Below, one piece after another: positions 1-64,000 of a DNA stretch of 64,000 nucleotides. Position 1 is the first letter of the stretch. Each line of letters opens with the position of its first letter. Position numbers and translations under genes: made by a program. The notes below the pieces were generated by a model. The model saw nothing but the letters and a program-made list of their open reading frames with translations, was not told where the DNA came from and made no database searches. The stretch comes from Dehalococcoidales bacterium. Lineage in GTDB: Bacteria; Chloroflexota; Dehalococcoidia; Dehalococcoidales; UBA5760. The stretch covers positions 1 through 64,000 of the forward strand of contig JAQUQE010000005.1 in assembly GCA_028716225.1 (NCBI GenBank). Direction: 5' to 3'.

Positions 1-73
1 TGATACTGCTGGTTTGAAGAGCCGAGCCATAAGGACTGACCTGCGTTGTCCTCACTTGCTGTCCTGTTATCAT
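1..73 (-). CDS. Hypothetical protein, 5' fragment cut by window edge
   Basis: Only the first 24 codons are inside the window. A strong ribosome site (GGAGGT, 7 bases before the ATG) sits directly upstream, which supports a real start at 73. The visible residues are polar and rich in Gln, Thr and Ser, ending in an ALQTSS stretch. This resembles the QT-rich N-terminus of the next gene upstream (116-331), so the two may be paralogues. The function is unknown. It is the last gene of the minus-strand element visible at this edge. Confidence 0.5.
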   Translation of the reverse strand, partial: MITGQQVRTTQVSPYGSALQTSSI

Positions 74-115
74 TGCTTTACCTCCATTTTATTCTTGCTT
101 AAGAATGCCTAACGG

Positions 116-331
116 TTAATCAAAGCCTTTGGACATGCCTTTAAACATAGGCATGAGCATCATCATAACCATCATAATCATGATCAGCGGCATGATTGCC
201 GTCAGCATTTCCGTCATGCCCCCACCGTCCGTCTGGTAGGCTGTCACGCCGGTCTGAGCGGGCTGAACCGCGGTCTGCTGTGGGGAAACCAGCGTTTGCG
301 CTGGGTTTACCAGAGTCTGCAATGCTTCCAT
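116..331 (-). CDS. Small membrane protein with QT heptad repeats
   Basis: A 71-residue protein with a strong ribosome site (GAGGAGG) before the ATG. Residues 5-34 form about four copies of a seven-residue unit of the type QTxVxPx (QTLVNPA, QTLVSPQ, QTAVQPA, QTGVTAY). Residues 38-63 form one very Met/Ile/Leu-rich hydrophobic segment, which reads as a single membrane span, followed by a short basic tail. No known family is recognised. Small repeat-plus-anchor proteins are common among virion or envelope components of mobile elements, but that role is a guess. Confidence 0.55.
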   Translation of the reverse strand: MEALQTLVNPAQTLVSPQQTAVQPAQTGVTAYQTDGGGMTEMLTAIMPLIMIMMVMMMLMPMFKGMSKGFD

Positions 332-479
332 GGCGCTAGTACCTCCTCATTATCATTACTGTACTGTTTATGGCCTTACTGCCTTTCTCTACACAGGCTC
401 ATCGCTCTCAAGGCTGCCACCCCAGCCGCAAAAAGGACCGATGTGACTAAAACTGTTCCGAGAATGGCGTGGTAAGATA

Positions 480-719
480 TTAGCTACCGGCGCCGGCTAT
501 AAAACCACGGCCCCACTTGTCCGGATCAGGAGCACGGTATTCTCCCGCATCAACCCCGGCGCTATAGGCTCTCTTGGTAATCGGACCGAAAGGAAGCCTG
601 CCGTACTCCTCCTTCATCCGGGGCTTGGCGGCGTTATATTTATCCGCCATTACCCCTGCTTTCTCGGAAAGCTTGCGGCGACCCTTTGCCGCCATCTCTT
701 CTAGTGTTCTTGCAGCCAT
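480..719 (-). CDS. Hypothetical small basic protein
   Basis: The ATG at 719 is preceded by GGAGGT at good spacing, so I prefer it to the ATG three codons upstream. The 79-residue product begins with a charged, probably helical part (Arg, Lys, Glu, Ala rich, residues 1-40) and ends in a Gly-rich tail. It has no cysteines, no membrane span and no family I recognise. It belongs to the minus-strand block of small genes in the mobile element. The 148 bases between it and the next gene downstream could encode a short hydrophobic peptide, but no ordinary start codon is present there. Confidence 0.5.
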   Translation of the reverse strand: MAARTLEEMAAKGRRKLSEKAGVMADKYNAAKPRMKEEYGRLPFGPITKRAYSAGVDAGEYRAPDPDKWGRGFIAGAGS

Positions 720-793
720 AACTTGCACCTCCTAAAAATTCTCCAACTGGCCGGGTGGGGCCAGCTTGGAGGCTGCAACCTTGGCCCAAAAGG

Positions 794-841
794 AAAGGGG
801 GCTAGCCCGAACCTTCTGAGTTCAGGTTGCTAGCCCCCTTT
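794..841. repeat. Perfect 13-bp inverted repeat, probable terminator hairpin
   Basis: The arms AAAGGGGGCTAGC (794-806) and GCTAGCCCCCTTT (829-841) are perfectly complementary. Inside them AACCT (810-814) pairs with AGGTT (824-828). The arms end in A or T tracts on both sides, as in a bidirectional terminator. It lies between the unknown genes at 480-719 and 1006-1182, both on the minus strand. Confidence 0.6.
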
Positions 842-874
842 AATTGACTTGAGAGCTCTACCGATGAAAGTAAA

Positions 875-916
875 AAGCCTTGAGAGCCGACTTTCACCGG
901 CTAGCTCTCAAGGCTT
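875..916. repeat. Second perfect 13-bp inverted repeat
   Basis: AAGCCTTGAGAGC (875-887) and GCTCTCAAGGCTT (904-916) form a perfect stem with a 16-base loop. TTGAGAGC also occurs at 849-856, and the flanks (gatgaaagt versus actttcacc) pair imperfectly, so a larger alternative structure is possible. It lies 33 bases from the preceding hairpin. The role is unknown: terminator, protein-binding dyad or RNA structure. The rest of 720-1005 holds nothing else I can support. Confidence 0.55.
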
Positions 917-1005
917 ACACTTTCTCCGTTATCACACCTTATTTAGTTTGTCAAGTCCCTGTTGGAAAAAGCTTACTAATATTTCAAAATTGGATTGTTT
1001 AAACC

Positions 1006-1182
1006 TCACCTGGATACAGATTCAAACCACCTGCGCCATTTCTTATCCTGAGTATCTTTGAACCGCCTCAGTTCACGCTTCTTAATCACTTCGATTTTGC
1101 CAGGTGGAAACATCTCCGTCAGTTCCCTTTCATGTCGAACTGGCGAGCCCCTTAATTTGCGAACTAACAGTTCTAGCTTCAT
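1006..1182 (-). CDS. Hypothetical small basic protein (58 aa)
   Basis: A 58-codon frame whose ATG overlaps the stop codon of the upstream gene (ATGA arrangement), typical of translational coupling. It ends in TGA at 1006. The product is highly charged, with many Arg and Lys residues (for example IKKRELRRFK and KKWRRWF) and few hydrophobics, so a nucleic-acid-binding role is conceivable. No family is recognised. It is short, but the coupling and the lack of any competing gene here support it. Confidence 0.5.
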   Translation of the reverse strand: MKLELLVRKLRGSPVRHERELTEMFPPGKIEVIKKRELRRFKDTQDKKWRRWFESVSR

Positions 1183-1472
1183 TTGTCTTTGTACCTTTTG
1201 ACCTTCACATGAAACGCTTTCTCAATCATCTGTGGCATCCAGTCAACAAAACCGTCAAGCATGATTTCCTTCATCTTTTCTGTCTGGTTATTCTCGATAA
1301 GAGATACCGGTTTGATTACCACCCTGTCTCCCTGCCTGGCTACACGCACCTCTAATTGCGATAAGGCTTCTTTCGCCGCCGGAGGCAGATTGTTGAATTG
1401 CTGGTTCATAAGCCCCCACATCATGTCAACCATCGGATTCCCATCAAAACCAGTCTGCTGAGCTGTTACCAT
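1179..1472 (-). CDS. Hypothetical protein (97 aa)
   Basis: The product starts with a polar Gln-containing stretch (MVTAQQTGF), then a Met-rich segment around residues 13-25, and ends in a Lys-rich tail. The upstream sequence GGGAGG fits a ribosome site. No domain is recognised. The N-terminal QQTG motif echoes the QT-rich proteins at 1-331. It is coupled by a 4-base overlap to the 58-residue gene that follows on the minus strand. Confidence 0.5.
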   Translation of the reverse strand: MVTAQQTGFDGNPMVDMMWGLMNQQFNNLPPAAKEALSQLEVRVARQGDRVVIKPVSLIENNQTEKMKEIMLDGFVDWMPQMIEKAFHVKVKRYKDK

Positions 1473-1511
1473 TTCTAACCTCCCTATAATATTAAATTCT
1501 TGGCTATCTAC

Positions 1512-2204
1512 TTAATCTTCCCACTCATCAATACTGTGATCCTCTATCCCTGATCCGACATCTGACGCTATCTTTCTATTCATCTCTTGCCCTCCATAGG
1601 GAGGAGGTTCAGTTGTAGTCTGACCTTGTTTACCCATACTAAAACCTCTCATCATCCTCTCGATAGTCTGGCCCAGAATAGGCTGAAGCGCGCCGACCAT
1701 CATTGACATCATGGGATTAGGAGCAGAAGCTGTCATTTGAGAACCAAGTTGGTGAAGTGCTCCCTTGAGGTCCTTGTTGCCCTCAAGGGTAGCCTCTGCG
1801 AGCTCGGCCGCGATTATCTTAGCTGCCTGTCCCTCGGACTCCCTCATCTCTTGGGCCATTTTGATAATAGGTACCGCTTGCTGTACACCCATGGCGGATA
1901 GCTCTTGAGCCACCCTCACCCCCACCAGCACTGATCTAACGCCATACTCGACACCCGAATCAAAAATCTCAGCCTGGCCATCTACCATCGTCGGCAGCCT
2001 TAATTCCTGCACGAGCTGCTCTAGAGGCGATTGTCCTCTCTTAACAACAGCCTTCGTGTCTTTTGTCGGTTCAGTAGCCTGGGATTCCTTTGCCTTCTCC
2101 TGGTTATGCTTAAACCTCATGTGGCCGGATAATCCGGCTTTATCCTTTAACTCCTTGCCACAGACTTCACAAATTACCTTTTCCTTCTCCATATCGGCCT
2201 CCAT
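1512..2204 (-). CDS. C2H2 zinc-finger protein
   Basis: A 230-residue protein. Near the N-terminus (residues 9-33) is one classical C2H2 finger: CEVCGKELKDKAGLSGHMRFKH, given here as two Cys three apart and two His five apart. The rest is low in cysteine, Gln/Glu/Met rich and probably helical, with an acidic C-terminus. C2H2 fingers are rare in bacteria but common in archaeal viruses and some bacterial mobile elements. A DNA-binding or scaffold role within the element is likely; the exact function is unknown. The start could be the second Met (residue 5), since the ribosome site is not decisive. Confidence 0.6.
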   Translation of the reverse strand: MEADMEKEKVICEVCGKELKDKAGLSGHMRFKHNQEKAKESQATEPTKDTKAVVKRGQSPLEQLVQELRLPTMVDGQAEIFDSGVEYGVRSVLVGVRVAQELSAMGVQQAVPIIKMAQEMRESEGQAAKIIAAELAEATLEGNKDLKGALHQLGSQMTASAPNPMMSMMVGALQPILGQTIERMMRGFSMGKQGQTTTEPPPYGGQEMNRKIASDVGSGIEDHSIDEWED

Positions 2205-2328
2205 CGCTACTACAGTTAGCAGCTTGTGGCGCTAGCTTTGACCACTTCAAATATTGTGCCTAGCAACCACTCCTAGTAGCTATAGCTAGTGTAGTAGCTT
2301 AGTATCCTACTCGAAGTATATACTCCGC

Positions 2329-2347
2329 AGAGGGGGTAACCCCCTCT
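2329..2347. repeat. 8-bp perfect stem with 3-base loop
   Basis: AGAGGGGG and CCCCCTCT flank TAA. It lies 24 bases past the stop codon of the AAA+ ATPase gene, on the minus strand. No T tract follows, so it may be an mRNA 3' structure rather than a classical terminator. The rest of the gap 2205-2370 holds nothing I recognise. Confidence 0.45.
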
Positions 2348-2370
2348 AGTTCCCCGTTATCACATGTAAT

Positions 2371-3297
2371 TCACTTTGTCAAACCAGCCCCATGACGACG
2401 TAATAGCTCAAGAACATCGTCCACTTCTTTTTTGGTTTTTGCTAGCCTGGCTATCCTCACCGCTTGTCTCGGATCGGGGAACCGGGAGGGAAACTGCCAC
2501 GTCTGTTGCCCAATGTATGCTGCCAAGTCGGGAGATATATTCTCATGCTTCACCAGGATATTGGTAGACACGGTCAAAAAGTCATTGAGACTGTATGGCT
2601 TGAACTCAAGCACCATGAACCGCGAGATTAGCTCCGGTGCTAGCCTTAAGGTGTTACAAGCAGCAAAAACTCTGGTATCTATGGTGATCGAGCGCTGCTT
2701 GCTATGCTTGGTTTCTGAGACTATGCCCGTAGCCATCAGTGATAGAAGCACCGAGATATCCTTTGTTCCTATTCTATCTATCTCATCAACCAGCAGGATC
2801 TGGGGCTGTGCGTCAAAGAGCAAGTCGGCGATACCAGCCCGGCTAGACTGAGAGCCGATGATATACGGCGCTCCTAATCTTGAAAGCTCCATGAGAAACA
2901 TAGTCTTAGCCGAGGCGGGAACACCGGTAAAAAGGAGATGAACCGGCTTCTCGCTCCTAAGCACTACTCCTATAAGTTGCTTGATGTCGTTGTAGCCCTC
3001 AATCACATCAAAAAGGTCGTCAGGTATCTCTAGTTTTTCCGTCTCCATCTCTGTAGTCTCCGGTTGCTCCCCAGTCTCAACTGCCCTCCTGCCAAGCTCA
3101 GAGAGACGGTACCCCGTATAGCTATTACTCTTGAAGGGGTTATCCAGCAAACCCTCAAGAAAGAGCCGATTAAGGACGGCCGGTTGCTTTCGTACATCTC
3201 TAAACGACCAGCCAAGTTCACCACCCTGTGTGCTAAAAGGCCAGGTCTTCTCCAGCTCTGCTATTTCATTAAGGATTCCAATGTCGCCTTCTTTCAT
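2371..3297 (-). CDS. Winged-helix AAA+ ATPase, RuvB/MCM-like
   Basis: A 308-residue protein with a clear ribosome site (AAGGAGG) before the ATG. Residues 1-80 look like a winged helix. Residues 90-300 form an AAA+ module: Walker A GVPASAKT near residue 125, Walker B LLVDEIDRI near 170, a sensor-1-like AACN near 213 and a C-terminal helical lid. The Walker A has Ala in place of the usual Gly before Lys. The arrangement resembles RuvB-like motor ATPases and other AAA+ helicase or remodelling proteins of mobile elements. A role in replication or genome handling of the element is inferred. Confidence 0.65.
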   Translation of the reverse strand: MKEGDIGILNEIAELEKTWPFSTQGGELGWSFRDVRKQPAVLNRLFLEGLLDNPFKSNSYTGYRLSELGRRAVETGEQPETTEMETEKLEIPDDLFDVIEGYNDIKQLIGVVLRSEKPVHLLFTGVPASAKTMFLMELSRLGAPYIIGSQSSRAGIADLLFDAQPQILLVDEIDRIGTKDISVLLSLMATGIVSETKHSKQRSITIDTRVFAACNTLRLAPELISRFMVLEFKPYSLNDFLTVSTNILVKHENISPDLAAYIGQQTWQFPSRFPDPRQAVRIARLAKTKKEVDDVLELLRRHGAGLTK

Positions 3298-3392
3298 CGT
3301 TTACCTCCTTATTTCTTCAGGTGATGAAACGTAAGGTAGAATCTTTTTATTCACGAGGACATGTCAGATCACATTGTTTCATACTACCCACC

Positions 3393-3791
3393 TTACCACC
3401 CCCTTTCTCTCTCTATAGCCTCATAAGCTGTCTGCACCATCTGAAAAAACCGGTTAGTGCCCTCGGTACCGGAAGCGTCAGGGTGAAGTTTGCGAGCCAG
3501 TTCACGATGCCTCGCCTTCACCTCCTCATCGGATGCGGACCTATCCAAACCCAAAATCCAATAAGGGTCAGCCGCCGGCTGCCCTTGTCCCCGCAGCGCT
3601 CCCAGTAAGCCGGTGAAATCCACGCCGCTGCTACGCAGAAATTCCGTAAACTTCTGGGGGTCAAAAGCATCCCCCATCACCGAATCGGCATAGCCCCCTA
3701 CAATCCCCTGAAAATCCTCGCACCATTTCGCGCTGAGCTTATTAAGATCGCCAACCCATGACTTGTGCAGTTCGTCAAATTTCCCAGTCAT
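3393..3791 (-). CDS. J-domain (DnaJ-like) protein
   Basis: A 132-residue protein with a J domain at the C-terminal end (about residues 75-130). It has the helix II basic face (KARHRELARK), the essential HPD tripeptide (KLHPDAS) and helix III. The first 70 residues are unlike DnaJ G/F or zinc regions. J domains stimulate DnaK-type Hsp70 ATPases, and phage or plasmid J proteins recruit host DnaK for replication or assembly. Its ATG overlaps the stop of the gene upstream (3788-3985), so the two are coupled. No C-terminal substrate domain is present, so it probably acts as an adaptor. Confidence 0.7.
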   Translation of the reverse strand: MTGKFDELHKSWVGDLNKLSAKWCEDFQGIVGGYADSVMGDAFDPQKFTEFLRSSGVDFTGLLGALRGQGQPAADPYWILGLDRSASDEEVKARHRELARKLHPDASGTEGTNRFFQMVQTAYEAIERERGW

Positions 3792-3985
3792 CGATAGTCC
3801 TCTGGCTTATATTCCATATAGCACTTGAGACATGTAGGGTAGCTCCTGAAAGTACCATAGTCCAGGCACATAGCAAACTTGTCTCCCTCTTTTATTGTCG
3901 TACCGCACTTCCAACATTTGTGGTTCCGCCTGGCTATCTTGATTGCTTTTGGGGGCTCTCTATACTCTAGCGCCATTACACCCAT
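3788..3985 (-). CDS. Small zinc-ribbon protein
   Basis: A 65-residue product with two CxxC pairs: CWKC near residue 24 and CLKC near residue 53. Together these would bind one zinc. A strong AGGAGG ribosome site precedes the ATG. Similar two-knuckle proteins are frequent in phages and plasmids; the gene at 7187-7411 in this element is another of the same style. DNA or protein binding is likely, but no specific function can be named. Confidence 0.55.
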   Translation of the reverse strand: MGVMALEYREPPKAIKIARRNHKCWKCGTTIKEGDKFAMCLDYGTFRSYPTCLKCYMEYKPEDYR

Positions 3986-4010
3986 GAACCCTTCCTCCTA
4001 TGATCCATAA

Positions 4011-4262
4011 CTAACAATCCCTCATTTTTGTCATCTCTCCTTTAGTGAATGGCCGGATATAGTATCCTGTATTTGTGAACGGAGAATCGGGAGCACAATG
4101 CGCTACCCTGTGCCCCCTCATCGATTTGGTGCCATCGGTAGCACAATGGATATGGAAGCAACGACAGAAAGGGCACCAAACAATCAATTGCCCGTTTTTT
4201 ATAAACCCCTTTAACACCGGGATCCCATCCCTAGGTACAAATCGCTCAATATCGTAAACCAT
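4011..4262 (-). CDS. Small Cys/His-rich hypothetical protein
   Basis: An 83-residue protein. The centre holds CPFCRCFHIHC and further on HCAPDS, a possible zinc site made of clustered Cys and His. AAAGGAG precedes the ATG at 10 bases. No family is recognised. The gene starts right after the repeat-rich intergenic stretch 4263-4558 and is probably transcribed from it. Confidence 0.5.
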   Translation of the reverse strand: MVYDIERFVPRDGIPVLKGFIKNGQLIVWCPFCRCFHIHCATDGTKSMRGHRVAHCAPDSPFTNTGYYIRPFTKGEMTKMRDC

Positions 4263-4290
4263 CGAATAAATACTCCTTTCTTTGTTAATT

Positions 4291-4556
4291 TATCTTTCAC
4301 GTCTTTCAATCATCTTTCAGGGGGTGAACGATGATTTCGGATAAAGGAATCCCCCACCGGCCGAGCTCTCCAAGATTTCTTTCACCCTCCTGACCGCGGT
4401 TACTCCCGAAGGTCCGCATCTGTCAACTCTCTGTCACTACCACACGACTGGGCTCAGCTTCAAAATCTTGCACATCTTGCATCTTTCTTTCATCTGACCC
4501 CTCATCTTTCACCTTCAGGGGGGTTATATATACCCCCTGAAAGATGAGGGTGAAAG
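4291..4556. repeat. Iteron-like ATCTTTCA repeats with inverted repeat
   Basis: This non-coding stretch repeats CTTTCA many times. ATCTTTCA occurs at 4292-4299, 4312-4319 and 4504-4511, with a variant GTCTTTCA at 4301-4308 and an inverted copy TGAAAGAT at 4538-4545. CCCTCATCTTTCA (4499-4511) is fully complementary to TGAAAGATGAGGG (4538-4550), with an AT-rich centre TTATATATA between G and C runs. It lies directly downstream of the RepA-like ATPase gene. Iteron arrays beside a rep gene often mark a replication origin or Rep operator, and that is the inference here. The 296-base gap holds no gene. Confidence 0.5.
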
Positions 4557-4558
4557 AA

Positions 4559-5803
4559 TCATAAATCCCCCTCTATTTCAGTAAGACCCCACTTATCAAT
4601 CACCCTGACTATCTTCCCTTTATCTTTTAGCCGCTTGATAGCGGAATCTGCGGCGCCTCGGGATATGCCTAAAGTATCCGTTATTTCCTTAGTCGACATT
4701 AACCCATGCTTAAGAACTTCCTGAATCTGCATCTGAGTGCCAAGTCCGGCAAGGAATTCACTTATCGTACGTGGTTGAGCCGGTGACACTTTGATGGTAT
4801 CTGGGCCGAACTCCAAGTGTATTCCCACCGGCGGATAAAGCTTTTCAAACGGCGGCGGTTTCCTGTTGAAAAGGGCGATATCCATCTCATCTTCTCCGGG
4901 GTCTTGACGCTTCCAGACTTCCCAGATTGAGCGAGCTTGGGCTTCGAAGAATACCGAGCCGAAGACTGTTCTCTTCTTTGTTTCGGGGTTCTTTGCAGTG
5001 TGTGCCAGAATCAGGCTTGTAGTCTTGATCTGGCGGAGAGCAGAGAAAAAGGCTAGCGCTACCTGAGCATCTTTTAGGTCTCCGGCACAAGCCAAACCAA
5101 GGCTGTCTATGATAATTACTTCAGCTCCAATATCATGAATATGCCTGTGGATTTGGTCCAGATCTTGGGCTAGAGGCAAAACACAACGTCGGTAGCTTAG
5201 TGCTGCCTGGGAGAGTCCTGTCCCTCTCTTGAGTTTGGTTAAAAGCCATCTCAGGGTATTATCATCGGTTTCATAGTCTAGATATAGGCACTTTACGTTG
5301 TGAGACGGCGGGGTGATATCGAGCCCGTAATTATCGTCAGGGTAAGCCATGATTTGAGAAAGGATAAGTGCTATGGTCGACTTTGCACTACCAGGATCGC
5401 CGAAAATAATGACAGGGTTATTCTTGAGAATAAGCGGCTCCAGAAGATACTCTGGCGGCTTGATTCCATCGCCGGGTCGGAGCTCAACCAATGGCTCACC
5501 CCGTCTCATCCTCTCCAGTGTGTATACGCACAGCTGCTCCAGCACTGTAGGCCAATCGGCTAGTTTCCCGTATCTCTCATCCATGTTTTTACCTAGTTCA
5601 TTACGGCTGCGGGTGGCACTGAAGTTAAAATGCGCCTGGTGCAGATGAGGGCTGTAACCAGGTGCCGAGGTACTGATAGCTATCTCACCGGTTACTCTGC
5701 CGTCACTGTGATTGTGAAGGCGGTTGACCTCAACGGTTAAGTGCTCTTGCTCCCAGGCGAATATGTAGCCACTTACAGTATCCGTGATTCTGGGAGTGTT
5801 CAT
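4559..5803 (-). CDS. RepA-like RecA-fold ATPase with C-terminal winged helix
   Basis: A 414-residue protein. Residues 120-320 are a RecA/DnaB-like ATPase core of the plasmid RepA type: Walker A GDPGSAKST near residue 135, Walker B VIIIDSLGL near 230, and a following ILAHTAKN segment typical of this family. The C-terminal 60 residues form a winged helix (STKEITDTLGISRGAADSAIKRL). RepA-type hexameric helicases start replication of plasmids and some phages. The position beside the ATCTTTCA repeats supports a replication role. The ATG overlaps the stop of the gene upstream by 4 bases. Confidence 0.7.
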   Translation of the reverse strand: MNTPRITDTVSGYIFAWEQEHLTVEVNRLHNHSDGRVTGEIAISTSAPGYSPHLHQAHFNFSATRSRNELGKNMDERYGKLADWPTVLEQLCVYTLERMRRGEPLVELRPGDGIKPPEYLLEPLILKNNPVIIFGDPGSAKSTIALILSQIMAYPDDNYGLDITPPSHNVKCLYLDYETDDNTLRWLLTKLKRGTGLSQAALSYRRCVLPLAQDLDQIHRHIHDIGAEVIIIDSLGLACAGDLKDAQVALAFFSALRQIKTTSLILAHTAKNPETKKRTVFGSVFFEAQARSIWEVWKRQDPGEDEMDIALFNRKPPPFEKLYPPVGIHLEFGPDTIKVSPAQPRTISEFLAGLGTQMQIQEVLKHGLMSTKEITDTLGISRGAADSAIKRLKDKGKIVRVIDKWGLTEIEGDL

Positions 5804-6141
5804 AGCGGCACCCCCTTTGTGATTCCTCTCGTTCGCAGGCTCTTGGCCTGGATTTTTTGTTGGAGCTGCTGCTGAAGCTTCTGGGTATATCGCAATCCCA
5901 TGCGAAGCTGATGAATATCCTCTCTTATTTCCTTTAGCTCATGATGTCTAGCCTCTGCTTCGCTGGGGTCGGGAGGCACTGGCACGAGGGGCCTCTGTGG
6001 TATTTTATTAGGTCCGGGGTCGGTACCTGTGTTGTATACAGAATAGTGGCGCCACCAGTCCCAGGACATCGGAAAGTCATAAAGGTCCCGCCAGGTTAGC
6101 CCGTGATTGCGCATGTACTTAAACTGTTCATCGGTCAGCAT
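5800..6141 (-). CDS. Hypothetical coiled-coil protein
   Basis: A 113-residue protein. The N-terminal half is aromatic (LTWRDLYDFPMSWDWWRHY). Residues 65-100 are Glu/Leu/Gln rich and probably a coiled coil (LRMGLRYTQKLQQQLQQ). Its ATG overlaps the stop of the Bet gene by one base and its stop overlaps the start of the RepA-like ATPase. The three genes are therefore tightly coupled, and a helper role in replication or recombination is likely. No family is recognised. Confidence 0.5.
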   Translation of the reverse strand: MLTDEQFKYMRNHGLTWRDLYDFPMSWDWWRHYSVYNTGTDPGPNKIPQRPLVPVPPDPSEAEARHHELKEIREDIHQLRMGLRYTQKLQQQLQQKIQAKSLRTRGITKGVPL

Positions 6142-7184
6142 TAAAACTCACTCTTTGCTATTCTTTCGTAGCACTCTTTCGGGGTCTCGACTATATCTAC
6201 TTGAGAGTTGACCTCAAGTTTTTCCCAGACTGCTTGGCGGCTGCTCAAGCCGAAGTCTTCCCGGCACGCCTGATATAGATCACCAAAGCTATTGATTGTG
6301 TCGGGGTCTCGTTGGGACTTAGTTGTCTCTTCAACAATATGTTCTTTCTTGGCATTAGAATGGTTTTCGACTTGAAGACGTTGGATTAACTCGTCCCATA
6401 TCTTCTCCATGCTCCAGTCGGCATCGATCAGTTCTTCTTTGATAGATTCCACCTGCAATAACTCCCTGGCCTGCTCAGTTGTCAGGCCCAGCTCTGATTT
6501 GACCTTGCCCCAGAATTTACGCCAATTTATTTCTCCATCTGGCTTTTCGTAAGCCGGGGGTAGTTTTCCAGTCGGGAATCCATCAGATTCAACCTCAACA
6601 TCGGTAACAATCCCGCCGAGCCGAGTTGGGAAGGCTTCGCGCAAGGCTCGAGATAATGCCACCTTACGCACCATTGTGCTAGGCATCTCTCGCCAGAAGC
6701 GAGTGGGATAACCTTCCCTGGTATATTTCTGACACTCCTTGATGTTTACCGCTACGTAGAAGGGCTTTTGCCGGTCCTTCCTGAATACCCTGGCCCAACC
6801 CCCAGCCAGATTGTCCGTCTCTCCATCAGCTGCGAAAGCACCCTCTCGAAACTCCAACTTGCCGGTACTATCTTTTAAAATAATGCCCGCTTCGTAGCCA
6901 TCGAATTCTTTACAGTTCTCAGCCCCCTTCTGGTAAGCCTCTGTTGAGATGATTATTGCAGCAGGGTCATCAGTTTTATACTTGATCAGATAGGCCTCAT
7001 GTACCCACGGGTTCAAACCGAAGGCTTGGCATGTTTTGAGAAACATGATAATCTCTGGCTCGGTAGCTTTAGGACAGAGGTACTGCTTAACATCACTAAA
7101 GCTAACGGTTATTTGCCCTTCTTGCCAGACTATGACGGCTTTTTCCTGCTGCGTTGCGGAAATGTCTTTCGTTTGCGTTACCAT
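6141..7184 (-). CDS. bet: Bet/RecT-family single-strand annealing protein
   Basis: Starts at the ATG at 7184, which follows GGGAGGT at ideal spacing; the longer upstream frame lacks a site. The 347-residue product matches the phage Bet family: residues about 40-200 contain FLKTCQAFGLNPW, EAYLIKY, the YQKGAENC region, a GYEAG strand and the VRKVALSRALREAFP helix. Bet proteins anneal single-stranded DNA and drive recombination together with an exonuclease. No exonuclease gene is visible next to it. The acidic Glu/Lys-rich C-terminal third (200-347) is variable in the family. It marks the region as phage- or plasmid-derived. Confidence 0.8.
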   Translation of the reverse strand: MVTQTKDISATQQEKAVIVWQEGQITVSFSDVKQYLCPKATEPEIIMFLKTCQAFGLNPWVHEAYLIKYKTDDPAAIIISTEAYQKGAENCKEFDGYEAGIILKDSTGKLEFREGAFAADGETDNLAGGWARVFRKDRQKPFYVAVNIKECQKYTREGYPTRFWREMPSTMVRKVALSRALREAFPTRLGGIVTDVEVESDGFPTGKLPPAYEKPDGEINWRKFWGKVKSELGLTTEQARELLQVESIKEELIDADWSMEKIWDELIQRLQVENHSNAKKEHIVEETTKSQRDPDTINSFGDLYQACREDFGLSSRQAVWEKLEVNSQVDIVETPKECYERIAKSEF

Positions 7185-7186
7185 GT

Positions 7187-7411
7187 TTACCTCCCATGAT
7201 CCAGATATCGGTTTAAACAGTCGATGTGGCAACGGTCGGGAAACTTCAGCCACCTCAGCCCACCACCGCCAGCGACAACTTCGTAATAGTAACTGCCTGG
7301 TTCTATTGTCAGGGCACATTCACTGCATTTCTTGGCAGTGCGTGCCTTCCGCGGCGTGGCAATGTAACCGTTTCTCCTTATCCGCTCCGAATGCTTTGCT
7401 TCTGCTCTCAT
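7187..7411 (-). CDS. Small zinc-binding hypothetical protein
   Basis: A 74-residue protein with a good ribosome site (GGGAGG). After a basic N-terminus (RAEAKHSERIRRN) come CSEC near residue 29 and a C-terminal CHIDC near residue 61, a likely four-ligand zinc site. Its last codons and stop (AGG TAA) lie inside the ribosome site of the Bet gene, so translation of the two is probably coupled. Similar small zinc proteins are common in phages, usually of unknown role. Confidence 0.55.
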   Translation of the reverse strand: MRAEAKHSERIRRNGYIATPRKARTAKKCSECALTIEPGSYYYEVVAGGGGLRWLKFPDRCHIDCLNRYLDHGR

Positions 7412-7592
7412 ATTCTGCCTCCCTGCTTTGTTTTAGCCCCTCAAGATTGAGCACAGTCTGCTCTACTAGGTATACCGTGAACGGACTCATCAGCGGGCGG
7501 TACTGGGACAAGTTGTCCTTCCAAAAGTGGATTAAGCATTCAAGTTCCTTCGCCTTCTTTTCTCCTTCGCCACAGGCAGCCGTCCCAGCCAT
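7320..7592 (-). CDS. Hypothetical protein (90 aa), uncertain
   Basis: An open frame with a helical, charged product (KKAKELECLIHFWKDN). It overlaps the gene at 7187-7411 by 92 bases in another frame and the gene at 7540-7776 by 53 bases. I see no convincing ribosome site before its ATG. The overlap is larger than usual for this element, so it may be chance. It is kept because the stretch 7412-7539 would otherwise be empty. Confidence 0.35.
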   Translation of the reverse strand: MAGTAACGEGEKKAKELECLIHFWKDNLSQYRPLMSPFTVYLVEQTVLNLEGLKQSREAEYESRSKAFGADKEKRLHCHAAEGTHCQEMQ

Positions 7593-7776
7593 GTTTTGTA
7601 GCCAGGTGCCTAGCGCACTCCGCTTGGATATCCTGTTCTGTAGCTTCGGTCTGTTTAAGACCGACTACCTTCTCGCCGTCATGAAGTAGCCACGCTACTT
7701 CACATCCGTAGCACTCGAATGTGAATCCCATTCGGGCAAATTCACCCATGTCCAGGATCTGTGCCCGCACTATCAT
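7540..7776 (-). CDS. Hypothetical protein with CxxC-like motif
   Basis: A 78-residue protein with an AAGGAAGG ribosome site. It has CYGC near residue 22 and a later Cys/His group (CARHLATKHGWDGC), which together read as a C2H2-like zinc site. It overlaps the end of the integrase gene by 35 bases. It could be a small DNA-binding protein controlling excision, which is often encoded next to an integrase, but there is no direct evidence. Confidence 0.5.
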   Translation of the reverse strand: MIVRAQILDMGEFARMGFTFECYGCEVAWLLHDGEKVVGLKQTEATEQDIQAECARHLATKHGWDGCLWRRRKEGEGT

Positions 7777-8671
7777 TGGACTTCCTTCCTTTCAGTATTG
7801 CTTCGGCTTGCTTCAGGATTTCAGGTGTGAATATGATCTCCTGTTCCGCATCGTGAACTGCCTTGAGTGGGCTGAACTTCTGGTGCTTTTTGATAATGTC
7901 GGTCAGATTGAGTGTGGCGTATTTCTGGGTTGTCTTTATGTCGGTGTGTCCCATTATCTCCTGTAGGGATCGCAGGTCACCGCCTTGGATAAGGAAATTC
8001 TTGCCGAAAGCGTGTCGGAGTCGGTGCGAGCCGAGCTTTGGCCCCTTGATGCCCGCCTTCACCATATGCTCGCGCACTATACGATATATGCCGAATCTGG
8101 TCAGAGGCCCCTTATGCCCGTGAAATACATGCTCACCGGGTCCTGTGGCAGCAACATTTAGAAGTAATTCCCTCGTCTCTCCACTGATGGGTACCTCACG
8201 CCAGCCGGTTTTACCACACACAATCACCGTTTCCTGTTTGATGTTATGCTTAAGAAGAGAGCAAACCTCACCGGCCCGCATGCCGTTGTCTATTATTAAG
8301 GTTAATATCGCCCTTTCCCGTAGGCCATCCGCTAACTGCAAGAGCGTCACAATTTCGTTGGCCTCAAGGGTCGCCATACGAGTCTTCGGGCGACGGGGTG
8401 GATTGACGGCGTCCATCGGATTGGTAGTCTTGTGACGTTTGCAAATAAACCCGAAGAACGTTCGGAGGGCGTTGAAGCTGCCCCTCTTCGTTTCGGCACT
8501 TCCTTGTACAGATGCCAGGAAGCTCTCAATGGGCTCTGGTCTGCGTGGGATATTGGGACAAGATTTAGCAAAGGGCAGGAGCCTGTCCTCGTACCATTCG
8601 ATGGTTCTAGGGCTTAGATTTGACGAAATCCGGCTGTCTAGGAATTCACGAAGTGCCAGCTCTGTCTTCAT
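7742..8671 (-). CDS. Tyrosine recombinase (integrase)
   Basis: Starts at the ATG at 8671, right after an AGGAGG site; the longer frame adds only 16 residues read through a hairpin. The 309-residue protein has the two-domain layout of the XerC/D and phage integrase family: an N-terminal SAM-like core-binding domain (residues 5-90) and a catalytic domain. Catalytic residues are visible: Arg in GMRAGEVCSLL, HRLRHAF (His-x-x-Arg), and GHTDIKTTQKYA with the His/Tyr pair. It should integrate and excise the element, and the tRNA-Pro-like remnant about 200 bases upstream is a candidate att region. Its translation may be limited by the hairpin at 8672-8704. Confidence 0.85.
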   Translation of the reverse strand: MKTELALREFLDSRISSNLSPRTIEWYEDRLLPFAKSCPNIPRRPEPIESFLASVQGSAETKRGSFNALRTFFGFICKRHKTTNPMDAVNPPRRPKTRMATLEANEIVTLLQLADGLRERAILTLIIDNGMRAGEVCSLLKHNIKQETVIVCGKTGWREVPISGETRELLLNVAATGPGEHVFHGHKGPLTRFGIYRIVREHMVKAGIKGPKLGSHRLRHAFGKNFLIQGGDLRSLQEIMGHTDIKTTQKYATLNLTDIIKKHQKFSPLKAVHDAEQEIIFTPEILKQAEAILKGRKSNDSAGTDPGHG

Positions 8672-8704
8672 GTGGTAACCTCCTACCAAAGATGAGGTTA
8701 CCAC
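8672..8704 (-). promoter_or_regulatory. Hairpin covering the integrase ribosome site
   Basis: GTGGTAACCTC (8672-8682) and GAGGTTACCAC (8694-8704) are perfect 11-base arms. On the minus-strand mRNA the 3' arm starts with the end of the AGGAGG site and ends directly at the integrase ATG. Folding would hide the ribosome site. A translational switch is inferred. Confidence 0.6.
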
Positions 8705-8718
8705 CACTAGCGGGGACA

Positions 8719-8750
8719 AAAAATGCCCAAACAGGCGATGCTGTTTGGGC
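8719..8750 (-). terminator. Rho-independent terminator
   Basis: GCCCAAACAG (8725-8734) and CTGTTTGGGC (8741-8750) form a perfect 10-bp stem with a 6-base loop. Read on the minus strand, the stem is followed by ATTTTTTG. It would stop transcription entering the integrase gene from the host side. Confidence 0.75.
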
Positions 8751-9118
8751 GAGGACTAGTTGAATCTGGGGCCTTTGGCCGATACGGATATTGACCCCCT
8801 GTGATGCTAAAACATGATCTGTATCGGCCTTTTGATCATCGGCCAGTTGCTCGATGAAGATGGGCCGCATGGACGAGGTTAGCTTACAGTCTGTTCGGGG
8901 AATACAACCTGAACCCCATTCAGGTGCGCTACCTGGCTGCGCTACACCCCGCCATTATTACAAGATATTAGCATAATTCACCACGACGGGCAAACAGGAG
9001 GCACCATACCGCTTAAGCAATGGACAGGAACGAGCGGAATTTGCTAATATTAGTCCCGGCAGCCGGACTTCGTTACCGGATTTCACTGTCAACAGGGTAA
9101 AGGAGCAACCAGAGTACG
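8751..9118. other. Element-host junction, non-coding
   Basis: This gap holds the tRNA-Pro-like remnant (8892-8951), an imperfect dyad GGCCGATACGGAT (8777-8789) with ATCTGTATCGGCC (8817-8829), and another near-perfect dyad ATATTAGCATAATTC (8965-8979) with GAATTTGCTAATAT (9037-9050). Such paired sites beside an integrase are expected for arm-type integrase sites or regulatory dyads. The right boundary of the element should fall in here. No protein gene is supported. Confidence 0.5.
8892..8951 (-). pseudogene. tRNA-Pro(GGG)-like remnant lacking the T arm
   Basis: On the minus strand, the 5' acceptor strand CGGGGTG, a D arm (GCGC ... GCGC) and a perfect anticodon arm (CCTGA / TCAGG around ATGGGGT, anticodon GGG) are intact. 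The variable region and T arm are missing: TTGTATT leads straight into CCCCG plus AACA, which pairs with the 5' CGGGG as a shortened acceptor stem. A normal tRNA needs about 16 more bases here. It is probably a tRNA gene damaged by integration or deletion, and a candidate att site. Confidence 0.5.
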
Positions 9119-9613
9119 ATGTCAATTCGGGAAATGCACCGCCTCCCCAACGATTCGGTGCTGAGACAGAAAGCGAGGCGAGTACCCTCCATAGACAAAT
9201 CGGTCCTTCGCCTGATCGATGATATGGTGGAGACGATGCATCACTCCGACGGCGTGGGGCTGGCGGCGCCCCAGGTCGGGGTACCGCTGCGGGTGATAGT
9301 AGTCCAGATGCCGGATGAGGAACCCATCGCCATCATCAACCCTGAAATTGTTAAACGCATCGGGGAGCGGGAGGTTAGCGAAGCCTGCCTTAGCGTACCG
9401 GGCTACGGCGGCGAGATTAAGCGCTCGCTCTCGGTCACGGTAAAAGGCCTCGACCGTCAGGGAAAGGCGTTCCGGATTAAAGCAAACGGCCTGCTCGCCC
9501 AGGCCCTGGAGCATGAGATCGACCACCTGGACGGAACGCTGTTCATCGATCATATCGAAAGCCCGGATAAGCTGTACCGGGTCGAGCCCGAAGCTGAGGC
9601 GGAGGGTATGTAA
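9119..9613 (+). CDS. def: Peptide deformylase
   Basis: A 164-residue protein. It removes the formyl group from the N-terminal Met of new proteins in the cytoplasm. All three family motifs are present: [10 protein letters not shown] (residues 45-54), EACLSVPGY (92-100, usually EGCLS; the metal-binding Cys is kept) and HEIDHLDG (136-143, HExxH metal and catalytic site). AAAGGAG precedes the ATG. It is the first host gene after the mobile element and is read on the opposite strand to it. Length is normal for a type 1-like deformylase. Confidence 0.93.
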
Positions 9614-9703
9614 AGCCAGGACCTTGCCTGATTAGTGCTGTTTCATGCGACCGCCCGGTCCAAAACTCAAGTTCAGAATCCATTAGGAATAGGTAATACC
9701 ACC

Positions 9704-10345
9704 ATGAAGACGCTCTTTCAATGTGATTTCGACGGTACCATTACCTTTGAAGACATCAGCTTTCTGATACTGGACGCCTTCGGCGACAAGAACTGGAGGC
9801 GGATGTTCCAGGAGTACAAAGACGGCAAGATATCGGTGGGCCGATTCAACACCATGGCCTTTGCCACGGTTAAAGCGGATAAAGAGACCCTGCTCAAGCT
9901 GGTCAAGGAAAAGGCGGAGCTACGGCCGGGACTAGCCAATCTGCTCGAATGCTGCCACCGCAAGGGGATAGAGTTTACCATCGTCTCCAACGGCCTGGAC
10001 TTCTACATCCGGGCAATCCTCGAAGACATCGGACTGGAGAATATCAGGGTATTCGCCGCCAGGACCGGGTTCGGCTCTAGCGGCGTCGAGGCACGCTACT
10101 TGGGACCGGGAGGCAAAGAGATGGAAGAAGGCTTCAAAGAGGCTCACCTCAAGATGTTTCAGGAATCGGGCTACCGAGTCATCTACGCCGGCAACGGTAC
10201 CTCCGACGCTCCCCCGGCGCAGCAGGCCTATCACATCTTCGCCACCGGCGACCTGCTGGCCTACTTCCGGAAGAGAAAGGTAGACTGCACACCCTTCGAC
10301 GACCTGAACGACATCGCTAACGGCCTCGAGCTGCTGCCCCTCTAA
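9704..10345 (+). CDS. HAD-family phosphatase, MtnX/SerB-like
   Basis: Starts at the ATG at 9704, just before the catalytic motif; the longer frame adds 23 unlikely residues. The 213-residue protein has HAD motif I DFDGT (residues 7-11), a motif II Ser/Thr (TIVSNGLDFY, near 90) and motif III/IV (YAGNGTSDAPPAQ, near 165). This pattern matches the MtnX-like HAD-IB group (methionine salvage phosphatase) and phosphoserine-phosphatase-like enzymes. No other methionine-salvage gene is nearby, so the substrate is left open. Confidence 0.75.
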   Translation: MKTLFQCDFDGTITFEDISFLILDAFGDKNWRRMFQEYKDGKISVGRFNTMAFATVKADKETLLKLVKEKAELRPGLANLLECCHRKGIEFTIVSNGLDFYIRAILEDIGLENIRVFAARTGFGSSGVEARYLGPGGKEMEEGFKEAHLKMFQESGYRVIYAGNGTSDAPPAQQAYHIFATGDLLAYFRKRKVDCTPFDDLNDIANGLELLPL

Positions 10346-10444
10346 ACACATCCGATTTTAGTGTACCGACGCGACCCGCTTTTTTCACCGGCGTGTAATT
10401 TATGTCAACCGTAGTACTGGGTAAAACCGGCCGGGATTAAGCTG

Positions 10445-11104
10445 CTAACGGCTCCGCTCGCCGAATATCCTGGTGCCTATCCGAACGATATTGGCCCCTT
10501 CCTCAATGGCAACCCGGTAGGAATTGGTCATTCCCATGGAAAGGTAGCGCATCTCAACGCCGGGCAAGCCGAGGCTCCGCATTTCATCGTATAGCTTCTT
10601 CGTTTCCCGGAAGTACGGCCGGGAGTCTTCCGGGTCCCCCCACATAGGGCCCATCGTCATCAACCCCTCTACCTTAAGGTTCGGGTATTTTGAAATCTCT
10701 TTGATCACCGCAAGCGCCGCTTCCGGAAAGAGACCTGTCTTCTGGCTCTCCCGGCCGCTGTTTATCTCAATCAGTACCGGCATAACCTTGCCGATGCCGG
10801 CACACCTTCTGTCAATCTCCCCGGCTATCTCTATAGAGTCAACGGTCTCGATCATATCGAACAGCCTGACCGCCTTACCCACCTTGTTTTTCTGCAGGCT
10901 GCCGATAAAATGCCACTTCACCCTTTCCCCGACGACACGATAGACCTGTTCCGCCTCCTGGAGGTAGTTTTCACCGATAATCCCTACCCCCGCCTCAATC
11001 GCCTCCAGGATCTCCTCCGGACTTCTTGTCTTAGCCGCCGCCACCAGCTCCACCCCCTCCGGCAGCTCGCTCAGAATCGCCTTTACGTTTTCCGCAATCG
11101 TCAT
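10445..11104 (-). CDS. yggS: YggS-family PLP homeostasis protein
   Basis: A 219-residue protein of the alanine-racemase-like TIM-barrel family that binds pyridoxal phosphate without known catalysis and buffers free PLP. The Lys of VAAAKTRSPEEI binds PLP. Also visible are GENYLQEA, WHFIGSLQKNK, the EINSGRESQKTG segment, LMTMGPMW, LSMGMTNSY and the closing VRIGTRIFG. The start at 11104 gives the usual N-terminus; the longer frame adds 32 residues that do not fit. It is divergent from the DUF134 gene. Confidence 0.9.
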   Translation of the reverse strand: MTIAENVKAILSELPEGVELVAAAKTRSPEEILEAIEAGVGIIGENYLQEAEQVYRVVGERVKWHFIGSLQKNKVGKAVRLFDMIETVDSIEIAGEIDRRCAGIGKVMPVLIEINSGRESQKTGLFPEAALAVIKEISKYPNLKVEGLMTMGPMWGDPEDSRPYFRETKKLYDEMRSLGLPGVEMRYLSMGMTNSYRVAIEEGANIVRIGTRIFGERSR

Positions 11105-11192
11105 AGTTACGCCCCTTGTCTCCCTGTTGCTTAAAGTCAGCAACATTTTAGCACTTTCTTGACACCATTCAAATAAAGTTATATCATAATTA

Positions 11193-11232
11193 ATGGACAT
11201 AGGTCCATAAAAAGCCTATTATGAACATAGGT
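11193..11232 (+). promoter_or_regulatory. Palindrome and repeated ACATAGGT, candidate operator
   Basis: ATGGAC and GTCCAT flank ATAG (11193-11208), and ACATAGGT recurs at 11197-11204 and 11225-11232. They lie in the 155-base divergent region just before the DUF134 regulator gene. A binding site for that regulator is inferred. Confidence 0.45.
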
Positions 11233-11259
11233 TAAATACAGTAAAGGATAAGAATAGAC

Positions 11260-11754
11260 ATGGGCAGAATGCCGAAGTGGCGCTGTGTAGGCTCGATACC
11301 CGAGGTGACCTTCTTCAAACCGTTGGGAATACCCTACCGGCTTCTCGAAGAGGTATGCCTCTCCGTAGAGGAAGCGGAGGCAATCCGGCTCAAAGACCTG
11401 GAAGGCCTGGAGCAGGCGGAGTGCGCCCGGAAAATGAATGTTTCCCGGCCTACCTTTCACCGGGTGCTGGGCTCCGCCCGCAGCAAGCTGGCCGACGCCC
11501 TCCTCAACGGGAAGGCGATACGCATCGAGGGCGGCAATTTTGAGATGGCAGTGCGCCCCTTCTACTGTATCAACGGACACCGATGGGGCGTTCCTTTTCA
11601 GGATATGATAACCAACCCGCCCCGGATATGCCCCACCTGCGAAACACCGAACATTATGCCCATCCAGACGCATCAACCGGGCCGGGGCTGGCGCGGACAG
11701 GGAAGACAGCAATTGGGAACAATAAATAATCAAGGAGGTGACAGCGATGCCTAA
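11260..11754 (+). CDS. DUF134-family DNA-binding regulator
   Basis: A 164-residue protein. Residues 1-95 match the DUF134 family: the start MGRMPKWRCV, FFKPLGIPYR, then a sigma-like helix-turn-helix (LSVEEAEAIRLKDLEGLEQAECARKM given in parts; recognition helix NVSRPTFHRVLGSAR). After it comes a zinc-like segment with CINGHRW and CPTCET. DUF134 genes usually sit beside NifX/NifB-type and Mrp-like ATPase genes, as here, so it probably controls the Fe-S carrier genes that follow. The cysteines might sense metal or redox state. Confidence 0.8.
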   Translation: MGRMPKWRCVGSIPEVTFFKPLGIPYRLLEEVCLSVEEAEAIRLKDLEGLEQAECARKMNVSRPTFHRVLGSARSKLADALLNGKAIRIEGGNFEMAVRPFYCINGHRWGVPFQDMITNPPRICPTCETPNIMPIQTHQPGRGWRGQGRQQLGTINNQGGDSDA

Positions 11755-12115
11755 CGGAGGAAGAGGATACCGCCGGATGTACCAGATGACCGGACTGCCG
11801 GGCTGGATGAGACTGGGCTATAGCCCGGGATGGCAGGGGAGAAGTCCAACCGGACTGGGCCCGTGCGCCGGCTATATGATGACCGGCCGCTGGCCGACAG
11901 CACAGGCCCAGGCCTACTGGCAGACCATGCAGGCGGGACAGACACCCCCGCCCTACTACGGAGCATCCGGAGCAGCACCGGGAACAGCACCATCTGCTCC
12001 CCGAATGACTGAGGAAGAAGAGTGCGGCTTCCTGAAGGAACAGGCTGACATGATAAAGGGCCAGTTAGAGCAGATGGAAGCCAGGATTCGCCAGATTGAG
12101 AAAAAGGAGAAATAA
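11747..12115 (+). CDS. DUF5320-like Gly/Pro/Met-rich protein
   Basis: The ATG at 11747 has AAGGAGGTG at correct spacing. The 122-residue product opens with a Gly/Arg/Trp-rich segment (MPNGGRGYRRMYQM), a Pro/Ala-rich middle, and a C-terminal coiled coil (EEEECGFLKEQADMIKGQL). This pattern resembles the DUF5320 proteins that accompany NifX-like genes in anaerobes. The function is unknown. It lies in a translationally tight series with the preceding regulator and the next NifX-like gene. Confidence 0.6.
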   Translation: MPNGGRGYRRMYQMTGLPGWMRLGYSPGWQGRSPTGLGPCAGYMMTGRWPTAQAQAYWQTMQAGQTPPPYYGASGAAPGTAPSAPRMTEEEECGFLKEQADMIKGQLEQMEARIRQIEKKEK

Positions 12116-12119
12116 ACCT

Positions 12120-12692
12120 ATGAAGATTGCCATATCAGCCACCGCCCCGAACCTCGATGCCGAAGTCGAGCCCCGCTTCGGGCGATGTCCCTATTTTATT
12201 ATCGTCGATCCCGACACGATGCAGTTCGAGGCGGTCGAGAACTCCAGTGCCATGGCATCCGGCGGCGCCGGTATTGCCAGCGGCCAGATGATAGCCGGTA
12301 AAGGAGTAAGCGCGGTGCTTACCGGAAACTGCGGCCCCAATGCCTACCAGGTCCTGTCGGCAGCCGGTATTACGATAATCACCGGTGTCAGCGGCAAGGT
12401 CCGGGATGCCGTCAGCGCCTACAAGGCCGGCCAACTGCAAAATACCTCTCAGCCAACCGTAGCAGCCCACTTCGGCATGAGGGCCGGAAGCGGCCCCGGC
12501 CAGGGGGGAGGAATGGGGCGCGGCAAGGGCATGGGGATGCGGACGACAGACAGCTTCCATGGCGAGGCTCCGGCCGCCCCGACGGCGGATCCGGAAGAAG
12601 AACTGAAGGCGCTGAAGGAGAAACTGCAATCGCTGTCGGAACAGCTATCCGGCATACAGCGCTCCATTGACGAACTGGAGAGAAAAGCATAG
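12120..12692 (+). CDS. NifX/NifB-type Fe-Mo cofactor-binding family protein
   Basis: The ATG at 12120 follows AAAAAGGAG. Residues 1-110 are the dinitrogenase iron-molybdenum cofactor domain: KIAISA start, EVEPRFGRCPYFIIVD, a Gly-rich GGAGIASGQMIAGKGV and VLTGNCGPNAYQVLSAAGI. A Gly/Met-rich linker and a C-terminal coiled coil (residues 150-198) follow. Free-standing members occur widely in anaerobes with no nitrogenase, and none is in this window. A role as metal-cluster carrier or chaperone is inferred from neighbours. Confidence 0.8.
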   Translation: MKIAISATAPNLDAEVEPRFGRCPYFIIVDPDTMQFEAVENSSAMASGGAGIASGQMIAGKGVSAVLTGNCGPNAYQVLSAAGITIITGVSGKVRDAVSAYKAGQLQNTSQPTVAAHFGMRAGSGPGQGGGMGRGKGMGMRTTDSFHGEAPAAPTADPEEELKALKEKLQSLSEQLSGIQRSIDELERKA

Positions 12693-12743
12693 ACCGCCGC
12701 CAGAACGGCAAAATAAACTCGATTACTCACAGGAGGTATAGTT

Positions 12744-12974
12744 ATGCCCGGAAGAGATAGGACCGGACCGCCCGGGGGAGCTGGCCCGGGGACAGGAAAA
12801 GGTATCGGACGGGGAAGACAGGGTGCCGGCAGGCTGGGGGGAACACGACCCGGTGCCGGCCCGGTGGGAAACTGCGTCTGCCCCGCCTGCGGGGCGAAGA
12901 CCGTTCATCAGAGGGGAACCCCGTGCTACAATATCAACTGCCCGCAATGCGGTACAAGAATGGTAAGGGAATAG
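12744..12974 (+). CDS. Gly/Arg-rich zinc-ribbon protein
   Basis: A 76-residue protein. The first 40 residues are a GR/GP-rich disordered stretch (MPGRDRTGPPGG). The C-terminus has four Cys in two CxxC-like pairs (CPAC and CPQC) plus an additional Cys, typical of a zinc ribbon. AGGAGG precedes the ATG. The related N-terminus of the gene at 11747-12115 suggests that both belong to one group of accessory proteins. The function is unknown. Confidence 0.6.
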   Translation: MPGRDRTGPPGGAGPGTGKGIGRGRQGAGRLGGTRPGAGPVGNCVCPACGAKTVHQRGTPCYNINCPQCGTRMVRE

Positions 12975-12975
12975 G

Positions 12976-13848
12976 GTGATACTCTCCATCGCCAGCGGCA
13001 AGGGCGGGACCGGGAAGACCATGGTGGCGACCAGTCTCGCCCTGTCATTAAGCCAGGAAAGGCCGGTCAAGCTACTCGATTGTGACGTCGAGGAGCCCAA
13101 TGCCCATATTTTGCTGAAGCCGTCTCTCGACTGCAACCAGGCGGTATCTATCCCCGTACCCAGAGTAGACGAAGATAAATGCAACTACTGCGGCAGGTGC
13201 GCCGAGGTCTGCGCCTACAACGCCATTGCCGTGATTGCAGAGCGGGTACTGGTATTCCCGGAGCTCTGTCACGGATGCGGCGCCTGCAGCTATCTCTGTC
13301 CTGAAGGCGCTATCTCCGAGGAAGGCAGGGAGGTAGGAGTTGTCCAGTCCGGCCAGTCGGGGAATATAGAATTCGTTCACGGCAAGCTCTCGATCGGTGA
13401 GGTGGCGGCGCCCCGCATCATTAATGAGGTGCAAAAATACCTGGATCGGGAGAAACTGAACATCATTGACGCTCCCCCGGGGACATCCTGTCCGGTGGTC
13501 GCCGCTGTGAAGCACAGCGACTTCTGCCTGCTGGTCACCGAACCGACCTGCTTCGGACTTAACGATCTTGCTCTGGCAGTAGATGTGATAAAAGAACTGG
13601 ACATTCCCTGCGGCGTCATCATCAACCGGGACGGCATCGGCGACGACGAAGTTGATAAGTATTGCCTTAAAGAGGCTATCCCGATACTAATGCGAATCCC
13701 GCTCGATATTAAGATTGCCCGGTTATACTCTCAGGGGATTACTCTGGCAGAGGGCATGCCCCGCTGGCGGGAAGCATTCCTCGAGCTGTTTGATAAAATC
13801 GAGCGTCTGATGAGTAACTCGAATGGTCGGGAAGGGGGCAGGCAGTGA
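12976..13848 (+). CDS. MinD-like P-loop ATPase with two [4Fe-4S] sites
   Basis: GTG start right after the previous gene. The 290-residue protein has a deviant Walker A (GKGGTGKT, residues 8-15) as in MinD/Mrp, switch I DCDVEEPN, and then an inserted ferredoxin-like domain (residues 60-115) with two CxxCxxCxxxC motifs (CNYCGRCAEVC and CHGCGACSYLC). IIDAPPGTSCPV is the Walker B region. These ATPases are paired in tandem with a second copy and with NifX-like genes in many anaerobes. Iron-sulfur cluster handling is inferred; no substrate is established. Confidence 0.85.
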   Translation: MILSIASGKGGTGKTMVATSLALSLSQERPVKLLDCDVEEPNAHILLKPSLDCNQAVSIPVPRVDEDKCNYCGRCAEVCAYNAIAVIAERVLVFPELCHGCGACSYLCPEGAISEEGREVGVVQSGQSGNIEFVHGKLSIGEVAAPRIINEVQKYLDREKLNIIDAPPGTSCPVVAAVKHSDFCLLVTEPTCFGLNDLALAVDVIKELDIPCGVIINRDGIGDDEVDKYCLKEAIPILMRIPLDIKIARLYSQGITLAEGMPRWREAFLELFDKIERLMSNSNGREGGRQ

Positions 13849-14705
13849 AAGAGGTTACTATCTTAAGCGGCAAAGGGGGAACCGGCAAGACCAGTGTGGC
13901 AGCATCTCTGGCCAGTCTGGCCAAAAATAAGGTCATGGTTGACTGTGACGTAGATGCCGCCGACCTCTATCTACTCCTCAAACCGACCTTCCGGCAGAAG
14001 CAGGAGTTCCGGGGCGGAGAAAAGGCGGTCATCTCAGAAGACAAATGCACCGGATGCGGGCTTTGTCGAGAAGTCTGCCGCTTCGAGGCGATAAGCAGCG
14101 AGTATAAGATCGACCCGATCTCCTGCGATGGGTGCCGCTTCTGCTATAATATCTGCCCGGCGGATGCCATCACCATGCAGCAGAGCCTATCCGGGCACTG
14201 GTTTACCTCGGAAACACGCTACGGTCCTCTGGTTCATGCCAGACTGGGGGTAGCCCAGGAGAACTCGGGGAAGCTGGTAGCCCTGGTCCGGCAGGAGGCG
14301 AAACATATCGCGGAGCAAAGAGGACTGGATTACATTATCAGCGACGGGCCACCGGGTACCGGCTGCCCGGTTATCTCTTCATTATCAGGAGTAAGCCTGG
14401 CGGTAATCGTCACCGAGCCAACCCTCTCCGGAATACATGACCTTAAGCGGGTTATCGGCGTTTGCCAGCACTTCGCCGTTCCTGTTATAGTTTGTATAAA
14501 CAAGTACGATATAAACTCGGAAAACAGCCACCAAATCGAGAACTACTGCCAGACACAGAATATAGAGGTAGCGGCACGGATTCCTTTCGACACCTTAGTA
14601 ACCAGGGCACTGGTCAGGAGGATTCCGGTGGTGGAATACTCCCGGAACCGTGTCGGCCGCGAGATAGAGAAGTTGTGGCAGGTTGTTACCGGATACCTGA
14701 ACTGA
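13845..14705 (+). CDS. Second MinD-like ATPase with ferredoxin domain
   Basis: The GTG start overlaps the stop of its neighbour by 4 bases (GTGA). It has the same layout: GKGGTGKT, DCDVDAAD, an inserted ferredoxin domain with CTGCGLCREVC and CDGCRFCYNIC, and ISDGPPGTGCPV. The two proteins are diverged paralogues that probably form a heterodimer, given their tight coupling. A closing segment on Arg/Glu-rich helices ends at a tract followed by the NifX-like gene. Same inferred role in Fe-S transfer. Confidence 0.85.
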   Translation: MKEVTILSGKGGTGKTSVAASLASLAKNKVMVDCDVDAADLYLLLKPTFRQKQEFRGGEKAVISEDKCTGCGLCREVCRFEAISSEYKIDPISCDGCRFCYNICPADAITMQQSLSGHWFTSETRYGPLVHARLGVAQENSGKLVALVRQEAKHIAEQRGLDYIISDGPPGTGCPVISSLSGVSLAVIVTEPTLSGIHDLKRVIGVCQHFAVPVIVCINKYDINSENSHQIENYCQTQNIEVAARIPFDTLVTRALVRRIPVVEYSRNRVGREIEKLWQVVTGYLN

Positions 14706-14740
14706 GAAACAAAGGAAGATAGAGGGGAGGAAATCGATAG

Positions 14741-15079
14741 ATGAAATACGCAGTACCGGTAAGTGGAGGCATGCTGTCCCAGCATTTCGGCCACTGCGAG
14801 CATTTTGCTCTGCTTGATGTTAATGAGGAAACTAAAGAGATTATCAGCAAGAAGCTGGTCCCATCACCGGGACATGAACCCGGCTTTCTGCCCGGGTGGC
14901 TGGCTGAGGAGGGCGTCTCGGTAGTTATCGCCGGCGGTATGGGCTCCCGGGCACAGGAGCTGTTCGCCCGGAACCGTATCAAGGTCGTTACCAACGTACT
15001 GGCAAGCGACCCGGAGCAGGCTGTACTGAGCTATCTGGCCGGCACCCTGGAAACAGGCGGCGATGTCTGCGACCACTAG
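14741..15079 (+). CDS. Short NifX/NifB-type family protein
   Basis: A 112-residue single-domain member: MKYAVPVSGGMLSQHFGHCEHFAL start (given in part), a central GFLPGWLAEEGV, VVIAGGMGSRAQELFARN and a short tail with CDH at the end. AGGGGAGG precedes the ATG. It differs from the 12120-12692 copy by lacking the Gly/Met-rich extension. Probably a small metallocluster carrier acting with the ATPases around it. Confidence 0.8.
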   Translation: MKYAVPVSGGMLSQHFGHCEHFALLDVNEETKEIISKKLVPSPGHEPGFLPGWLAEEGVSVVIAGGMGSRAQELFARNRIKVVTNVLASDPEQAVLSYLAGTLETGGDVCDH

Positions 15080-15136
15080 CAGCGGACTTCCCCGACAGAA
15101 CATTACGTAAGATAAGAATAATGACAGGAGATGCTG

Positions 15137-16156
15137 ATGTTAACTGAGGAACAGGTAAAGAAAAGCCTGAACGAGGTGCTGGTGCCGGGCGTCAAGCGCA
15201 GCCTGGCAGCAATGAATATGATCCGCGGGATAGCAGTTTCCGACGGTAAGGTAGACATCACGCTGGCGTCAGCGGCACTGGGTGAACCAGTCCAGGAATG
15301 GCTCGGAAATAAGGTGAAGGAAACTGTCGGGAAACTGAGCGACGCCGACAGTGTGCAGGTGGAATTCGTCGAGGCCAAGCCGGCTGAGCTGAATCGAATC
15401 GGAGCAATTATCGCCGTGATGAGCGGTAAGGGAGGAGTGGGCAAGTCCCTGGTATCCGGCCTTACCGCAATAGCCCTTAAGCGACAGGGTTACGAGGTCG
15501 GTATTCTGGATGCGGATATCACCGGCCCCAGCATCCCCAAGATGATGGGGATCAACGAGCGGCCCGCGGGCAGCAGTACCGGAATTCTGCCGGTACTCTC
15601 CCGGTCCGGTATCGAGGTAATATCCTTTAATCTGCTGCTGCAGCAGGAGGAGGATGCCGTCATCTGGCGCGGCCCCCTCATCTCCAGGGCAATTACCCAG
15701 TTCTGGGAGGAAGTAGTCTGGGGTAGACTCGATTACCTTATTATCGATCTGCCGCCGGGGACTGCCGATGCTCCCCTGACCGTGATGCAGACCCTGCCGG
15801 TATCGGGGGTAATCATCGTCTCCACACCCCAGGACCTGACCAACATGATAGTCAAAAAAGCAGTCAGCATGGCTAAGAAGATGGACAAGCCAATCCTGGG
15901 AGTAATCGAGAATATGAGCTACCTCTATGTGGCCGAGATAGACAAAAAAATCGAGCTTTTTGGTAAAAGCAAGGGTAAGGAGCTATCACAAGCAGCCGAT
16001 GCGCCGCTGCTGGGTGAGTTGCCCATCGACCCTGAGCTGGCCAAATTATGCGACGAAGGGAATATAGAGCGCTACAGCTCGGATGCCTTCAGCAGCCTGA
16101 CCCAAGCCCTCAACAAAGCACTATCCCTGCCCAAAAAAGATAAAACCGGGAGCTGA
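15137..16156 (+). CDS. Mrp/ApbC-type ATPase without the CPxC motif
   Basis: I chose the ATG at 15137 because AGGAG lies 6 bases upstream; the ATG at 15131 is too close to it. Residues 1-85 are a MIP18/DUF59-like domain. The NBP35/Mrp ATPase follows, with the Walker A MSGKGGVGKS, DADITGPSIPKMMG, a Walker B DLPPGTADAPLTVMQT and VIENMSYLYV. In typical Mrp proteins the ENMSY segment leads to a CPxC pair that binds a bridging cluster. Here VAEIDKKIELFGKSKG follows and no Cys pair is present. It may deliver clusters in a heteromer or differ in function. Confidence 0.85.
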   Translation: MLTEEQVKKSLNEVLVPGVKRSLAAMNMIRGIAVSDGKVDITLASAALGEPVQEWLGNKVKETVGKLSDADSVQVEFVEAKPAELNRIGAIIAVMSGKGGVGKSLVSGLTAIALKRQGYEVGILDADITGPSIPKMMGINERPAGSSTGILPVLSRSGIEVISFNLLLQQEEDAVIWRGPLISRAITQFWEEVVWGRLDYLIIDLPPGTADAPLTVMQTLPVSGVIIVSTPQDLTNMIVKKAVSMAKKMDKPILGVIENMSYLYVAEIDKKIELFGKSKGKELSQAADAPLLGELPIDPELAKLCDEGNIERYSSDAFSSLTQALNKALSLPKKDKTGS

Positions 16157-16160
16157 AAAC

Positions 16161-16610
16161 ATGGTTTTGGAACGCCAGGAACACGAAGACCTCATCGAGT
16201 CAAAGATGAGAGAGGCATACAGTGAGGAAGTGGTCGATCATGCCCTGCACCCGAGGAATCTGGGGGACATGAAAGATGCCGACGCATTCGGTAGAATTAC
16301 CGGACCCTGCGGCGACACCATGGAGATATGGCTCAAAGTAAGCGGCGATAAAGTTACCGCCGCCAGCTTTGCCACTGACGGCTGCGCCGCCACTATCTCG
16401 ACAGGAAGCATGGTCACCGAGATGGTCAAAGGGAAAACAGTGGGTGAAGTCCTCGGCATCAGCCAGCAGGACATACTGGATGCCTTGAATGGGCTGCCGG
16501 AAGGCAACCGGCACTGTGCCCTTCTTGCCGCCAATACTCTGAAAAAGGCGGCCAAGGACTACCTGGCTTTCCGCAAAGAGCCCTGGAAAAGGGCCTACCG
16601 CAAGTATTGA
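16161..16610 (+). CDS. IscU/NifU-type Fe-S scaffold protein
   Basis: A 149-residue scaffold. The three cluster-binding cysteines are all present in the family contexts: GPCGDTMEI (near residue 51), DGCAATISTG (near 75) and HCALLAANTL (near 114). The Asp after the first Cys matches the IscU pattern. It lies 4 bases past the Mrp-like gene, so the cluster-carrier series (ATPases, scaffold) is probably one operon. No desulfurase is adjacent; one starts at 63914. Confidence 0.88.
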   Translation: MVLERQEHEDLIESKMREAYSEEVVDHALHPRNLGDMKDADAFGRITGPCGDTMEIWLKVSGDKVTAASFATDGCAATISTGSMVTEMVKGKTVGEVLGISQQDILDALNGLPEGNRHCALLAANTLKKAAKDYLAFRKEPWKRAYRKY

Positions 16611-16630
16611 AATAAAGGAGGAAGCTGAAG

Positions 16631-17275
16631 ATGCCTCCCATAGTTTCTATCATCGGCAGGTCGAAGTCGGGAAAGACAACCCTTATCGAGAAGCTGCTCG
16701 CCGAGCTGACCGGGAGGGGCTATCTGATAGCTACCATCAAACATACCCTCCGGAACGTCGACCTTGATGAACCGGGTAAAGACAGCTGGCGCCACATCAA
16801 GGCGGGAAGCCATTCCACTATTCTCAGTTGCCCGGGCAAGGCGGTACTCATCAGGCCGGTCGAGGAAGGGGTTACGACCGGCGAGCTGGGCCGGATGCTG
16901 GGTGAAGACTACGACCTTATCATTACCGAAGGGTTCAAGCAGGGCGATGCCCCCAAGATAGAAGTACACCGCAGGGAGATCGGCCCTCCCTTGAGCAATA
17001 TCAAGAAGCTTATCGCCATCGTCAGCGACGAACCGCTGGAGAGCAAGGTAAGGCAGTTCTCACTGGAGGACATCAAAGGCCTGGCCGACCTCCTGGAAAA
17101 GGGTATGATAATACCCCAGATGGAGAGGACCACCCTCTATATCAACAACGTTCCCGCACAACTGAGCAACTTTCCCAGGGAATTCATTACCAATACCCTG
17201 CTGGGGATGGTCTCTTCGCTAAAGGGAGTGGGTAAGGTCAAGAGCCTCGATATTTTCCTGAAACGAAGGAAATAA
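16631..17275 (+). CDS. mobB: MobB-type molybdopterin nucleotide-handling GTPase
   Basis: A 214-residue protein. The first 160 residues match MobB: P-loop GRSKSGKTTLIEKL (residues 8-21), the IKHT motif near residue 37, a central RHIKAGSH, LIITEGFKQG and the KIEVHRRE strand. MobB assists attachment of GMP to molybdopterin with MobA; a MobA is encoded at 37248. A 50-residue C-terminal extension (ERTTLYINN and beyond) is not in the shortest MobB proteins. AAAGGAGG precedes the ATG. Confidence 0.85.
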   Translation: MPPIVSIIGRSKSGKTTLIEKLLAELTGRGYLIATIKHTLRNVDLDEPGKDSWRHIKAGSHSTILSCPGKAVLIRPVEEGVTTGELGRMLGEDYDLIITEGFKQGDAPKIEVHRREIGPPLSNIKKLIAIVSDEPLESKVRQFSLEDIKGLADLLEKGMIIPQMERTTLYINNVPAQLSNFPREFITNTLLGMVSSLKGVGKVKSLDIFLKRRK

Positions 17276-17286
17276 GGAGAAAGGTC

Positions 17287-18270
17287 ATGGATTCTATCAG
17301 CTACGGCCCGGTCCCATCCCGCCGGCTAGGACGCAGCCTGGGTATCAATAATATCCCGCCCAAGATATGCACCTATGCCTGCGTCTACTGTCAGCTCGGC
17401 AAGACCATCAATATGCAGGTGGATCGAGAATCCTTTTACCGGCCGGAGGAGATTATCCGGTCAGTAACGAATCAGGTTAACAAGGTCAAAGAGAGAAACG
17501 AACCGGTAGAATATCTGACTTTCGTCCCCGACGGTGAACCTACTCTGGACATAAATCTGGGCAAAGAGATCGAGCTTTTGCGGCCGCTCGGCATCAAGAT
17601 CGCCATAATCAGTAACGCCTCTCTTATCTGGCGTGAAGACGTCAGGGAGGAACTGAGCAAAGCCGATTGGGTCTCACTGAAGATAGATGCCGTAAGCGAA
17701 GAGGTCTGGCGCCGGATAATCTGGCCCCACAAGTCGCTGGAGCTCAAAGCGATTCTGGAGGGCATGCTCGACTTCGCCGCCGCCTTCAAGGGTGAGCTGG
17801 TTACCGAGACCATGCTCATCCAGGATTTCAACGACAACAGCGAAGAACTGGAGAAAATAGCTCGATTCCTGACCAGGCTGAAGCCGCACAGGGCCTACCT
17901 GGCCATCCCAACCAGGCCACCGGCCAGAAAGGAGATAAAGGCTGCTTCCGAGTCGGCGATAAATATGGCCTACCAGATCTTCTCGAAGAGATTAAGTAAT
18001 GTCGAGTATCTCATCGGCTACGAAGGAAACGCCTTTGCCTCCACCGGCAACATTAAAAATGACCTGCTCGGCATCACTTCAGTGCACCCGATGAGAGAAG
18101 AAGCCGTGATAGAACTGCTGGATAAGACGGGCGATGATTGGTCGGTGATAGAAAAGCTGATGAAGGACGGCGCCCTGGTGAAGCTGGAATATCAGGGGAA
18201 GAAATTCTATATGCGGAAACTGCCCGATAGAGCCAGGGCGAAAGGGGAGCCCGGCAAAGAGGGAGGATAA
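17287..18270 (+). CDS. Radical SAM protein, COG0731-like
   Basis: A 327-residue protein. The CxxxCxxC iron-sulfur motif is CTYACVYC (residues 23-30). It is preceded by SRRLGRSLGINN and followed by FVPDGEPTLD, both typical of the COG0731 Fe-S oxidoreductase group related to wyosine enzymes. The C-terminus (residues 265-315) adds a winged-helix-like part (VIELLDKTGDDWSVIEKL). The reaction is unknown. It lies 12 bases after mobB and 7 before the ATP-NAD-kinase-like gene, in an operon of enzyme types whose shared pathway is not obvious. Confidence 0.8.
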   Translation: MDSISYGPVPSRRLGRSLGINNIPPKICTYACVYCQLGKTINMQVDRESFYRPEEIIRSVTNQVNKVKERNEPVEYLTFVPDGEPTLDINLGKEIELLRPLGIKIAIISNASLIWREDVREELSKADWVSLKIDAVSEEVWRRIIWPHKSLELKAILEGMLDFAAAFKGELVTETMLIQDFNDNSEELEKIARFLTRLKPHRAYLAIPTRPPARKEIKAASESAINMAYQIFSKRLSNVEYLIGYEGNAFASTGNIKNDLLGITSVHPMREEAVIELLDKTGDDWSVIEKLMKDGALVKLEYQGKKFYMRKLPDRARAKGEPGKEGG

Positions 18271-18276
18271 GCAGAC

Positions 18277-19383
18277 ATGGCGAAAAGAATAGGTCTGATA
18301 GTGAACCCGATAGCCGGAATGGGTGGCAGCGTCGGCCTGAAGGGGACGGACGGCAAGATGTATCCCAAAGCCGTCGAATTAGGCGCGGAGCCGGTTACGG
18401 CAGCCAGGGCAAAGGTCTTTCTGTCCCACCTAAAACATAAGGATAAGCTGTTATTCTCCGTCGCTCCGGGCAGGATGGGAGAGGATATCGCACGAGATGC
18501 CGGCATCAAATTTACCGTGGTATCTTCGCTACCCGGAGAAAAAACGTCTGCCGACGACACTCGGAGAATCGGCCGGGAGATGAGCAGTGAAGTAGACCTG
18601 CTGGTATTTGTCGGCGGGGACGGCACCGCCCGGGACGTCTACGACGCCGTGGGTCTGAAGACCCCGGCCATCGGAGTCCCGTCAGGAGTAAAGATGTTCG
18701 GTGCCGTATTTGCGGTCAATGCCATAGCAGCGGCTGAGATTGTCGATGCCTTTATCGAGGGCAACGCCGCCATCTCGGAAAAAGAGGTTATGGACATCAA
18801 CGAAGAGGCATACCGGGAAGGAAGGCTGGAGAGCAAGCTCTACGGCTACCTGATGGTCCCCGAGGTAGCCGGGCTGGTGCAGTCGGGGAAAGAAGCCACT
18901 ACCTATAGCGAATCATCCCATGAAAATCAGACGGCAATCGCACGCTACATCATCGAAGGCATGCTAGCAGACACGCTGTACCTGCTCGGGGCCGGTTCCA
19001 CCACCACGGCCATAGCGGAAAGACTCAAGGTCAAAAAAACGCTGCTCGGCGTTGACGCTATCTACAATAACAGAGTCGTGGCGGGCAACCTGAACGAGAA
19101 AGGAATTCTGGAACTGCTCAAGCATCACAAAAAAGTGAAAATTATCATCTCTCCCATCGGGGGCAACGGCTTCATCTTCGGCCGGGGTAACCAGGAATTC
19201 TCCCCCGCCGTACTCAAGCTGATTGAGAAAGAGGACATTATCGTGGTGGCTACCCGAGACAAGATAAACAGGGCCGCCAGCCTGAGGGTCGATACCAACG
19301 ATGCCGCGGTAGACAGTAAGCTGAAAGGCTTTATGAGAGTGGTAACCCACTACAACGAAGAAGTAGTAGTGGAGGTCGTTTAG
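18277..19383 (+). CDS. ATP-NAD kinase-like (AcoX/COG3199) protein
   Basis: A 368-residue protein of the ATP-NAD/AcoX kinase superfamily. It shows IGLIVNPIAGMGG at the N-terminus, VFVGGDGTARDVYDA (the GGDGT nucleotide motif, near residue 112) and IGVPSGVKMFGAVF. The C-terminal half has GAGSTTTAIAERL and SPIGGNGFIFGRGNQ. Members are often encoded with radical SAM or amino-acid enzymes, and the substrate need not be NAD. A house-keeping NAD kinase is normally shorter and differs in the C-terminal domain. Confidence 0.75.
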   Translation: MAKRIGLIVNPIAGMGGSVGLKGTDGKMYPKAVELGAEPVTAARAKVFLSHLKHKDKLLFSVAPGRMGEDIARDAGIKFTVVSSLPGEKTSADDTRRIGREMSSEVDLLVFVGGDGTARDVYDAVGLKTPAIGVPSGVKMFGAVFAVNAIAAAEIVDAFIEGNAAISEKEVMDINEEAYREGRLESKLYGYLMVPEVAGLVQSGKEATTYSESSHENQTAIARYIIEGMLADTLYLLGAGSTTTAIAERLKVKKTLLGVDAIYNNRVVAGNLNEKGILELLKHHKKVKIIISPIGGNGFIFGRGNQEFSPAVLKLIEKEDIIVVATRDKINRAASLRVDTNDAAVDSKLKGFMRVVTHYNEEVVVEVV

Positions 19384-19400
19384 AGATAGCTGCCGGAAAA

Positions 19401-20384
19401 ATGGTTATCGAATTAAATCGAAATGAGCTCTCATACCCTCCCCCGCCCGGTGTAATCGAGGCTGCCCGGAAAGGCCTGCAGGGGATAAACCGCTATGCCA
19501 CAGTAAGAGAAATAGCCGAGCTGAGAAGTGCGCTCTCCGGCTACTGCGGCATAGCCGAGGAGTCCATATTCGTTACCTCCGGAGTCGAGATACTGCTCGG
19601 TCAGCTCATCCAGCTCTTCTCAAGGAAGGGGGGGGTTGTCATTATAGACCCTACCTTCTTCATTATTACCCGGGTGGCGGAATCGCTAAAGACCAGGCTG
19701 CGTAAGGTCAGACTGATAAGACCATCCCTGGATTTACCCATGGAGCCCCTGATCGATGAAGCAAGGGACGCCGCCCTGGTGGTGATAGACAGTCCCAATA
19801 ATCCCACGGGGAAACTACTCCTGGACCGGGAATCGACCAAGAAAATCTGTGCAAGCACCAAAGGTATGCTGCTGGTAGACGAGAGCTACTGTGAGTTTGC
19901 CGGTTTCAGCGTTATTGACATGGTAAAGAACTACAGCAACCTCATCGTCACCCGGACTATGAGCAAGGCCTTCGGACTGGCCGGGTTGAAGATAGGCTAT
20001 ATGGCTGCCGCAGAAGACGTGCTGAGGGACCTTTCCAGCCTGGAGGTAGCTCTCAGGCCGACGACGCCAAGCGCCTACGCTACCGTCGCCGCCCTGAAGG
20101 ATATCGAATATATGAAAAACAACGTTGCACTGGTCGGCAAGGAGCGGGAAAGGGTAAGCAGAGCAGCATCTGCGATGGGGGTAGAGGTATACCCCAGCAG
20201 TACCAACTTCCTCCTCATGCGAACCAGTCAAGCAAACGCGGCCAGAAAGCTGAAAGACCTGGGGGTGATAGTGTTTGACCCCTCAAATCAGTTCTCTTCT
20301 CAATTCATCCGGGTATCCATCGGTACCCCGGATGAGAACAACAGCTTCCTCTCTGCTCTGGAAAAAGTCATTGCCATGGAGTGA
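19401..20384 (+). CDS. HisC/CobD-like aminotransferase
   Basis: A 327-residue fold-type I PLP enzyme. Visible are ELNRNELSYPPPP (family N-terminus), the YATVREIAELRSALSGY helix, DSPNNPTGK, LLVDESYCEF (Asp for the PLP ring), and the PLP-lysine segment TRTMSKAFGLAGLKIGY. The C-terminal Arg is in FIRVSIGTPDEN. This fits histidinol-phosphate aminotransferase and the CobD group. No other his gene is adjacent (hisF is at 59011), and there are no cobalamin genes, so I leave the substrate open. Confidence 0.75.
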   Translation: MVIELNRNELSYPPPPGVIEAARKGLQGINRYATVREIAELRSALSGYCGIAEESIFVTSGVEILLGQLIQLFSRKGGVVIIDPTFFIITRVAESLKTRLRKVRLIRPSLDLPMEPLIDEARDAALVVIDSPNNPTGKLLLDRESTKKICASTKGMLLVDESYCEFAGFSVIDMVKNYSNLIVTRTMSKAFGLAGLKIGYMAAAEDVLRDLSSLEVALRPTTPSAYATVAALKDIEYMKNNVALVGKERERVSRAASAMGVEVYPSSTNFLLMRTSQANAARKLKDLGVIVFDPSNQFSSQFIRVSIGTPDENNSFLSALEKVIAME

Positions 20385-20422
20385 GTCGCTCACCCTATAC
20401 TTAAAGTCAAGGGGAGGATATC

Positions 20423-21304
20423 TTGAAGACCCGTCTGGATTGTATACCCTGTTTCTTCAGACAGGCTCTGGGAGTTGCCAGAGCAACCACTGACGACATA
20501 AATATTCACCGCCGGGTGCTGAACGAAGTAGCCGGTTTGATACCGGAGTTACCGCTTGAGATTACACCACCAGAAATAGCTCAGAGGGTTTACCGTCTCA
20601 CCTACCAGATTACCGGTAACAACGATCCCTATCAAGCGGAGAAGAGAAAGGCTAACGAAAGAGCCCTCGCTCTTTATCCCTATCTGAAAAAGACAGTCGC
20701 TGATTCTGATGAACCACTACTTACCGCCAGCAAGCTGGCAATCGGGGGAAATTCCATAGACCTGGGGCCCACTTCAAGATATGCGGCAATCAACTCTATT
20801 ATCGCCCCGGCGCTGGCCGACAATCTTAGCATCAATGATTATGAGATACTCTGCAACAGCATCAATGAATCCAGGCGTATTCTTTACCTGGGAGACAATG
20901 CCGGGGAGATCCTGTTCGACAGGATACTTATCGAAGAAATCAAGCAGATTAAGGACATTCGCGTTGACTTTGTGGTCAGGGAGAGCCCGATTATCAATGA
21001 CGCCACAATGACTGATGCGAGATACGTCGGCCTGGATAGAGTGGCTAATCTCATATCCAGCGGCTCAGATGCTCCGGCCACCGTTCTGTCCCAGTGCTCT
21101 GACAAGATACTTGAGCTCTATTACGCCGCTGATATGATTATTGCCAAGGGGCAAGGGAACTTCGAGTCCTTAAGCGAAGAAGAGGGGAACATATTTTTTC
21201 TACTTAAGGCAAAGTGCGATGTAATTGCTAAAATACTTGAGGTGGGAATTGGTGGCGCCGTACTCAAGAAACAGACTCTGTCACTATCCCACTCGGTCTT
21301 GTAA
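20423..21304 (+). CDS. DUF89/ARMT1-like phosphatase
   Basis: TTG start with GGGGAGG upstream. The 293-residue protein has the DUF89 family hallmarks: the N-terminal KTRLDCIPCF (CxxC), GDNAGEILFDRI (metal-binding Asp and Asn), an Asp segment VVRESPIINDATMTDAR, and the late MIIAKGQGNFESL (Gly/Asn/Glu site). The family removes phosphate from damaged or side-product sugar phosphates. In operons with a kinase-like protein it may clear a phosphorylated by-product, but that is inference. It is the last gene before the bidirectional terminator at 21331. Confidence 0.78.
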   Translation: MKTRLDCIPCFFRQALGVARATTDDINIHRRVLNEVAGLIPELPLEITPPEIAQRVYRLTYQITGNNDPYQAEKRKANERALALYPYLKKTVADSDEPLLTASKLAIGGNSIDLGPTSRYAAINSIIAPALADNLSINDYEILCNSINESRRILYLGDNAGEILFDRILIEEIKQIKDIRVDFVVRESPIINDATMTDARYVGLDRVANLISSGSDAPATVLSQCSDKILELYYAADMIIAKGQGNFESLSEEEGNIFFLLKAKCDVIAKILEVGIGGAVLKKQTLSLSHSVL

Positions 21305-21330
21305 AACAAGCTTACCTTAACCGGAAACAA

Positions 21331-21360
21331 AAAGGGGTAAAGATAAATCTTTACCCCTTT
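21331..21360. terminator. Bidirectional Rho-independent terminator
   Basis: AAAGGGGTAAAGAT and ATCTTTACCCCTTT form a perfect 14-bp stem with a 2-base loop. It is flanked by A and T runs on both sides and lies between the convergent DUF89 and panC genes. Confidence 0.8.
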
Positions 21361-21410
21361 AAGTATGGTCCAAGGCTTACAAGAAGCCGTAGAGCACTTT
21401 CGAAAAGAGA

Positions 21411-22241
21411 TTATAACACGATATTATCGATAAGTCTAGTTCCTCCGATTCTTACCGCCAGCGAGACCAGAACCGGCGGTTTAACCTCATCCAGCTCGTT
21501 CAGGGTATCAGTACCGGCTATAGAGACGTAATCAATAATGGCCAGCGGTTCTTTCTCAATCAGCGCTATCATCTCCCGCCTCAAGCGTCCGGCATCCGTC
21601 TCCCCCTCCCGCCATAGCCTTTGCGCCAGACAGAGCGCCCGGTAGAGTACCAGCGCCGCCCTGCGCTCAGCAGGGTTAAGGTAGATATTACGGCTGCTCA
21701 TCGCCAGCCCATCCGGTTCACGCACGGTAGGCAAGGTAGCGACTTCCAGATCCATATTTAGATCAGCCACCATCTTTTTAATCACCGCCGCCTGCTGAGC
21801 ATCTTTCTGTCCGAAATAAGCTCGAGTCGGCCGGACGATATTAAAAAGCTTGGCCACTACGGTAGCAACACCCCTGAAGTGACCGGGGCGGCAGGCTCCC
21901 TCCAGACGCTCGGTTATTTTGCCACCATCCACATAGACACCGAACCGCCCGGGGTACATCTCGGCAGCCGAGGGCATAAAGACGGCATCAACCGCCTCCT
22001 CTGCCAGCAGAGCCAGGTCACGCTCGATATCACGGGGATAGCTGGCAAGGTCCTCCTGCGGGCCGAACTGCGTCGGGTTAACAAATATACTGACCACCAC
22101 CGACCGGTTTTCCGCCCTGGCCCCCCTCACCAGAGAGAGATGACCCTCGTGAAGATAGCCCATCGTAGGCACGAAGCCGACCGGTTCGGCAAGCTCCCGC
22201 CTCAGACACCTCATCTCGGCTATTTTTTCGACGACCCGCAC
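21411..22241 (-). CDS. panC: Pantoate--beta-alanine ligase
   Basis: A 276-residue protein. It joins pantoate and beta-alanine with ATP to make pantothenate. Motifs are FVPTMGYLHEGHLSLV (HxGH, residues 23-38), FVNPTQF, PSAAEMYP, the RPTRAYFGQKDAQQ segment (KDxQQ), and the SSRNIYLN signature. Length is typical. It is the last gene of the DUF2520-panD-panB-panC operon and ends 50 bases from the convergent terminator. Confidence 0.95.
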   Translation of the reverse strand: MRVVEKIAEMRCLRRELAEPVGFVPTMGYLHEGHLSLVRGARAENRSVVVSIFVNPTQFGPQEDLASYPRDIERDLALLAEEAVDAVFMPSAAEMYPGRFGVYVDGGKITERLEGACRPGHFRGVATVVAKLFNIVRPTRAYFGQKDAQQAAVIKKMVADLNMDLEVATLPTVREPDGLAMSSRNIYLNPAERRAALVLYRALCLAQRLWREGETDAGRLRREMIALIEKEPLAIIDYVSIAGTDTLNELDEVKPPVLVSLAVRIGGTRLIDNIVL

Positions 22242-22273
22242 TACTATCCACCTCGCCTCACGGGGGCAGCAAG

Positions 22274-23101
22274 CTATTTGCTCAGTCTGTCTAGTATGCT
22301 CTCGTCCATCGAGAAGCTCTGCTGATCGGTGGGGAAGAGGCCATCCTTTACCTCTCTAACATACTCGGTGATGGCAGCCCGGCTCGCCTCGGCTAATTTA
22401 GCATACTGTTTGGCATGCCGGGGTACGAAATCGGTAAACAAACCCAGAATATCGCTGATGACCTGGACCTGGCCGTCACAGCCGGCGCCAGCCCCTATGC
22501 CAATGGTAGGAATACTGATGCTCCGGGTAATCAGCGCCGCCAATGGAGCGGGTACCGTTTCCAGGACAACGGCAAAGGCGCCTGCCTGATCCAGGGCACG
22601 GGCGTCCTCAATCAGCCTGGCAGCGGCCTCGTCACTCTTGCCCTGTACCTTAAAACCACCCAGTTGATTGATCGACTGGGGTGTCAGGCCGATGTGTCCC
22701 ATCACCGGTATCCCGCAATTAACGATGCTCCTTACCGTCTCCGCCATATGTACACCGCCCTCGAGCTTAACCGCCTGGGCGCCAGCCTCCTGAATAAAGC
22801 GGGCGGCGTTACGCTGGGCATCGGTAACATTAGCATAGGTCATAAACGGCAAATCACCGATTACCAAAGTGCGGCTGGAGCCTCTGACCACAGCCCTGGT
22901 ATGGTGCAGCATTTCATCCATCGTCACCGGTATCGTCGACTGATAACCCAGGACCACCATTCCCAGGCTATCCCCGACCAGAGTGAGCGGCACTCCCACC
23001 TCATCGATGATGCCGGCCATAACATAATCATAGGCGGTCAGCATAGCGATTTTCTCGCCCTTCCGCTTCATTTCCTTTATTTCGTTAATGGAAATCCGCA
23101 C
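22274..23101 (-). CDS. panB: 3-methyl-2-oxobutanoate hydroxymethyltransferase
   Basis: A 275-residue TIM-barrel enzyme. It adds a hydroxymethyl group from 5,10-methylene-THF to ketoisovalerate. Visible are MLTAYDYVMA, LVGDSLGMVVLGYQST, GDLPFMTY, KLEGGV, GHIGLTPQS and IGIGAGAGCDGQV with the metal and substrate residues. A GGAGAGGAG ribosome site precedes the ATG. It lies 33 bases upstream of panC. Use of methylene-THF ties it to the one-carbon pool that the MetV/MetH-type genes in the window also serve. Confidence 0.95.
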   Translation of the reverse strand: MRISINEIKEMKRKGEKIAMLTAYDYVMAGIIDEVGVPLTLVGDSLGMVVLGYQSTIPVTMDEMLHHTRAVVRGSSRTLVIGDLPFMTYANVTDAQRNAARFIQEAGAQAVKLEGGVHMAETVRSIVNCGIPVMGHIGLTPQSINQLGGFKVQGKSDEAAARLIEDARALDQAGAFAVVLETVPAPLAALITRSISIPTIGIGAGAGCDGQVQVISDILGLFTDFVPRHAKQYAKLAEASRAAITEYVREVKDGLFPTDQQSFSMDESILDRLSK

Positions 23102-23150
23102 TTTTTCTCCTCTCCTTTCTCTATCTTATCCGGAGGAACCGCACCCGTCC

Positions 23151-23525
23151 TCAGTATAGGAAAGGCGCAACCGCCTGTTTACTTTTAACGATGACATTTT
23201 GCGCATCAACATAGACCAGTGTAGGCACCAGATTAAGCGCCTCATCATCACTAAGATAGCAGTAGGTAAGGATGATAACCTTGTCACCCTTAGCCACCAT
23301 CCTTGCCGCAGCACCGTTTAAGCAGATTTCACCGCTTTCATCCCCCTCGATAGCATAGGTAGTGAAACGGGCGCCGTTATTGATGTCCAGAACTTCCACC
23401 TGCTCGTAGGGGAGAATATCGGCCGACTGCATCAGATGCCTGCCAATAGTAATACTGCCTTCATAATCGATATTGCATTGAGTAACCCGGGCCCGGTGGA
23501 TTTTACTCTTCAGCATTTTTCTCAT
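23151..23525 (-). CDS. panD: Aspartate 1-decarboxylase
   Basis: A 124-residue pyruvoyl enzyme. It self-cleaves at the Gly-Ser pair in YEGSITI (near residue 22-23), forming the pyruvoyl group that makes beta-alanine from Asp. The SKIHRARVT start, GARFTTYAIEG and LNGAAARMVAKGDKVIIL are typical. I chose the ATG at 23525 because GGGGAGG lies about 7 bases before it; a second ATG three codons on is possible. Operon position between the DUF2520 and panB genes. Confidence 0.92.
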   Translation of the reverse strand: MRKMLKSKIHRARVTQCNIDYEGSITIGRHLMQSADILPYEQVEVLDINNGARFTTYAIEGDESGEICLNGAAARMVAKGDKVIILTYCYLSDDEALNLVPTLVYVDAQNVIVKSKQAVAPFLY

Positions 23526-23527
23526 TA

Positions 23528-24421
23528 TTATCTTCCTCCCCTAGCTTCGGTAAACTTCTCTTTCGTACCTTTCAGCACCGTCTCCAGTTCCTTCGCCCGC
23601 CGTCCGTCTATCTTTCCCTTATCCAGGGCAACCGGAATGGTCTTCAAGCCCAGTTCCCGGTAGGTAGAAAGCAGGTCGGGGGCCGCCTCTTTAAGGGCAT
23701 CGAGGTGCTTGCTGACTGTCTTGATATCTCCCCTGGCGATTGGGCCGGTAAGACAGCCGGGAATGCCGACGGTCTCAATATTACGGATGGTACCCCGTAT
23801 CAACGGCAGCAATGCCCGGACAGCCTGCTGCCGCGGGATTCCAAAGGTCTGCCACAAATCAGCAGCCAGCTTCTCCAGGGTGACCAGATAGTTGCAGGCA
23901 AATACTGCCGAGGCATGATAGACCACACGGGCTGCTGCCGTCAGCTCAATCCAGTGAGCATCGAGAGCGGCAGTGATAGCCTTAAGTGTTTCCAGCAAGG
24001 GAGGCTCAGCCTCGATGGTGACGGTAGAGCCGGGAATATTCTCAAGAGCCCTTTCCACACTGGCAAAGGACTGCAGGGGATGAAAGACACCGGTACTGGC
24101 TCCCGCCTTACCGGCCGGTGCCAGAATATCAGTCGATTCGGACCCACAGCAGTGAATCACCCCCTGCCCGCGACGCCACTTTACCTGCTCTGCCACGGAG
24201 GCGATGGCATCATCGGGGGTGGTGATGAAAACAAGTTCAGCAGCATCAGCCACTTCCTGACTGCTGCTCATCACCGCACATCCCTTGACTCTTTCCGCCA
24301 GTTTTCCGGCTGAAGACCGGCTCCGGCTGGACACGGCTACTACCGGGTAGCCCTTGCTGTTTAGCCTAACTGCCAGGGCAGTCCCTACCGTCCCCGCCCC
24401 GATAAATCCAAGATCCGGCAT
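23528..24421 (-). CDS. Rossmann-fold DUF2520 protein, candidate ketopantoate reductase
   Basis: A 297-residue protein. The N-terminal dinucleotide motif is GFIGAGTVGTALAVRL (residues 5-20), with FITTPDDAIASVAEQ following. The C-terminal part (about residues 165-290) is the DUF2520 helical domain, related to 6-phosphogluconate-dehydrogenase-like folds. Classical PanE is not visible in the operon, and this gene is the first one in it, so it probably supplies the missing ketopantoate reductase activity. That is inference from context, not from a specific motif. Confidence 0.75.
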   Translation of the reverse strand: MPDLGFIGAGTVGTALAVRLNSKGYPVVAVSSRSRSSAGKLAERVKGCAVMSSSQEVADAAELVFITTPDDAIASVAEQVKWRRGQGVIHCCGSESTDILAPAGKAGASTGVFHPLQSFASVERALENIPGSTVTIEAEPPLLETLKAITAALDAHWIELTAAARVVYHASAVFACNYLVTLEKLAADLWQTFGIPRQQAVRALLPLIRGTIRNIETVGIPGCLTGPIARGDIKTVSKHLDALKEAAPDLLSTYRELGLKTIPVALDKGKIDGRRAKELETVLKGTKEKFTEARGGR

Positions 24422-24445
24422 AGCTGCTCTCTCCTCGGACCCAAA

Positions 24446-24483
24446 TAAAAATGCCTCCTCCGCCTTTTAACAGAGAAGGCATT
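24446..24483 (-). terminator. Intrinsic terminator in the pan operon leader
   Basis: On the minus strand AATGCCTTCTC and GAGGAGGCATT form an 11-bp stem (one G-U) followed by TTTTATTT. It lies between the Pan-like RNA and the DUF2520 start, so it can act as an attenuator. Confidence 0.65.
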
Positions 24484-24505
24484 AAACAGAAATCCTGATT
24501 TTTCT

Positions 24506-24590
24506 GCCGTCTCGGTCATAACAGATCCAAGCGACTAAAATGCTCATCCTTATTAATCTACTGAGCTCACCGCCGCCCAGGTCGGTGGCT
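24506..24590 (-). ncRNA. Pan-like RNA: two tandem hairpins with bulged A
   Basis: Read on the minus strand, hairpin 1 (24590-24564) pairs AGCCACCG with CGGTGAGCT, leaving one bulged A on the 3' side (at 24567). Hairpin 2 (24535-24506) pairs GTCGCTTGG with CCGAGACGGC with a G-T and again a single bulged A (24510). Both loops are 10-11 bases. Tandem stem-loops with bulged A residues in front of panB/C/D genes are the published hallmark of the Pan RNA motif, reported from Chloroflexota and Firmicutes. The match here is by eye. Confidence 0.6.
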
Positions 24591-24609
24591 GGCAACTACC
24601 ACAAACCCA

Positions 24610-24638
24610 AGTATAGAAAACCGGACGGATTTCGTCAA
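24610..24638 (-). promoter_or_regulatory. Sigma70 promoter of the pan operon
   Basis: TTGACG (-35, 24638-24633) and TATACT (-10, 24615-24610) are separated by 17 bases on the minus strand. Transcription would start near 24603 and give a 180-base leader containing the Pan-like RNA and the attenuator hairpin. Confidence 0.75.
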
Positions 24639-24679
24639 GTCCGGTACACTGCCGCCGGGGGAATAAGCCAGGTCAGTTG

Positions 24680-25132
24680 TTACTTTCCGGCATCCAGTTT
24701 GGCCAGGCATTTCTCAGCCAGATTGCCGAATACGGGTACCCGGTAGGTCGTGCCATGATAGGTCCGGTACATCAGGATTGCCCATAGTATCCACCAGATT
24801 GCGAAGAAAATCCCGAACACAACCATGCCGGCAATAAACATCGGCGAAAACAGACCCCATCCATAACCGACGCCCCAGACCAGGGGGCTGCCGAAGTTGC
24901 TGGCAACACCCCAGATAATATGGAGAATGCCGAAGGTAACCAGAGACTGCATGGCATGGAAACGGATCATGTTGTTCTTCTTCTCGATAACAAGGAAGAT
25001 GATGCCGGTTACCCAGAAGCCGGCATAACACAACAGTCCCATCTTGTTCTGCTTCATTTGCGTATCAGACTCACCACTGGCCGTTTTATCTACCCCCTTC
25101 ACCTTCTGCTCTTTCTCTTCCGGTGAGACCAT
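24680..25132 (-). CDS. Small membrane protein, DUF4870-like
   Basis: The ATG at 25132 has AAGGAGG upstream; the longer frame has no such site. The 150-residue protein has a polar Lys/Glu-rich N-terminus (residues 1-30), then GLLCYAGFWVTGIIFLVIEKKN, listed here as the first membrane span, RFHAMQSLV (a DUF4870 hallmark), a second span, and a third hydrophobic pair (MFIAGMVVFGIFFAIWW). The family is of unknown function and common in bacteria. It has its own promoter upstream. Confidence 0.7.
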   Translation of the reverse strand: MVSPEEKEQKVKGVDKTASGESDTQMKQNKMGLLCYAGFWVTGIIFLVIEKKNNMIRFHAMQSLVTFGILHIIWGVASNFGSPLVWGVGYGWGLFSPMFIAGMVVFGIFFAIWWILWAILMYRTYHGTTYRVPVFGNLAEKCLAKLDAGK

Positions 25133-25195
25133 TAAAGACCTCCTTAACAAAATTACCTGCATTGGCTCAGGGGCACTCCACAGGTGTGATATCAG

Positions 25196-25223
25196 CTTAT
25201 ATTGGACATCCACCCGGTGTCAA
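25196..25223 (-). promoter_or_regulatory. Sigma70 promoter of the DUF4870-like gene
   Basis: TTGACA (25223-25218) and TATAAG (25201-25196) on the minus strand with a 16-base spacer, about 60 bases before the ATG. Confidence 0.65.
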
Positions 25224-25346
25224 CACCCTTAGGAATCTGAAACAAAACGGTACAAGAACAAACCCGCCAAATCCCCGGGATAGCCTGAAGGTCTGTTCCC
25301 GAAAACGCCCCGACGCCGGTCACAGGCGAGTCTGCATCCGGACGCC

Positions 25347-25814
25347 TCATCCGGTCCGAAAACCGCTCGGCGTGACTATCAGCACGGGAACTGGAGAATG
25401 GCTGGACACCCTGTTAGCCACACTGCCGAAGTGCCAGCGTGACAGGCCCGACTTGCCGTGTGTGCTCATAACAATCAGGTCAACACCGTTCTCGGTAGCA
25501 TAGTTAAGTATCTCATCTGCCACAGAACCATGGGTTACAGGTACCATCACAGTCTCAGCAGATAGGCCATTCTTCTTCAAAGTGCCGGCCACCCGGGCGA
25601 GATACTCTTGAACGGATTTCTCATATTTGTCCTCTTCCTCACGGTAGCGGTCGGCCATGGTAATAGTTGACTTAAATGATATCAGAAGGGGCTCAATTAC
25701 CTGCAGTAGTACCACCTCTTTAACCTGGCATCCTCGAGCTATCGCCTTGACATGTCCAAGAACGTGCTCGCTGATCTCTGAACCATCCAGTGGCACCAAG
25801 ATTTTTTTGTACAT
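25347..25814 (-). CDS. Universal stress protein (UspA family)
   Basis: Starts at 25814 where AAAGGAG sits upstream. The 155-residue protein begins MYKKILVPLDGS and ends with the nucleotide-binding signature MSTHGKSGLSRWHFGS and the closing VPVLIV strand. The G-x2-G-x9-G-S pattern is typical of ATP-binding USPs. A long helical insert (YREEEDKYEKSVQEY) around residues 45-60 is common. The role is general stress adaptation; no partner is indicated. Confidence 0.88.
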   Translation of the reverse strand: MYKKILVPLDGSEISEHVLGHVKAIARGCQVKEVVLLQVIEPLLISFKSTITMADRYREEEDKYEKSVQEYLARVAGTLKKNGLSAETVMVPVTHGSVADEILNYATENGVDLIVMSTHGKSGLSRWHFGSVANRVSSHSPVPVLIVTPSGFRTG

Positions 25815-25969
25815 CTCGACTCCTTTCAACAAGATTATGTAGCACAGGGTGATGCGATTATTGACCTGAGTTTAGCCCCCTTTGGATACCTTGTCAATAG
25901 CAAGAAAGTTTAATCCTGAGCAGAAGCGGGCGATTTGACGAATGTCTTGAATCATTAAGCAAGCCCGGT

Positions 25970-25998
25970 TTGACGGCGTGACCCCACTAGGTTAAAAT
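25970..25998 (+). promoter_or_regulatory. Sigma70 promoter of the tRNA cluster
   Basis: TTGACG (25970-25975), 17-base spacer, TAAAAT (25993-25998), ending 9 bases before the tRNA-Phe. Very near the consensus, as expected for stable RNA genes. Confidence 0.8.
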
Positions 25999-26007
25999 AA
26001 CCTTTGT

Positions 26008-26083
<76 letters not shown>

Positions 26084-26094
26084 CTACATAGCGG

Positions 26095-26166
26095 GCGGAA
26101 GTGGCTCAGCGGTAGAGCATCTCCTTGCCAAGGAGAGGATCGCGAGTTCGAATCTCGTCTTCCGCT
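26095..26166 (+). tRNA. tRNA-Gly (GCC)
   Basis: A 72-nt tRNA with acceptor GCGGAAG / CTTCCGC, anticodon stem CTCCT / AGGAG and loop TGCCA (anticodon GCC), and T loop TTCGAAT. CCA is not encoded, unlike its neighbours, and must be added after transcription. Confidence 0.92.
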
Positions 26167-26169
26167 TGT

Positions 26170-26258
26170 GCCGAAGTGGCGGAAGAGGTAGACGCGACAG
26201 TCTCAAAAACTGTTGGGGAGCAATCCCCGTGTCGGTTCGAGTCCGACCTTCGGCACCA
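26170..26258 (+). tRNA. tRNA-Leu (CAA)
   Basis: An 89-nt class II tRNA with acceptor GCCGAAG / CTTCGGC, anticodon arm ACAGT CTCAAAA ACTGT (anticodon CAA), a long variable arm GGGGAGCAATCCCC, TTCGAGT T loop and encoded CCA. It starts 3 bases after tRNA-Gly. Confidence 0.93.
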
Positions 26259-26306
26259 TTAGGGTTGCTGAAGGGCGAAACGACAGCTTGAGGCCTGATT
26301 TTATGC

Positions 26307-26312
26307 TATAAT
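26307..26312 (+). promoter_or_regulatory. Extended -10 promoter before tRNA-Gln
   Basis: TGCTATAAT, an extended -10 box with TATAAT, lies 8 bases before tRNA-Gln. No good -35 element is visible. It suggests separate transcription of the last two tRNAs. Confidence 0.5.
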
Positions 26313-26320
26313 AATCCCGT

Positions 26321-26394
26321 TGCCGAGTTGTGTAGCGGTAGCACGGAGGACTTTGAATCCTTTAGCCCTGGTTCGAATCCAGGCTCGGCAGCCA
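26321..26394 (+). tRNA. tRNA-Gln (TTG)
   Basis: A 74-nt tRNA with acceptor TGCCGAG / CTCGGCA, anticodon loop CTTTGAA (anticodon TTG), T loop TTCGAAT, discriminator G and encoded CCA. Confidence 0.93.
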
Positions 26395-26403
26395 CGATAG
26401 CAA

Positions 26404-26479
26404 TCCCCGGTAGCTCAATCGGTAGAGCGGGCGGCTGTTAACCGCTAGGTTCAAGGTTCGAGTCCTTGCCGGGGAGCCA
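26404..26479 (+). tRNA. tRNA-Asn (GTT)
   Basis: A 76-nt tRNA with acceptor TCCCCGG / CCGGGGA, anticodon stem GCGGC ... with loop TGTTAA (anticodon GTT), T loop TTCGAGT, discriminator G and encoded CCA. Confidence 0.93.
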
Positions 26480-26602
26480 ATTATTCGCCTAGCTTTTTGC
26501 ACTGCTCTACTTACTTAAATCTCTCAACATGCCCCCGGGAAGCACTGTAGCGAGCAAGAGGGGCAGCACGATGAGAATAGTCTACAATTTTTTCTCTCTT
26601 CT

Positions 26603-26923
26603 CTATTCATCAGAGTACGTCCTAGCATACTGGAACTCCCGATACTGCGTTAACATATCCTCCAGCATCCGTTTAGTGTAGCCCGGTTGTACTGATTCCA
26701 GGTATTTGATATGGGCTTTAACCAGTTCCGGCTGCTCCTTAGCCAGGATAATACCCTTAGTCATTGCCTCGCCAACCATTTTTGTAATTCCGCCCAGTTG
26801 CTTCTTTTCGTCTGCCGACATCTTGTGGTAGTCCTTGGTGCTACCGCCATACTGCTTGTAGGTACTTACGCCGATCCACTTTATGAAGTCGGAGATATGC
26901 TGTGGGTCTATGTGCTCTGCCAT
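26603..26923 (-). CDS. Hypothetical small helical protein
   Basis: A 106-residue protein with no recognised family. It is predicted all-helical, with charged residues throughout (DPQHISDFIKWIG, KMSADEKKQLGG, KEQPELVKAHIKYL). No Cys and no membrane span. An AGGAGG-like site precedes the ATG. It lies alone between the tRNA cluster and the MetH-activation-like gene, so context gives no clue. Confidence 0.6.
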   Translation of the reverse strand: MAEHIDPQHISDFIKWIGVSTYKQYGGSTKDYHKMSADEKKQLGGITKMVGEAMTKGIILAKEQPELVKAHIKYLESVQPGYTKRMLEDMLTQYREFQYARTYSDE

Positions 26924-27016
26924 AAACCGCCTCCTGTATATACGAATGACCGTACGATTTTATCACTATATTCAGTCCCGGCGCTATCCCAATTCAGTAC
27001 AGCATCCAGTACGGCT

Positions 27017-27697
27017 TCAGGCGCCCGTATATTTACCGGCCAGATCGGGGGCATAGGGAGCCTTGCGCCCGGTACACCTTTCCCTCGAGCATAACCGGCA
27101 GCTCTCGAACCTGGTCTCAGTGGGAAAGTATATCCCGGAGATAGATTTCAGCGGAACCATCAGGGACTCATCGGTAAGCCTTACCCCAATGGCTTCCTCG
27201 ACATTACCCAAGATGGAAAACAGCTCTTTCTGCTGGGTTATCGGCCAGGACTCCAGAGAGCCCGGCCCTATTTCCGATATCTGCCCCAGTTCGTATCTCC
27301 CGGTCAGATGTCCCTCAAGATGGCGCACCGCCATTTCCAGGACCATCTCCTTAATCTGGTCCAGGTAGTAACACCTGATACAATCACCGGACGGGACATC
27401 TATGTCATCCAACTCCCTGCCGCAGGTCGCCACGAACGGAAAAACACGACCTACTTTATCCAGGCTATTCCGGAGAACACGGCTGGTGAACCTTACCCCA
27501 TCAACCTCAAGCGAGTCTTCGGTTCTGTTATCGACATAGCAGACCTGATAGATAACCTTAGGCCTGGCAACGGGAAGGACAACCGCAATCAGCTCCCGGA
27601 TACTATTCAGCATATCCGACCTTTTACTACGTATATTTATCCGCTCCAGCACCTCTCCGGCATCCAGGCTGACCGGTATGTCGCTTAATATTCTCAT
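27017..27697 (-). CDS. MetH activation-domain-like (B12 reactivation) protein
   Basis: A 226-residue protein matching the reactivation domain of cobalamin-dependent methionine synthase: GVRLTDESLMVPLKSISGIYFP (given in parts) around residues 175-200 matches the SAM-binding core, and the C-terminal CRLCSRERCTGRKAPY has the Cys pairs seen in the free-standing form. MetH itself is not in the window. Free-standing copies occur in anaerobes where they may reactivate corrinoid methyltransferases. The start at 27697 is the first ATG. Confidence 0.75.
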   Translation of the reverse strand: MRILSDIPVSLDAGEVLERINIRSKRSDMLNSIRELIAVVLPVARPKVIYQVCYVDNRTEDSLEVDGVRFTSRVLRNSLDKVGRVFPFVATCGRELDDIDVPSGDCIRCYYLDQIKEMVLEMAVRHLEGHLTGRYELGQISEIGPGSLESWPITQQKELFSILGNVEEAIGVRLTDESLMVPLKSISGIYFPTETRFESCRLCSRERCTGRKAPYAPDLAGKYTGA

Positions 27698-27938
27698 AAA
27701 ACGGCTCAACTGAGGTAACTCTACCCGCTACTCCCTTCATTAATGAATACCCTCAGGCCCAACCGGTTGGCCTCTGCAAAATTATAACAGATCCACCCTT
27801 TTCGGCGGCATCATTGCTTTGGTATCAGATTGTATCGCAGTTCTACCATCCGGCAGCCGCCCCAATATCATCGCAACATAAGATAAGCCCCAGCACAGAG
27901 TTGCCCTATTACACTATTACAACATACACAATTTCTAT

Positions 27939-27960
27939 TATTGCATTATGATCTGCAATA
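27939..27960 (+). promoter_or_regulatory. AT-rich dyad before the rubrerythrin-like gene
   Basis: TATTGCA (27939-27945) and TGCAATA (27954-27960) are a perfect 7-bp dyad with 8 bases between, followed by an AT-rich stretch (tagtaatataatatc) that could hold the promoter. It resembles a metal or redox regulator site, but the regulator is not identified. Confidence 0.35.
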
Positions 27961-27998
27961 TAGTAATATAATATCGGCTATTTTGTGAGGAAGGTGTT

Positions 27999-28457
27999 AT
28001 GAAGGATCCAGTGAATATCGACACCATTTTAGACTCCGCAGTTGAACGTGAGAAAGAGTCGCACGCATTTTACAGTAGTGTGGCGAATCAGTCGCGTGAT
28101 CAGAATGTCAAAAAGACCTTTCAGCAACTCGCCGTAGATGAACTAGGGCACATGGATTTCCTGAAGAAGTGCAAAAAAGATAAAAATTTGCTACGAAATC
28201 TGCCAGTACCGCAAGATTACAAGGTGGCAGAAGCCACTGAGGGGCCAATCCTTTCTACTAACATGAAACCGCAGGAAGCAATGGCTCTGGCGATGAAGAA
28301 AGAACAGGAAGCCGCAGAGTTTTATTCCAAGCTGGCTGCTTGTGCAATTGATTCGACCTACCGTGAGACTTTCAAAGGGCTAGCCAACATGGAAATAGGG
28401 CATAAAACCCACCTAGAGACCATTTTCGTCGACATTGGTTATCCGGAGGCGTGGTAG
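27999..28457 (+). CDS. Rubrerythrin-like ferritin-family protein
   Basis: A 152-residue four-helix diiron protein. Two ExxH-type repeats provide ligands: EKESHAFYSS with DELGHMDFL, and EQEAAEFYSKL with ANMEIGHKTHLE. There is no C-terminal rubredoxin domain (no CxxC), so it is the short rubrerythrin or erythrin type. Such proteins reduce peroxide or store iron in anaerobes. A GAAGG-like site precedes the ATG. Confidence 0.82.
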   Translation: MKDPVNIDTILDSAVEREKESHAFYSSVANQSRDQNVKKTFQQLAVDELGHMDFLKKCKKDKNLLRNLPVPQDYKVAEATEGPILSTNMKPQEAMALAMKKEQEAAEFYSKLAACAIDSTYRETFKGLANMEIGHKTHLETIFVDIGYPEAW

Positions 28458-28729
28458 ATTATCAAACTTAGGCTATGAGCAGTCCCGTCTGTTCACGCAC
28501 GGTATGGATCGATGGCCTGAACCCTTTGTTTGTTCCGGGTTTTGTTTGGTGATCAACTTAGTAACGGGCTACCTGAATATCAACACTAATATCAGCAGTA
28601 TCGAACGCACGGTTAGTTAATAGAATATTCGTGTGACAGTGGAGCTCAAATCGGGACCGATTTCGCCAACTCAGAGTACAACGACACTGGTCAAAATATA
28701 CTAAATTAATATATGTAGGAGGTATATTA

Positions 28730-29545
28730 ATGGCGTTCAAGTCACCACGTGATATTGCAGAGGCGGCGTGTACAGCAGGTTGTGCAAAGATACAATCACC
28801 CAAAAGCAAACTGATTGTCTTAGCTTTCCTTGCTGGCGCATTCATTGCTTTTGGCAGCCAACTGGCTGTCACCACTGCCGCCGGTAGCCCCTGGCCGGCA
28901 ACAATCCCGGGCATACAGAAACTGATCTTCGCCAGCGTCTTTCCTGTCGGACTAATGCTGGTGGTTATTGCGGGATCAGAACTTTTTACGGGCAACTGCA
29001 TGGTTCCTTTCATATCTTGCCTCGAGGGGAAAGCTAGGTGGATCGGGTTGTTCCGGAACTGGTTTCTTGTCTATATCGGTAATTTTATAGGCGCCCTGTT
29101 TGTCGCCTTTTTCTTAGCTCATCTGACCGGTCTCCTCGCTAACGACCCCTGGAATACCTACATTGGTAATATTGCAGTAGCCAAGACTTCTCTTAGCTGG
29201 GGAGCGGCATTCTGGCGTGCTGTGGGCTGTAACTGGCTGGTGTGCCTGGCCGTATGGATGGCTATAAGTGCCGATGATATTGGGGGGAAGATTCTGGCTA
29301 TCTGGTTCCCTATCATGGCTTTTGTCGCTCTGGGTTTTGAACACAGTGTAGCGAACATGTTCTTCCTCCCGGCAGCCATTTTCACCACGGGTAAAATAAC
29401 CTGGGCTGCGATGATTGTCAATAACCTTATCCCGGTCACCCTGGGTAATATATTAGGCGGTTCCTTCTTCGTTGGAACAATATACTGGTGGCTATACCAG
29501 AGAAAGAAGGACTCCGGGGCTCAGTGCAGTACGGTGACGAAATAG
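28730..29545 (+). CDS. Formate/nitrite transporter family channel
   Basis: A 271-residue membrane protein of the FNT family (FocA/FdhC/NirC). It has six hydrophobic spans; family motifs AFIAFGSQLAVTT, GSELFTGNC, the NFIGALFVAF span and GFEHSVANMFFLP are visible. It moves formate (or nitrite/HS-) across the membrane. The formate dehydrogenase operon starts 270 bases downstream, which favours formate, probably FdhC-like. AGGAGG lies 6 bases before the ATG. Confidence 0.88.
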   Translation: MAFKSPRDIAEAACTAGCAKIQSPKSKLIVLAFLAGAFIAFGSQLAVTTAAGSPWPATIPGIQKLIFASVFPVGLMLVVIAGSELFTGNCMVPFISCLEGKARWIGLFRNWFLVYIGNFIGALFVAFFLAHLTGLLANDPWNTYIGNIAVAKTSLSWGAAFWRAVGCNWLVCLAVWMAISADDIGGKILAIWFPIMAFVALGFEHSVANMFFLPAAIFTTGKITWAAMIVNNLIPVTLGNILGGSFFVGTIYWWLYQRKKDSGAQCSTVTK

Positions 29546-29582
29546 GGATCTCAAGACTGATCGTATAAGCAGTTAGTTTTTT

Positions 29583-29617
29583 AACATTCCAGCAGGATGT
29601 TATCCTGCTGGAATGTT
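29583..29617. repeat. Perfect 16-bp hairpin before the formate dehydrogenase operon
   Basis: AACATTCCAGCAGGAT and ATCCTGCTGGAATGTT flank a GTT loop. A T run precedes the stem and no T run follows it on the plus strand, so it is not a clear terminator. It may mark the end of the FNT transcript or a regulatory structure. The remaining gap (29546-29817) holds no gene. Confidence 0.6.
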
Positions 29618-29817
29618 GCTGGTGTGGTTGTAACTTCCTGACCTGCTCCTGAAAGCGGTATCAGCTGTTCATTGGGATTGGGGATCGTTACCAGTTTAGC
29701 TTCAGGAACGGGTACTTGATAGCGAAGAAAGTTGCGGTGAAAAAAGATTTCTTGAAAATAATACTGGCTCTTGAAATGAGGGGCTAGAATCAAGGTAGGA
29801 GGGAAATTGGCATCAAG

Positions 29818-30327
29818 ATGATGAAAGAAAGTGAAACACAAGCCAAGATAGTGGGAGAAAACGGTTTTGGGGAAGAAGATTTCCAAAAAGTCGCCCAGAT
29901 AGTCGTGGCTAACAAAGGTAAAGCCGGCGACATCATCAGAATTTTGCAGCAGGCGCAAGGGCTATTCGGCTATCTTCCTGTACCGATTATCGAAAAAATC
30001 TCGCAGCTAACAAAGATCTCCAAAAGTGAGATCTACGGTATCATTAGTTTCTATTCATTCTTCACCATGGTTCCTAAAGGTAAATATGTTATCCAGGTTT
30101 GTATGGGCACCAGTTGCTACGTAAGGGGTGGTGAGAAGATTCTCAACCATTTAAAGAAAGAGTGGAAGCTGGAACCTGGTAGTATCACCAGTGATGGGAG
30201 ATTTTCCCTTCAAGAGGTTCGCTGTCTGGGATGCTGCGGACTATCTCCTGTTATTGCTATCAATGAACATGTCCATCGTAGAGTTAAACCCAACCAGATG
30301 AAAGAAATCCTGAATTCTTATCGGTAG
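29818..30327 (+). CDS. NuoE/HndA-type [2Fe-2S] subunit
   Basis: A 169-residue thioredoxin-like ferredoxin subunit. The four ligands are in VCMGTSCYVRGG (C-x4-C) and VRCLGCCGLSP (C-x3-C). The N-terminal helical part (DIIRILQQAQGLFGYLP) is typical. It transfers electrons between the NuoF-like flavin subunit and the catalytic subunit. Local composition is AT-rich compared with the hydrogenase genes. First gene of the formate dehydrogenase operon. Confidence 0.9.
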   Translation: MMKESETQAKIVGENGFGEEDFQKVAQIVVANKGKAGDIIRILQQAQGLFGYLPVPIIEKISQLTKISKSEIYGIISFYSFFTMVPKGKYVIQVCMGTSCYVRGGEKILNHLKKEWKLEPGSITSDGRFSLQEVRCLGCCGLSPVIAINEHVHRRVKPNQMKEILNSYR

Positions 30328-30338
30328 GAAGGTCTATA

Positions 30339-33300
30339 ATGAAACAATTGAAATCAGTAAAGGAACTAAACAGCCTGTACGAACAGGCCAAAGCAAACAT
30401 AGCAAAGCTAGACAGTAAAATCCAGGTCAAGGTTCACCTCGGAACATGTGGCATTTCTTCCGGTGCAGACAAGGTACTCTCGGCATTCAACGAAGAAGTG
30501 AACCGGCGTAAGTTGACCGATGTTGTAGTATTAAAGGCAGGCTGTATCGGGCTTTGCGGACGTGAACCTACTGTAACCGTAATTACTCCCCAGAAAGGAA
30601 AAACTATCTATTACAATGTCGATGAAGAAAAGGTAAAGGAAATCATCAAAGAGCATCTGGTAAAGGGTACCCCTATTAATAAGTGGGCCTTATCCCTCGA
30701 TGATCCGCTACTTAAACTCCAAGAAATCCGTATCATGCATAATCAGGACATAGACCCTACTAGTATTGAAGATTATATTGCCCGTGGTGGTTACCTTGCT
30801 CTTGGCAAAGCTATAAGTAGCATGAAGCCAGAGGAGGTTATCGAGGAGGTTAATAAAGCCGGACTCCGCGGCCGTGGTGGTGCTGGTTTTCCTACAGCAA
30901 CTAAGTGGGGTTTTGTGCGTAGTGCTGTTGCTCCGGAGAAGCACGTTGTTTGTAACGGCGATGAAGGTGATCCCGGTGCTTATATGAACCGTGCTGTTCT
31001 TGAGGGTAACCCGCACTCCATTATTGAAGGTATGACCCTCGGTGCTTATGCAATAGGTAACGTTAAACAGGGCTACGCTTATGTCCGCGCTGAATATCCG
31101 CTAGCCATCGAAACTTTGAATCATGCTATTCAACAAGCCCACGAATATGGTCTTCTCGGTAAGAATATCTTGGGAACCAGTTTTGAATTTGATCTTGATA
31201 TTTTCCCTGGGGCTGGAGCCTTTGTCTGTGGTGAAGAAACTGCACTATTAGGATCTATTGAAGGCAAGAGGGGTAATCCCCGTCAGCGCCCTCCCTTCCC
31301 TGCCAACGTCGGCGGTGGTCTTTTCGGCAAACCAACAACTATTAATAATGTGGAAACTTGGTCTAATGTTCCGCAGATTATATTAAGGGGATCCGAATGG
31401 TTTGCTAGTGTAGGCAGCACTACAAGTAAAGGTACCAAGACGCTATGTCTTGTTGGTAAAGTAAATAACCCGGGGCTCGTTGAGATACCACTTGGAACTC
31501 CGCTAGGAAAAATTATTAATGATATCGGCGGGGGTATACCTGACAGTAAAAAATTTAAAGCTGCCCAGTTAGGAGGCCCCTCCGGTGGCGTTATTCCAGT
31601 CGAACATCTGAATACCCCCGTTGATTACGAGTCAATTCCTGCTCTTGGTGCTATCATGGGTTCCGGTGGCGTTGTTATCATGGATGAAGATAGCTGTATG
31701 GTAGACATCGCCAAGTATTTCCTCCAGTTTACAAAAGGTGAGTCTTGCGGCAAATGTACTCCATGTCGTGCCGGTATTCCCGAGATGCTGGATATTCTCA
31801 ACAAGATCAGCACCGGTAAGGCTACATTAGCCGACCTGGATGCTCTTATGGAATTGGCAGAAATGATTTCTTCTGCTTCACTCTGCGGATTAGGACAGAC
31901 CAGCCCCAACCCGGTTCTGACTACACTACGTTACTTCCGTGATGAGTATGAGGCGCATATTATTGATAAAAAATGCCCGGCCTCCGTCTGCTCAGGACTA
32001 TTTCGCTCTCCATGCCAGCATACCTGCCCTGTAGAGCTGGATATCCCCGGCTACGTCAGTTTGATCAAGGAAGGCAGGTTCACCGATTCCTACAGTCTAA
32101 TCAAACAGCGTAATCCACTGCCGGTAGTATGCGGACGGGTGTGTCATCATCCCTGCGAATTCAAGTGCAACCGCGCTCAGGTTGACGAACCGATAGCTAT
32201 CAGGGATCTGAAGAGATTTGCTGCCGACTACGCTTACAGTCATGGGTTCAAATACACCCCCAAGATGAAGGAGAAAAAGGCGGAAAGAGTGGCTATTATC
32301 GGGGCCGGTCCGGCCGGGCTATCCGCAGCCTGGGACCTTGCCCTGGAGGGCTACCAAGTTACCATATTTGAAGCTCTCCCCGTAGCGGGAGGGATGCTGG
32401 CGGTAGCTATTCCGGAATATCGCCTGCCCAATGACATGCTTAAAAGGGAAATTCAGGACATTGAAGACCTCGGCGTGGATATCAAGCTGAACACCCCGGT
32501 CAATGACATTGACACACTGTTTGCCGATGGTTATAAGGCGGTATTCATCGCCACCGGCGCTCATCAAGGTACCAAAGCGGGTATTCCCGGTGAAGAACTG
32601 CCCGGGGTATACGATGCAATTGAGTTCTTGAGAGAGATTAATCTGGGCAGACCGCTAAAGGTTGGTCAGAAGGTAGCCGTTATCGGCGGCGGTAACTCGG
32701 CAATCGACTCTGCCCGGGTCTCTTTGAGAAAAGGGGCCAAAGAGGTACACATATTTTACCGGCGTGAAGAACGGGATATGCCGGCGATAGTTGAAGAGAT
32801 AGAAGCGGCCAAGGAGGAGGGCGTGGCGCTCCATTTACTGACTGCGCCAACCAAGATCCTGGGTAAAAATGGAAAAGTAGCCGGACTTGAGTGTATCCGC
32901 ATGGAGCTGGGAGAGTTTGATCGCAGCGGGAGGAAGACCCCCAACCCTATTCAAGGCTCCGAATATGTGGTGGATGTGGATATGGTCATCGAAGCTATCG
33001 GCCAAAAACCGGATACCTCTTTCATCAAGAACGATACTATCAAAACAGGAAAAGGCGGAATAGTAACCACTAATAAACGGACCCTGGCTACCAGTAGAGA
33101 AGGGGTTTTTGCCGGCGGAGATGTCGCCACCGGTCCCCAAACGGTCATCGAAGCTATTGCTGCTGGACAGAGAGCAGCCTGTTCAATAAGAAGGTACCTC
33201 AATGGAGAGGAGCTAACACCTCTGGTAGAGCGTAACGGATATAAACCGATTGCATACTCTTCCGAACCACCCAGTGAAGAGGAGCTTAAGGAAAAGGCCA

Positions 33301-33434
33301 GAATCAGAGCTTCTGAAATCGCCATGAGCCAAAAGACTTCTTCATTTAAGGAAGTGACCTTAACTTATTGCCCGGAAGAGGCAATGGAAGAAGCATCAAG
33401 GTGTCTTAGATGCGACATGGAGGTTGGAGAATAA
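30339..33434 (+). CDS. NuoF-GltD fusion: FMN/NAD(P) subunit fused to FAD oxidoreductase
   Basis: 1031 residues in two parts. The first half is NuoF/HndC: an N-terminal thioredoxin-like [2Fe-2S] domain (GTCGISSGA, CIGLCGREP), the FMN motif GRGGAGFPTATKWGF near 178, CGEETALLGSIEGKRGN, the [4Fe-4S] ligands CGKCTPCRAG near 470. The second half (from about 545) is a GltD-like FAD and NAD(P) protein: Cys-rich linker (CPASVC, CQHTCP, CGRVCHHPC), FAD site AIIGAGPAGLSAAWDL near 653, NAD(P) site AVIGGGNSAIDSAR near 780, and a closing CLRCD. Nucleotide composition jumps from about 42% to 58% GC near 31975, exactly at the domain boundary. Probably electron-bifurcating or NADPH-linked. Confidence 0.85.
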   Translation: MKQLKSVKELNSLYEQAKANIAKLDSKIQVKVHLGTCGISSGADKVLSAFNEEVNRRKLTDVVVLKAGCIGLCGREPTVTVITPQKGKTIYYNVDEEKVKEIIKEHLVKGTPINKWALSLDDPLLKLQEIRIMHNQDIDPTSIEDYIARGGYLALGKAISSMKPEEVIEEVNKAGLRGRGGAGFPTATKWGFVRSAVAPEKHVVCNGDEGDPGAYMNRAVLEGNPHSIIEGMTLGAYAIGNVKQGYAYVRAEYPLAIETLNHAIQQAHEYGLLGKNILGTSFEFDLDIFPGAGAFVCGEETALLGSIEGKRGNPRQRPPFPANVGGGLFGKPTTINNVETWSNVPQIILRGSEWFASVGSTTSKGTKTLCLVGKVNNPGLVEIPLGTPLGKIINDIGGGIPDSKKFKAAQLGGPSGGVIPVEHLNTPVDYESIPALGAIMGSGGVVIMDEDSCMVDIAKYFLQFTKGESCGKCTPCRAGIPEMLDILNKISTGKATLADLDALMELAEMISSASLCGLGQTSPNPVLTTLRYFRDEYEAHIIDKKCPASVCSGLFRSPCQHTCPVELDIPGYVSLIKEGRFTDSYSLIKQRNPLPVVCGRVCHHPCEFKCNRAQVDEPIAIRDLKRFAADYAYSHGFKYTPKMKEKKAERVAIIGAGPAGLSAAWDLALEGYQVTIFEALPVAGGMLAVAIPEYRLPNDMLKREIQDIEDLGVDIKLNTPVNDIDTLFADGYKAVFIATGAHQGTKAGIPGEELPGVYDAIEFLREINLGRPLKVGQKVAVIGGGNSAIDSARVSLRKGAKEVHIFYRREERDMPAIVEEIEAAKEEGVALHLLTAPTKILGKNGKVAGLECIRMELGEFDRSGRKTPNPIQGSEYVVDVDMVIEAIGQKPDTSFIKNDTIKTGKGGIVTTNKRTLATSREGVFAGGDVATGPQTVIEAIAAGQRAACSIRRYLNGEELTPLVERNGYKPIAYSSEPPSEEELKEKARIRASEIAMSQKTSSFKEVTLTYCPEEAMEEASRCLRCDMEVGE

Positions 33435-33437
33435 ATC

Positions 33438-36155
33438 ATGAAAGAAATAGCTTTAACAATAAACGATCGTGAGTTAAAAGGACGCCCCGGGAACACGGTT
33501 CTCGAGGTGTGTAAGGAGAATGGTATTTATGTGCCAACACTCTGTCACCTTGACGGACTGAGTGATGTCGGTGCCTGTCGTATGTGCGTTGTTGAAATCC
33601 AGAAAGAGCGCAAGCCAGTCCCTGCTTGTACTTATCCTATAAGAGACGGACTGGTAGTCAAAACTAATACGGAACGACTGGAAAAGTACCGCCGTCAGAT
33701 ACTGGAGCTTCTCTTATCCGAGCATGAGCATAATTGTCTCTTTTGTGAAAAAAATGGTAGTTGCGAACTACAGGATTTGATATATCAATATTGTATTGAT
33801 CGCCCGATACCTCTAATTAACAAAGAGATCGATCCAATTGATGACTCAAGTCCGGTAATATTGAGAGACCCGAATAAGTGCATTCTGTGTGGGCGGTGCG
33901 TCCGTGCCTGTGATGAGATTACCAGCAACCAGGTACTGGGTTTTGGTAATCGAGGTAGTAAGACCTTTGTTACCGCAGAGATAAAACAACTATTAGGCGA
34001 TACTTGCTGCCTTGCCTGTGGTGCTTGTGTTCAAGCCTGTCCCACAGGAGCAATCACCGAAAAGCTGTCCCGCTTTCAGGGTAGAAACTGGGATATTAGT
34101 AAGATCGAGACCACATGTCCCTATTGCGGAGTCGGTTGCCAGATTGAACTCGGTATTAATAATAACAAAATAGTAAAGGTCCGTGGTGTTGAAAGCGGTC
34201 CTGATAATATGGGACATCTTTGTGTCAAAGGTCGTTTTGGCCTTGATTTTGTCCAGCATCCTGACCGTCTTACCACTCCTTTAATCAAGTGCAACGGGGA
34301 ATTTCGAGAAGCTAGCTGGGATGAGGCATTAGATCTAGTTGCAACAAAAATTAGTGATTTGAAAAGAAAATACGGTAGCGATGCTTTGGCTGGGTTATCC
34401 TCAGCTAAATGCTCCAACGAAGAAAATTATCTGTTTCAAAAATTTGTTCGAGCCTGTTTCGGGACCAATAATGTTGACCATTGTGCACGCCTCTGTCATG
34501 CATCTACCGTGGTTGGTCTAGCCGCGGCATTTGGTAGCGGTGCAATGACTAATTCGATTCGGGATTTTGGGGAATCAAAGGTCATCTTAGTAATCGGTTC
34601 CAATACTACCGAAAACCACCCTGTAATCGGTGACCATATAAAGCGTCTTGTAAGAACCAAGAAGACAAAGTTGATTGTAGCCGACCCGAGGGCAATCGAG
34701 TTAACGAAATACGCTGATATATGGCTAAGGCAAAAAGGAGGAACGGATGTAGCCCTCCTTAATGGTCTGATGAATGTAATAATCAACGAAAATCTCTATG
34801 ACCATGAATTCGTGGAAAGCCGAACTGAGAATTTCGAGGATTTCAAGAAAGTCGTCTCGGAATACACCCCTGAGCGGGTAGAAAATATTACCGGCATTCC
34901 AAAAGATCAATTAGTTGCTGCAGCAAGGATGTATGCTGAGGCAGAAAGTAGCTCGATCGTTTATTCGATGGGAATCACTCAACACACTACTGGAGTTGAC
35001 AACGTCCTGTCTACCGCTAATCTGGCCATGCTCACTGGTAACATAGGTCGTCCGGGAACAGGGGTCAACCCACTACGAGGGCAATGTAATGTTCAGGGTG
35101 CCTGTGATATGGGGGCTTTACCCAATGTCTACCAGGGATACCAGAGCGTGGCTAATGAAAACATACGCGCGACTATGGAGAATGCTTGGCAGGCAAAATT
35201 ACCCGAAAAACCAGGTCTAACAGTTCTTGAAATGATGAACCAAGCCGAGAAAGGCACTCTGAAAGCAATGTACATTATGGGGGAAAACCCGATGCTTTCT
35301 GATCCCAATCTTAACCATGTTAAGGAAGCATTAGAGAATTTAGATTTTCTAGTGGTACAGGACATTTTCCTTACGGAGACGGCTAAGATGGCCGACGTTG
35401 TACTCCCCGGAGTTTCCTTCGCTGAAAAAGACGGAACGTTTACTAATACCGGACGGAGAATTCAACGTCTTCGTAAGGCAATTCCTGAAGTCGGGCAGAG
35501 TAGACAAGATTGGGAGATTATCGAGGAGATTGGTTCTAGGTTGGGTTACTCAATGTCTTACCAGTCACCATCAGATATAATGGAGGAAATAGCTTCCGTT
35601 ACCCCTTCTTATGGCGGTGTTCATTATGATCGTCTGGACGGTCAAGGCTTACAGTGGCCATGCCCCACTCGTGAGCATCCGGGAACACCAAATCTTCATA
35701 AAGACAAATTCACTCGAGGATTGGGGCACTTTACTCCTGTAGAATATCGACCCCCTGCAGAACTGCCAGACGAATGTTATCCATTCTTACTGAATACAGG
35801 TAGAATCCGCCCTCAATTCCATACCGGTTCTATGTCGCGACGGTCAAAGGGCTTAGCAGAGATTGCCCCGGAAGGTCTCCTTGAAATGAATCCGGCGGAC
35901 GGGGAAAAACTGAATATAGCAGACATGGACTGGGTTAAGGTAAGTTCACGTCGGGGACATATGGAAACAAGAGTTAATATTACAGAGCGGGTACCTGAGG
36001 GAACAGTTTTCATGGCCTTTCATTTTGGCGAGTCAGCAGCCAATTTCCTAACCAACGATGCTGTTGATCCTGTAGCCAAGATCCCAGAATTTAAGGTGGC
36101 AGCTGTAAAAATAGAGAGGTTAGAGAAACAACTTCAAACAGTAAAAGGCAGCTAA
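33438..36155 (+). CDS. fdhA: Formate dehydrogenase catalytic subunit (Cys type)
   Basis: A 905-residue fusion. Residues 1-80 are a NuoG-like [2Fe-2S] domain; then the His-ligated cluster (EHEHNCLFCEKNGSC), two ferredoxin motifs (CILCGRCVRAC, CLACGACVQAC), and the molybdopterin catalytic part starting at CPYCGVGCQ near 233. The active-site residues of the FdhF type are kept: ARLCHAS with Cys353 in the place of Sec, His354, and the Arg in NPLRGQCNVQGACDMG. It interconverts formate and CO2 using NuoE/NuoF partners. Dehalococcoides homologues are reported to carry Ser at this site; this one has Cys and so looks catalytic. Confidence 0.9.
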   Translation: MKEIALTINDRELKGRPGNTVLEVCKENGIYVPTLCHLDGLSDVGACRMCVVEIQKERKPVPACTYPIRDGLVVKTNTERLEKYRRQILELLLSEHEHNCLFCEKNGSCELQDLIYQYCIDRPIPLINKEIDPIDDSSPVILRDPNKCILCGRCVRACDEITSNQVLGFGNRGSKTFVTAEIKQLLGDTCCLACGACVQACPTGAITEKLSRFQGRNWDISKIETTCPYCGVGCQIELGINNNKIVKVRGVESGPDNMGHLCVKGRFGLDFVQHPDRLTTPLIKCNGEFREASWDEALDLVATKISDLKRKYGSDALAGLSSAKCSNEENYLFQKFVRACFGTNNVDHCARLCHASTVVGLAAAFGSGAMTNSIRDFGESKVILVIGSNTTENHPVIGDHIKRLVRTKKTKLIVADPRAIELTKYADIWLRQKGGTDVALLNGLMNVIINENLYDHEFVESRTENFEDFKKVVSEYTPERVENITGIPKDQLVAAARMYAEAESSSIVYSMGITQHTTGVDNVLSTANLAMLTGNIGRPGTGVNPLRGQCNVQGACDMGALPNVYQGYQSVANENIRATMENAWQAKLPEKPGLTVLEMMNQAEKGTLKAMYIMGENPMLSDPNLNHVKEALENLDFLVVQDIFLTETAKMADVVLPGVSFAEKDGTFTNTGRRIQRLRKAIPEVGQSRQDWEIIEEIGSRLGYSMSYQSPSDIMEEIASVTPSYGGVHYDRLDGQGLQWPCPTREHPGTPNLHKDKFTRGLGHFTPVEYRPPAELPDECYPFLLNTGRIRPQFHTGSMSRRSKGLAEIAPEGLLEMNPADGEKLNIADMDWVKVSSRRGHMETRVNITERVPEGTVFMAFHFGESAANFLTNDAVDPVAKIPEFKVAAVKIERLEKQLQTVKGS

Positions 36156-36187
36156 TGAGTTATTAATATATTTTCCCAGAGCTAGAT

Positions 36188-36252
36188 ACCTGGAGAGATA
36201 CGGCGGAAGGAATACAATGAAATAAAGCCATAGAGCGCCCTTCTCTCCAGGT
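36188..36252 (+). other. Structured leader before fdhD
   Basis: ACCTGGAGAGA (36188-36198) pairs perfectly with TCTCTCCAGGT (36242-36252). Inside, GGCG (36202-36205) can pair with CGCC (36236-36239), giving a two-part stem around an A-rich loop. It lies in the 217-base gap between fdhA and fdhD. A regulatory RNA tied to molybdenum/tungsten cofactor is conceivable, but no known motif could be matched by eye. Confidence 0.4.
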
Positions 36253-36372
36253 TGCTGGTACCCGAAGTCAAGATGACAACAACTCTGATTCAACCATTAG
36301 AATCACGACACCTGACAAGTCACAGCATATGCTGTTGATTATCAAAAATATCTATTATTCTTTGGGGCGCAC

Positions 36373-37158
36373 TTGCGAGAAGTAGAAAAATTAGCCGTAC
36401 TACGTATTACGGAACAAGGTAAAGCAATCGTTGAGGATATGGTTGCCACCGAATATAATATTGATATATTTCTCAATGGCAATAAGATAATCACTCTACC
36501 CTGTTCTCCTCTGAACCTAGACTACCTGGCCGTCGGGCATCTTTTTTATAGAGGTTTAATTCACAGTAAAGAGGAAGTAAGAGGAATAGTATGTAATGAA
36601 AAAAAAGGCTTTGTTAAAATAGAAACCCAGAAAAATGTAGTAGATCCTTCAAAACATGCTTCTACCTCTGGGGACGTTAATAAATTTTCATCCGACGTTA
36701 AAAAATTAAAGATACAAAGCTCCATCAATATTTCTCCTGATAAGATATTCGCTATGATGGAAGAATTTAACCAAAGGTCGGGATATTTCAAATCTACGGG
36801 ATGCTTTCACAGCGCTGCGTTGTATAATACCGGAGGGATATTAATTTTTACCGAAGACATCAGCCGGCATAACACCATTGATAAGATATTCGGGGAATGC
36901 CTTTTAAAAGACGTGATAACAGATAATCATCTAATTTTCACCAGTTCAAGAGTCTTTTCCGATATATTAATAAAGGTGGCCCAAAGGAATATTCCTATAC
37001 TTGTATCTAAGTCTGCTCCAACCACCTTAGCAATAAAGTTGGCTAAAGATTTAGGAGTGACCTTAATTGGTTTTGTTAGAGGGAATAGTCTGAACGTTTA
37101 CGCCGGTGACTACAGAGTGTTATCAAATGGTGATTGTCAAGATCATTCGAAATCCTGA
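36373..37158 (+). CDS. fdhD: FdhD-type sulfur carrier for formate dehydrogenase
   Basis: TTG start; no better ATG precedes the conserved N-terminus. The 261-residue protein matches FdhD: the TEYNIDIFLNGNKI start, FKSTGCFHSAAL near 140 (Cys in the sulfur-transfer loop), DISRHNTIDKIFG, TSSRVFSDILIKVAQRNIPIL and KSAPTTLAIKLA. FdhD brings sulfur to the Mo cofactor of formate dehydrogenase. Composition is very AT-rich (lower than the flanking hydrogenase genes), a hint of recent transfer. Confidence 0.88.
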   Translation: MREVEKLAVLRITEQGKAIVEDMVATEYNIDIFLNGNKIITLPCSPLNLDYLAVGHLFYRGLIHSKEEVRGIVCNEKKGFVKIETQKNVVDPSKHASTSGDVNKFSSDVKKLKIQSSINISPDKIFAMMEEFNQRSGYFKSTGCFHSAALYNTGGILIFTEDISRHNTIDKIFGECLLKDVITDNHLIFTSSRVFSDILIKVAQRNIPILVSKSAPTTLAIKLAKDLGVTLIGFVRGNSLNVYAGDYRVLSNGDCQDHSKS

Positions 37159-37247
37159 AGAGCAGGATCCTTTAGAGCGCGTAACCTGCTAATACACCCT
37201 CCACCACAGTATTAACGATATTAGACTAAGATTTAGATTGGTGTTTG

Positions 37248-37862
37248 ATGTCAAAAGAGTTTCAGACAAGTGGTATTGTTCTAACCGGTGGGAAGAGTGA
37301 GCGTATGGGTTGTAACAAAGCATCCTTGACCATAAAAAATAAAAGCTTGCTGGAACACGTAATATCTTCAATTGATTCTTTGTGTAACGAAATTATTATA
37401 GTGTCGTCCCCTCTGAATAATCTCCAAAAGCCAGTCTTGCATTCAAAAGTGAGAATAGTGAATGACATATATCCCAATAAAGGTCCTTTAGCCGGAATTC
37501 ATGCGGGACTATCAGCTTCTAACTCAGATCTTGGCTTGGTAGTCGCTTGCGATATGCCATTCCTGCAGCGTGATTTACTTCGTTACATGATAAGCATTTC
37601 TGCTGAATATGATGCGGTGATTCCACGTATAGGTAATCTTACAGAGCCATTGCATGCAATATACAATAAAAGTTGTTTAGCTCTTATCGAGGAGTTATTG
37701 AATAGAGGTGTCAGGAAAATAAGCGAGCTTTTCTGTTTGGTTAAGGTTAGATATTTAGGTGAGCGTGAGATTCATCAATATGATCCCAGGGGAGTTAGTT
37801 TTTTTAATATAAATACCAAAAAGGAATTAGAACTTTTTATTACCTCTACTTGTGACTATTAA
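37248..37862 (+). CDS. mobA: Molybdenum cofactor guanylyltransferase
   Basis: The ATG at 37248 was chosen over a TTG one codon upstream. The 204-residue protein has the MobA signature GIVLTGGKSERMGCNKASL (usually LAGGxSxRMGxDKAL), GPLAGIHAGL near 80 and VACDMPFLQ (catalytic Asp). It attaches GMP to molybdopterin, giving the bis-MGD form used by formate dehydrogenase. AT-rich like fdhD. The partner MobB is at 16631. Confidence 0.85.
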   Translation: MSKEFQTSGIVLTGGKSERMGCNKASLTIKNKSLLEHVISSIDSLCNEIIIVSSPLNNLQKPVLHSKVRIVNDIYPNKGPLAGIHAGLSASNSDLGLVVACDMPFLQRDLLRYMISISAEYDAVIPRIGNLTEPLHAIYNKSCLALIEELLNRGVRKISELFCLVKVRYLGEREIHQYDPRGVSFFNINTKKELELFITSTCDY

Positions 37863-38097
37863 TAGTCCCCTTTAATAGTACCCGGAAACGTGTAATTTGG
37901 GGCAGCGCTACACTTCCAAGGAGCACCATTCCATCACTACTAGGTAGCCAATACCGATAAGACTCTAACTGCTGTTGGCCTATAATACAGGGGAAGGTCA
38001 AGTACCTAGAGTCATATTACTTCTCATAACTCCTTAACATTCATCATTTTCTACCTATAGAAGCGTAACTAAGCTCTAGACAAACTCTTGTTCATTG

Positions 38098-38397
38098 TTA
38101 TGAGTCCTCTTTTTGTGATCGATATCCTAAAGCTAGAAGTATATCTCCAACAGGGTGTCCTCGTTCTAATGGGTGCCTCATTGGCATTTCTGGATTTACT
38201 GCATAGCGATTACACCTGCCTTCTCTATGCCGGATTATGTAACCCCCTTTTTCTAATTCACCTATGATTTTTTGCACCGCCCTTATACTTAGCCCAGCTT
38301 CTTGGGCAATCCCCTGGGCTGTACTTTTCGGATGTTTTGCTATATAAGTAAACAGACGCCCATGATTAGTAAGGAATGTCCATTCCCCTTTTCTCAT
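38098..38397 (-). CDS. Winged-helix transcription regulator
   Basis: A 99-residue DNA-binding protein. Residues 10-75 form a MarR/IclR-like winged helix: LTNHGRLFTYIAKHPKSTAQGIAQEAGLSIRAVQKIIGELEKGGYIIRHREGR in parts. There is no ligand domain. It is convergent with mobA and sits inside the AT-rich block, so it probably came with the formate dehydrogenase genes and may control them. The effector is unknown. Confidence 0.7.
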   Translation of the reverse strand: MRKGEWTFLTNHGRLFTYIAKHPKSTAQGIAQEAGLSIRAVQKIIGELEKGGYIIRHREGRCNRYAVNPEMPMRHPLERGHPVGDILLALGYRSQKEDS

Positions 38398-38760
38398 CTT
38401 GTTGCTTGCTCCTTAACTCTTGATTCCAGCTAGGGCTTCTGCTAAAATATAAGTATTATGATACGTGTTTTATAATGCATAATAATAATATACGCTAGGG
38501 TGAATGTCAATTCGAAGTGAAATGTCTATAGTGAGGTATGAGTGACAACTAGAAAAATTCCAAGATGTATGAGTACGCAACACCCGGATAACGTGAACTC
38601 TTACCTTTTTGCGAAAAATACCGCGCTAGGCATAGAGGACGATATACAGGAAGCTTATTATTTCTTCTCTCACCTGGGTTGTGGCGAGCAGATGTGGGAT
38701 TGTGAGGGAACGAAATAGACAATTTTGTCGCCAATAAGCTAGTGCCAAAACATAACTCTT
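38398..38760. other. Non-coding stretch before the hydrogenase operon
   Basis: 363 bases, AT-rich in its left half. The only long frame on the minus strand (38549-38818) is opposite the pseudogene and looks like chance. A promoter for the regulator gene probably lies at its left edge, and the hydrogenase operon promoter may be here, but no clear -35/-10 pair could be fixed. Confidence 0.5.
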
Positions 38761-39007
38761 TAAGAAGGTACCTCAATGGAGAGGCGCTAACACCTCTGGT
38801 AGAGCATAACGGATACAAACCGATTACCTGCTCTCCCGAGCCCCCAGAGAGGAAGACGTTAAGGAAAAGGCCAGAATCAGAGCTCCTGGAATCACCGCGA
38901 GTGAAGGCACTCGCTTATTTAAGGAAGTGACCTTAACTTACAGCCCGGAAGAGGCAATGAAAGAAGCCTCAAGATGCCTTAGATACGATTTGGAGGTCGG
39001 AGAATAA
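38761..39007 (+). pseudogene. Degenerate copy of the NuoF-GltD 3' end
   Basis: This segment is homologous to 33187-33434, the last 82 codons of the NuoF-GltD fusion, starting RRYLNGE.LTPLVE.NGYKPI. A one-base deletion after EPP shifts the frame; the rest is readable only in another frame and ends in LEVGE as the intact copy does. Two cysteines of the intact tail (TYCPEEA and LRCDM) are Ser and Tyr here. There is no upstream start. It is a remnant of an older copy, just before the NuoG-like gene. Confidence 0.85.
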
Positions 39008-39010
39008 GCC

Positions 39011-40975
39011 ATGAACGAGATAACAATAACAGTAAATGGTAAACAGGTTAAAGGAAAAGCAGGCAGCACCGTTCTTGAAATCTGTCAGGCTAATGGTATT
39101 GATATACCTACCCTCTGTCACCTCTACGGACTGAGTGATGTCGGTGCCTGCCGAATGTGCGTCGTAGAGATTGAAAGGGAGAGGAGGCCGGTTCCCTCCT
39201 GCACCTACCCGGCCCGGGAAGGACTGGTGGTACAGACCCACACCGAGAAGCTGGAGAAATACCGCCGCCAGATACTGGAGCTCATATTTACCGAGCACAA
39301 CCACTTCTGCATGTTCTGCGAAAAGAGCGGGGACTGCGAGCTGCAAAAGCTGGGCTATCAATACCAGATGGACAACGTACGCTACCCCTACACCTTCCCC
39401 TCTCTATCGGTAGATTCGCTGAATCAATACATCACAATCGACCACAACCGCTGTATTCTCTGCGGCCGGTGTATCCGGGCCTGCCGTGAAATAGCGGCAG
39501 TAAACACTCTGGACTTCGGCCAGCGGGGCTGGAAGACCACGGTGGTGGCCGATTTGAACCAGCCGCTGGATGAATCATCCTGTCTCAACTGCGGGCCTTG
39601 CGTTCAAGCCTGTCCTACCGGCACCATCTTTAATAAGATCAATCTCTACAAAGGCATAACCGACGACTGTGAACAGATCGAGACCGTTTGTCCTGACTGC
39701 GGGGTAGGCTGTGAGCTGAATGTACTGGTAAGAGATAACAACCTAGTCAGGATCGATGCTCCCGATTTGACCAGTCCGAGAGGGGCCCTGTGTCGAATGG
39801 GACGTTTTGAACTGCTTGAACAAACACAGTCCAGAATTACCTCACCGCTGGTACGGAGCAAGGATTGTGAGTTCGAAGAGTGCAGCCTGGACAGTGCGGC
39901 GCAACGAATTAGCGCGGGGCTGAAAGAGGCGAAGGCGAGCTTCGCCGGTATGGCATCCACCAAACTTCCCAGTGAGACGCTCTCTTTGTTCCACAAGTTT
40001 ATTTCAGGGGTAATCGGCAGTGACTCAATTGATACCCCGGATGGAGCCAGCTACCGCATAATCAGCGAGGGCATCGCTAAGTTTACCGGCAACGGTAAGC
40101 TGGATATCGAGTGTTCTATCGAGGAGATACCGGGAGCGGATTGTATTATGGTAATCGGAGCCGATCCCCAGAAGACTAATCCTGTAGTCGGCACTCTCAT
40201 CCGCCGTGCCGCCGGTCAGGGTAAAGCAAAACTGGTAGTGGTACACCCGTCCAGGGATGCTTTCCCTCTCTGGACCGACCTCTGGTTAAAGCCGAAGGCA
40301 GGCAGTGAAGCAGCTCTGCTCACCGGGCTGGCCAAGGTCATTCTCGATAAAGGCCTGGCTAAATCAGGAAAGGCTGATGCGATTAAGACTTCTCTCAACC
40401 GGTGCGAGGTAGGCGAGGTTACCCGGACCACCGGTATAGATAAGGAGACTCTGGAGGAAGCAGCGGAGATATACGCACGGGCCGAGCGCGGTATCATCAT
40501 CTACGGAGAAAACCTTGTTGTGAGCGGCGGTGCTGATGCGGTTGCCACTATTCTCAACTTGGCCAGTATCACGGCGAACCAGGTGGGCAACAGCTTAAGA
40601 GTTGTTTCTCTGAAATCCGGTGCCAACAGCCGCGGCGCCTGGGAATTAGGATTAGCCAAGGGTATCAAGCAGGATAAGCCGAAGGGCCTCTATCTCCTGC
40701 TTTCCGATGATACGGTAGATGAGAAACTGCTTAACTGGCTCCGGGAGATCGACTTTCTGGTGGTCCAGGCAAGCTATCAATCACCGGTTACCGCTATCGC
40801 CGATGTGGTACTACCATCACCGATATGGGCGGAGCGAGAAGGTAAATATGTTGATATGGGCGGACGTACACTGGAAATCAAGCAGGTATTAGAACCCGGA
40901 GAAGGTGTACTTCAGGATAAAGAAATACTGATGGCAGTTTCTCAAACAATGGGAAAAGAGTTGGTATTACGCTAG
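39011..40975 (+). CDS. NuoG/HoxU-like subunit of NAD-linked hydrogenase
   Basis: A 654-residue protein related to the FdhA N-terminus but lacking a formate dehydrogenase active site. It has an N-terminal [2Fe-2S] domain, a His-ligated cluster (EHNHFCMFCEKSGDC), ferredoxin motifs CILCGRCIRAC and CLNCGPCVQAC, then CPDCGVGCEL and a shortened molybdopterin-like domain (to 654). It links the NuoE/NuoF-type diaphorase to the HoxYH hydrogenase. The first 130 residues are close to those of FdhA, so the two genes are paralogues from one duplication. More GC-rich than fdhA. Confidence 0.85.
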   Translation: MNEITITVNGKQVKGKAGSTVLEICQANGIDIPTLCHLYGLSDVGACRMCVVEIERERRPVPSCTYPAREGLVVQTHTEKLEKYRRQILELIFTEHNHFCMFCEKSGDCELQKLGYQYQMDNVRYPYTFPSLSVDSLNQYITIDHNRCILCGRCIRACREIAAVNTLDFGQRGWKTTVVADLNQPLDESSCLNCGPCVQACPTGTIFNKINLYKGITDDCEQIETVCPDCGVGCELNVLVRDNNLVRIDAPDLTSPRGALCRMGRFELLEQTQSRITSPLVRSKDCEFEECSLDSAAQRISAGLKEAKASFAGMASTKLPSETLSLFHKFISGVIGSDSIDTPDGASYRIISEGIAKFTGNGKLDIECSIEEIPGADCIMVIGADPQKTNPVVGTLIRRAAGQGKAKLVVVHPSRDAFPLWTDLWLKPKAGSEAALLTGLAKVILDKGLAKSGKADAIKTSLNRCEVGEVTRTTGIDKETLEEAAEIYARAERGIIIYGENLVVSGGADAVATILNLASITANQVGNSLRVVSLKSGANSRGAWELGLAKGIKQDKPKGLYLLLSDDTVDEKLLNWLREIDFLVVQASYQSPVTAIADVVLPSPIWAEREGKYVDMGGRTLEIKQVLEPGEGVLQDKEILMAVSQTMGKELVLR

Positions 40976-40985
40976 GGGGTTAACA

Positions 40986-41519
40986 GTGGCAAAGGTAAAA
41001 GTTATTTCAGCATGGTTGGATGCCTGTGCAGGGTGTCATATGTCCTTTCTGGACATTGACGAAGCGATTATCGGGCTGGCAGACAAGATAGAGTTGCTTG
41101 CCACACCGATAACTGATTTCAAGGAGTTTACCCCGGCCGATGTAGGGATTATCGAGGGGGCAATCAGCAACGAGCATGACGAAGAGGTAGCCAAACAGAT
41201 TCGCGCTAACTGTAAGATACTGATGGTATGGGGCGACTGTGCCGTTTTCGGCGGTATAGTCAGTATGCGTAACCTGTTCAGCAACGAAGAAGTCCTTGAC
41301 AGATACTACAGTACCGAGAGCACTACTATCAACAGCAAGATTCCCTGCTCAGAAGAACTGCCGCCGCTGGTAAAGGTTAAACCGATAAACCAGGTGGTCA
41401 AGGTTGACTGTTACGTCCCCGGTTGCCCGCCCAGTGCGAAGGCGATTCTGTACGCGCTATCCGAGCTTCTGGAGGGTAGGATACCGGTGCTACCAAGCGA
41501 GACAATGAGGTACGATTAA
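40986..41519 (+). CDS. hoxY: [NiFe] hydrogenase small subunit, HoxY-like
   Basis: A 177-residue protein with only the proximal [4Fe-4S] cluster. The ligands are in LDACAGCHMSFLD (CxxC), WGDCAVFGG and VPGCPPSAKA, the pattern of group 3d NAD-reducing hydrogenases. The start is the GTG (40986); GGGGG lies upstream. It passes electrons from HoxH to the NuoG-like subunit. It lies 11 bases after the NuoG-like gene and 23 before hoxH. Confidence 0.9.
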   Translation: MAKVKVISAWLDACAGCHMSFLDIDEAIIGLADKIELLATPITDFKEFTPADVGIIEGAISNEHDEEVAKQIRANCKILMVWGDCAVFGGIVSMRNLFSNEEVLDRYYSTESTTINSKIPCSEELPPLVKVKPINQVVKVDCYVPGCPPSAKAILYALSELLEGRIPVLPSETMRYD

Positions 41520-41542
41520 GGTCCGAGATAAAGGGGGATATT

Positions 41543-42967
41543 ATGACCAGGAAAATTGTTATTGAGCCGGTTACCCGAATCGAGGGGCACGGCAAAGTTA
41601 CCATCCATCTCAACGAACAGGGTAATGTAGACAAGACCTATCTTCACGTTACTCAGGTGAGGGGTTTTGAGAAATTTTGTGAAGGAAGACTCTTCTGGGA
41701 GATGCCGGTAATTACCCCCCGAATCTGCGGCATCTGCCCGGTAAGCCATCACCTGGCGGCGGCTAAGGCCGGAGATGCCATCCTGGGTGTTAAACTAACG
41801 CCTACTGCCGATAAGCTGCGGCGGCTGCTTCATATGGCGCAGATGGTCCAGTCCCACGCGCTTCACTTCTTCCATCTGGCCAGTCCCGATCTGATCTTCG
41901 GTATGGAAGCCGACCCGGCAAAACGGAACGTCATCGGGGTTATTGCCGCAATGCCCGATGCTGCCGTGAAGGGGGTCAAACTACGCGCCTTCGGACAGAA
42001 GATAATAGAGGCAATGGGACACAAGAGAGTCCACCCCAATGCCGCCGTTCCGGGGGGAATGAACCGCGCCCTGCACAGTGACAAGCGTGATGAAATCTTA
42101 AGCCAGATTGACGATATCATCGCCGACTGCCAGTTTGCCGTTGACCTGTTCAAAGACTACTGTGATAAAAATGGCGAGGTTGCTGAAAGCTTCGCTGATT
42201 TTAAGAGCGCCTATCTCGGGCTGGTCGATGATAACGGCAATGCCGAGTACTACGACGGTAAACTCAGGCTGAAGGACCAAGACGGCATGACACTGGAAGA
42301 CGACGTGGCCCCGGAAGACTACCTCTCCATCATTGAGGAAAAGGTCGAAGACTGGTCTTACCTCAAGTTCCCCTACTACAAGAAAATGGGCTACCCCGCC
42401 GGTATGTACCGGGTAGGTCCGCTGGGACGACTGAATGTCGCCGACGGCTGCACCACTCCCCTGGCAGACAAGGAGTTCAAGGAATTCAAGAAGCTGGGGA
42501 AAAACGGTATACTGCAAGGGTCACTATACTATCATTATGCCCGGCTGATCGAAATGCTTAACTGCGCCGAAGAGATAAAGGCGCTTACCGGGGACAAGGA
42601 CATCTGCTCGACAGACATCTGGCTTAACTCGGACTGTCTGAACGAGGAGGGAGTCGGAGTAATCGAGGCACCCCGGGGGACACTCTTCCATCACTACTGG
42701 GTAGACAAAACCGGTAAGATGCTCAAGGCCAACCTGATTGTAGCCACCGGCCACAACAACCTGGCCATGAATCGTGCCGTCAACGAAGTAGCCCATGCCT
42801 TCATCAAGGACGGTAAGGTAACCGAAGGAATACTTAACCGTGTTGAGGTCGCCATCCGCTGCTACGACCCATGCCTCTCCTGTTCTTCGCACGCTCTGGG
42901 CCATATGCCCCTGGAGCTCACTATCCATGAGGCGGACGGGAGCATTCGCCAAGTTTTAAGGAGCTAG
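41543..42967 (+). CDS. hoxH: [NiFe] hydrogenase large subunit, HoxH-like
   Basis: A 474-residue catalytic subunit. The L1 motif [12 protein letters not shown] (residues 56-67) and the C-terminal L2 motif DPCLSCSSH give the four Cys ligands of the Ni-Fe centre. The chain continues 23 residues past the His ([11 protein letters not shown] and onward), the tail removed by a maturation protease, which is encoded immediately after it. [11 protein letters not shown] and [12 protein letters not shown]-type segments agree with group 3d. Probably bidirectional, coupled to NAD(P)(H). Confidence 0.92.
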
Positions 42968-42976
42968 CAGTAACAG

Positions 42977-43441
42977 ATGAAGACCCTGGTGCTGGGTATC
43001 GGTAATTCGATCCTGGGAGACGATGGCGTCGGAGTGCGTGTCGCTCAGGAGTTAGCCGGGAAGATTAAGAACGATAATATTGATGTCAGGGATGTCGGCA
43101 TAGACGGGTTGAATCTGTTGGATCTGATTCTCGGATACGATAAGTTGATCGTGATCGATGCCGTCCTGACGGAGAGAGAAAAGGTAGGCGAAGTTTACCG
43201 GTTCAAGCCGGAGAACGTCTACGATCCTTCACGCTCGGCTATCTCGCCACACCACTTCAACCTGGCAACCACGATTGAAATAGGGAAAAAACTCTTCCCG
43301 GGGAGGATGCCGGAAGAGGTCATCGCCTTCGCCGTGGGCACTGAGGAAGCTACTATGGTTACCGAAGAAATGACGGGCAGAGTGAAGGACGCTCTGCCCA
43401 TAGTGGTAAACCTCGTTCTGGAAGAGCTCAACCTGAATTAA
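42977..43441 (+). CDS. HoxW/HycI-type hydrogenase maturation protease
   Basis: A 154-residue endopeptidase. Family features are VLGIGNSILGDDGVGVRV (Asn and two Asp), LIVIDAVL and SPHHFNLATTIEIG. It removes the C-terminal tail of the HoxH large subunit after nickel insertion. It lies 9 bases after hoxH, so it is very likely specific for it; a second protease belongs to the other hydrogenase at 52196. Confidence 0.88.
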   Translation: MKTLVLGIGNSILGDDGVGVRVAQELAGKIKNDNIDVRDVGIDGLNLLDLILGYDKLIVIDAVLTEREKVGEVYRFKPENVYDPSRSAISPHHFNLATTIEIGKKLFPGRMPEEVIAFAVGTEEATMVTEEMTGRVKDALPIVVNLVLEELNLN

Positions 43442-43454
43442 GCAGCCTATAGTT

Positions 43455-43489
43455 GCACCAGCCGAGATAGGGTAAACCACGGCTGGTGC
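43455..43489. terminator. Bidirectional terminator between hox and hyp operons
   Basis: GCACCAGCCG and CGGCTGGTGC form a perfect 10-bp stem with a 15-base loop, followed on the plus strand by GATTTATTT. It lies between the convergent protease and hypB genes. Confidence 0.7.
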
Positions 43490-43515
43490 GATTTATTTCC
43501 TACAGTTAAAGACAA

Positions 43516-44169
43516 TTAAGGCTTCCTGCCCATCTGGATAAGAAGCCAGGAGAGCCACCGTTCAATACCCTGCCCGCTGGTACAGGATATCGGAATGACC
43601 TCTACCTTTTCGTTGATGCCCTTGACCGCCTGAGAAAAGATCTCGAGGTCGAAGTCAAGATAAGGCTTAAGGTCGATTTTGTTCAACAGCACGGCATCAA
43701 CTGTATGGAACATAAGAGGATATTTGAATGGCTTATCATGCCCCTCAGGAGTGCTTGACACCAATACCTTCTTATGGTCACCGATGGCGAATTCGGCAGG
43801 ACAGACCAGATTACCCACATTTTCGATAAGAAGCAGGTCGATATCCTCAAGAGTCATATTACCCAGGGCATTTTGAATCATATTAGCATCGAGGTGGCAG
43901 CCGCCGCCGGTGTTTATCTGAACCACAGGGACACCCTCCTTACCCACCTTCTCAGCATCCACGCTTGAGGTGATGTCTCCTTCAATAACACCAATCCTGA
44001 TTTTGTCCTTCAGCCTCCTTATCGTCTCCAGAATAAGGCTGGTTTTACCGGCACCGGGAGAGGCCATTATATTCACAGCAAATACGTTATTCTTGTCCAG
44101 TAGGGCACGATTTCTTTCCGCTATTTCGTCATTAGCACTGAGAATGTTTTTAAGTACTTTTATTTCCAT
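43516..44169 (-). CDS. hypB: Hydrogenase nickel-insertion GTPase HypB
   Basis: A 217-residue GTPase. P-loop ASPGAGKTSLI (residues 37-47), VIEGDITSSVDAEKVG, INTGGGCHLDANMI (metal site at the dimer interface) and LLNKIDLKPY (NKxD) are visible. The N-terminal Cys-rich nickel motif of E. coli HypB is missing, as in many others. With HypA it inserts nickel into the large subunits. Last gene of the minus-strand operon. Confidence 0.93.
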   Translation of the reverse strand: MEIKVLKNILSANDEIAERNRALLDKNNVFAVNIMASPGAGKTSLILETIRRLKDKIRIGVIEGDITSSVDAEKVGKEGVPVVQINTGGGCHLDANMIQNALGNMTLEDIDLLLIENVGNLVCPAEFAIGDHKKVLVSSTPEGHDKPFKYPLMFHTVDAVLLNKIDLKPYLDFDLEIFSQAVKGINEKVEVIPISCTSGQGIERWLSWLLIQMGRKP

Positions 44170-44246
44170 CTATACCACCTCAATATTTTTGTCAGGGCTT
44201 TTCGCCAATTACTCCACCCTGATACCTACTAATTCACCAGCAGTAA

Positions 44247-44588
44247 CTACTCGACTTCAATGCTCTCCACAAAAAGTTCCTTACCGTCGGTAATTTCTAT
44301 GCTATCCTGGCCACAATCAGGACAGGACCAATCAAATTCCTTGAGCTTGAAGACCCGGGCACAGTTCCTGCAGCGTGCCTTCGCCGGCACCATGGTAAAG
44401 GAGACGGTAGCGCCCTCGGCAATAGTACCCTTGACCAGAAAATTAAAGTAGAACTGCACCGACTCCTCAACAAAACCGGACAACTCGCCGACGGACAGCT
44501 TTACTGCCAAAACCCGCTCAGCCTCTGCCTTCTCCGCCTGGTCCAGAACGATATCAAGCATACTCTGTGTGATAGCAAGTTCATGCAT
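44247..44588 (-). CDS. hypA: Hydrogenase nickel chaperone HypA
   Basis: Starts at the ATG at 44588, giving the essential MHE N-terminus (His2 binds nickel). The 113-residue protein has the zinc site in two CxxC pairs, CRNC (near 73) and CPDC (near 91). It works with HypB for nickel delivery. It starts 1 base past the hypE stop and lies 77 bases before hypB. Confidence 0.93.
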   Translation of the reverse strand: MHELAITQSMLDIVLDQAEKAEAERVLAVKLSVGELSGFVEESVQFYFNFLVKGTIAEGATVSFTMVPAKARCRNCARVFKLKEFDWSCPDCGQDSIEITDGKELFVESIEVE

Positions 44589-44589
44589 T

Positions 44590-45606
44590 CTAACAAATCC
44601 TCGGCAGCGGGTCTCCGACCAGCATATCAATTATTCGGGACGTTCCCAGCCCGGTCTTCATTACTACCCGGCCGGGGCTCTCCGATAACACCTCACCAAC
44701 GATGGCAGCTTCTTTCCCATAGCAGTTTGCCCGCATTGCCTTAAGTACCACTTCGGCATCTCGTTCCGGCACCACCGCGACCAGCTTACCCTCATTGGCG
44801 AGGTATAGAGGATCAAGCCCCAGCATCTCGCAGGCACCCAGGACCTCTTCCCGCACCGGAATTTTCTCTTCTTCGATCCGGATGCCCACAGCCGACTGAC
44901 CGGCTATCTCGTTTAAGGTAGCCGCCAGCCCCCCCCGGGTAGGATCACGCAGGCAACGGATACTGGAGCTGACGGCTATCATCTCCGCCACCAGACTACC
45001 CAGCGGCGCACAATCACTCTCAAGAGTAGTGGCAAAACTCAATCCTTCCCGCTTGCTCAGTACGGCAATGCTGTGATCACCGATATTTCCACTCAAGATA
45101 ACCTTATCTCCCGACTTTGCATTACTGCCGGAAATGTTGACCCCTTCCGGCACCACGCCGATACCGGCAGTATTGATAAAGAGCCCGTCAGCACTACCCC
45201 GGCTGACCACCTTGGTATCCCCGGTGATAATCTTCACCCCCGCTTCTTCAGCCGCCCTCTGTATAGAAGCGACCACCCGATCCAGGTCACTCATAGCAAG
45301 CCCTTCTTCGATAATAAGGGCCAGGCTTAAATAGAGGGGTCTGGCCCCCGACATAGCCAGGTCATTGACCGTACCGCAGACCGCCAGCCTACCGATATCA
45401 CCGCCAGGGAAAAAAATAGGACTTACGACATGACTATCCGTAGTGAATGCGAGTGTACCGCTGAAGTCAAAGACGGCAGAGTCATCCAGCCTGGCCAGCA
45501 GCGGATTATTCAGGACCTTAAGAAAGCTCTTCTCAACCAGCTCACGGGCCAGGCTACCGCCGCTACCATGAGTAAGCAGAATTCTATCCGGCAAGATTTC
45601 CTCCAT
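44590..45606 (-). CDS. hypE: Hydrogenase maturation protein HypE
   Basis: Starts at 45606 (MEEILPDRILLTHGSGG); the longer frame adds 27 residues not seen in the family. The 338-residue protein has the PurM-like ATP fold (ITGDTKVV, RDPTRGGLAATLNE) and ends in PRIC, whose terminal Cys carries the thiocyanate that becomes cyanide on iron. Overlaps hypD by 23 bases. Works with HypF. Confidence 0.95.
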   Translation of the reverse strand: MEEILPDRILLTHGSGGSLARELVEKSFLKVLNNPLLARLDDSAVFDFSGTLAFTTDSHVVSPIFFPGGDIGRLAVCGTVNDLAMSGARPLYLSLALIIEEGLAMSDLDRVVASIQRAAEEAGVKIITGDTKVVSRGSADGLFINTAGIGVVPEGVNISGSNAKSGDKVILSGNIGDHSIAVLSKREGLSFATTLESDCAPLGSLVAEMIAVSSSIRCLRDPTRGGLAATLNEIAGQSAVGIRIEEEKIPVREEVLGACEMLGLDPLYLANEGKLVAVVPERDAEVVLKAMRANCYGKEAAIVGEVLSESPGRVVMKTGLGTSRIIDMLVGDPLPRIC

Positions 45607-46678
45607 AAAGGTAATGGGCGGAGCAACTACCCTCTGATGAGACCATACACGGCCCAACCGGGTGCTCCGGCGTACAGATACCGGCAAAGAGGGGACAGTC
45701 CCGGGGGACTTTGGTCCCCCTCAGAATCTCACCGCAGATACAGCCCACGGGTTCTTGGGCAGGCTCGGTAGCAATATCAAAAGCCAGTTCAGCATCGAAT
45801 TGCCGGTACTCTTTCCTTAACTTCAAGCCGCTTGCAGGAAGCTCCCCCATTCCCCGCCACCGTGCCGGAGCTGGCTCGAACACTTTTTCCATCAGTCTGA
45901 TGGCCTCCGGATTTCCCTCCGGGCGAACCCCCCGCCGGTAAGCGATCTCAACCTTAGCCTCTCCCTGTTCGATCTGGTCTACCAGCATGCTGACGCACTG
46001 CAGTATATCTACCGGCTCGAAGCCGGAGATAACACATGGGATACGGTATTCCCGGGCGATAACCTCCCAGGGATAAGAGCCGATAATGGCGCTTACATGT
46101 CCCGGACAGACGAGCCCGTTTAACCTGACCTCACCGGAATCAAGGATGGCACGGATTACGGGAGGACAGAGCTTATTTAAAGAAAGGACATAATAGTTAT
46201 CTATCCCCCTTTCCTTAGCCTGGATAACAGAGGCAGCGACAGTCGGGGCGGTAGTCTCAAAACCGATACCGAGGAATACGATGGATTTGTCGGTATTCTC
46301 ACTGGCTATCTTAACGGCATCCATGGTGGAATAGACCATACGGACATCAGCGCCACTGGCTTTAGATTCCTGTAAACTGGAACGGCTTCCCGGGATCTTC
46401 AGCATATCACCGAAGGTAGTAATGATTACACCGGGAATCTGCGATAGGGCAATCGCCCTGTCTATATCAGCATTAGCAGTTACACAGACAGGACAGCCGG
46501 GACCGGAGACCATCTCCAGGGTAGACGGAAGCATTTGACGAATGCCATGCTTAAAAATGGCCACCGTATGGCCGCCACAGAACTCCATAAGACGGGCCGG
46601 GATCCGTGACCGAAGCCGTATCTGTGAAAGCAGCCCTGAGGCCAACTTGCTGCTACGAAATTCGGTAATGAATCTCAA
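45584..46678 (-). CDS. hypD: Hydrogenase maturation protein HypD
   Basis: A 364-residue protein. Conserved cysteines are in MEFCGGHTVAI, GPGCPVCVT and the C-terminal Fe-S site (CICGEI, CPLFAGIC, VGPCMVSSEGSC). HypD holds the iron on which CN and CO are assembled, together with HypC. The hypC stop overlaps its start by 4 bases. Confidence 0.95.
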   Translation of the reverse strand: MRFITEFRSSKLASGLLSQIRLRSRIPARLMEFCGGHTVAIFKHGIRQMLPSTLEMVSGPGCPVCVTANADIDRAIALSQIPGVIITTFGDMLKIPGSRSSLQESKASGADVRMVYSTMDAVKIASENTDKSIVFLGIGFETTAPTVAASVIQAKERGIDNYYVLSLNKLCPPVIRAILDSGEVRLNGLVCPGHVSAIIGSYPWEVIAREYRIPCVISGFEPVDILQCVSMLVDQIEQGEAKVEIAYRRGVRPEGNPEAIRLMEKVFEPAPARWRGMGELPASGLKLRKEYRQFDAELAFDIATEPAQEPVGCICGEILRGTKVPRDCPLFAGICTPEHPVGPCMVSSEGSCSAHYLYGGNLAG

Positions 46679-46905
46679 CCCGACTCCTCGACAAGATGGG
46701 CCATCTCATCCAAAATCCTTAGAGTCTCCTCAGCCTCTTTCTGATCCATAATGCTGATAGCATAACCGGTGTGGACTATAGCATAATCACCCACCCTGGC
46801 TTCCGGAGTCAACTGCAAGCTGATGCGACGGCTTATCCCGCCTATTTCCGCCTCGGCTTCCATACCATCAACAGATTTAATAAGTGCCGGTATCGCTAAA
46901 CACAT
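46675..46905 (-). CDS. hypC: Hydrogenase maturation chaperone HypC
   Basis: A 76-residue protein starting MCLAIPALI. The Cys after the initiator Met is the essential iron/large-subunit contact. GDYAIVHTGYAISIMD is the second signature. It shuttles the Fe(CN)2CO unit from HypD to the large subunit. Overlaps hypF by 10 bases. Confidence 0.95.
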   Translation of the reverse strand: MCLAIPALIKSVDGMEAEAEIGGISRRISLQLTPEARVGDYAIVHTGYAISIMDQKEAEETLRILDEMAHLVEESG

Positions 46906-49214
46906 AACCCTTCCTTAACAGCAAAATTGGCAATAACAGCCTGTCCCAGGGCAACCCCGCCATCATTACAGGGCACCAGTTGGTGAGTAAACACACGAAA
47001 GCCATCTCTCTTTAATGCCGAGGTAGTCAGCTTTAGCAGAAGACGGTTCTGGAAAACACCACCGCTCAATGCCACGTCCCTAATGCTGCTTACTTCAGCA
47101 ATCACCCGGCACATCCGGGTGATGATTTGAGCGACGGTATGATGGAATCTGACTGATATTATCGGGGCCGGAACCCCTGCCCTGACATCCCGGGCTACCG
47201 ACGAAATAACACCAGCTAATTTTACCACCCTTACACCTTGCTCTTCAATGATAGCAAAGGGATACGATTCACTCTCAAAATCCTCCGCATTATCGGGAGC
47301 AGCCATCTCGAGCTCAATCGCCGCTTGTGCCTCGTAGTCTATTTTCCCCCTCACCCCCGCCAGAGCCGAAACAGCATCGAAAAGTCGTCCGGCGCTCGAG
47401 GTAAGCGGGGAATTTACCCTCCGCTCCAGTTGCCTGCTCACTATTTCGACCTCACCAGGATCAAGACCAGCCAAAGGGAAACCAGCTAACGGGAAGTCTT
47501 TACCGAGCAGGGTATAGAGATAACTCAAGGCCATACGACAAGGTTTCTTAATAGCAGCGGCACCTCCCGGTAGGGGTACATACTCCAGTTGTCCCATCCT
47601 TCGAAAGGAATTCAAGTCAGCAAACAGGAACTCCCCACCCCAGATTGTGCCATCGCTCCCGTACCCGGTGCCATCAAGGGCCACCCCGATAACCGGTCCG
47701 TTCACCCTGTTTTCTGCCAGACAGCTTGCGATATGGGCATGATGGTGCTGAACCGGAACCAGACTCAACCCATATTCAGCACCAATTTGCCGGGCATACT
47801 TGGTACTGAGATATTCGGGGTGCATATCGCAGGCTATCACCCGTGGTTCAACACGAAACAAACCCTTGTATAACTCAATGGTATTCTCGAAATGCTCCAG
47901 AGTCTCCTCATTCTCCATATCACCGATATGCTGGCTCAAGAAGGCATGTTCATCCTTGGTCAGACAGAAGGTATTCTTTTCTTCGGCACCACAGGCAAGG
48001 ACCTGCTCTGATTTGAAGGAGAGAAAGATAGGATAGGGGGCATAGCCGCGAGCCCGCCGTATCGGCCGGGGAACCTCATCCACGAAATAAACGCTGTCAT
48101 CATACCTCGAGTAGATATCCCGGTTGTGAAGCAGGAAATAATCGGCAATCCCCTTAAGCCTTACTAAGGCCTCCCCGTTATCCTTAGCAATAGGTTCTTC
48201 ACTTAAATTTCCGCTGGTCATCACCAGCGGCAGACCGGTCTCACTGAGCAGGAGATGGTGAAGCGGTGTATAGGGAAGCATCATACCGATATATTTCAGG
48301 TTGGGCGCTACCGAAGGGCAGACATCGGATGAGCTATGCTGCCATCTAAGCAGTACTATCGGGCACTCTGGAGACTCAAGCAGCCTGCTTTCCCCGGGTG
48401 ACAGCAGACAGTGTCTTGCCACATCTTCCATATTAGCTACCATAACCGCAAAAGGCTTGGCACCCCGCTTCTTGCGCGTTCTCAACAAGTCTACCGCATC
48501 TCTATCAGTAGCATCACAGGCAAGTTGAAAGCCACCCAACCCTCGAATTGCCAGTATTTTCCCCTGTTTTAGAAACTTTCCGGCCGCCCTGATGACATCA
48601 TCGGCAGCAACACGGCTACCGTCACCATCAACTATCTCCAGATTGGGACCACAATCGGGACAGGCATTAGGCTGGGCATGAAAGCGCCGGTTGAGCGGAT
48701 CATCATACTCTTGTTGACACCGGGGGCACATCTTAAACTGGCGCATAGTCGTCCTGGCACGATCATAAGGGATATCTTCAATGATGGTAAAGCGGGGGCC
48801 ACAATTAGTACAGTTGGTGAACGGGTAGCGATAGCGGCGGTCAGACGGGCAGAGCAACTCTCTCCGGCAATCTTCACAGGTGGCAATATCCGGCGAAACC
48901 AGCTGGTACCGTTCCGCTTCGCCTTGGCTGGGCAGAATTTCAAACCCGCTATTCCCCCTAGCGGGCAAGAAGGAAACCTCAACCCTCTCGATATGAGCCA
49001 TGGGAGGAGCTTTTTCTTCGAGGTCGACAAGAAAACTCCTTATATTGCTCTCGTTTCCTTCTACCTCGATTTCGACATTCCCCGAAGTATTACGTACCCA
49101 ACCCTGCAGGCTATACTGATAGGCCAGTCGATAGACAAAGGGGCGGAAACCAACCCCCTGCACCACCCCCCACACCAAAACTCTAGCCAATTTTTTTGCT
49201 CTCACCAGCACCAT
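46896..49214 (-). CDS. hypF: Carbamoyltransferase HypF
   Basis: The ATG at 49214 has GGAG about 9 bases upstream; the TTG five codons earlier is possible. The 772-residue protein has an acylphosphatase domain (GVVQGVGFRPFVYRLA), two zinc fingers (CEDCRREL, CTNCGP, CPRCQQEY, CPDCGP), a YrdC-like adenylation domain and a C-terminal Kae1-like domain (QHHHAHIASC). It makes carbamoyl adenylate and loads HypE. It directly follows the MetV-like gene. Confidence 0.95.
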   Translation of the reverse strand: MVLVRAKKLARVLVWGVVQGVGFRPFVYRLAYQYSLQGWVRNTSGNVEIEVEGNESNIRSFLVDLEEKAPPMAHIERVEVSFLPARGNSGFEILPSQGEAERYQLVSPDIATCEDCRRELLCPSDRRYRYPFTNCTNCGPRFTIIEDIPYDRARTTMRQFKMCPRCQQEYDDPLNRRFHAQPNACPDCGPNLEIVDGDGSRVAADDVIRAAGKFLKQGKILAIRGLGGFQLACDATDRDAVDLLRTRKKRGAKPFAVMVANMEDVARHCLLSPGESRLLESPECPIVLLRWQHSSSDVCPSVAPNLKYIGMMLPYTPLHHLLLSETGLPLVMTSGNLSEEPIAKDNGEALVRLKGIADYFLLHNRDIYSRYDDSVYFVDEVPRPIRRARGYAPYPIFLSFKSEQVLACGAEEKNTFCLTKDEHAFLSQHIGDMENEETLEHFENTIELYKGLFRVEPRVIACDMHPEYLSTKYARQIGAEYGLSLVPVQHHHAHIASCLAENRVNGPVIGVALDGTGYGSDGTIWGGEFLFADLNSFRRMGQLEYVPLPGGAAAIKKPCRMALSYLYTLLGKDFPLAGFPLAGLDPGEVEIVSRQLERRVNSPLTSSAGRLFDAVSALAGVRGKIDYEAQAAIELEMAAPDNAEDFESESYPFAIIEEQGVRVVKLAGVISSVARDVRAGVPAPIISVRFHHTVAQIITRMCRVIAEVSSIRDVALSGGVFQNRLLLKLTTSALKRDGFRVFTHQLVPCNDGGVALGQAVIANFAVKEGLCV

Positions 49215-49237
49215 CCACCCATTCTCCAATTAATACA

Positions 49238-49879
49238 TCAAGCGGTAATCTTCCAACCGGTCAGTTGGTAATCCCGGGGCGGACGATATCCCTTAAGCAG
49301 GTCCAACTTTCCCTGTCTCTTCAGACTATTATAGATCAGAACCCAGGCGCAGTCTTTTTCCGGACTGAGTTCACATTTATCGTCTTTAGCTCCACCGCAG
49401 GCACCGTTAAGAAGCCCTTTGGGACAGCAGGCCACCGGACAGATTCCGCCGGTCACGGCAAGGAGACAATCGCCACAACCAACGCACCTCATTTCCAGAA
49501 TGCCATCATCCCTGTCTTCCGCACCCATAAAGTGCGTATTCTGCACAGGGAAAACAGGAAGCTCAGGGAAAATTTTGGCCAGGGTCTGCACTCCCAATCC
49601 ACAGGCTAAAGAGAGCACCGCCTCCGCATTACCTATTTCAGGTTTGAGCACCGACGCTGCCATATAGTCATCACACTGCTTCCCCACCGTAGTTATCTTA
49701 AAATTAAAAACCTTACCTCTCGGTTTTCCCGCGAGGTCAAGCATCTGGCCCAGTGTACTGGCTTCCCTCAAGCCTCTCGGCGGCTGGTTACAGCCGTCAC
49801 AACCCACAACCAGAATATCAGAATAGGGTAAAATAAAGCCCAGCACTTCATCCAGAGGCTTTAGTGTTGTTACTATCAT
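49238..49879 (-). CDS. MetV-like protein (MTHF reductase C-terminal domain family)
   Basis: A 213-residue zinc/Fe-S protein. Features are GCDGCNQPPRG near 27, CGLGVQTLA, and the C-terminal CVGCGDCLL, CPVACCPKGLLNGACGG, CELSPEKDCAWV. This Cys pattern with NG(A/P)CGG matches the partner subunit that accompanies the MetF reductase in acetogens (MetV). No MetF is in the window. Its start codon is directly next to the stop of the flavoprotein gene upstream, so it should belong to the same complex, possibly coupling H2 oxidation to methylene-THF reduction. Confidence 0.75.
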   Translation of the reverse strand: MIVTTLKPLDEVLGFILPYSDILVVGCDGCNQPPRGLREASTLGQMLDLAGKPRGKVFNFKITTVGKQCDDYMAASVLKPEIGNAEAVLSLACGLGVQTLAKIFPELPVFPVQNTHFMGAEDRDDGILEMRCVGCGDCLLAVTGGICPVACCPKGLLNGACGGAKDDKCELSPEKDCAWVLIYNSLKRQGKLDLLKGYRPPRDYQLTGWKITA

Positions 49880-52063
49880 CTATTTACTCTCCTTCGACCC
49901 GATAGACTCTATTTCCCGGCTAAACCGTTCCAGCTCCCGGCCAAACTCTTCCTGATGACGGGGAGTCACCGTGCAAAAGCTAACCCTATCTTGAATACCT
50001 ATCTGGCTCAATCTCTTCTTCAGAGCCGCAATCGAGCGCTGTACCTCCCGGCTCCCTGTCTGACGATGGCAATCCTCTTCCGGACAGGCTACCACCAAGA
50101 CCCCACCGACTCCCTGCTGTAAAGCCTCCAGAATGTGGATACTCTCAACACGGGCAGCACAAGGCACGTCAATAACACCTGCATTCGGATTGGTCTTCTT
50201 ATCAAGGGGCGGTAATACCGTCCATTGACACAGGAATACCAAGATCCCCGGCCTTTTCATCTCCGAGACCGCCTCAGTAATCGAACCGGAGATACGCTCT
50301 CTCTCCCAGCTTTCAAGCTCTATTGCCATAGCCGGACAAACAGCAGCACATAAGCCACAGCCCCGGCAGAGGGTCATATCAAAGCTGACCCCATGCGGGC
50401 TCTTGAAGGAAATAGCATCGCAAGGGCAGTAAAAAGCGCAGTCGCCACAGTTAATACACGACTCTTCATCATATTCAATCCCCGATACCACCGGCTGGAG
50501 TCCTGCGGCAACACACCCCTTGCAACTCTTACAAGGGCCGCAACAAAGGCATCTCCTCGCCTCCTCTACCACCTGCTCCAGGGTAAACGCTTTCTCAAAG
50601 GGCTCAAAATTCAGTCTTGCCTCTGCGGGTACCCATATCAGCGGCGGCTGAGACTTATAATAAGCGTTACTCAGGACAGACGCATCCTGATACTCCTTCT
50701 TTCTCCCGGTCTTTAAATCCTCACCCCTGATATAACGGTCGATGGACTCAGCCGCGTTCAGTCCATCCCGCATCGCTTCCGCAGCAAAACCCACCCTCCT
50801 CACGTCACCACCGATGAATACACCCTCCTTAAGGTTGCTCATCAGGATGATTTCGTCAACGTCAAGCTTCCTGCTCTTATCCAGCAAACCCTCCTGCTCA
50901 TATATAGCCCGATCCTGCTCCTGACCGATGGTAACCAGCAGCACATCACCTTCAAGGTACACCACATCATCATGGTTAAACCTGGGATTGAACCCGCCGT
51001 TCTCATCAAATACCGAGGTGCACCGGGGACACTTTATCTTCTTAAATTTTCCACTTTCACCGATTACCTCTGCTACTCCCCTGGAATAGGCTATCCTTAT
51101 CCCTTCCTGGGTAGCTCCTTCTATTTCCTCCCCGTCGGCAGGGATGCCATCCCTGGAGGACCTGTTCTCATTCTCTAAGCAGACCAGGGTTACTTCGCCA
51201 CCCAGCCTCCGAGCAGTGCGGGCGACATCAAAGGCGACATTACCCCCGCCAAGGACAATCACCTTCTTGCCCCGATAGAGTCCTGGAGATGATATGCCCT
51301 GATTTACCTCATAAAGCAGGTTCAACCCGAACACAACCCCCTCCAGATTGACATTGTCAACCGGTTTACCATCAATGGTAAGAGGCCGGCTAACCGGCGT
51401 ACCGGTAGCCAGGAATACAGCCTGGTAGCCTTCTTTCTTAAGGTCGTCAAGCTTTTTACCGACGCCTCCTATTTCAGCACCAAGCCTGACCTCAATATGG
51501 GCAATCCGGAGCAGACTGCTGATGACAGAATCAACGATATCCCCGGGAAGACGGTAGCGTGGGATTAGCCTGAGGGCACCGCCCAACTCGTGGCTTCTCT
51601 CCAATATGGTAATCCGATACCCCCTTTTGCTCAGTTCGTAGGCACACATCAAACCTCCGGGTCCGCTTCCGATGACGGCCACCTTTTCCTTATCCGGCGT
51701 AGGCAGGGTTGGTGCGGTCTCAAGATACCTGATGTAACGGTCGGCAACAAGTCGCACCAGCATCCTCCGCCTTACGGCCCCGGTCTCATCCTTGTAATTG
51801 CACCGCCTCTCACAGAGCCCGCAAATATAACTACAGACCGGGAAAAGGGGGTTCTTTTCATAGATTTCGTCACCAATCCTAATTATCTGCCGGTCAGCTT
51901 CTTCAGGATCCAGAGGCAACAAAGCAAGCATGGTATGGCTGCGCTGGATATCTTCTCCAAGAGGGCATGCTATCTGGCAGGGAGCCAAGTAAACTTTTCC
52001 CTCAGCACCACGACTTACTTCTTCAACCCGGGTCAGGTCTTCTTGAGGAACTAATTCGCTCAT
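49880..52063 (-). CDS. GltD-ferredoxin-MvhD fusion (HdrA/Mvh-type flavoprotein)
   Basis: A 727-residue fusion. The N-terminus is a Cys-rich domain (CQIACP, CSYICGLCERRC); then FAD (AVIGSGPGGLMCAYEL, near 130) and NAD(P) (VIVLGGGNVAFDVART) sites as in GltD; then a Cys-rich stretch (CLCCGPCKSCKGC) and two [4Fe-4S] ferredoxin motifs (CINCGDCAFYC, CRGCGLCAAVC); and finally a MvhD-like domain (PGILVFLCQW, DVPCAARVE, CPEEDCH). In MvhD the first Cys motif has further Cys residues; here it is CQWT. It should collect electrons from the 3c hydrogenase and pass them to flavin, NAD(P) and ferredoxin, hence a bifurcation candidate. Confidence 0.82.
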   Translation of the reverse strand: MSELVPQEDLTRVEEVSRGAEGKVYLAPCQIACPLGEDIQRSHTMLALLPLDPEEADRQIIRIGDEIYEKNPLFPVCSYICGLCERRCNYKDETGAVRRRMLVRLVADRYIRYLETAPTLPTPDKEKVAVIGSGPGGLMCAYELSKRGYRITILERSHELGGALRLIPRYRLPGDIVDSVISSLLRIAHIEVRLGAEIGGVGKKLDDLKKEGYQAVFLATGTPVSRPLTIDGKPVDNVNLEGVVFGLNLLYEVNQGISSPGLYRGKKVIVLGGGNVAFDVARTARRLGGEVTLVCLENENRSSRDGIPADGEEIEGATQEGIRIAYSRGVAEVIGESGKFKKIKCPRCTSVFDENGGFNPRFNHDDVVYLEGDVLLVTIGQEQDRAIYEQEGLLDKSRKLDVDEIILMSNLKEGVFIGGDVRRVGFAAEAMRDGLNAAESIDRYIRGEDLKTGRKKEYQDASVLSNAYYKSQPPLIWVPAEARLNFEPFEKAFTLEQVVEEARRCLCCGPCKSCKGCVAAGLQPVVSGIEYDEESCINCGDCAFYCPCDAISFKSPHGVSFDMTLCRGCGLCAAVCPAMAIELESWERERISGSITEAVSEMKRPGILVFLCQWTVLPPLDKKTNPNAGVIDVPCAARVESIHILEALQQGVGGVLVVACPEEDCHRQTGSREVQRSIAALKKRLSQIGIQDRVSFCTVTPRHQEEFGRELERFSREIESIGSKESK

Positions 52064-52195
52064 CTGTTTTCAGCCTTCTTCGAAAAATGGCATCTCACGA
52101 ATACCAGATACGACTTCAGAGATAGAGGGTTTACCTCGCCGCCCGGCTATCACAAAGAGACCCGTCATCACCGGATTATCCATCTCCGAGATCGT

Positions 52196-52645
52196 TCATA
52201 GCTTTTCCTCTACTATTATTCGTTCGACAATGGACGGTATCTTTTCCGCCACTTCTTCGCTACACCGCTCGGAAAAGCACGCGTTATCCCTTACCTCAAC
52301 GGCATAAATACTGACGGACTCAGGCATTTTGCACCCCAGGTTTCTGCCGACCTCGAAGGCAGTGGCAACATCCATACTATGGGCAGAAGAGGGAACGGCA
52401 GCCCTGCCGAGATCCTCCAGCCCGAGTTTGTACAGATCGCCCGGTCGCCCTTGCCCGGTCTTGATAGAATCGATGATGATGAGCTTATCGTAACCCGCTA
52501 CATAATCAATTATGACAACGGCAGCCTCATTGGTTTCCTCGACTTTCAAGCCGGGTATTGCCGCCTTGAGCCGGCGGGCAATCTCAATACCCACTCCATC
52601 ATCGCTGAGAATCGGGTTCCCTATGCCCAGGATGAGTGTCTCCAT
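52196..52645 (-). CDS. Hydrogenase maturation protease (second)
   Basis: Starts at 52645 where AGGACAGGAG precedes the ATG. The 149-residue protein begins METLILGIGNPILSDDGVGIE and has LIIIDSIK and SAHSMDVATAFEVG, family features of the HycI/FrcD proteases. It is probably specific for the MvhA-like subunit at 52916. It lies between the nfu-like gene and a 132-base gap before the GltD-MvhD gene. Confidence 0.88.
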   Translation of the reverse strand: METLILGIGNPILSDDGVGIEIARRLKAAIPGLKVEETNEAAVVIIDYVAGYDKLIIIDSIKTGQGRPGDLYKLGLEDLGRAAVPSSAHSMDVATAFEVGRNLGCKMPESVSIYAVEVRDNACFSERCSEEVAEKIPSIVERIIVEEKL

Positions 52646-52661
52646 CTCCTGTCCTCTGTTT

Positions 52662-52880
52662 TCAAACAGCAATAACCTCTTTAACCTCAGGTACTTTCTC
52701 CTTAAGGAGCCGTTCAATACCCTGTTTCAGCGTCATCTTCGACATCGGACAGCCGCTGCAGGCACCCTTCAGTCTCACCTTCACCACGCCTTCGGTCACT
52801 TCTACCAGCTCGACGTCACCACCGTCCGCCTGCAGAGCCGGCCTTATCTTCTCCAGAACAGCCTCTACCTTTTCCTTCAT
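52662..52880 (-). CDS. Nfu/NifU C-terminal domain protein
   Basis: A 72-residue Fe-S carrier. [14 protein letters not shown] and the [16 protein letters not shown] motif (CxxC that binds a [4Fe-4S] cluster) are the Nfu hallmarks. It lies 35 bases after the MvhA-like gene. It likely supplies clusters to the hydrogenase and the flavoprotein. Confidence 0.9.
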
Positions 52881-52915
52881 AAAATACCCCCCTTTATTTT
52901 GATAACTCTACACAT

Positions 52916-54376
52916 TTATCCTCTTTTTAAACTCCTTTTTAGCTTCCCATCAGATCCGTAGATGCTCACCTCGAGCGGCATTCCTCCGGGAAGGGAATGG
53001 GTGGCACAAGCATAGCAGGGGTCATAAGCCCGGAAACCCATCTCGATCATATTGAGAATACCATCGGGGACCTTCCCGTCCTTTATCAGGGATTTGGCTG
53101 CTTTTTCAACCGACATATTAATGGCCGCAGCATTATTCTGTGTGGCGACAATCAGGTTGACCCTGGTGAGAATCCCTCTGTCATCCGTCTCATAATGGTG
53201 AATGAGGGTTCCTCTTGGCGCTTCGACAACACCCACTCCTTCCTTAGGCGTCTGGACAGGCAGGTTTACAATATCAGGAGAAAGAATTTCCGGATCACGG
53301 GCAAGCTCTACCACTCGCTCCGAGGCATATAGCGCTTCCACCAGCCGGGCCCAGTGGAAAGCCAGGGTACTGTGTACCGGCTTTCCACCCAGTACGGAGA
53401 ACATCCTCTCGTAGGCTTCCTGTGCCAGCGGCGTGGCCATACCATCGGAGACATTCAGACGGGCCAGGGGAGCAACACGGAAAACACCGCTCTCCTCGCC
53501 GTCGACAAATCCTTGCCAACCTATCGTCTTAAGGTAGGAGAAGCGGACGTATGTCCAGGGCTCGACATGCTCAGCGATGTGGCCAAGATAATCCCGGCCA
53601 TTGAACCTGGCGAACTCCTTGCCGCCGGGGTCAACCACTCTTATCGCGCCATCGTAGAAGTTTACCTTATTATTCTTGTCCACCATTCCCATATAATACG
53701 TCTTATGCGAATAAACATCGCCGGAAACCAGATCGATGTAGTCCTTGTTCTTCAGTACGATGTCATCAAAAAGACCCTGGGCAAGTTTGCAAAACTCCAC
53801 ACTATATTCCCCAGCCTCCAGGATTGTCTTCTGCTCATCCTTACTGAGGCCCTTGGACACCCCTCCGGGCAGCGCACAGGAGGGCATACCCGGCTTACCA
53901 CCGATTATCCTTAAGATATTTCTCATTCCTTTGCGCATCCGAATAACCTTACCGCCGGTCTCCAGCCCCACCCGGGCAATGACCCCCAGGATATTTCTCT
54001 CTCCGGCCGGCGCCTGTGGACCGACAATAAAGTCAGGACCACCCAGGAAGAAGAAGTGCAATATGTGATCCTCAGCCTGAAAGGCATTGTACATCAACTC
54101 CCTTATCTTCTTCGCTACGGGAGGAGGATCAACCTTGAACAAATCGTCCAGGGCCTTGGCCGATGCCATGTGGTGAGCGGTAGGACAGACACCGCAGATC
54201 ATAGAGGTTATCCGTGGCATCTCCTCAGCGGGCCTGCCCACCGAGAACTCCTCGAAACCGCGAAGCTCGGGAACCTGCAGACAGGCCCGCTCACAGCCGC
54301 CTTGATCATCAAGGAATATTTCTATCTTACCGTGTCCTTCCAGTCGAGTTATCGGATCAATCGTTATCTTCTTCAC
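52916..54376 (-). CDS. [NiFe] hydrogenase large subunit, group 3c-like
   Basis: A 486-residue catalytic subunit (MvhA-like). L1 is SMICGVCPTAHHM near residue 60 and L2 is DPCYACATH near the end, giving the four Ni-Fe Cys. A 26-residue tail (SLPGGMPLEVS and on) follows and is cut in maturation. The position before ICGVC is Met, where Arg is usual; it is not a Cys ligand but is normally well conserved. Length and the small-subunit partner fit group 3c, coupled to an Hdr/MvhD-type flavoprotein. Confidence 0.9.
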   Translation of the reverse strand: MKKITIDPITRLEGHGKIEIFLDDQGGCERACLQVPELRGFEEFSVGRPAEEMPRITSMICGVCPTAHHMASAKALDDLFKVDPPPVAKKIRELMYNAFQAEDHILHFFFLGGPDFIVGPQAPAGERNILGVIARVGLETGGKVIRMRKGMRNILRIIGGKPGMPSCALPGGVSKGLSKDEQKTILEAGEYSVEFCKLAQGLFDDIVLKNKDYIDLVSGDVYSHKTYYMGMVDKNNKVNFYDGAIRVVDPGGKEFARFNGRDYLGHIAEHVEPWTYVRFSYLKTIGWQGFVDGEESGVFRVAPLARLNVSDGMATPLAQEAYERMFSVLGGKPVHSTLAFHWARLVEALYASERVVELARDPEILSPDIVNLPVQTPKEGVGVVEAPRGTLIHHYETDDRGILTRVNLIVATQNNAAAINMSVEKAAKSLIKDGKVPDGILNMIEMGFRAYDPCYACATHSLPGGMPLEVSIYGSDGKLKRSLKRG

Positions 54377-54385
54377 ATTATTACC

Positions 54386-55363
54386 CTACCTCTTTCTTTT
54401 TAGAAGTGAAGTAGGCAGACTGAATCTGTAGAATGTGCCAGCCGGGTCGGGAAACCTATCGATTAGTTTCCGGATATCTTCATCCGGCATCTTCCCTTCT
54501 TCATCAACCCCCAAAATAGAGGCAAACATGGCCAGGGCTTTAGTTCCCTGGTCAACCACGCCATCGACGGGACCGAAACAGCCGCGGCACGGCATATTGG
54601 CCCTGATACAGGTCTCGCCACAGCCGGTACGGGTCGCCGGCCCGTAGCAAAACAGCCCCTGTACCATAAAGCACTGCTCGGGGTCAATCTTGATCTCCCA
54701 TGGTCTTTTAATGTCTTTTACTACAATCTTATCCGGTTTCGAGTCCCTCCTGGGACAGGTATCACAGAGAGCGATGTTGGGAGCGAGCACAGCACCCTTC
54801 TCCGGCAGCTGGCCGGTTAAAACCGCATTCACCGCATTCATAATCAAGTCGGGCGGGGGAGGGCAACCGGGAAGATAATAATCAACCGGAATGACCTGAT
54901 CCAGAGCGCTGACCGTATCGTAGAACTCAGGTAGAGTGAGCTCCCTGCCATCCTCAATGGTTTTCGGCTGAGGGATAATCTTCTCCGGATTGATCACGCT
55001 GGGAGAATCGTGGTAGACCCGCTGGAAGATCATCTCACCGGTACAGAGATTACCCAGACCGGGAATACCACCCAGGTGAGCGCAGGCGCCAAAAGCAACC
55101 ACTAAATCCGACTTCTGCCGCAGCAGCCTGACCATTTCCTCCTGCTCTTTAAGCCTGACCGCACCGTTTATGAAGCTTACCGTGATTCCACCGTCTTTCA
55201 TCACCTCAATGTCCTTTTTCTTGAAATCCAGCGCCACCGGCCAAAAGACAATATCCACCGTATCGGCTAACTGCAGAATATCTTCGTTGAGGTCAACCAC
55301 CGCCTCTTCACAGCCACCGCACGAAGCACACCAATAAAAGGCAACCCTCGGTTTAGCCATCAT
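54386..55363 (-). CDS. [NiFe] hydrogenase small subunit, MvhG-like
   Basis: A 325-residue protein with three predicted clusters. The proximal ligands are in WCASCGGCEEAVVD, FGACAHLGGIPG and LPGCPPPPD; more Cys follow in the C-terminal half: CDTCP, CFMVQGLFC, CGETCIRANMPCRGCFG. This long form fits MvhG-type subunits of group 3c. The start may be the second ATG (55360). First gene of the operon; no clear promoter was found in the 334-base gap upstream. Confidence 0.9.
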   Translation of the reverse strand: MMAKPRVAFYWCASCGGCEEAVVDLNEDILQLADTVDIVFWPVALDFKKKDIEVMKDGGITVSFINGAVRLKEQEEMVRLLRQKSDLVVAFGACAHLGGIPGLGNLCTGEMIFQRVYHDSPSVINPEKIIPQPKTIEDGRELTLPEFYDTVSALDQVIPVDYYLPGCPPPPDLIMNAVNAVLTGQLPEKGAVLAPNIALCDTCPRRDSKPDKIVVKDIKRPWEIKIDPEQCFMVQGLFCYGPATRTGCGETCIRANMPCRGCFGPVDGVVDQGTKALAMFASILGVDEEGKMPDEDIRKLIDRFPDPAGTFYRFSLPTSLLKRKR

Positions 55364-55697
55364 CCCCTTCTACATCAATCGAATGTTATCAAGCGGCTTT
55401 TATCCAGTCTTCTCCATGTTACTAAACAAAAATACCGGCACAAAGCACAACACTCTTTGACCCGGTACGCACCACTACTTCGAACAGCATATATAACCAG
55501 CCATGGCCATCAGCCGTATTAGGCCAGCTATTCAGCAAGGAAGTCCCCTTCGCCACAGGAAAGGAGATAGACAGGAACTGCTAATCTTATATAATGATTT
55601 CAGGCAGGATCCAGTAGTGATTTTATCTCAAATCCATGAATAACAAGGGTAGCTTACCATTGTGTTCTCGAGATTGTCAACGCTGCTAACGGCAGCC
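55364..55697. other. Upstream region of the 3c hydrogenase operon
   Basis: 334 bases without a gene between the YchF-like gene end and the MvhG start. It is AT-rich with tatataa-type boxes around 55490 and 55590, so promoters are likely, but no -35/-10 pair with correct spacing could be settled. No dyad of note was seen. Confidence 0.5.
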
Positions 55698-56804
55698 TTA
55701 AACATTGAACAGGAAGTTAATGATATCACCATCCCGGACTGTATAGTTCTTCCCCTCCAGACGAAGCAGCCCTTTCTTGCGGGCCTCGGCAAGGCCGCCG
55801 CACTCTATCATTTCCTCATAGCTGATTACCTCGGCACGAATAAAGCCTCTCTCAATATCAGAGTGGATTTTACCGGCCGCCTTAAGGGCACTGGTGCCAT
55901 CCTTAATCGGCCAGGCCCTGACTTCATCCGGGCCCACGGTTAAAAAGGAGACCAGCCCGAGTAACTCATAGGATAGCCTGATAGCACGCTCCAGCCCGGG
56001 CTTGGCAATGCCGAACTCAGCACGGAGTTCCTCAGCCGCATCCCCTTCCAATTGAGCCAGCTCCATCTCCAGCTCACCGCAAAGGGTAATAATGCTGCAA
56101 TTGGTTCTCGAGTAGCGCTCCTGCAGTTCTGTTTCCAGAGAGGTTGCTTGAGGTAGCTGCTCTTCCCCGATATTAACCACGATAAGCAGTGGTTTGGCGG
56201 TGAGAAACTGGTAGTTGGCGATAGTCTTGCTCTCTTCATCAGCCAGGTTTAGCTCCCTGATGGACACATCCTTTTCCAGGCTGGCATTAATCTTGATCAG
56301 TAATTCCTGCTCCCGGAGCAGCCCCTGACGCTCGGTGGCCTTAGCCCCTTTCAGGGACTCCTCTATCCTCTTCAGTCTTCGTTCAATAATAACCAGGTCG
56401 GAGAAGGCAAGCTCCATGTCCATGGTGGCAATATCCCGGTCGATATCCAGACTGCCTTCACTATGGGGAACGCTTTCGTCAGTAAAGGCACGTACGACAT
56501 GAAACAGAGTGGAAACATTACCGAGCTGGTTCAAAAGCTCGCCACCGATACCCTTATCCTTAGCCAATTCCTTGACGGAAGCCCCGATATCAACATACCT
56601 CGCTTCGGCGGGGACCACCCTCTTGGGATGGAACATATCGGCAAGGACCTTTAAGCGGGGATCGGGAACCTTAGCCACCCCGACATGGGGAGACCTGGCT
56701 TCCTGGGTATAGCTTCCGGTGGTAACCTTACCTCCAGTCAAGGCATTAAAAACAGTCGTCCGGCCGCTCTTGGAAAGTCCGATGATACCGATGTCAACAC
56801 TCAT
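55698..56804 (-). CDS. YchF-family ATPase/GTPase with altered P-loop
   Basis: A 368-residue Obg-related protein. Domain order is GTPase, coiled coil (residues 140-210), and a TGS-like end. NIGEEQ (near 210) is the altered G4 motif of YchF (NxxE). The P-loop reads GLSKSGRTTVFNAL, where YchF normally has GLPNVGKST: the catalytic Lys is Arg. This could weaken nucleotide hydrolysis. YchF is thought to bind ribosomes; this may be a diverged paralogue. Confidence 0.8.
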   Translation of the reverse strand: MSVDIGIIGLSKSGRTTVFNALTGGKVTTGSYTQEARSPHVGVAKVPDPRLKVLADMFHPKRVVPAEARYVDIGASVKELAKDKGIGGELLNQLGNVSTLFHVVRAFTDESVPHSEGSLDIDRDIATMDMELAFSDLVIIERRLKRIEESLKGAKATERQGLLREQELLIKINASLEKDVSIRELNLADEESKTIANYQFLTAKPLLIVVNIGEEQLPQATSLETELQERYSRTNCSIITLCGELEMELAQLEGDAAEELRAEFGIAKPGLERAIRLSYELLGLVSFLTVGPDEVRAWPIKDGTSALKAAGKIHSDIERGFIRAEVISYEEMIECGGLAEARKKGLLRLEGKNYTVRDGDIINFLFNV

Positions 56805-56864
56805 GTCTTATTTTAATCCTTACCACCGCTATTCTTCAATAATTTCACCGCCAGGTGTGATAAA

Positions 56865-57911
56865 ATGGATGTTAACCACGAAAAGGAAGAAGACTTGCTG
56901 TATATACTATCCGGTCAGGATGATTTCTCCCTGAACGAGTCGCTGGAGGGAATAAAGAGAGGCATCGGCAGCGAGGCGCTACTAACGGCTAATACCACAG
57001 TAATTGATGGTCAGCAGATAACTGCAGAGCAGCTAAGGAACGTTATAGATACGGCTCCATTTCTAGCAGACAAGAGGCTAGTCATCATCAAAGGACTGCT
57101 GGAACGCTTTGTCCCCAAGGGTAAACCGGGACGGCAGAAAAAGGCCACGCCATCGGTCAAGCAGCAAGATGAACAGGGATCACTGCTGGGTCTGCTCAGT
57201 AGCATACCCGCCAGCACGATACTGGCACTGGTAGACGTAATAGATGATAAAACGCGAAACAAAAGTCCGCTCTTTAAGGAACTCTCGGCCGGGGCAGAGG
57301 TAAGAACCTTTCCCCTGCTCAAGGGCACCGGGCTCAGGCAATGGATCAGGGAGCAGGCGGGTAAGGAAGGCGCCGAGATATCTCCTCCGGCGGTAGAGTT
57401 GCTGGCCAGGCTAATAGGCAGTAACCTCTGGATTATGCAAAATGAGATCAGAAAGCTTGCCCTGTTTACCTCAGGCCGCTGCATTGAAGAAGATGATGTC
57501 AGCAGGGTGGCAAGCCATGCCCAGGAAGCTAGTGTTTTTGCTATGGTCGATGCCGTCATTGAATTTAAGACCGGACTGGCCGAAGGACTACTTGAGCAGT
57601 TACTGGAAAACGGGGCGGCACCGACCCATCTTCTTTTTATGATATCACGACAGTTCCGCATGATAGCCCGGGTAAAAGAGCTCAAAAAACAGGGCGGAGC
57701 GGATAGAGAAATCCAGACTAAGCTGGGAATCGCCTCAGATTTTGCCTTTCGTAAGACAGTAGAGCAGTCAAACCGCTACCCTCTGGGGCGCATTAAAGAA
57801 GTATACCACAGGCTTTTAGCAACCGACCTCGCCATTAAGACCGGAAAATATCACGACGAACTGGCCCTCAATATCCTGGTTGCCGAGCTATGCCAACAGC
57901 CTCAGCGATAG
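56865..57911 (+). CDS. holA: DNA polymerase III delta subunit
   Basis: A 348-residue clamp-loader subunit. The start region DLLYILSGQDDFSLNESL is typical of HolA, followed by VIDGQQITAEQLRNVIDTAPFLADKRLVIIKG in parts (the first domain), and a C-terminal collar domain (IKTGKYHDELALNILVAELC). Delta opens the beta clamp. No catalytic P-loop is expected. It is divergent from the YchF-like gene. Confidence 0.88.
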   Translation: MDVNHEKEEDLLYILSGQDDFSLNESLEGIKRGIGSEALLTANTTVIDGQQITAEQLRNVIDTAPFLADKRLVIIKGLLERFVPKGKPGRQKKATPSVKQQDEQGSLLGLLSSIPASTILALVDVIDDKTRNKSPLFKELSAGAEVRTFPLLKGTGLRQWIREQAGKEGAEISPPAVELLARLIGSNLWIMQNEIRKLALFTSGRCIEEDDVSRVASHAQEASVFAMVDAVIEFKTGLAEGLLEQLLENGAAPTHLLFMISRQFRMIARVKELKKQGGADREIQTKLGIASDFAFRKTVEQSNRYPLGRIKEVYHRLLATDLAIKTGKYHDELALNILVAELCQQPQR

Positions 57912-57947
57912 CCAACCCCTGGCACTAGAAATGTCCCGGAGAGAATA

Positions 57948-57998
57948 TTGACAAAAACGTTACACTACGTTATCATAGGAAAACGGTTGCCTATTTCC
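57948..57998 (+). promoter_or_regulatory. Promoter and dyad of the NrpR-like gene
   Basis: TTGACA (57948-57953) and TATCAT (57971-57976) have a 17-base spacer. Within the spacer AACGT and ACGTT form a dyad, and GGAAA (57978-57982) and TTTCC (57994-57998) form a second dyad over the likely start site. Such placement suggests autoregulation; NrpR proteins are known to use GGAA/TTCC-type sites, but with other spacing. Confidence 0.65.
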
Positions 57999-58015
57999 GT
58001 GGAGAAGCGTTTTAG

Positions 58016-59014
58016 ATGATCGGCCGTAATGACCTTGAGGTCGAAAGAAAGTCTGTATCTATACTTAAGATTATCAATGAGTCATCCCAGCCGGTGGGGG
58101 CGAGATTGATTGCCCGTCAGTTGAAGAGACACGGGGTAGAGCTGGGGGAACGAGCGGTAAGGTATCATCTCAAGCTAATGGATGAGCGTGGGCTAACCAG
58201 TCTCATCGGAAGAGACGGCAGGCTGATTACCGATTCAGGAATCGAAGAGCTAAAGAGCGCCCTGGTCAGGGATAAGGTAGGACTCTCTATCTCCAGAATT
58301 GAGATGCTTTCTTTCCGCACCGATTTTGACCTGGATAAGCACACCGGTCGAATTCCGGTAAATATCTCTTTCTTTCCCAGGGATAAATTCAACAAGGCTC
58401 TTAAAGAGATGTGTACTGCTTTCTCGGCAGGTCTCTGCGTAAGCAAGCTGGTAGCGATAGCCGATGAGGGAGAGTCGCTCGGCGAGCTAACCGTCCCCGA
58501 GGGAAAGACCGCTCTGGCGACAGTATGCAGTCTGGTGATAAACGGCACCTTGCTTAAGGCCGGCGTCCCCATCGATTCGAGGTTCGGCGGCATACTCCAG
58601 ACCCGTAACCATCAGCCGATTCGTTTCGTGGAACTTATTCACTATGCCGGTTCATCAGTAGACCCCTCCGAGGTATTCATCAGTGCCAAAATGACCTCGG
58701 TGGGTCAGGCAACCAAAGATGGCTGCGGCAAAATACTGGCCAACTTTCGCGAGATACCAGCTATCTGCCGGCCCGTTGCCGAGGAGGTGATCGCCAGACT
58801 CAAGAAGGCCGGCCTTAACGGAGTGCTGGTAATTGGAGAGACCAGCGAAGCAGTCTGCGAAGTCCAGATAGAGCTCAACCGCATCGGTATAGTCCTGCTC
58901 GGCGGCCTCAATCCGGTAGCCGCAGTTACCGAAGCCGGTATTGAGTGTGAGAGCCGAGCAATGAGCACCGTTCTAGACTACCAAAACCTAATCAAATTTG
59001 AGGAGCTAATATGA
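58016..59014 (+). CDS. NrpR-like nitrogen regulator
   Basis: A 332-residue protein. Residues 10-75 form a winged helix (SVSILKIINESSQPVGARLIARQL in part). The rest (about 90-330) is the NrpR regulatory domain family (DUF128): LCVSKLVAIADEGESLG, FGGILQTRNHQPIRFVE and VLVIGETSEAVCEVQ are visible. In methanogens NrpR senses 2-oxoglutarate and represses nitrogen assimilation genes. Here it is just upstream of hisF and gdhA, so it may control nitrogen metabolism. Only one NrpR domain is present. Confidence 0.82.
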   Translation: MIGRNDLEVERKSVSILKIINESSQPVGARLIARQLKRHGVELGERAVRYHLKLMDERGLTSLIGRDGRLITDSGIEELKSALVRDKVGLSISRIEMLSFRTDFDLDKHTGRIPVNISFFPRDKFNKALKEMCTAFSAGLCVSKLVAIADEGESLGELTVPEGKTALATVCSLVINGTLLKAGVPIDSRFGGILQTRNHQPIRFVELIHYAGSSVDPSEVFISAKMTSVGQATKDGCGKILANFREIPAICRPVAEEVIARLKKAGLNGVLVIGETSEAVCEVQIELNRIGIVLLGGLNPVAAVTEAGIECESRAMSTVLDYQNLIKFEELI

Positions 59015-59781
59015 AAGAGATAAAAATCATACCCTGCCTGGATATTAAAGAAGGTAGAGTGGTTAAGGGAGTGAAGTTCGTTAACCTGAGAGATGCCCGC
59101 GACCCGGTAGAAGCCGCTACCACCTACTGTAAGCAAGGTGCCGACGAGCTTGTTTTCCTTGATATCTTCGCTACCGTAGAAAACAGAAAGACCAGACTGG
59201 AGTGGGTGAAAGGAGTCCGGAAAGTTACCACCATTCCATTCGCTGTCGGCGGCGGCATCGCCAGCATCGCGGATATGAAGGCACTAATTGACCTCGGCGT
59301 GGACAAGGTTTCTATCAACACCGCTGCCGTGAGAAGGCCCCAATTGATAACTGAAGCTGCGGCTGAATTCGGCAGGGATAGGCTTGTCGTCGCTATCGAC
59401 GGTAGAAAGAACCCGACGGAAAGCGGCCGCCCCCGTCTCGAAGTGGTGATCAAAAGCGGCGATGAGCCTACCGGTATTGATATCGTCGACTGGGCAAAGC
59501 GGGTAGAGGAACTCGGAGCGGCAGAAATTCTGCTCACCAGTAAGGATGCCGACGGTACCAAGGCAGGCTATGACCTGGAAATGACCAGAGCCGTCGCCGA
59601 GGCTGTTGCCATCCCGGTTACCGCCTCCGGTGGTGCCGGAACCTTGGAGCATCTCTACCAGGCAGTAGTAACCGGTAAAGCATCGGCAGTGCTGGCTGCC
59701 TCAATCTTTCACTTCGGCGAAATCTCCATCCCCCAGGCCAAAAAGTACCTGAAGGAAAGGGGGATAGCGATTAAGAAATAA
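59011..59781 (+). CDS. hisF: Imidazole glycerol phosphate synthase cyclase subunit
   Basis: A 256-residue TIM-barrel. Motifs PCLDIKEGRVVKGVKF (catalytic Asp), VGGGIASIADMKAL, DGRKNPTES and GAGTLEHLYQAV, ASIFHFGE are typical. It makes IGP and AICAR from PRFAR with HisH glutaminase. No other his gene is near. The ATG overlaps the NrpR-like stop by 4 bases, so they are coupled. Confidence 0.95.
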   Translation: MKEIKIIPCLDIKEGRVVKGVKFVNLRDARDPVEAATTYCKQGADELVFLDIFATVENRKTRLEWVKGVRKVTTIPFAVGGGIASIADMKALIDLGVDKVSINTAAVRRPQLITEAAAEFGRDRLVVAIDGRKNPTESGRPRLEVVIKSGDEPTGIDIVDWAKRVEELGAAEILLTSKDADGTKAGYDLEMTRAVAEAVAIPVTASGGAGTLEHLYQAVVTGKASAVLAASIFHFGEISIPQAKKYLKERGIAIKK

Positions 59782-59891
59782 CCTTGCTGTTTCCGTAAGT
59801 ACCACAATTTGAGACAGTTTGCTCAGAACAAACAGAAATAAATCCGGGAGAATTATCTGGGATAATTAATATTAAGGAGCGGTGAAAAGAA

Positions 59892-61139
59892 ATGGCGAAT
59901 ATTAATCCTTTTGACATCGTAAGGCAACAGATAGACAATTGTGCCGGAATCTTAAATCTGGACCACGACGTAACCATGATGCTGAAGACTCCGATGAGGG
60001 AACTTCATGTGTCGCTGCCGGTACGGATGGATGACGGCTCGGTCAAGGTTTTCCAGGGTTTCAGGGTTCAATACAACGACGCTAGAGGCATCACCAAGGG
60101 CGGTATCAGATTCCATCCTGATGAAACCATCGATACCGTTCGAGCTCTAGCAGCCTGGATGACCTGGAAATGCTCCCTACTCGACTTGCCGCTGGGAGGA
60201 GCAAAAGGCGGTATCATCTGCAATCCCAAAGAAATGTCGATAGGTGAATTAGAGCGTTTAAGTCGGGCCTACGTACGTAGCGTATTCCAGTTTATCGGGC
60301 CGGAGAAAGACGTCCCTGCTCCTGATGTTTATACCACCCCGCAAATTATGGCCTGGATGATGGACGAGTATTCGGTTATAGCCGGGAAGCCACAATTTGG
60401 CGTTATTACCGGCAAGCCACTGACTATCGGCGGTTCTCCCGGGCGGGGGGACGCTACCGCTCGTGGTGGTATGTATACCATCCGTGAAGCCGCCCAGGCG
60501 CTGGGGATTGACCTGAGTAAAGCTACCATCGCCGTACATGGTTACGGAAATGCTGGATATCACGCAGCCCGACTATGCCACGAAATCTTTGGGGCCAAAA
60601 CAATAGCGGTATGTGACAGCAAAGGCGGGGTATGCTGTAAAACTGGAATTGACCCGGAGGCAGCATTTGCCTGCAAATCGAAAACAAGCTCGGTCTGTAA
60701 CCTGCCTAGTATGGAACGTATATCCAAGGAAGAACTACTGGCACTTGACGTGGATATACTTATCCCCGCCGCTATAGAAAATGTAATAACAGACAAGAAT
60801 GCCCCCGATATCAAGGCCAAGATCGTTGCCGAACTGGCCAACGGTCCAACTACGCCGGAGGCCGATGATATTTTATTCCGTAAAGGCGTTCACGTCATAC
60901 CTGATTTCCTGTGTAATGCGGGAGGGGTGACCGTTTCGTACTTCGAAATGGTACAGAACTTCTACATGTACTCCTGGGAAGAAGCCGAAGTCCGCGAGCG
61001 GCTGGACAAGAAAATGACCACGGCATATCATTCCGTACTGGAAACCAGCCGGGCACACCAGATAAATATGCGGCAGGCAGCATATGTCTTGGCTGTAGAG
61101 CGTGTCGTGGAAGCAATGAAGCTGCGCGGATGGGTCTAG
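59892..61139 (+). CDS. gdhA: Glutamate dehydrogenase
   Basis: A 415-residue enzyme. KGGIRFHPDET and LPLGGAKGGI (substrate and catalytic Lys) are clear, as are PAPDVYTTPQIMAW, a Rossmann motif VHGYGNAGYHAARL, and IPAAIENVIT. It interconverts glutamate and 2-oxoglutarate with NAD(P). AAGGAGC precedes the ATG. Placement after the NrpR-like regulator suggests control by it. Confidence 0.95.
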   Translation: MANINPFDIVRQQIDNCAGILNLDHDVTMMLKTPMRELHVSLPVRMDDGSVKVFQGFRVQYNDARGITKGGIRFHPDETIDTVRALAAWMTWKCSLLDLPLGGAKGGIICNPKEMSIGELERLSRAYVRSVFQFIGPEKDVPAPDVYTTPQIMAWMMDEYSVIAGKPQFGVITGKPLTIGGSPGRGDATARGGMYTIREAAQALGIDLSKATIAVHGYGNAGYHAARLCHEIFGAKTIAVCDSKGGVCCKTGIDPEAAFACKSKTSSVCNLPSMERISKEELLALDVDILIPAAIENVITDKNAPDIKAKIVAELANGPTTPEADDILFRKGVHVIPDFLCNAGGVTVSYFEMVQNFYMYSWEEAEVRERLDKKMTTAYHSVLETSRAHQINMRQAAYVLAVERVVEAMKLRGWV

Positions 61140-61232
61140 TTCCCTGATAACGGCTGGGGTGATAAATGTATCCGTAGCCTCCAAACTACAGACGAGTTGA
61201 CCTATGCCAACGGCGCTAATAACACTGATATT

Positions 61233-62135
61233 TCACAACGGTAATGCCCTTGCCTGAATAAAAGCGATAAACTTCTCGAGCAGTCGAGATGTAACCCTTT
61301 CCTTTCGATAGACACAGAAGAAGTCGCGGTTTAACCTTAAACCACCAACCGCGACTTCTTTGACCAGACCGAGGGCAAGGCTCTTTTTGATTGCCAGGTT
61401 GGAGACGAAGGCAATCCCAACCCCCGTTTCCACCGCCGAGACCACCGCCTGAGTAGTGCCCAGGACAAGGTTCGGCATCCACTTCCTTAAATCCAAGCCC
61501 GCCCGAGACAAGCAGGTTTGCAGGCTCCGCTGAGTTCCCGAAGTCTCTTCGCGGGAAATGAATGGCTCTCCCTCCAGATCTGCCAGGGACACCTCTTTCC
61601 GTTCCGCAAAGGGATGCCCCGGAGAGACAATCAGAACAATACTATCCCGTGCTATCTTGAAGAATTCCAGGTCATGAACGTCCGGGGCAATACCACAGAA
61701 CCCTACTTCGTAGGTGCCGTCACGCACGCCGGTAACAACACAGAGGGAATCGGAAACTACCAACCGGGCACTTACCGCAGCAGGGTACAGCAACCTGAAT
61801 TCGGCTAAGAGCTGCGGCAGCAGGAACTCTCCCGGGATAGTGCTGGCGGCAGCGACCAGGTTCCCCCTAACTTCCTCACGCAGTTGGTCGAGATCATGCC
61901 GGAGATGGTCACGCGCTTCCTCCACAGCCTCTGCAAAGCGAAGGAAGCGCTTGCCCGCCTCGGTCACAGTAATTGCCTTCTGACTTCGGTCAAGCAGACG
62001 GACACCAAGGTCATGCTCCAGTTTTTGTATCTGAAAGGATACCGCCGGCTGACTGATAGAGAGCTTCTTAGCCACCTCTGAGAAACTTCCCAGTTTGATT
62101 ACCTCAAGGTAGGTCTTTAGATAATCCAGGTTCAT
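61233..62135 (-). CDS. LysR-family transcription regulator
   Basis: Starts at 62135 (MNLDYLKTYLEVIKLGSF); a longer frame adds five residues. The 300-residue protein has an N-terminal winged helix (SEVAKKLSISQPAVSFQIQKLE) and a LysR effector domain. A CATAA-N7-TTATG LysR-type box lies within the divergent yedE promoter at 62174-62190, so it should control that cluster. CysB/CysL-like control of sulfur or selenium genes is a reasonable guess. Confidence 0.88.
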   Translation of the reverse strand: MNLDYLKTYLEVIKLGSFSEVAKKLSISQPAVSFQIQKLEHDLGVRLLDRSQKAITVTEAGKRFLRFAEAVEEARDHLRHDLDQLREEVRGNLVAAASTIPGEFLLPQLLAEFRLLYPAAVSARLVVSDSLCVVTGVRDGTYEVGFCGIAPDVHDLEFFKIARDSIVLIVSPGHPFAERKEVSLADLEGEPFISREETSGTQRSLQTCLSRAGLDLRKWMPNLVLGTTQAVVSAVETGVGIAFVSNLAIKKSLALGLVKEVAVGGLRLNRDFFCVYRKERVTSRLLEKFIAFIQARALPL

Positions 62136-62580
62136 ACCATATTTTCCCATATATAATGAAAAATTATCTTGACCATAAATGAAACTTATGATAGAATCAC
62201 TTACCGTAATTCTATATCATCCCGGGTGGATGATCAAAATTCAAAGTGGGAGTTCATCGGGATGGTCAGAACAAAACCTATGGCGAACTATAAGAATAAC
62301 ACCCCGGCGTAAAACCGAAAACGAGAGTAGAGAGTACTGTAGATGAGCTTTTTCAATATGCTCTCATGTGAGGAGGTGATGCTTTGATTGTTCTTAATCT
62401 CCACACGTGATTTCATATTCCAGTGATGCGCGTTGTGCATCCCCGACAGGCTGTTACCAATAATACATGGCAGGCTCATAGCGTCATCTCCGTGACTGCT
62501 CTACTCCGGTAGGCCGCGAGCTCCTTCGCTGTGAGTTCTCCGTGCAGTTGGGCGGAATTCATAACGAAAGGAGTTTTTTC
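62136..62580. other. Divergent control region and long yedE leader
   Basis: 445 bases. A plus-strand promoter lies at 62169-62197. From a start near 62204 the leader is about 375 bases long. It contains a strong AGGAGGTG site around 62371 followed by a tiny TTG-initiated frame of eight codons, and a short hairpin at 62425-62441. No known riboswitch was recognised. No gene is supported. Confidence 0.5.
62169..62197 (+). promoter_or_regulatory. yedE promoter with LysR box
   Basis: TTGACC (62169-62174), 17 bases, TAGAAT (62192-62197). Overlapping the -35 and spacer is CATAA-N7-TTATG (62174-62190), the classic T-N11-A LysR operator dyad. Confidence 0.7.
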
Positions 62581-63696
62581 ATGTCTTCTAGTGTAAAAGG
62601 TTTCATGATCCGGTGGGGAGCCATTATCACCGGTATTGTCGTCGGTATCCTGGCACCGGTGCTTGTTAAACTCGGCAATCCCGGCAATATGGGTATGTGT
62701 GTCGTTTGCTTCACCCGTGATACCGCCGGGGCGCTGGCGATGCACCGTGCCGCGGTGGTGCAGTACATCCGACCGGAGATCGTCGGGCTTGTTCTCGGGG
62801 CACTGATTGCCGCCCTTGCCTTTCGCGAGTTTAAACCCCGTACCGGATCATCGCCTTTTGTCCGTTTTATCCTGGGTGTCTTCGCTTCCTTTGGCGGTCT
62901 GGTATTTCTGGGATGTCCGTGGCGAGCTTATCTGCGGCTGGGTGGCGGTGATTTGAATGCCATATTCGGCATCCTGGGTCTCGTGGTCGGTATAGTTATC
63001 GGAATTGTTTTTCTAAGGTCAGGCTTCAGCCTGGGTCGCAACCGGCCGGCGCCCAAGGCCATGGGCTGGGTGATGCCTGTTGTCATGATTGCCATGCTTG
63101 TTCTGCTACTGGCAGCCCCTCAGTTCGGGCGGGATGCCGATGGTAATGCCATCGGGCCTATCTTTTTCTCAACGAGCGGGCCGGGGAGCCAGCACGCTCC
63201 TATATTTATTGCCCTCGGTATCGGGCTACTGATTGGTTTCCTGGCGCAACGCAGCCGTTTCTGCACCGTGGGTGCCTTTCGTGATGCGATACTGATGCGT
63301 GACAACTACCTGCTCAAGGGTGTAATTGCTTTGATTGTGGCCGCTGTGATCACTAACCTGGCACTCGGCCAGTTCAACCCCGGATTTGCCGATCAGCCGA
63401 TAGCTCACACAAACTCGCTGTGGAACTTCGGAGGCATGGTGCTCGCCGGTCTTGCTTTCACACTGGCCGGTGGTTGTCCCGGGAGGCAGTTCTTTTTGAC
63501 CGGAGAAGGCGACGGCGACGCTGCGGTCTTTGTTACCGGAATGCTCACCGGTGCCGGCTTCGCCCATAACTTCGGCATAGCCAGCTCGGCAAGCGGACCG
63601 GGTCTTTATGGCCCTGCGATTGTCATCATTGGCATAGCGGTCTGTGTTATTATCGGGCTGACAATGCGAGATACAAAGTTGTTAGGAGGCGCCTAA
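62581..63696 (+). CDS. yedE: YedE-family transporter (selenium/sulfur)
   Basis: Starts at 62581 where AAAGGAG lies upstream; the longer frame adds 13 residues. The 371-residue membrane protein has about ten hydrophobic spans and the YeeE/YedE repeats with Cys motifs: GMCVVCFTRD, FLGCPWRAYL, RSRFCTVGAFRD and GGCPGRQFF. The family imports thiosulfate or, in the YedE group, is linked to selenium use. TusA and a desulfurase follow in one operon. Confidence 0.85.
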   Translation: MSSSVKGFMIRWGAIITGIVVGILAPVLVKLGNPGNMGMCVVCFTRDTAGALAMHRAAVVQYIRPEIVGLVLGALIAALAFREFKPRTGSSPFVRFILGVFASFGGLVFLGCPWRAYLRLGGGDLNAIFGILGLVVGIVIGIVFLRSGFSLGRNRPAPKAMGWVMPVVMIAMLVLLLAAPQFGRDADGNAIGPIFFSTSGPGSQHAPIFIALGIGLLIGFLAQRSRFCTVGAFRDAILMRDNYLLKGVIALIVAAVITNLALGQFNPGFADQPIAHTNSLWNFGGMVLAGLAFTLAGGCPGRQFFLTGEGDGDAAVFVTGMLTGAGFAHNFGIASSASGPGLYGPAIVIIGIAVCVIIGLTMRDTKLLGGA

Positions 63697-63917
63697 TGAG
63701 TGAGTTAAGAAGTATTGATGCACGGGGGCTGTCCTGCCCTCAGCCGGCCATGCTGGTCCGCCTGGCAATACAAAAAACGGGTAAGGGGACGGTCGCAGTA
63801 CTGGTGGATTCCGACACCGCGCGTGAGAACGTTTCCCGTTTGGGTAAAAATTCCGGCTGGGCGGTGACCGTTCAAGAGCAGCCTGATAGTAGTTACCGGA
63901 TTGTGCTTACGAAATGA
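63696..63917 (+). CDS. TusA/YedF-like sulfur or selenium carrier
   Basis: A 73-residue protein with DARGLSCPQPAM (the CPxP motif with the active Cys near residue 14). The family relays sulfur or selenium as a persulfide or perselenide. It overlaps the yedE stop by one base and the desulfurase start by 4. With yedE, the YedF selenium-linked form is the likely one. Confidence 0.88.
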   Translation: MSELRSIDARGLSCPQPAMLVRLAIQKTGKGTVAVLVDSDTARENVSRLGKNSGWAVTVQEQPDSSYRIVLTK

Positions 63918-64000
63918 TTTATCTTGATAATGCAGCAACATCATGGCCGAAGCCGCCGGAAGTCTTAAAAGCGATGACCGAAGTTATTGAGCGTGCCGGG
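63914..64000 (+). CDS. Cysteine desulfurase, partial
   Basis: The first 29 codons are in the window: MIYLDNAATSWPKPPEV, the N-terminal signature of class V aminotransferase-like cysteine desulfurases or selenocysteine lyases. Start overlaps the TusA-like stop (ATGA). The gene runs off the right edge. It probably passes S or Se to the TusA-like protein. Confidence 0.8.
   Translation, partial: MIYLDNAATSWPKPPEVLKAMTEVIERAG

Follow-up and report, generated by a model that had tools for sequence, protein, structure and literature searches.

Tandem stems with two bulged A residues per stem, located upstream of panB/panC/panD operons, were described in 2010 as the pan motif, and the main text of that description gives no terminator, antiterminator or mechanism (PMC2864571). 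Other than this description, only annotation-level mentions of the pan RNA were found in the literature, and a 2024 study of how B. subtilis makes CoA mentions no leader, riboswitch or terminator. Within the accessible literature, pan has been an orphan since 2010, a known family without a known ligand or mechanism.

Leaders of the trp and pyr type and terminator-type riboswitches are attenuators in which an antiterminator and a terminator are mutually exclusive, and RNAs of the guanidine-II class (mini-ykkC) are characterized by conserved ACGR loops. The pan RNA resembles guanidine-II in having two small tandem hairpins as the sensor, but the two are unrelated in sequence and structure, the pan stems carry bulged A residues instead of ACGR loops, and Rfam reports only pan at the locus described here.

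The window, which is the whole stretch of 64,000 nucleotides that was analyzed, belongs to a Dehalococcoidales MAG (Chloroflexota) of 2.64 Mb in 156 contigs. A pan leader followed by a pantothenate operon with the gene order panG-like, panD, panB, panC is located on its minus strand, with the following features:

24610-24638, minus strand: promoter-like site for the leader, TTGACG-17-TATACT, 10 of 12 consensus matches
24564-24590, minus strand: pan RNA stem 1, with one bulged A on its 5' side and another on its 3' side (Rfam RF01749 alignment)
24506-24535, minus strand: pan RNA stem 2, with a bulged A on both sides (Rfam RF01749 alignment)
24505-24517, minus strand: 3' arm of stem 2, GACCGAGACGGCA, which can pair with the terminator 5' arm and is proposed as the first strand of an antiterminator
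24450-24483, minus strand: intrinsic terminator hairpin (15 pairs, -21.1 kcal/mol), then a TTTATTTG tail
24469-24481, minus strand: terminator 5' arm, TGCCTTCTCTGTT, proposed from its complementarity and its conserved core in relatives as the second strand of the antiterminator
24429-24436, minus strand: Shine-Dalgarno-like GAGGAGAG of the first gene (panG-like), read directly from the sequence
23528-24421, minus strand: panG-like gene encoding a Rossmann and DUF2520 protein, putative ketopantoate reductase (Pfam PF10728, 122.8 bits, and PF10727)
23151-23525, minus strand: panD, aspartate 1-decarboxylase (Pfam PF02261, 6.5e-47)
22274-23101, minus strand: panB, ketopantoate hydroxymethyltransferase (Pfam PF02548, 2e-115)
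21411-22241, minus strand: panC, pantoate-beta-alanine ligase (Pfam PF02569, 1.5e-107)

The Rfam model scan of the whole window identified a match to pan (RF01749) at positions 24590-24503 of the minus strand, which scored 38.2 bits (gathering score, 36.2) with a local E of 2.5e-5. This was the only pan match above the score in the genome. The window leader shares with RF01749 the score above the gathering threshold, the tandem arrangement, the two bulged A residues in each stem and the position upstream of a panB/panC/panD operon, and is a member of this known orphan RNA family. The operon differs from the published pan loci in that its first gene is panG-like; the assignment of this gene as a ketopantoate reductase is putative, and panG-like genes also occupy the pan operons of relatives, in which genes of the same pathway lie downstream of the pan RNA.

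A preliminary description, made from the sequence alone, had proposed a tandem Pan-like RNA lying after a promoter and before an intrinsic terminator at the head of the pantothenate operon, and all of these elements are present. It had also given each stem one bulged A, on the 3' side, and a loop of 10-11 bases. The 3'-side bulge is present, but the covariance alignment gives two bulges per stem, one on each side (stem 1, AGC-CACCG-[A]-CC ... GG-CGGUG-[A]-GCU; stem 2, UCG-CUUGG-[A]-UC ... GA-CCGAG-[A]-CGG), and the loops are about 5-8 nt once the short inner helix is counted as paired; the larger loop had resulted from counting this helix as loop and seeing only the 3' bulge.

The fold of the leader was better than all but one of 200 dinucleotide shuffles (z -3.2). 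Promoter-like sites numbered four in the scanned 1.4 kb, compared with 0.9 in shuffles, and the same TTGACG...TATACT layout precedes the pan RNA at two loci of the same genus (L013 and L031). Three other possibilities for the leader were discarded: a second genomic pan copy, as the only other match, of 15.3 bits on contig C4, was at the level of chance; a match to the Ref55 sRNA over the terminator, which was far below the Ref55 gathering score and was taken as chance; and a phage origin, as the leader had no match in phage records and the pattern matches in viral contigs look like chance coding ones. Elsewhere in the genome (G000:C8:69755-70528), a different contig carries a further panB that is more divergent (48% identical), and the stem-2 motif of pan was absent from the stretch taken there. 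Five tRNA genes are clustered near the pan operon on the plus strand (window positions 26008-26476), and a tRNA cluster also lies near the pan operon of the same-genus locus L041.

Conservation was examined in 113 distinct leaders of the phylum, drawn from relatives, a phylum sample and named contigs and filtered at 85% ungapped identity only, so that they are not fully independent. A pan match at E <= 0.1 was present in 46 of 61 relatives, in 27 of them above the cut-off, and in the phylum sample 27 of 301 genomes had a match at E <= 0.02. Stem 2 is near-invariant across 112-113 leaders (CGCUUGGAUC ... GACCGAGACGG), with A at both bulges in 112 of 112 and an invariant U-G wobble within the stem; its 5' arm is invariant although it has no part in the proposed antiterminator. 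Stem 1 changes in pairs, for example from A-U to G-C and from C-G to U-A at neighbouring pairs. When A was required at the two bulges, a stem-1 descriptor matched 96 of the 113 leaders and about 13% of shuffles, whereas with any other pair of bulge letters it matched at most 16 of the 113. The bulged A residues, whose loss in relatives would have spoken against the preliminary description, are retained in both stems. A few leaders, namely L041/L142 (G004, same genus), L137 and L150, seem to lack a normal stem 1 and appear to be natural single-hairpin variants; in L041, stem 2 directly follows a promoter-like site and stem 1 seems to have been lost. These variants could show whether the tandem arrangement is needed.

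A terminator-like hairpin follows stem 2 in 112 of the 113 leaders, starting 7-32 nt downstream, and under a strict criterion a terminator was found in 106 of 113 real leaders and in 14 of 226 shuffled regions. The U-tract is poor in three leaders (L003, L005 and L129). The GCC-UUCUCGG-like 5' arm of the terminator shows complementarity to CCGAGA-C-GGC, the stem-2 3' arm, and a CC-Y-UCUCGG-like core is conserved in the terminator 5' arm of relatives. In the window, pairing of the two arms was computed at -13.9 kcal/mol, a value reached by none of 300 shuffled arms. Over the leaders, the mean RNAduplex energy was -13.4 kcal/mol with the consensus stem-2 arm and -12.7 kcal/mol with each leader's own arm, compared with -8.1 kcal/mol when 314 other terminators from these contigs were used and -8.4 kcal/mol when each hairpin's 3' arm was used instead; -12 kcal/mol was reached by 71% of the pan terminators and 10% of the controls. 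When one leader was taken from each of 43 families, the mean was -12.5 kcal/mol; shuffled arms and 3' arms each gave -8.0 kcal/mol (Wilcoxon, 2e-12 and 6e-8, respectively). In silico, the alternative pairing that would exclude the terminator thus stood far above three controls. Complementarity to stem 2 is weak in four leaders (L042, L019, L012 and L148).

The antiterminator cannot be proved by covariation because the stem-2 arm hardly varies; in a permutation test on the arms that do vary, 29 of 300 permutations were as good as the real pairing, which is not significant. The mean energies were -14.0 kcal/mol for stem 2, -13.4 kcal/mol for the antiterminator and -19.7 kcal/mol for the terminator. 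In the window, the minimum free energy (MFE) structure contains the antiterminator until the 3' arm of the terminator is made, and stem 2 plus the terminator thereafter. In 76% of the leaders, stem 2 and not the antiterminator is the MFE structure before the terminator is complete, and the energies therefore do not fix the default state of the unliganded leader.

The pan RNA is probably a transcription attenuator of the panG-like, panD, panB, panC operon, a model that draws on the observed family membership, terminator, competing complementarity, conservation and similar energies. Transcription would start just downstream of the promoter-like site, and stems 1 and 2 would fold while the RNA is being made. 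The 3' arm of stem 2, CCGAGACGGCA, would then either remain part of stem 2 or bind the terminator 5' arm (UGCCUUCUCUG..). In the ON state, these two arms would form the antiterminator, the terminator would be blocked and the operon would be read; in the OFF state, stem 2 would be held, the terminator would form and transcription would end ahead of the first gene. The two states are mutually exclusive because both need the terminator 5' arm and the stem-2 3' arm. A pathway product, or a protein reporting it, would presumably bind the tandem stems at the bulged A residues and hold stem 2, and the expected outcome would be end-product repression. The invariance of the stem-2 5' arm, outside the antiterminator, points to stem 2 as the recognized state, and the invariant U-G wobble could weaken this stem so far that the antiterminator can win. 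We infer that the competition operates in the cell and that the bound state is OFF.

As in attenuators of the trp/pyr type, the terminator 5' arm can pair with either of two partners at similar strength; unlike in those attenuators, the element proposed to be recognized, stem 2, is itself the competing hairpin. What is new, and well supported, is this wiring, that is, which strand pairs with which, which was not found spelled out in the accessible literature. The preliminary description had suggested that the leader may decide read-through, and the comparison of the leaders supports this; it was right about what the leader is and, as far as the comparison goes, right in good part about how it works.

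The same attenuator could be operated in different ways. There is about an even chance that an RNA-binding protein, which may be dimeric, recognizes the pan stems; this protein would sense CoA or pantothenate status or be an autogenously acting enzyme of the pathway. Two small hairpins with bulged A residues suit a protein site, but we know of no protein that reads pan stems, and no regulator gene was found within the pan operon of the window or those of relatives. The 2010 description takes the simple stems and their dimeric arrangement as a hint at a dimeric protein-binding motif (PMC2864571). Direct binding of a small molecule of the pantothenate/CoA pathway by the stems, as in a riboswitch, is a serious possibility, to which we assign slightly less than an even chance: stem 2 is near-invariant, including the unpaired A on each side and the U-G wobble, and strictly one pathway is controlled in nearly all loci, but the structure is small and simple and no ligand is reported in the accessible literature. 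The guanidine-II class, whose simple tandem hairpins bind a metabolite directly, counts against the need for a protein. The complementarity might also be inherited without any switch, if the terminator arose from a duplicated pan hairpin and its arms resemble stem 2 for that reason. Although the 3' arm of the terminator (CCGAGAAGG / CCGAGAGGG) does resemble the 3' arm of stem 2 (CCGAGACGG), and the leaders have a common ancestry and do not count as independent, such an origin without a switch is improbable, as complementarity is kept over 43 families and several classes despite changed terminator sequences (for example GAGCCTTTCGGTC in L147, ACCCTCTCGGT in L130 and AGCCCTCCCGGTC in L136), and the inner 5' arm of the terminator is constant while loops and outer arms vary.

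It is also unlikely, given that 112 of the 113 Chloroflexota leaders have a terminator, that the leader acts on translation, either by pairing of the stem-2 5' arm with the Shine-Dalgarno region or by placement of pan at the ribosome-binding site as in Firmicutes. The MFE structure of the window pairs CUUGGAUC with GGGUCCGAG around the Shine-Dalgarno sequence; sequestration by the stem-2 5' arm was rejected, as the complement is lost, by eye, in the same-genus loci L013 and L031. The Firmicutes comparison consisted of records from Listeria (L293:1376-1462, panBCD, 63.1 bits) and an Enterococcus faecium plasmid (L292:1535-1616, DUF2520-panBCD, 41.7 bits). In both, the RNA belongs to the same Rfam family and heads a pantothenate operon, as in the window, but in contrast to the Chloroflexota leaders there is no terminator before the start codon, and the motif ends 11 nt (Listeria, before panB) or about 27 nt (Enterococcus) upstream of it, which suggests a translational platform near the ribosome-binding site. 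Judged by these sequences, the expression platform of the same pan motif differs between the phyla. The one leader of the 113 for which no terminator was found, L144 (G242:C16), comes from another Chloroflexota class and has the ATG of a panG-like gene directly after stem 2, within a few bases of it; it is possibly a translational variant inside the phylum.

The genes under pan RNA control in relatives include some that are not recognized pantothenate genes. A gene encoding an HPS-RraA fusion, in which a hexulose-6-phosphate synthase (HPS) is joined to an RraA aldolase-like part (OMPdecase/HUMPS plus Aldolase/RraA), lies under a pan RNA in five relatives (L311, G370:C13; L314, G401:C55; L315, G406:C1; L312/L313, G044:C20 and C52; L317, G112:C8). 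The pan-RNA loci of G370, G401 and G406 contain panG-like, panD and panC together with the HPS-RraA gene and lack panB, the panC of G370 being divergent. The HPS-RraA gene stands alone in G112 and G044, with a pan RNA and a terminator of its own, and a second pan RNA heads panG-panD. Of the 121 genomes of the order, 98 have PanB (PF02548), as do 47 of the 48 good ones, and 4 have the fusion. PanB was missing from G112, which is 98% complete, and from G370, G401 and G406, which are 75-80% complete; G044 has it only as a divergent copy elsewhere. The five genomes with the fusion had no hexuloisomerase above the cut-off, and the HPS active-site stretch of the fusion, ADMKTMDAG, matches a solved HPS at every residue. 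These observations suggest that the HPS-RraA fusion is a candidate non-orthologous ketopantoate hydroxymethyltransferase replacing PanB, although the case is weaker in three of the five genomes because of MAG incompleteness.

Outside the order, a peptidase S58 hydrolase (PF03576) is encoded by the first gene of the pan-RNA operon at seven loci from several families (L152, L153, L156, L163, L166, L167 and L169), and the L167 operon contains S58, panB and panC, with no panD or panG match. Solved relatives of the S58 hydrolase include ThnT, L-aminopeptidase/D-esterase and nylon-oligomer hydrolases, and DmpA-like enzymes are also related to it. In pan operons it may release beta-alanine or cleave a pantetheine-like amide.

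A broader proposal, which we put forward tentatively and regard as rather unlikely as a whole, is that pan is a compact metabolite riboswitch for a compound of the pantothenate/CoA pathway, whose ligand-binding hairpin is itself the strand competitor and whose expression platform is an attenuator in Chloroflexota and the ribosome-binding site in Firmicutes. If the riboswitch reading is true, the regulon would reveal unrecognized genes of the pathway, among them the HPS-RraA fusion, which would form ketopantoate as a non-orthologous enzyme. With the strand pairing of the proposed switch made explicit, what the pan RNA senses becomes a question for a simple read-through assay, and the pan RNA may serve as a marker for unrecognized pantothenate genes, such as the candidate PanB replacement.
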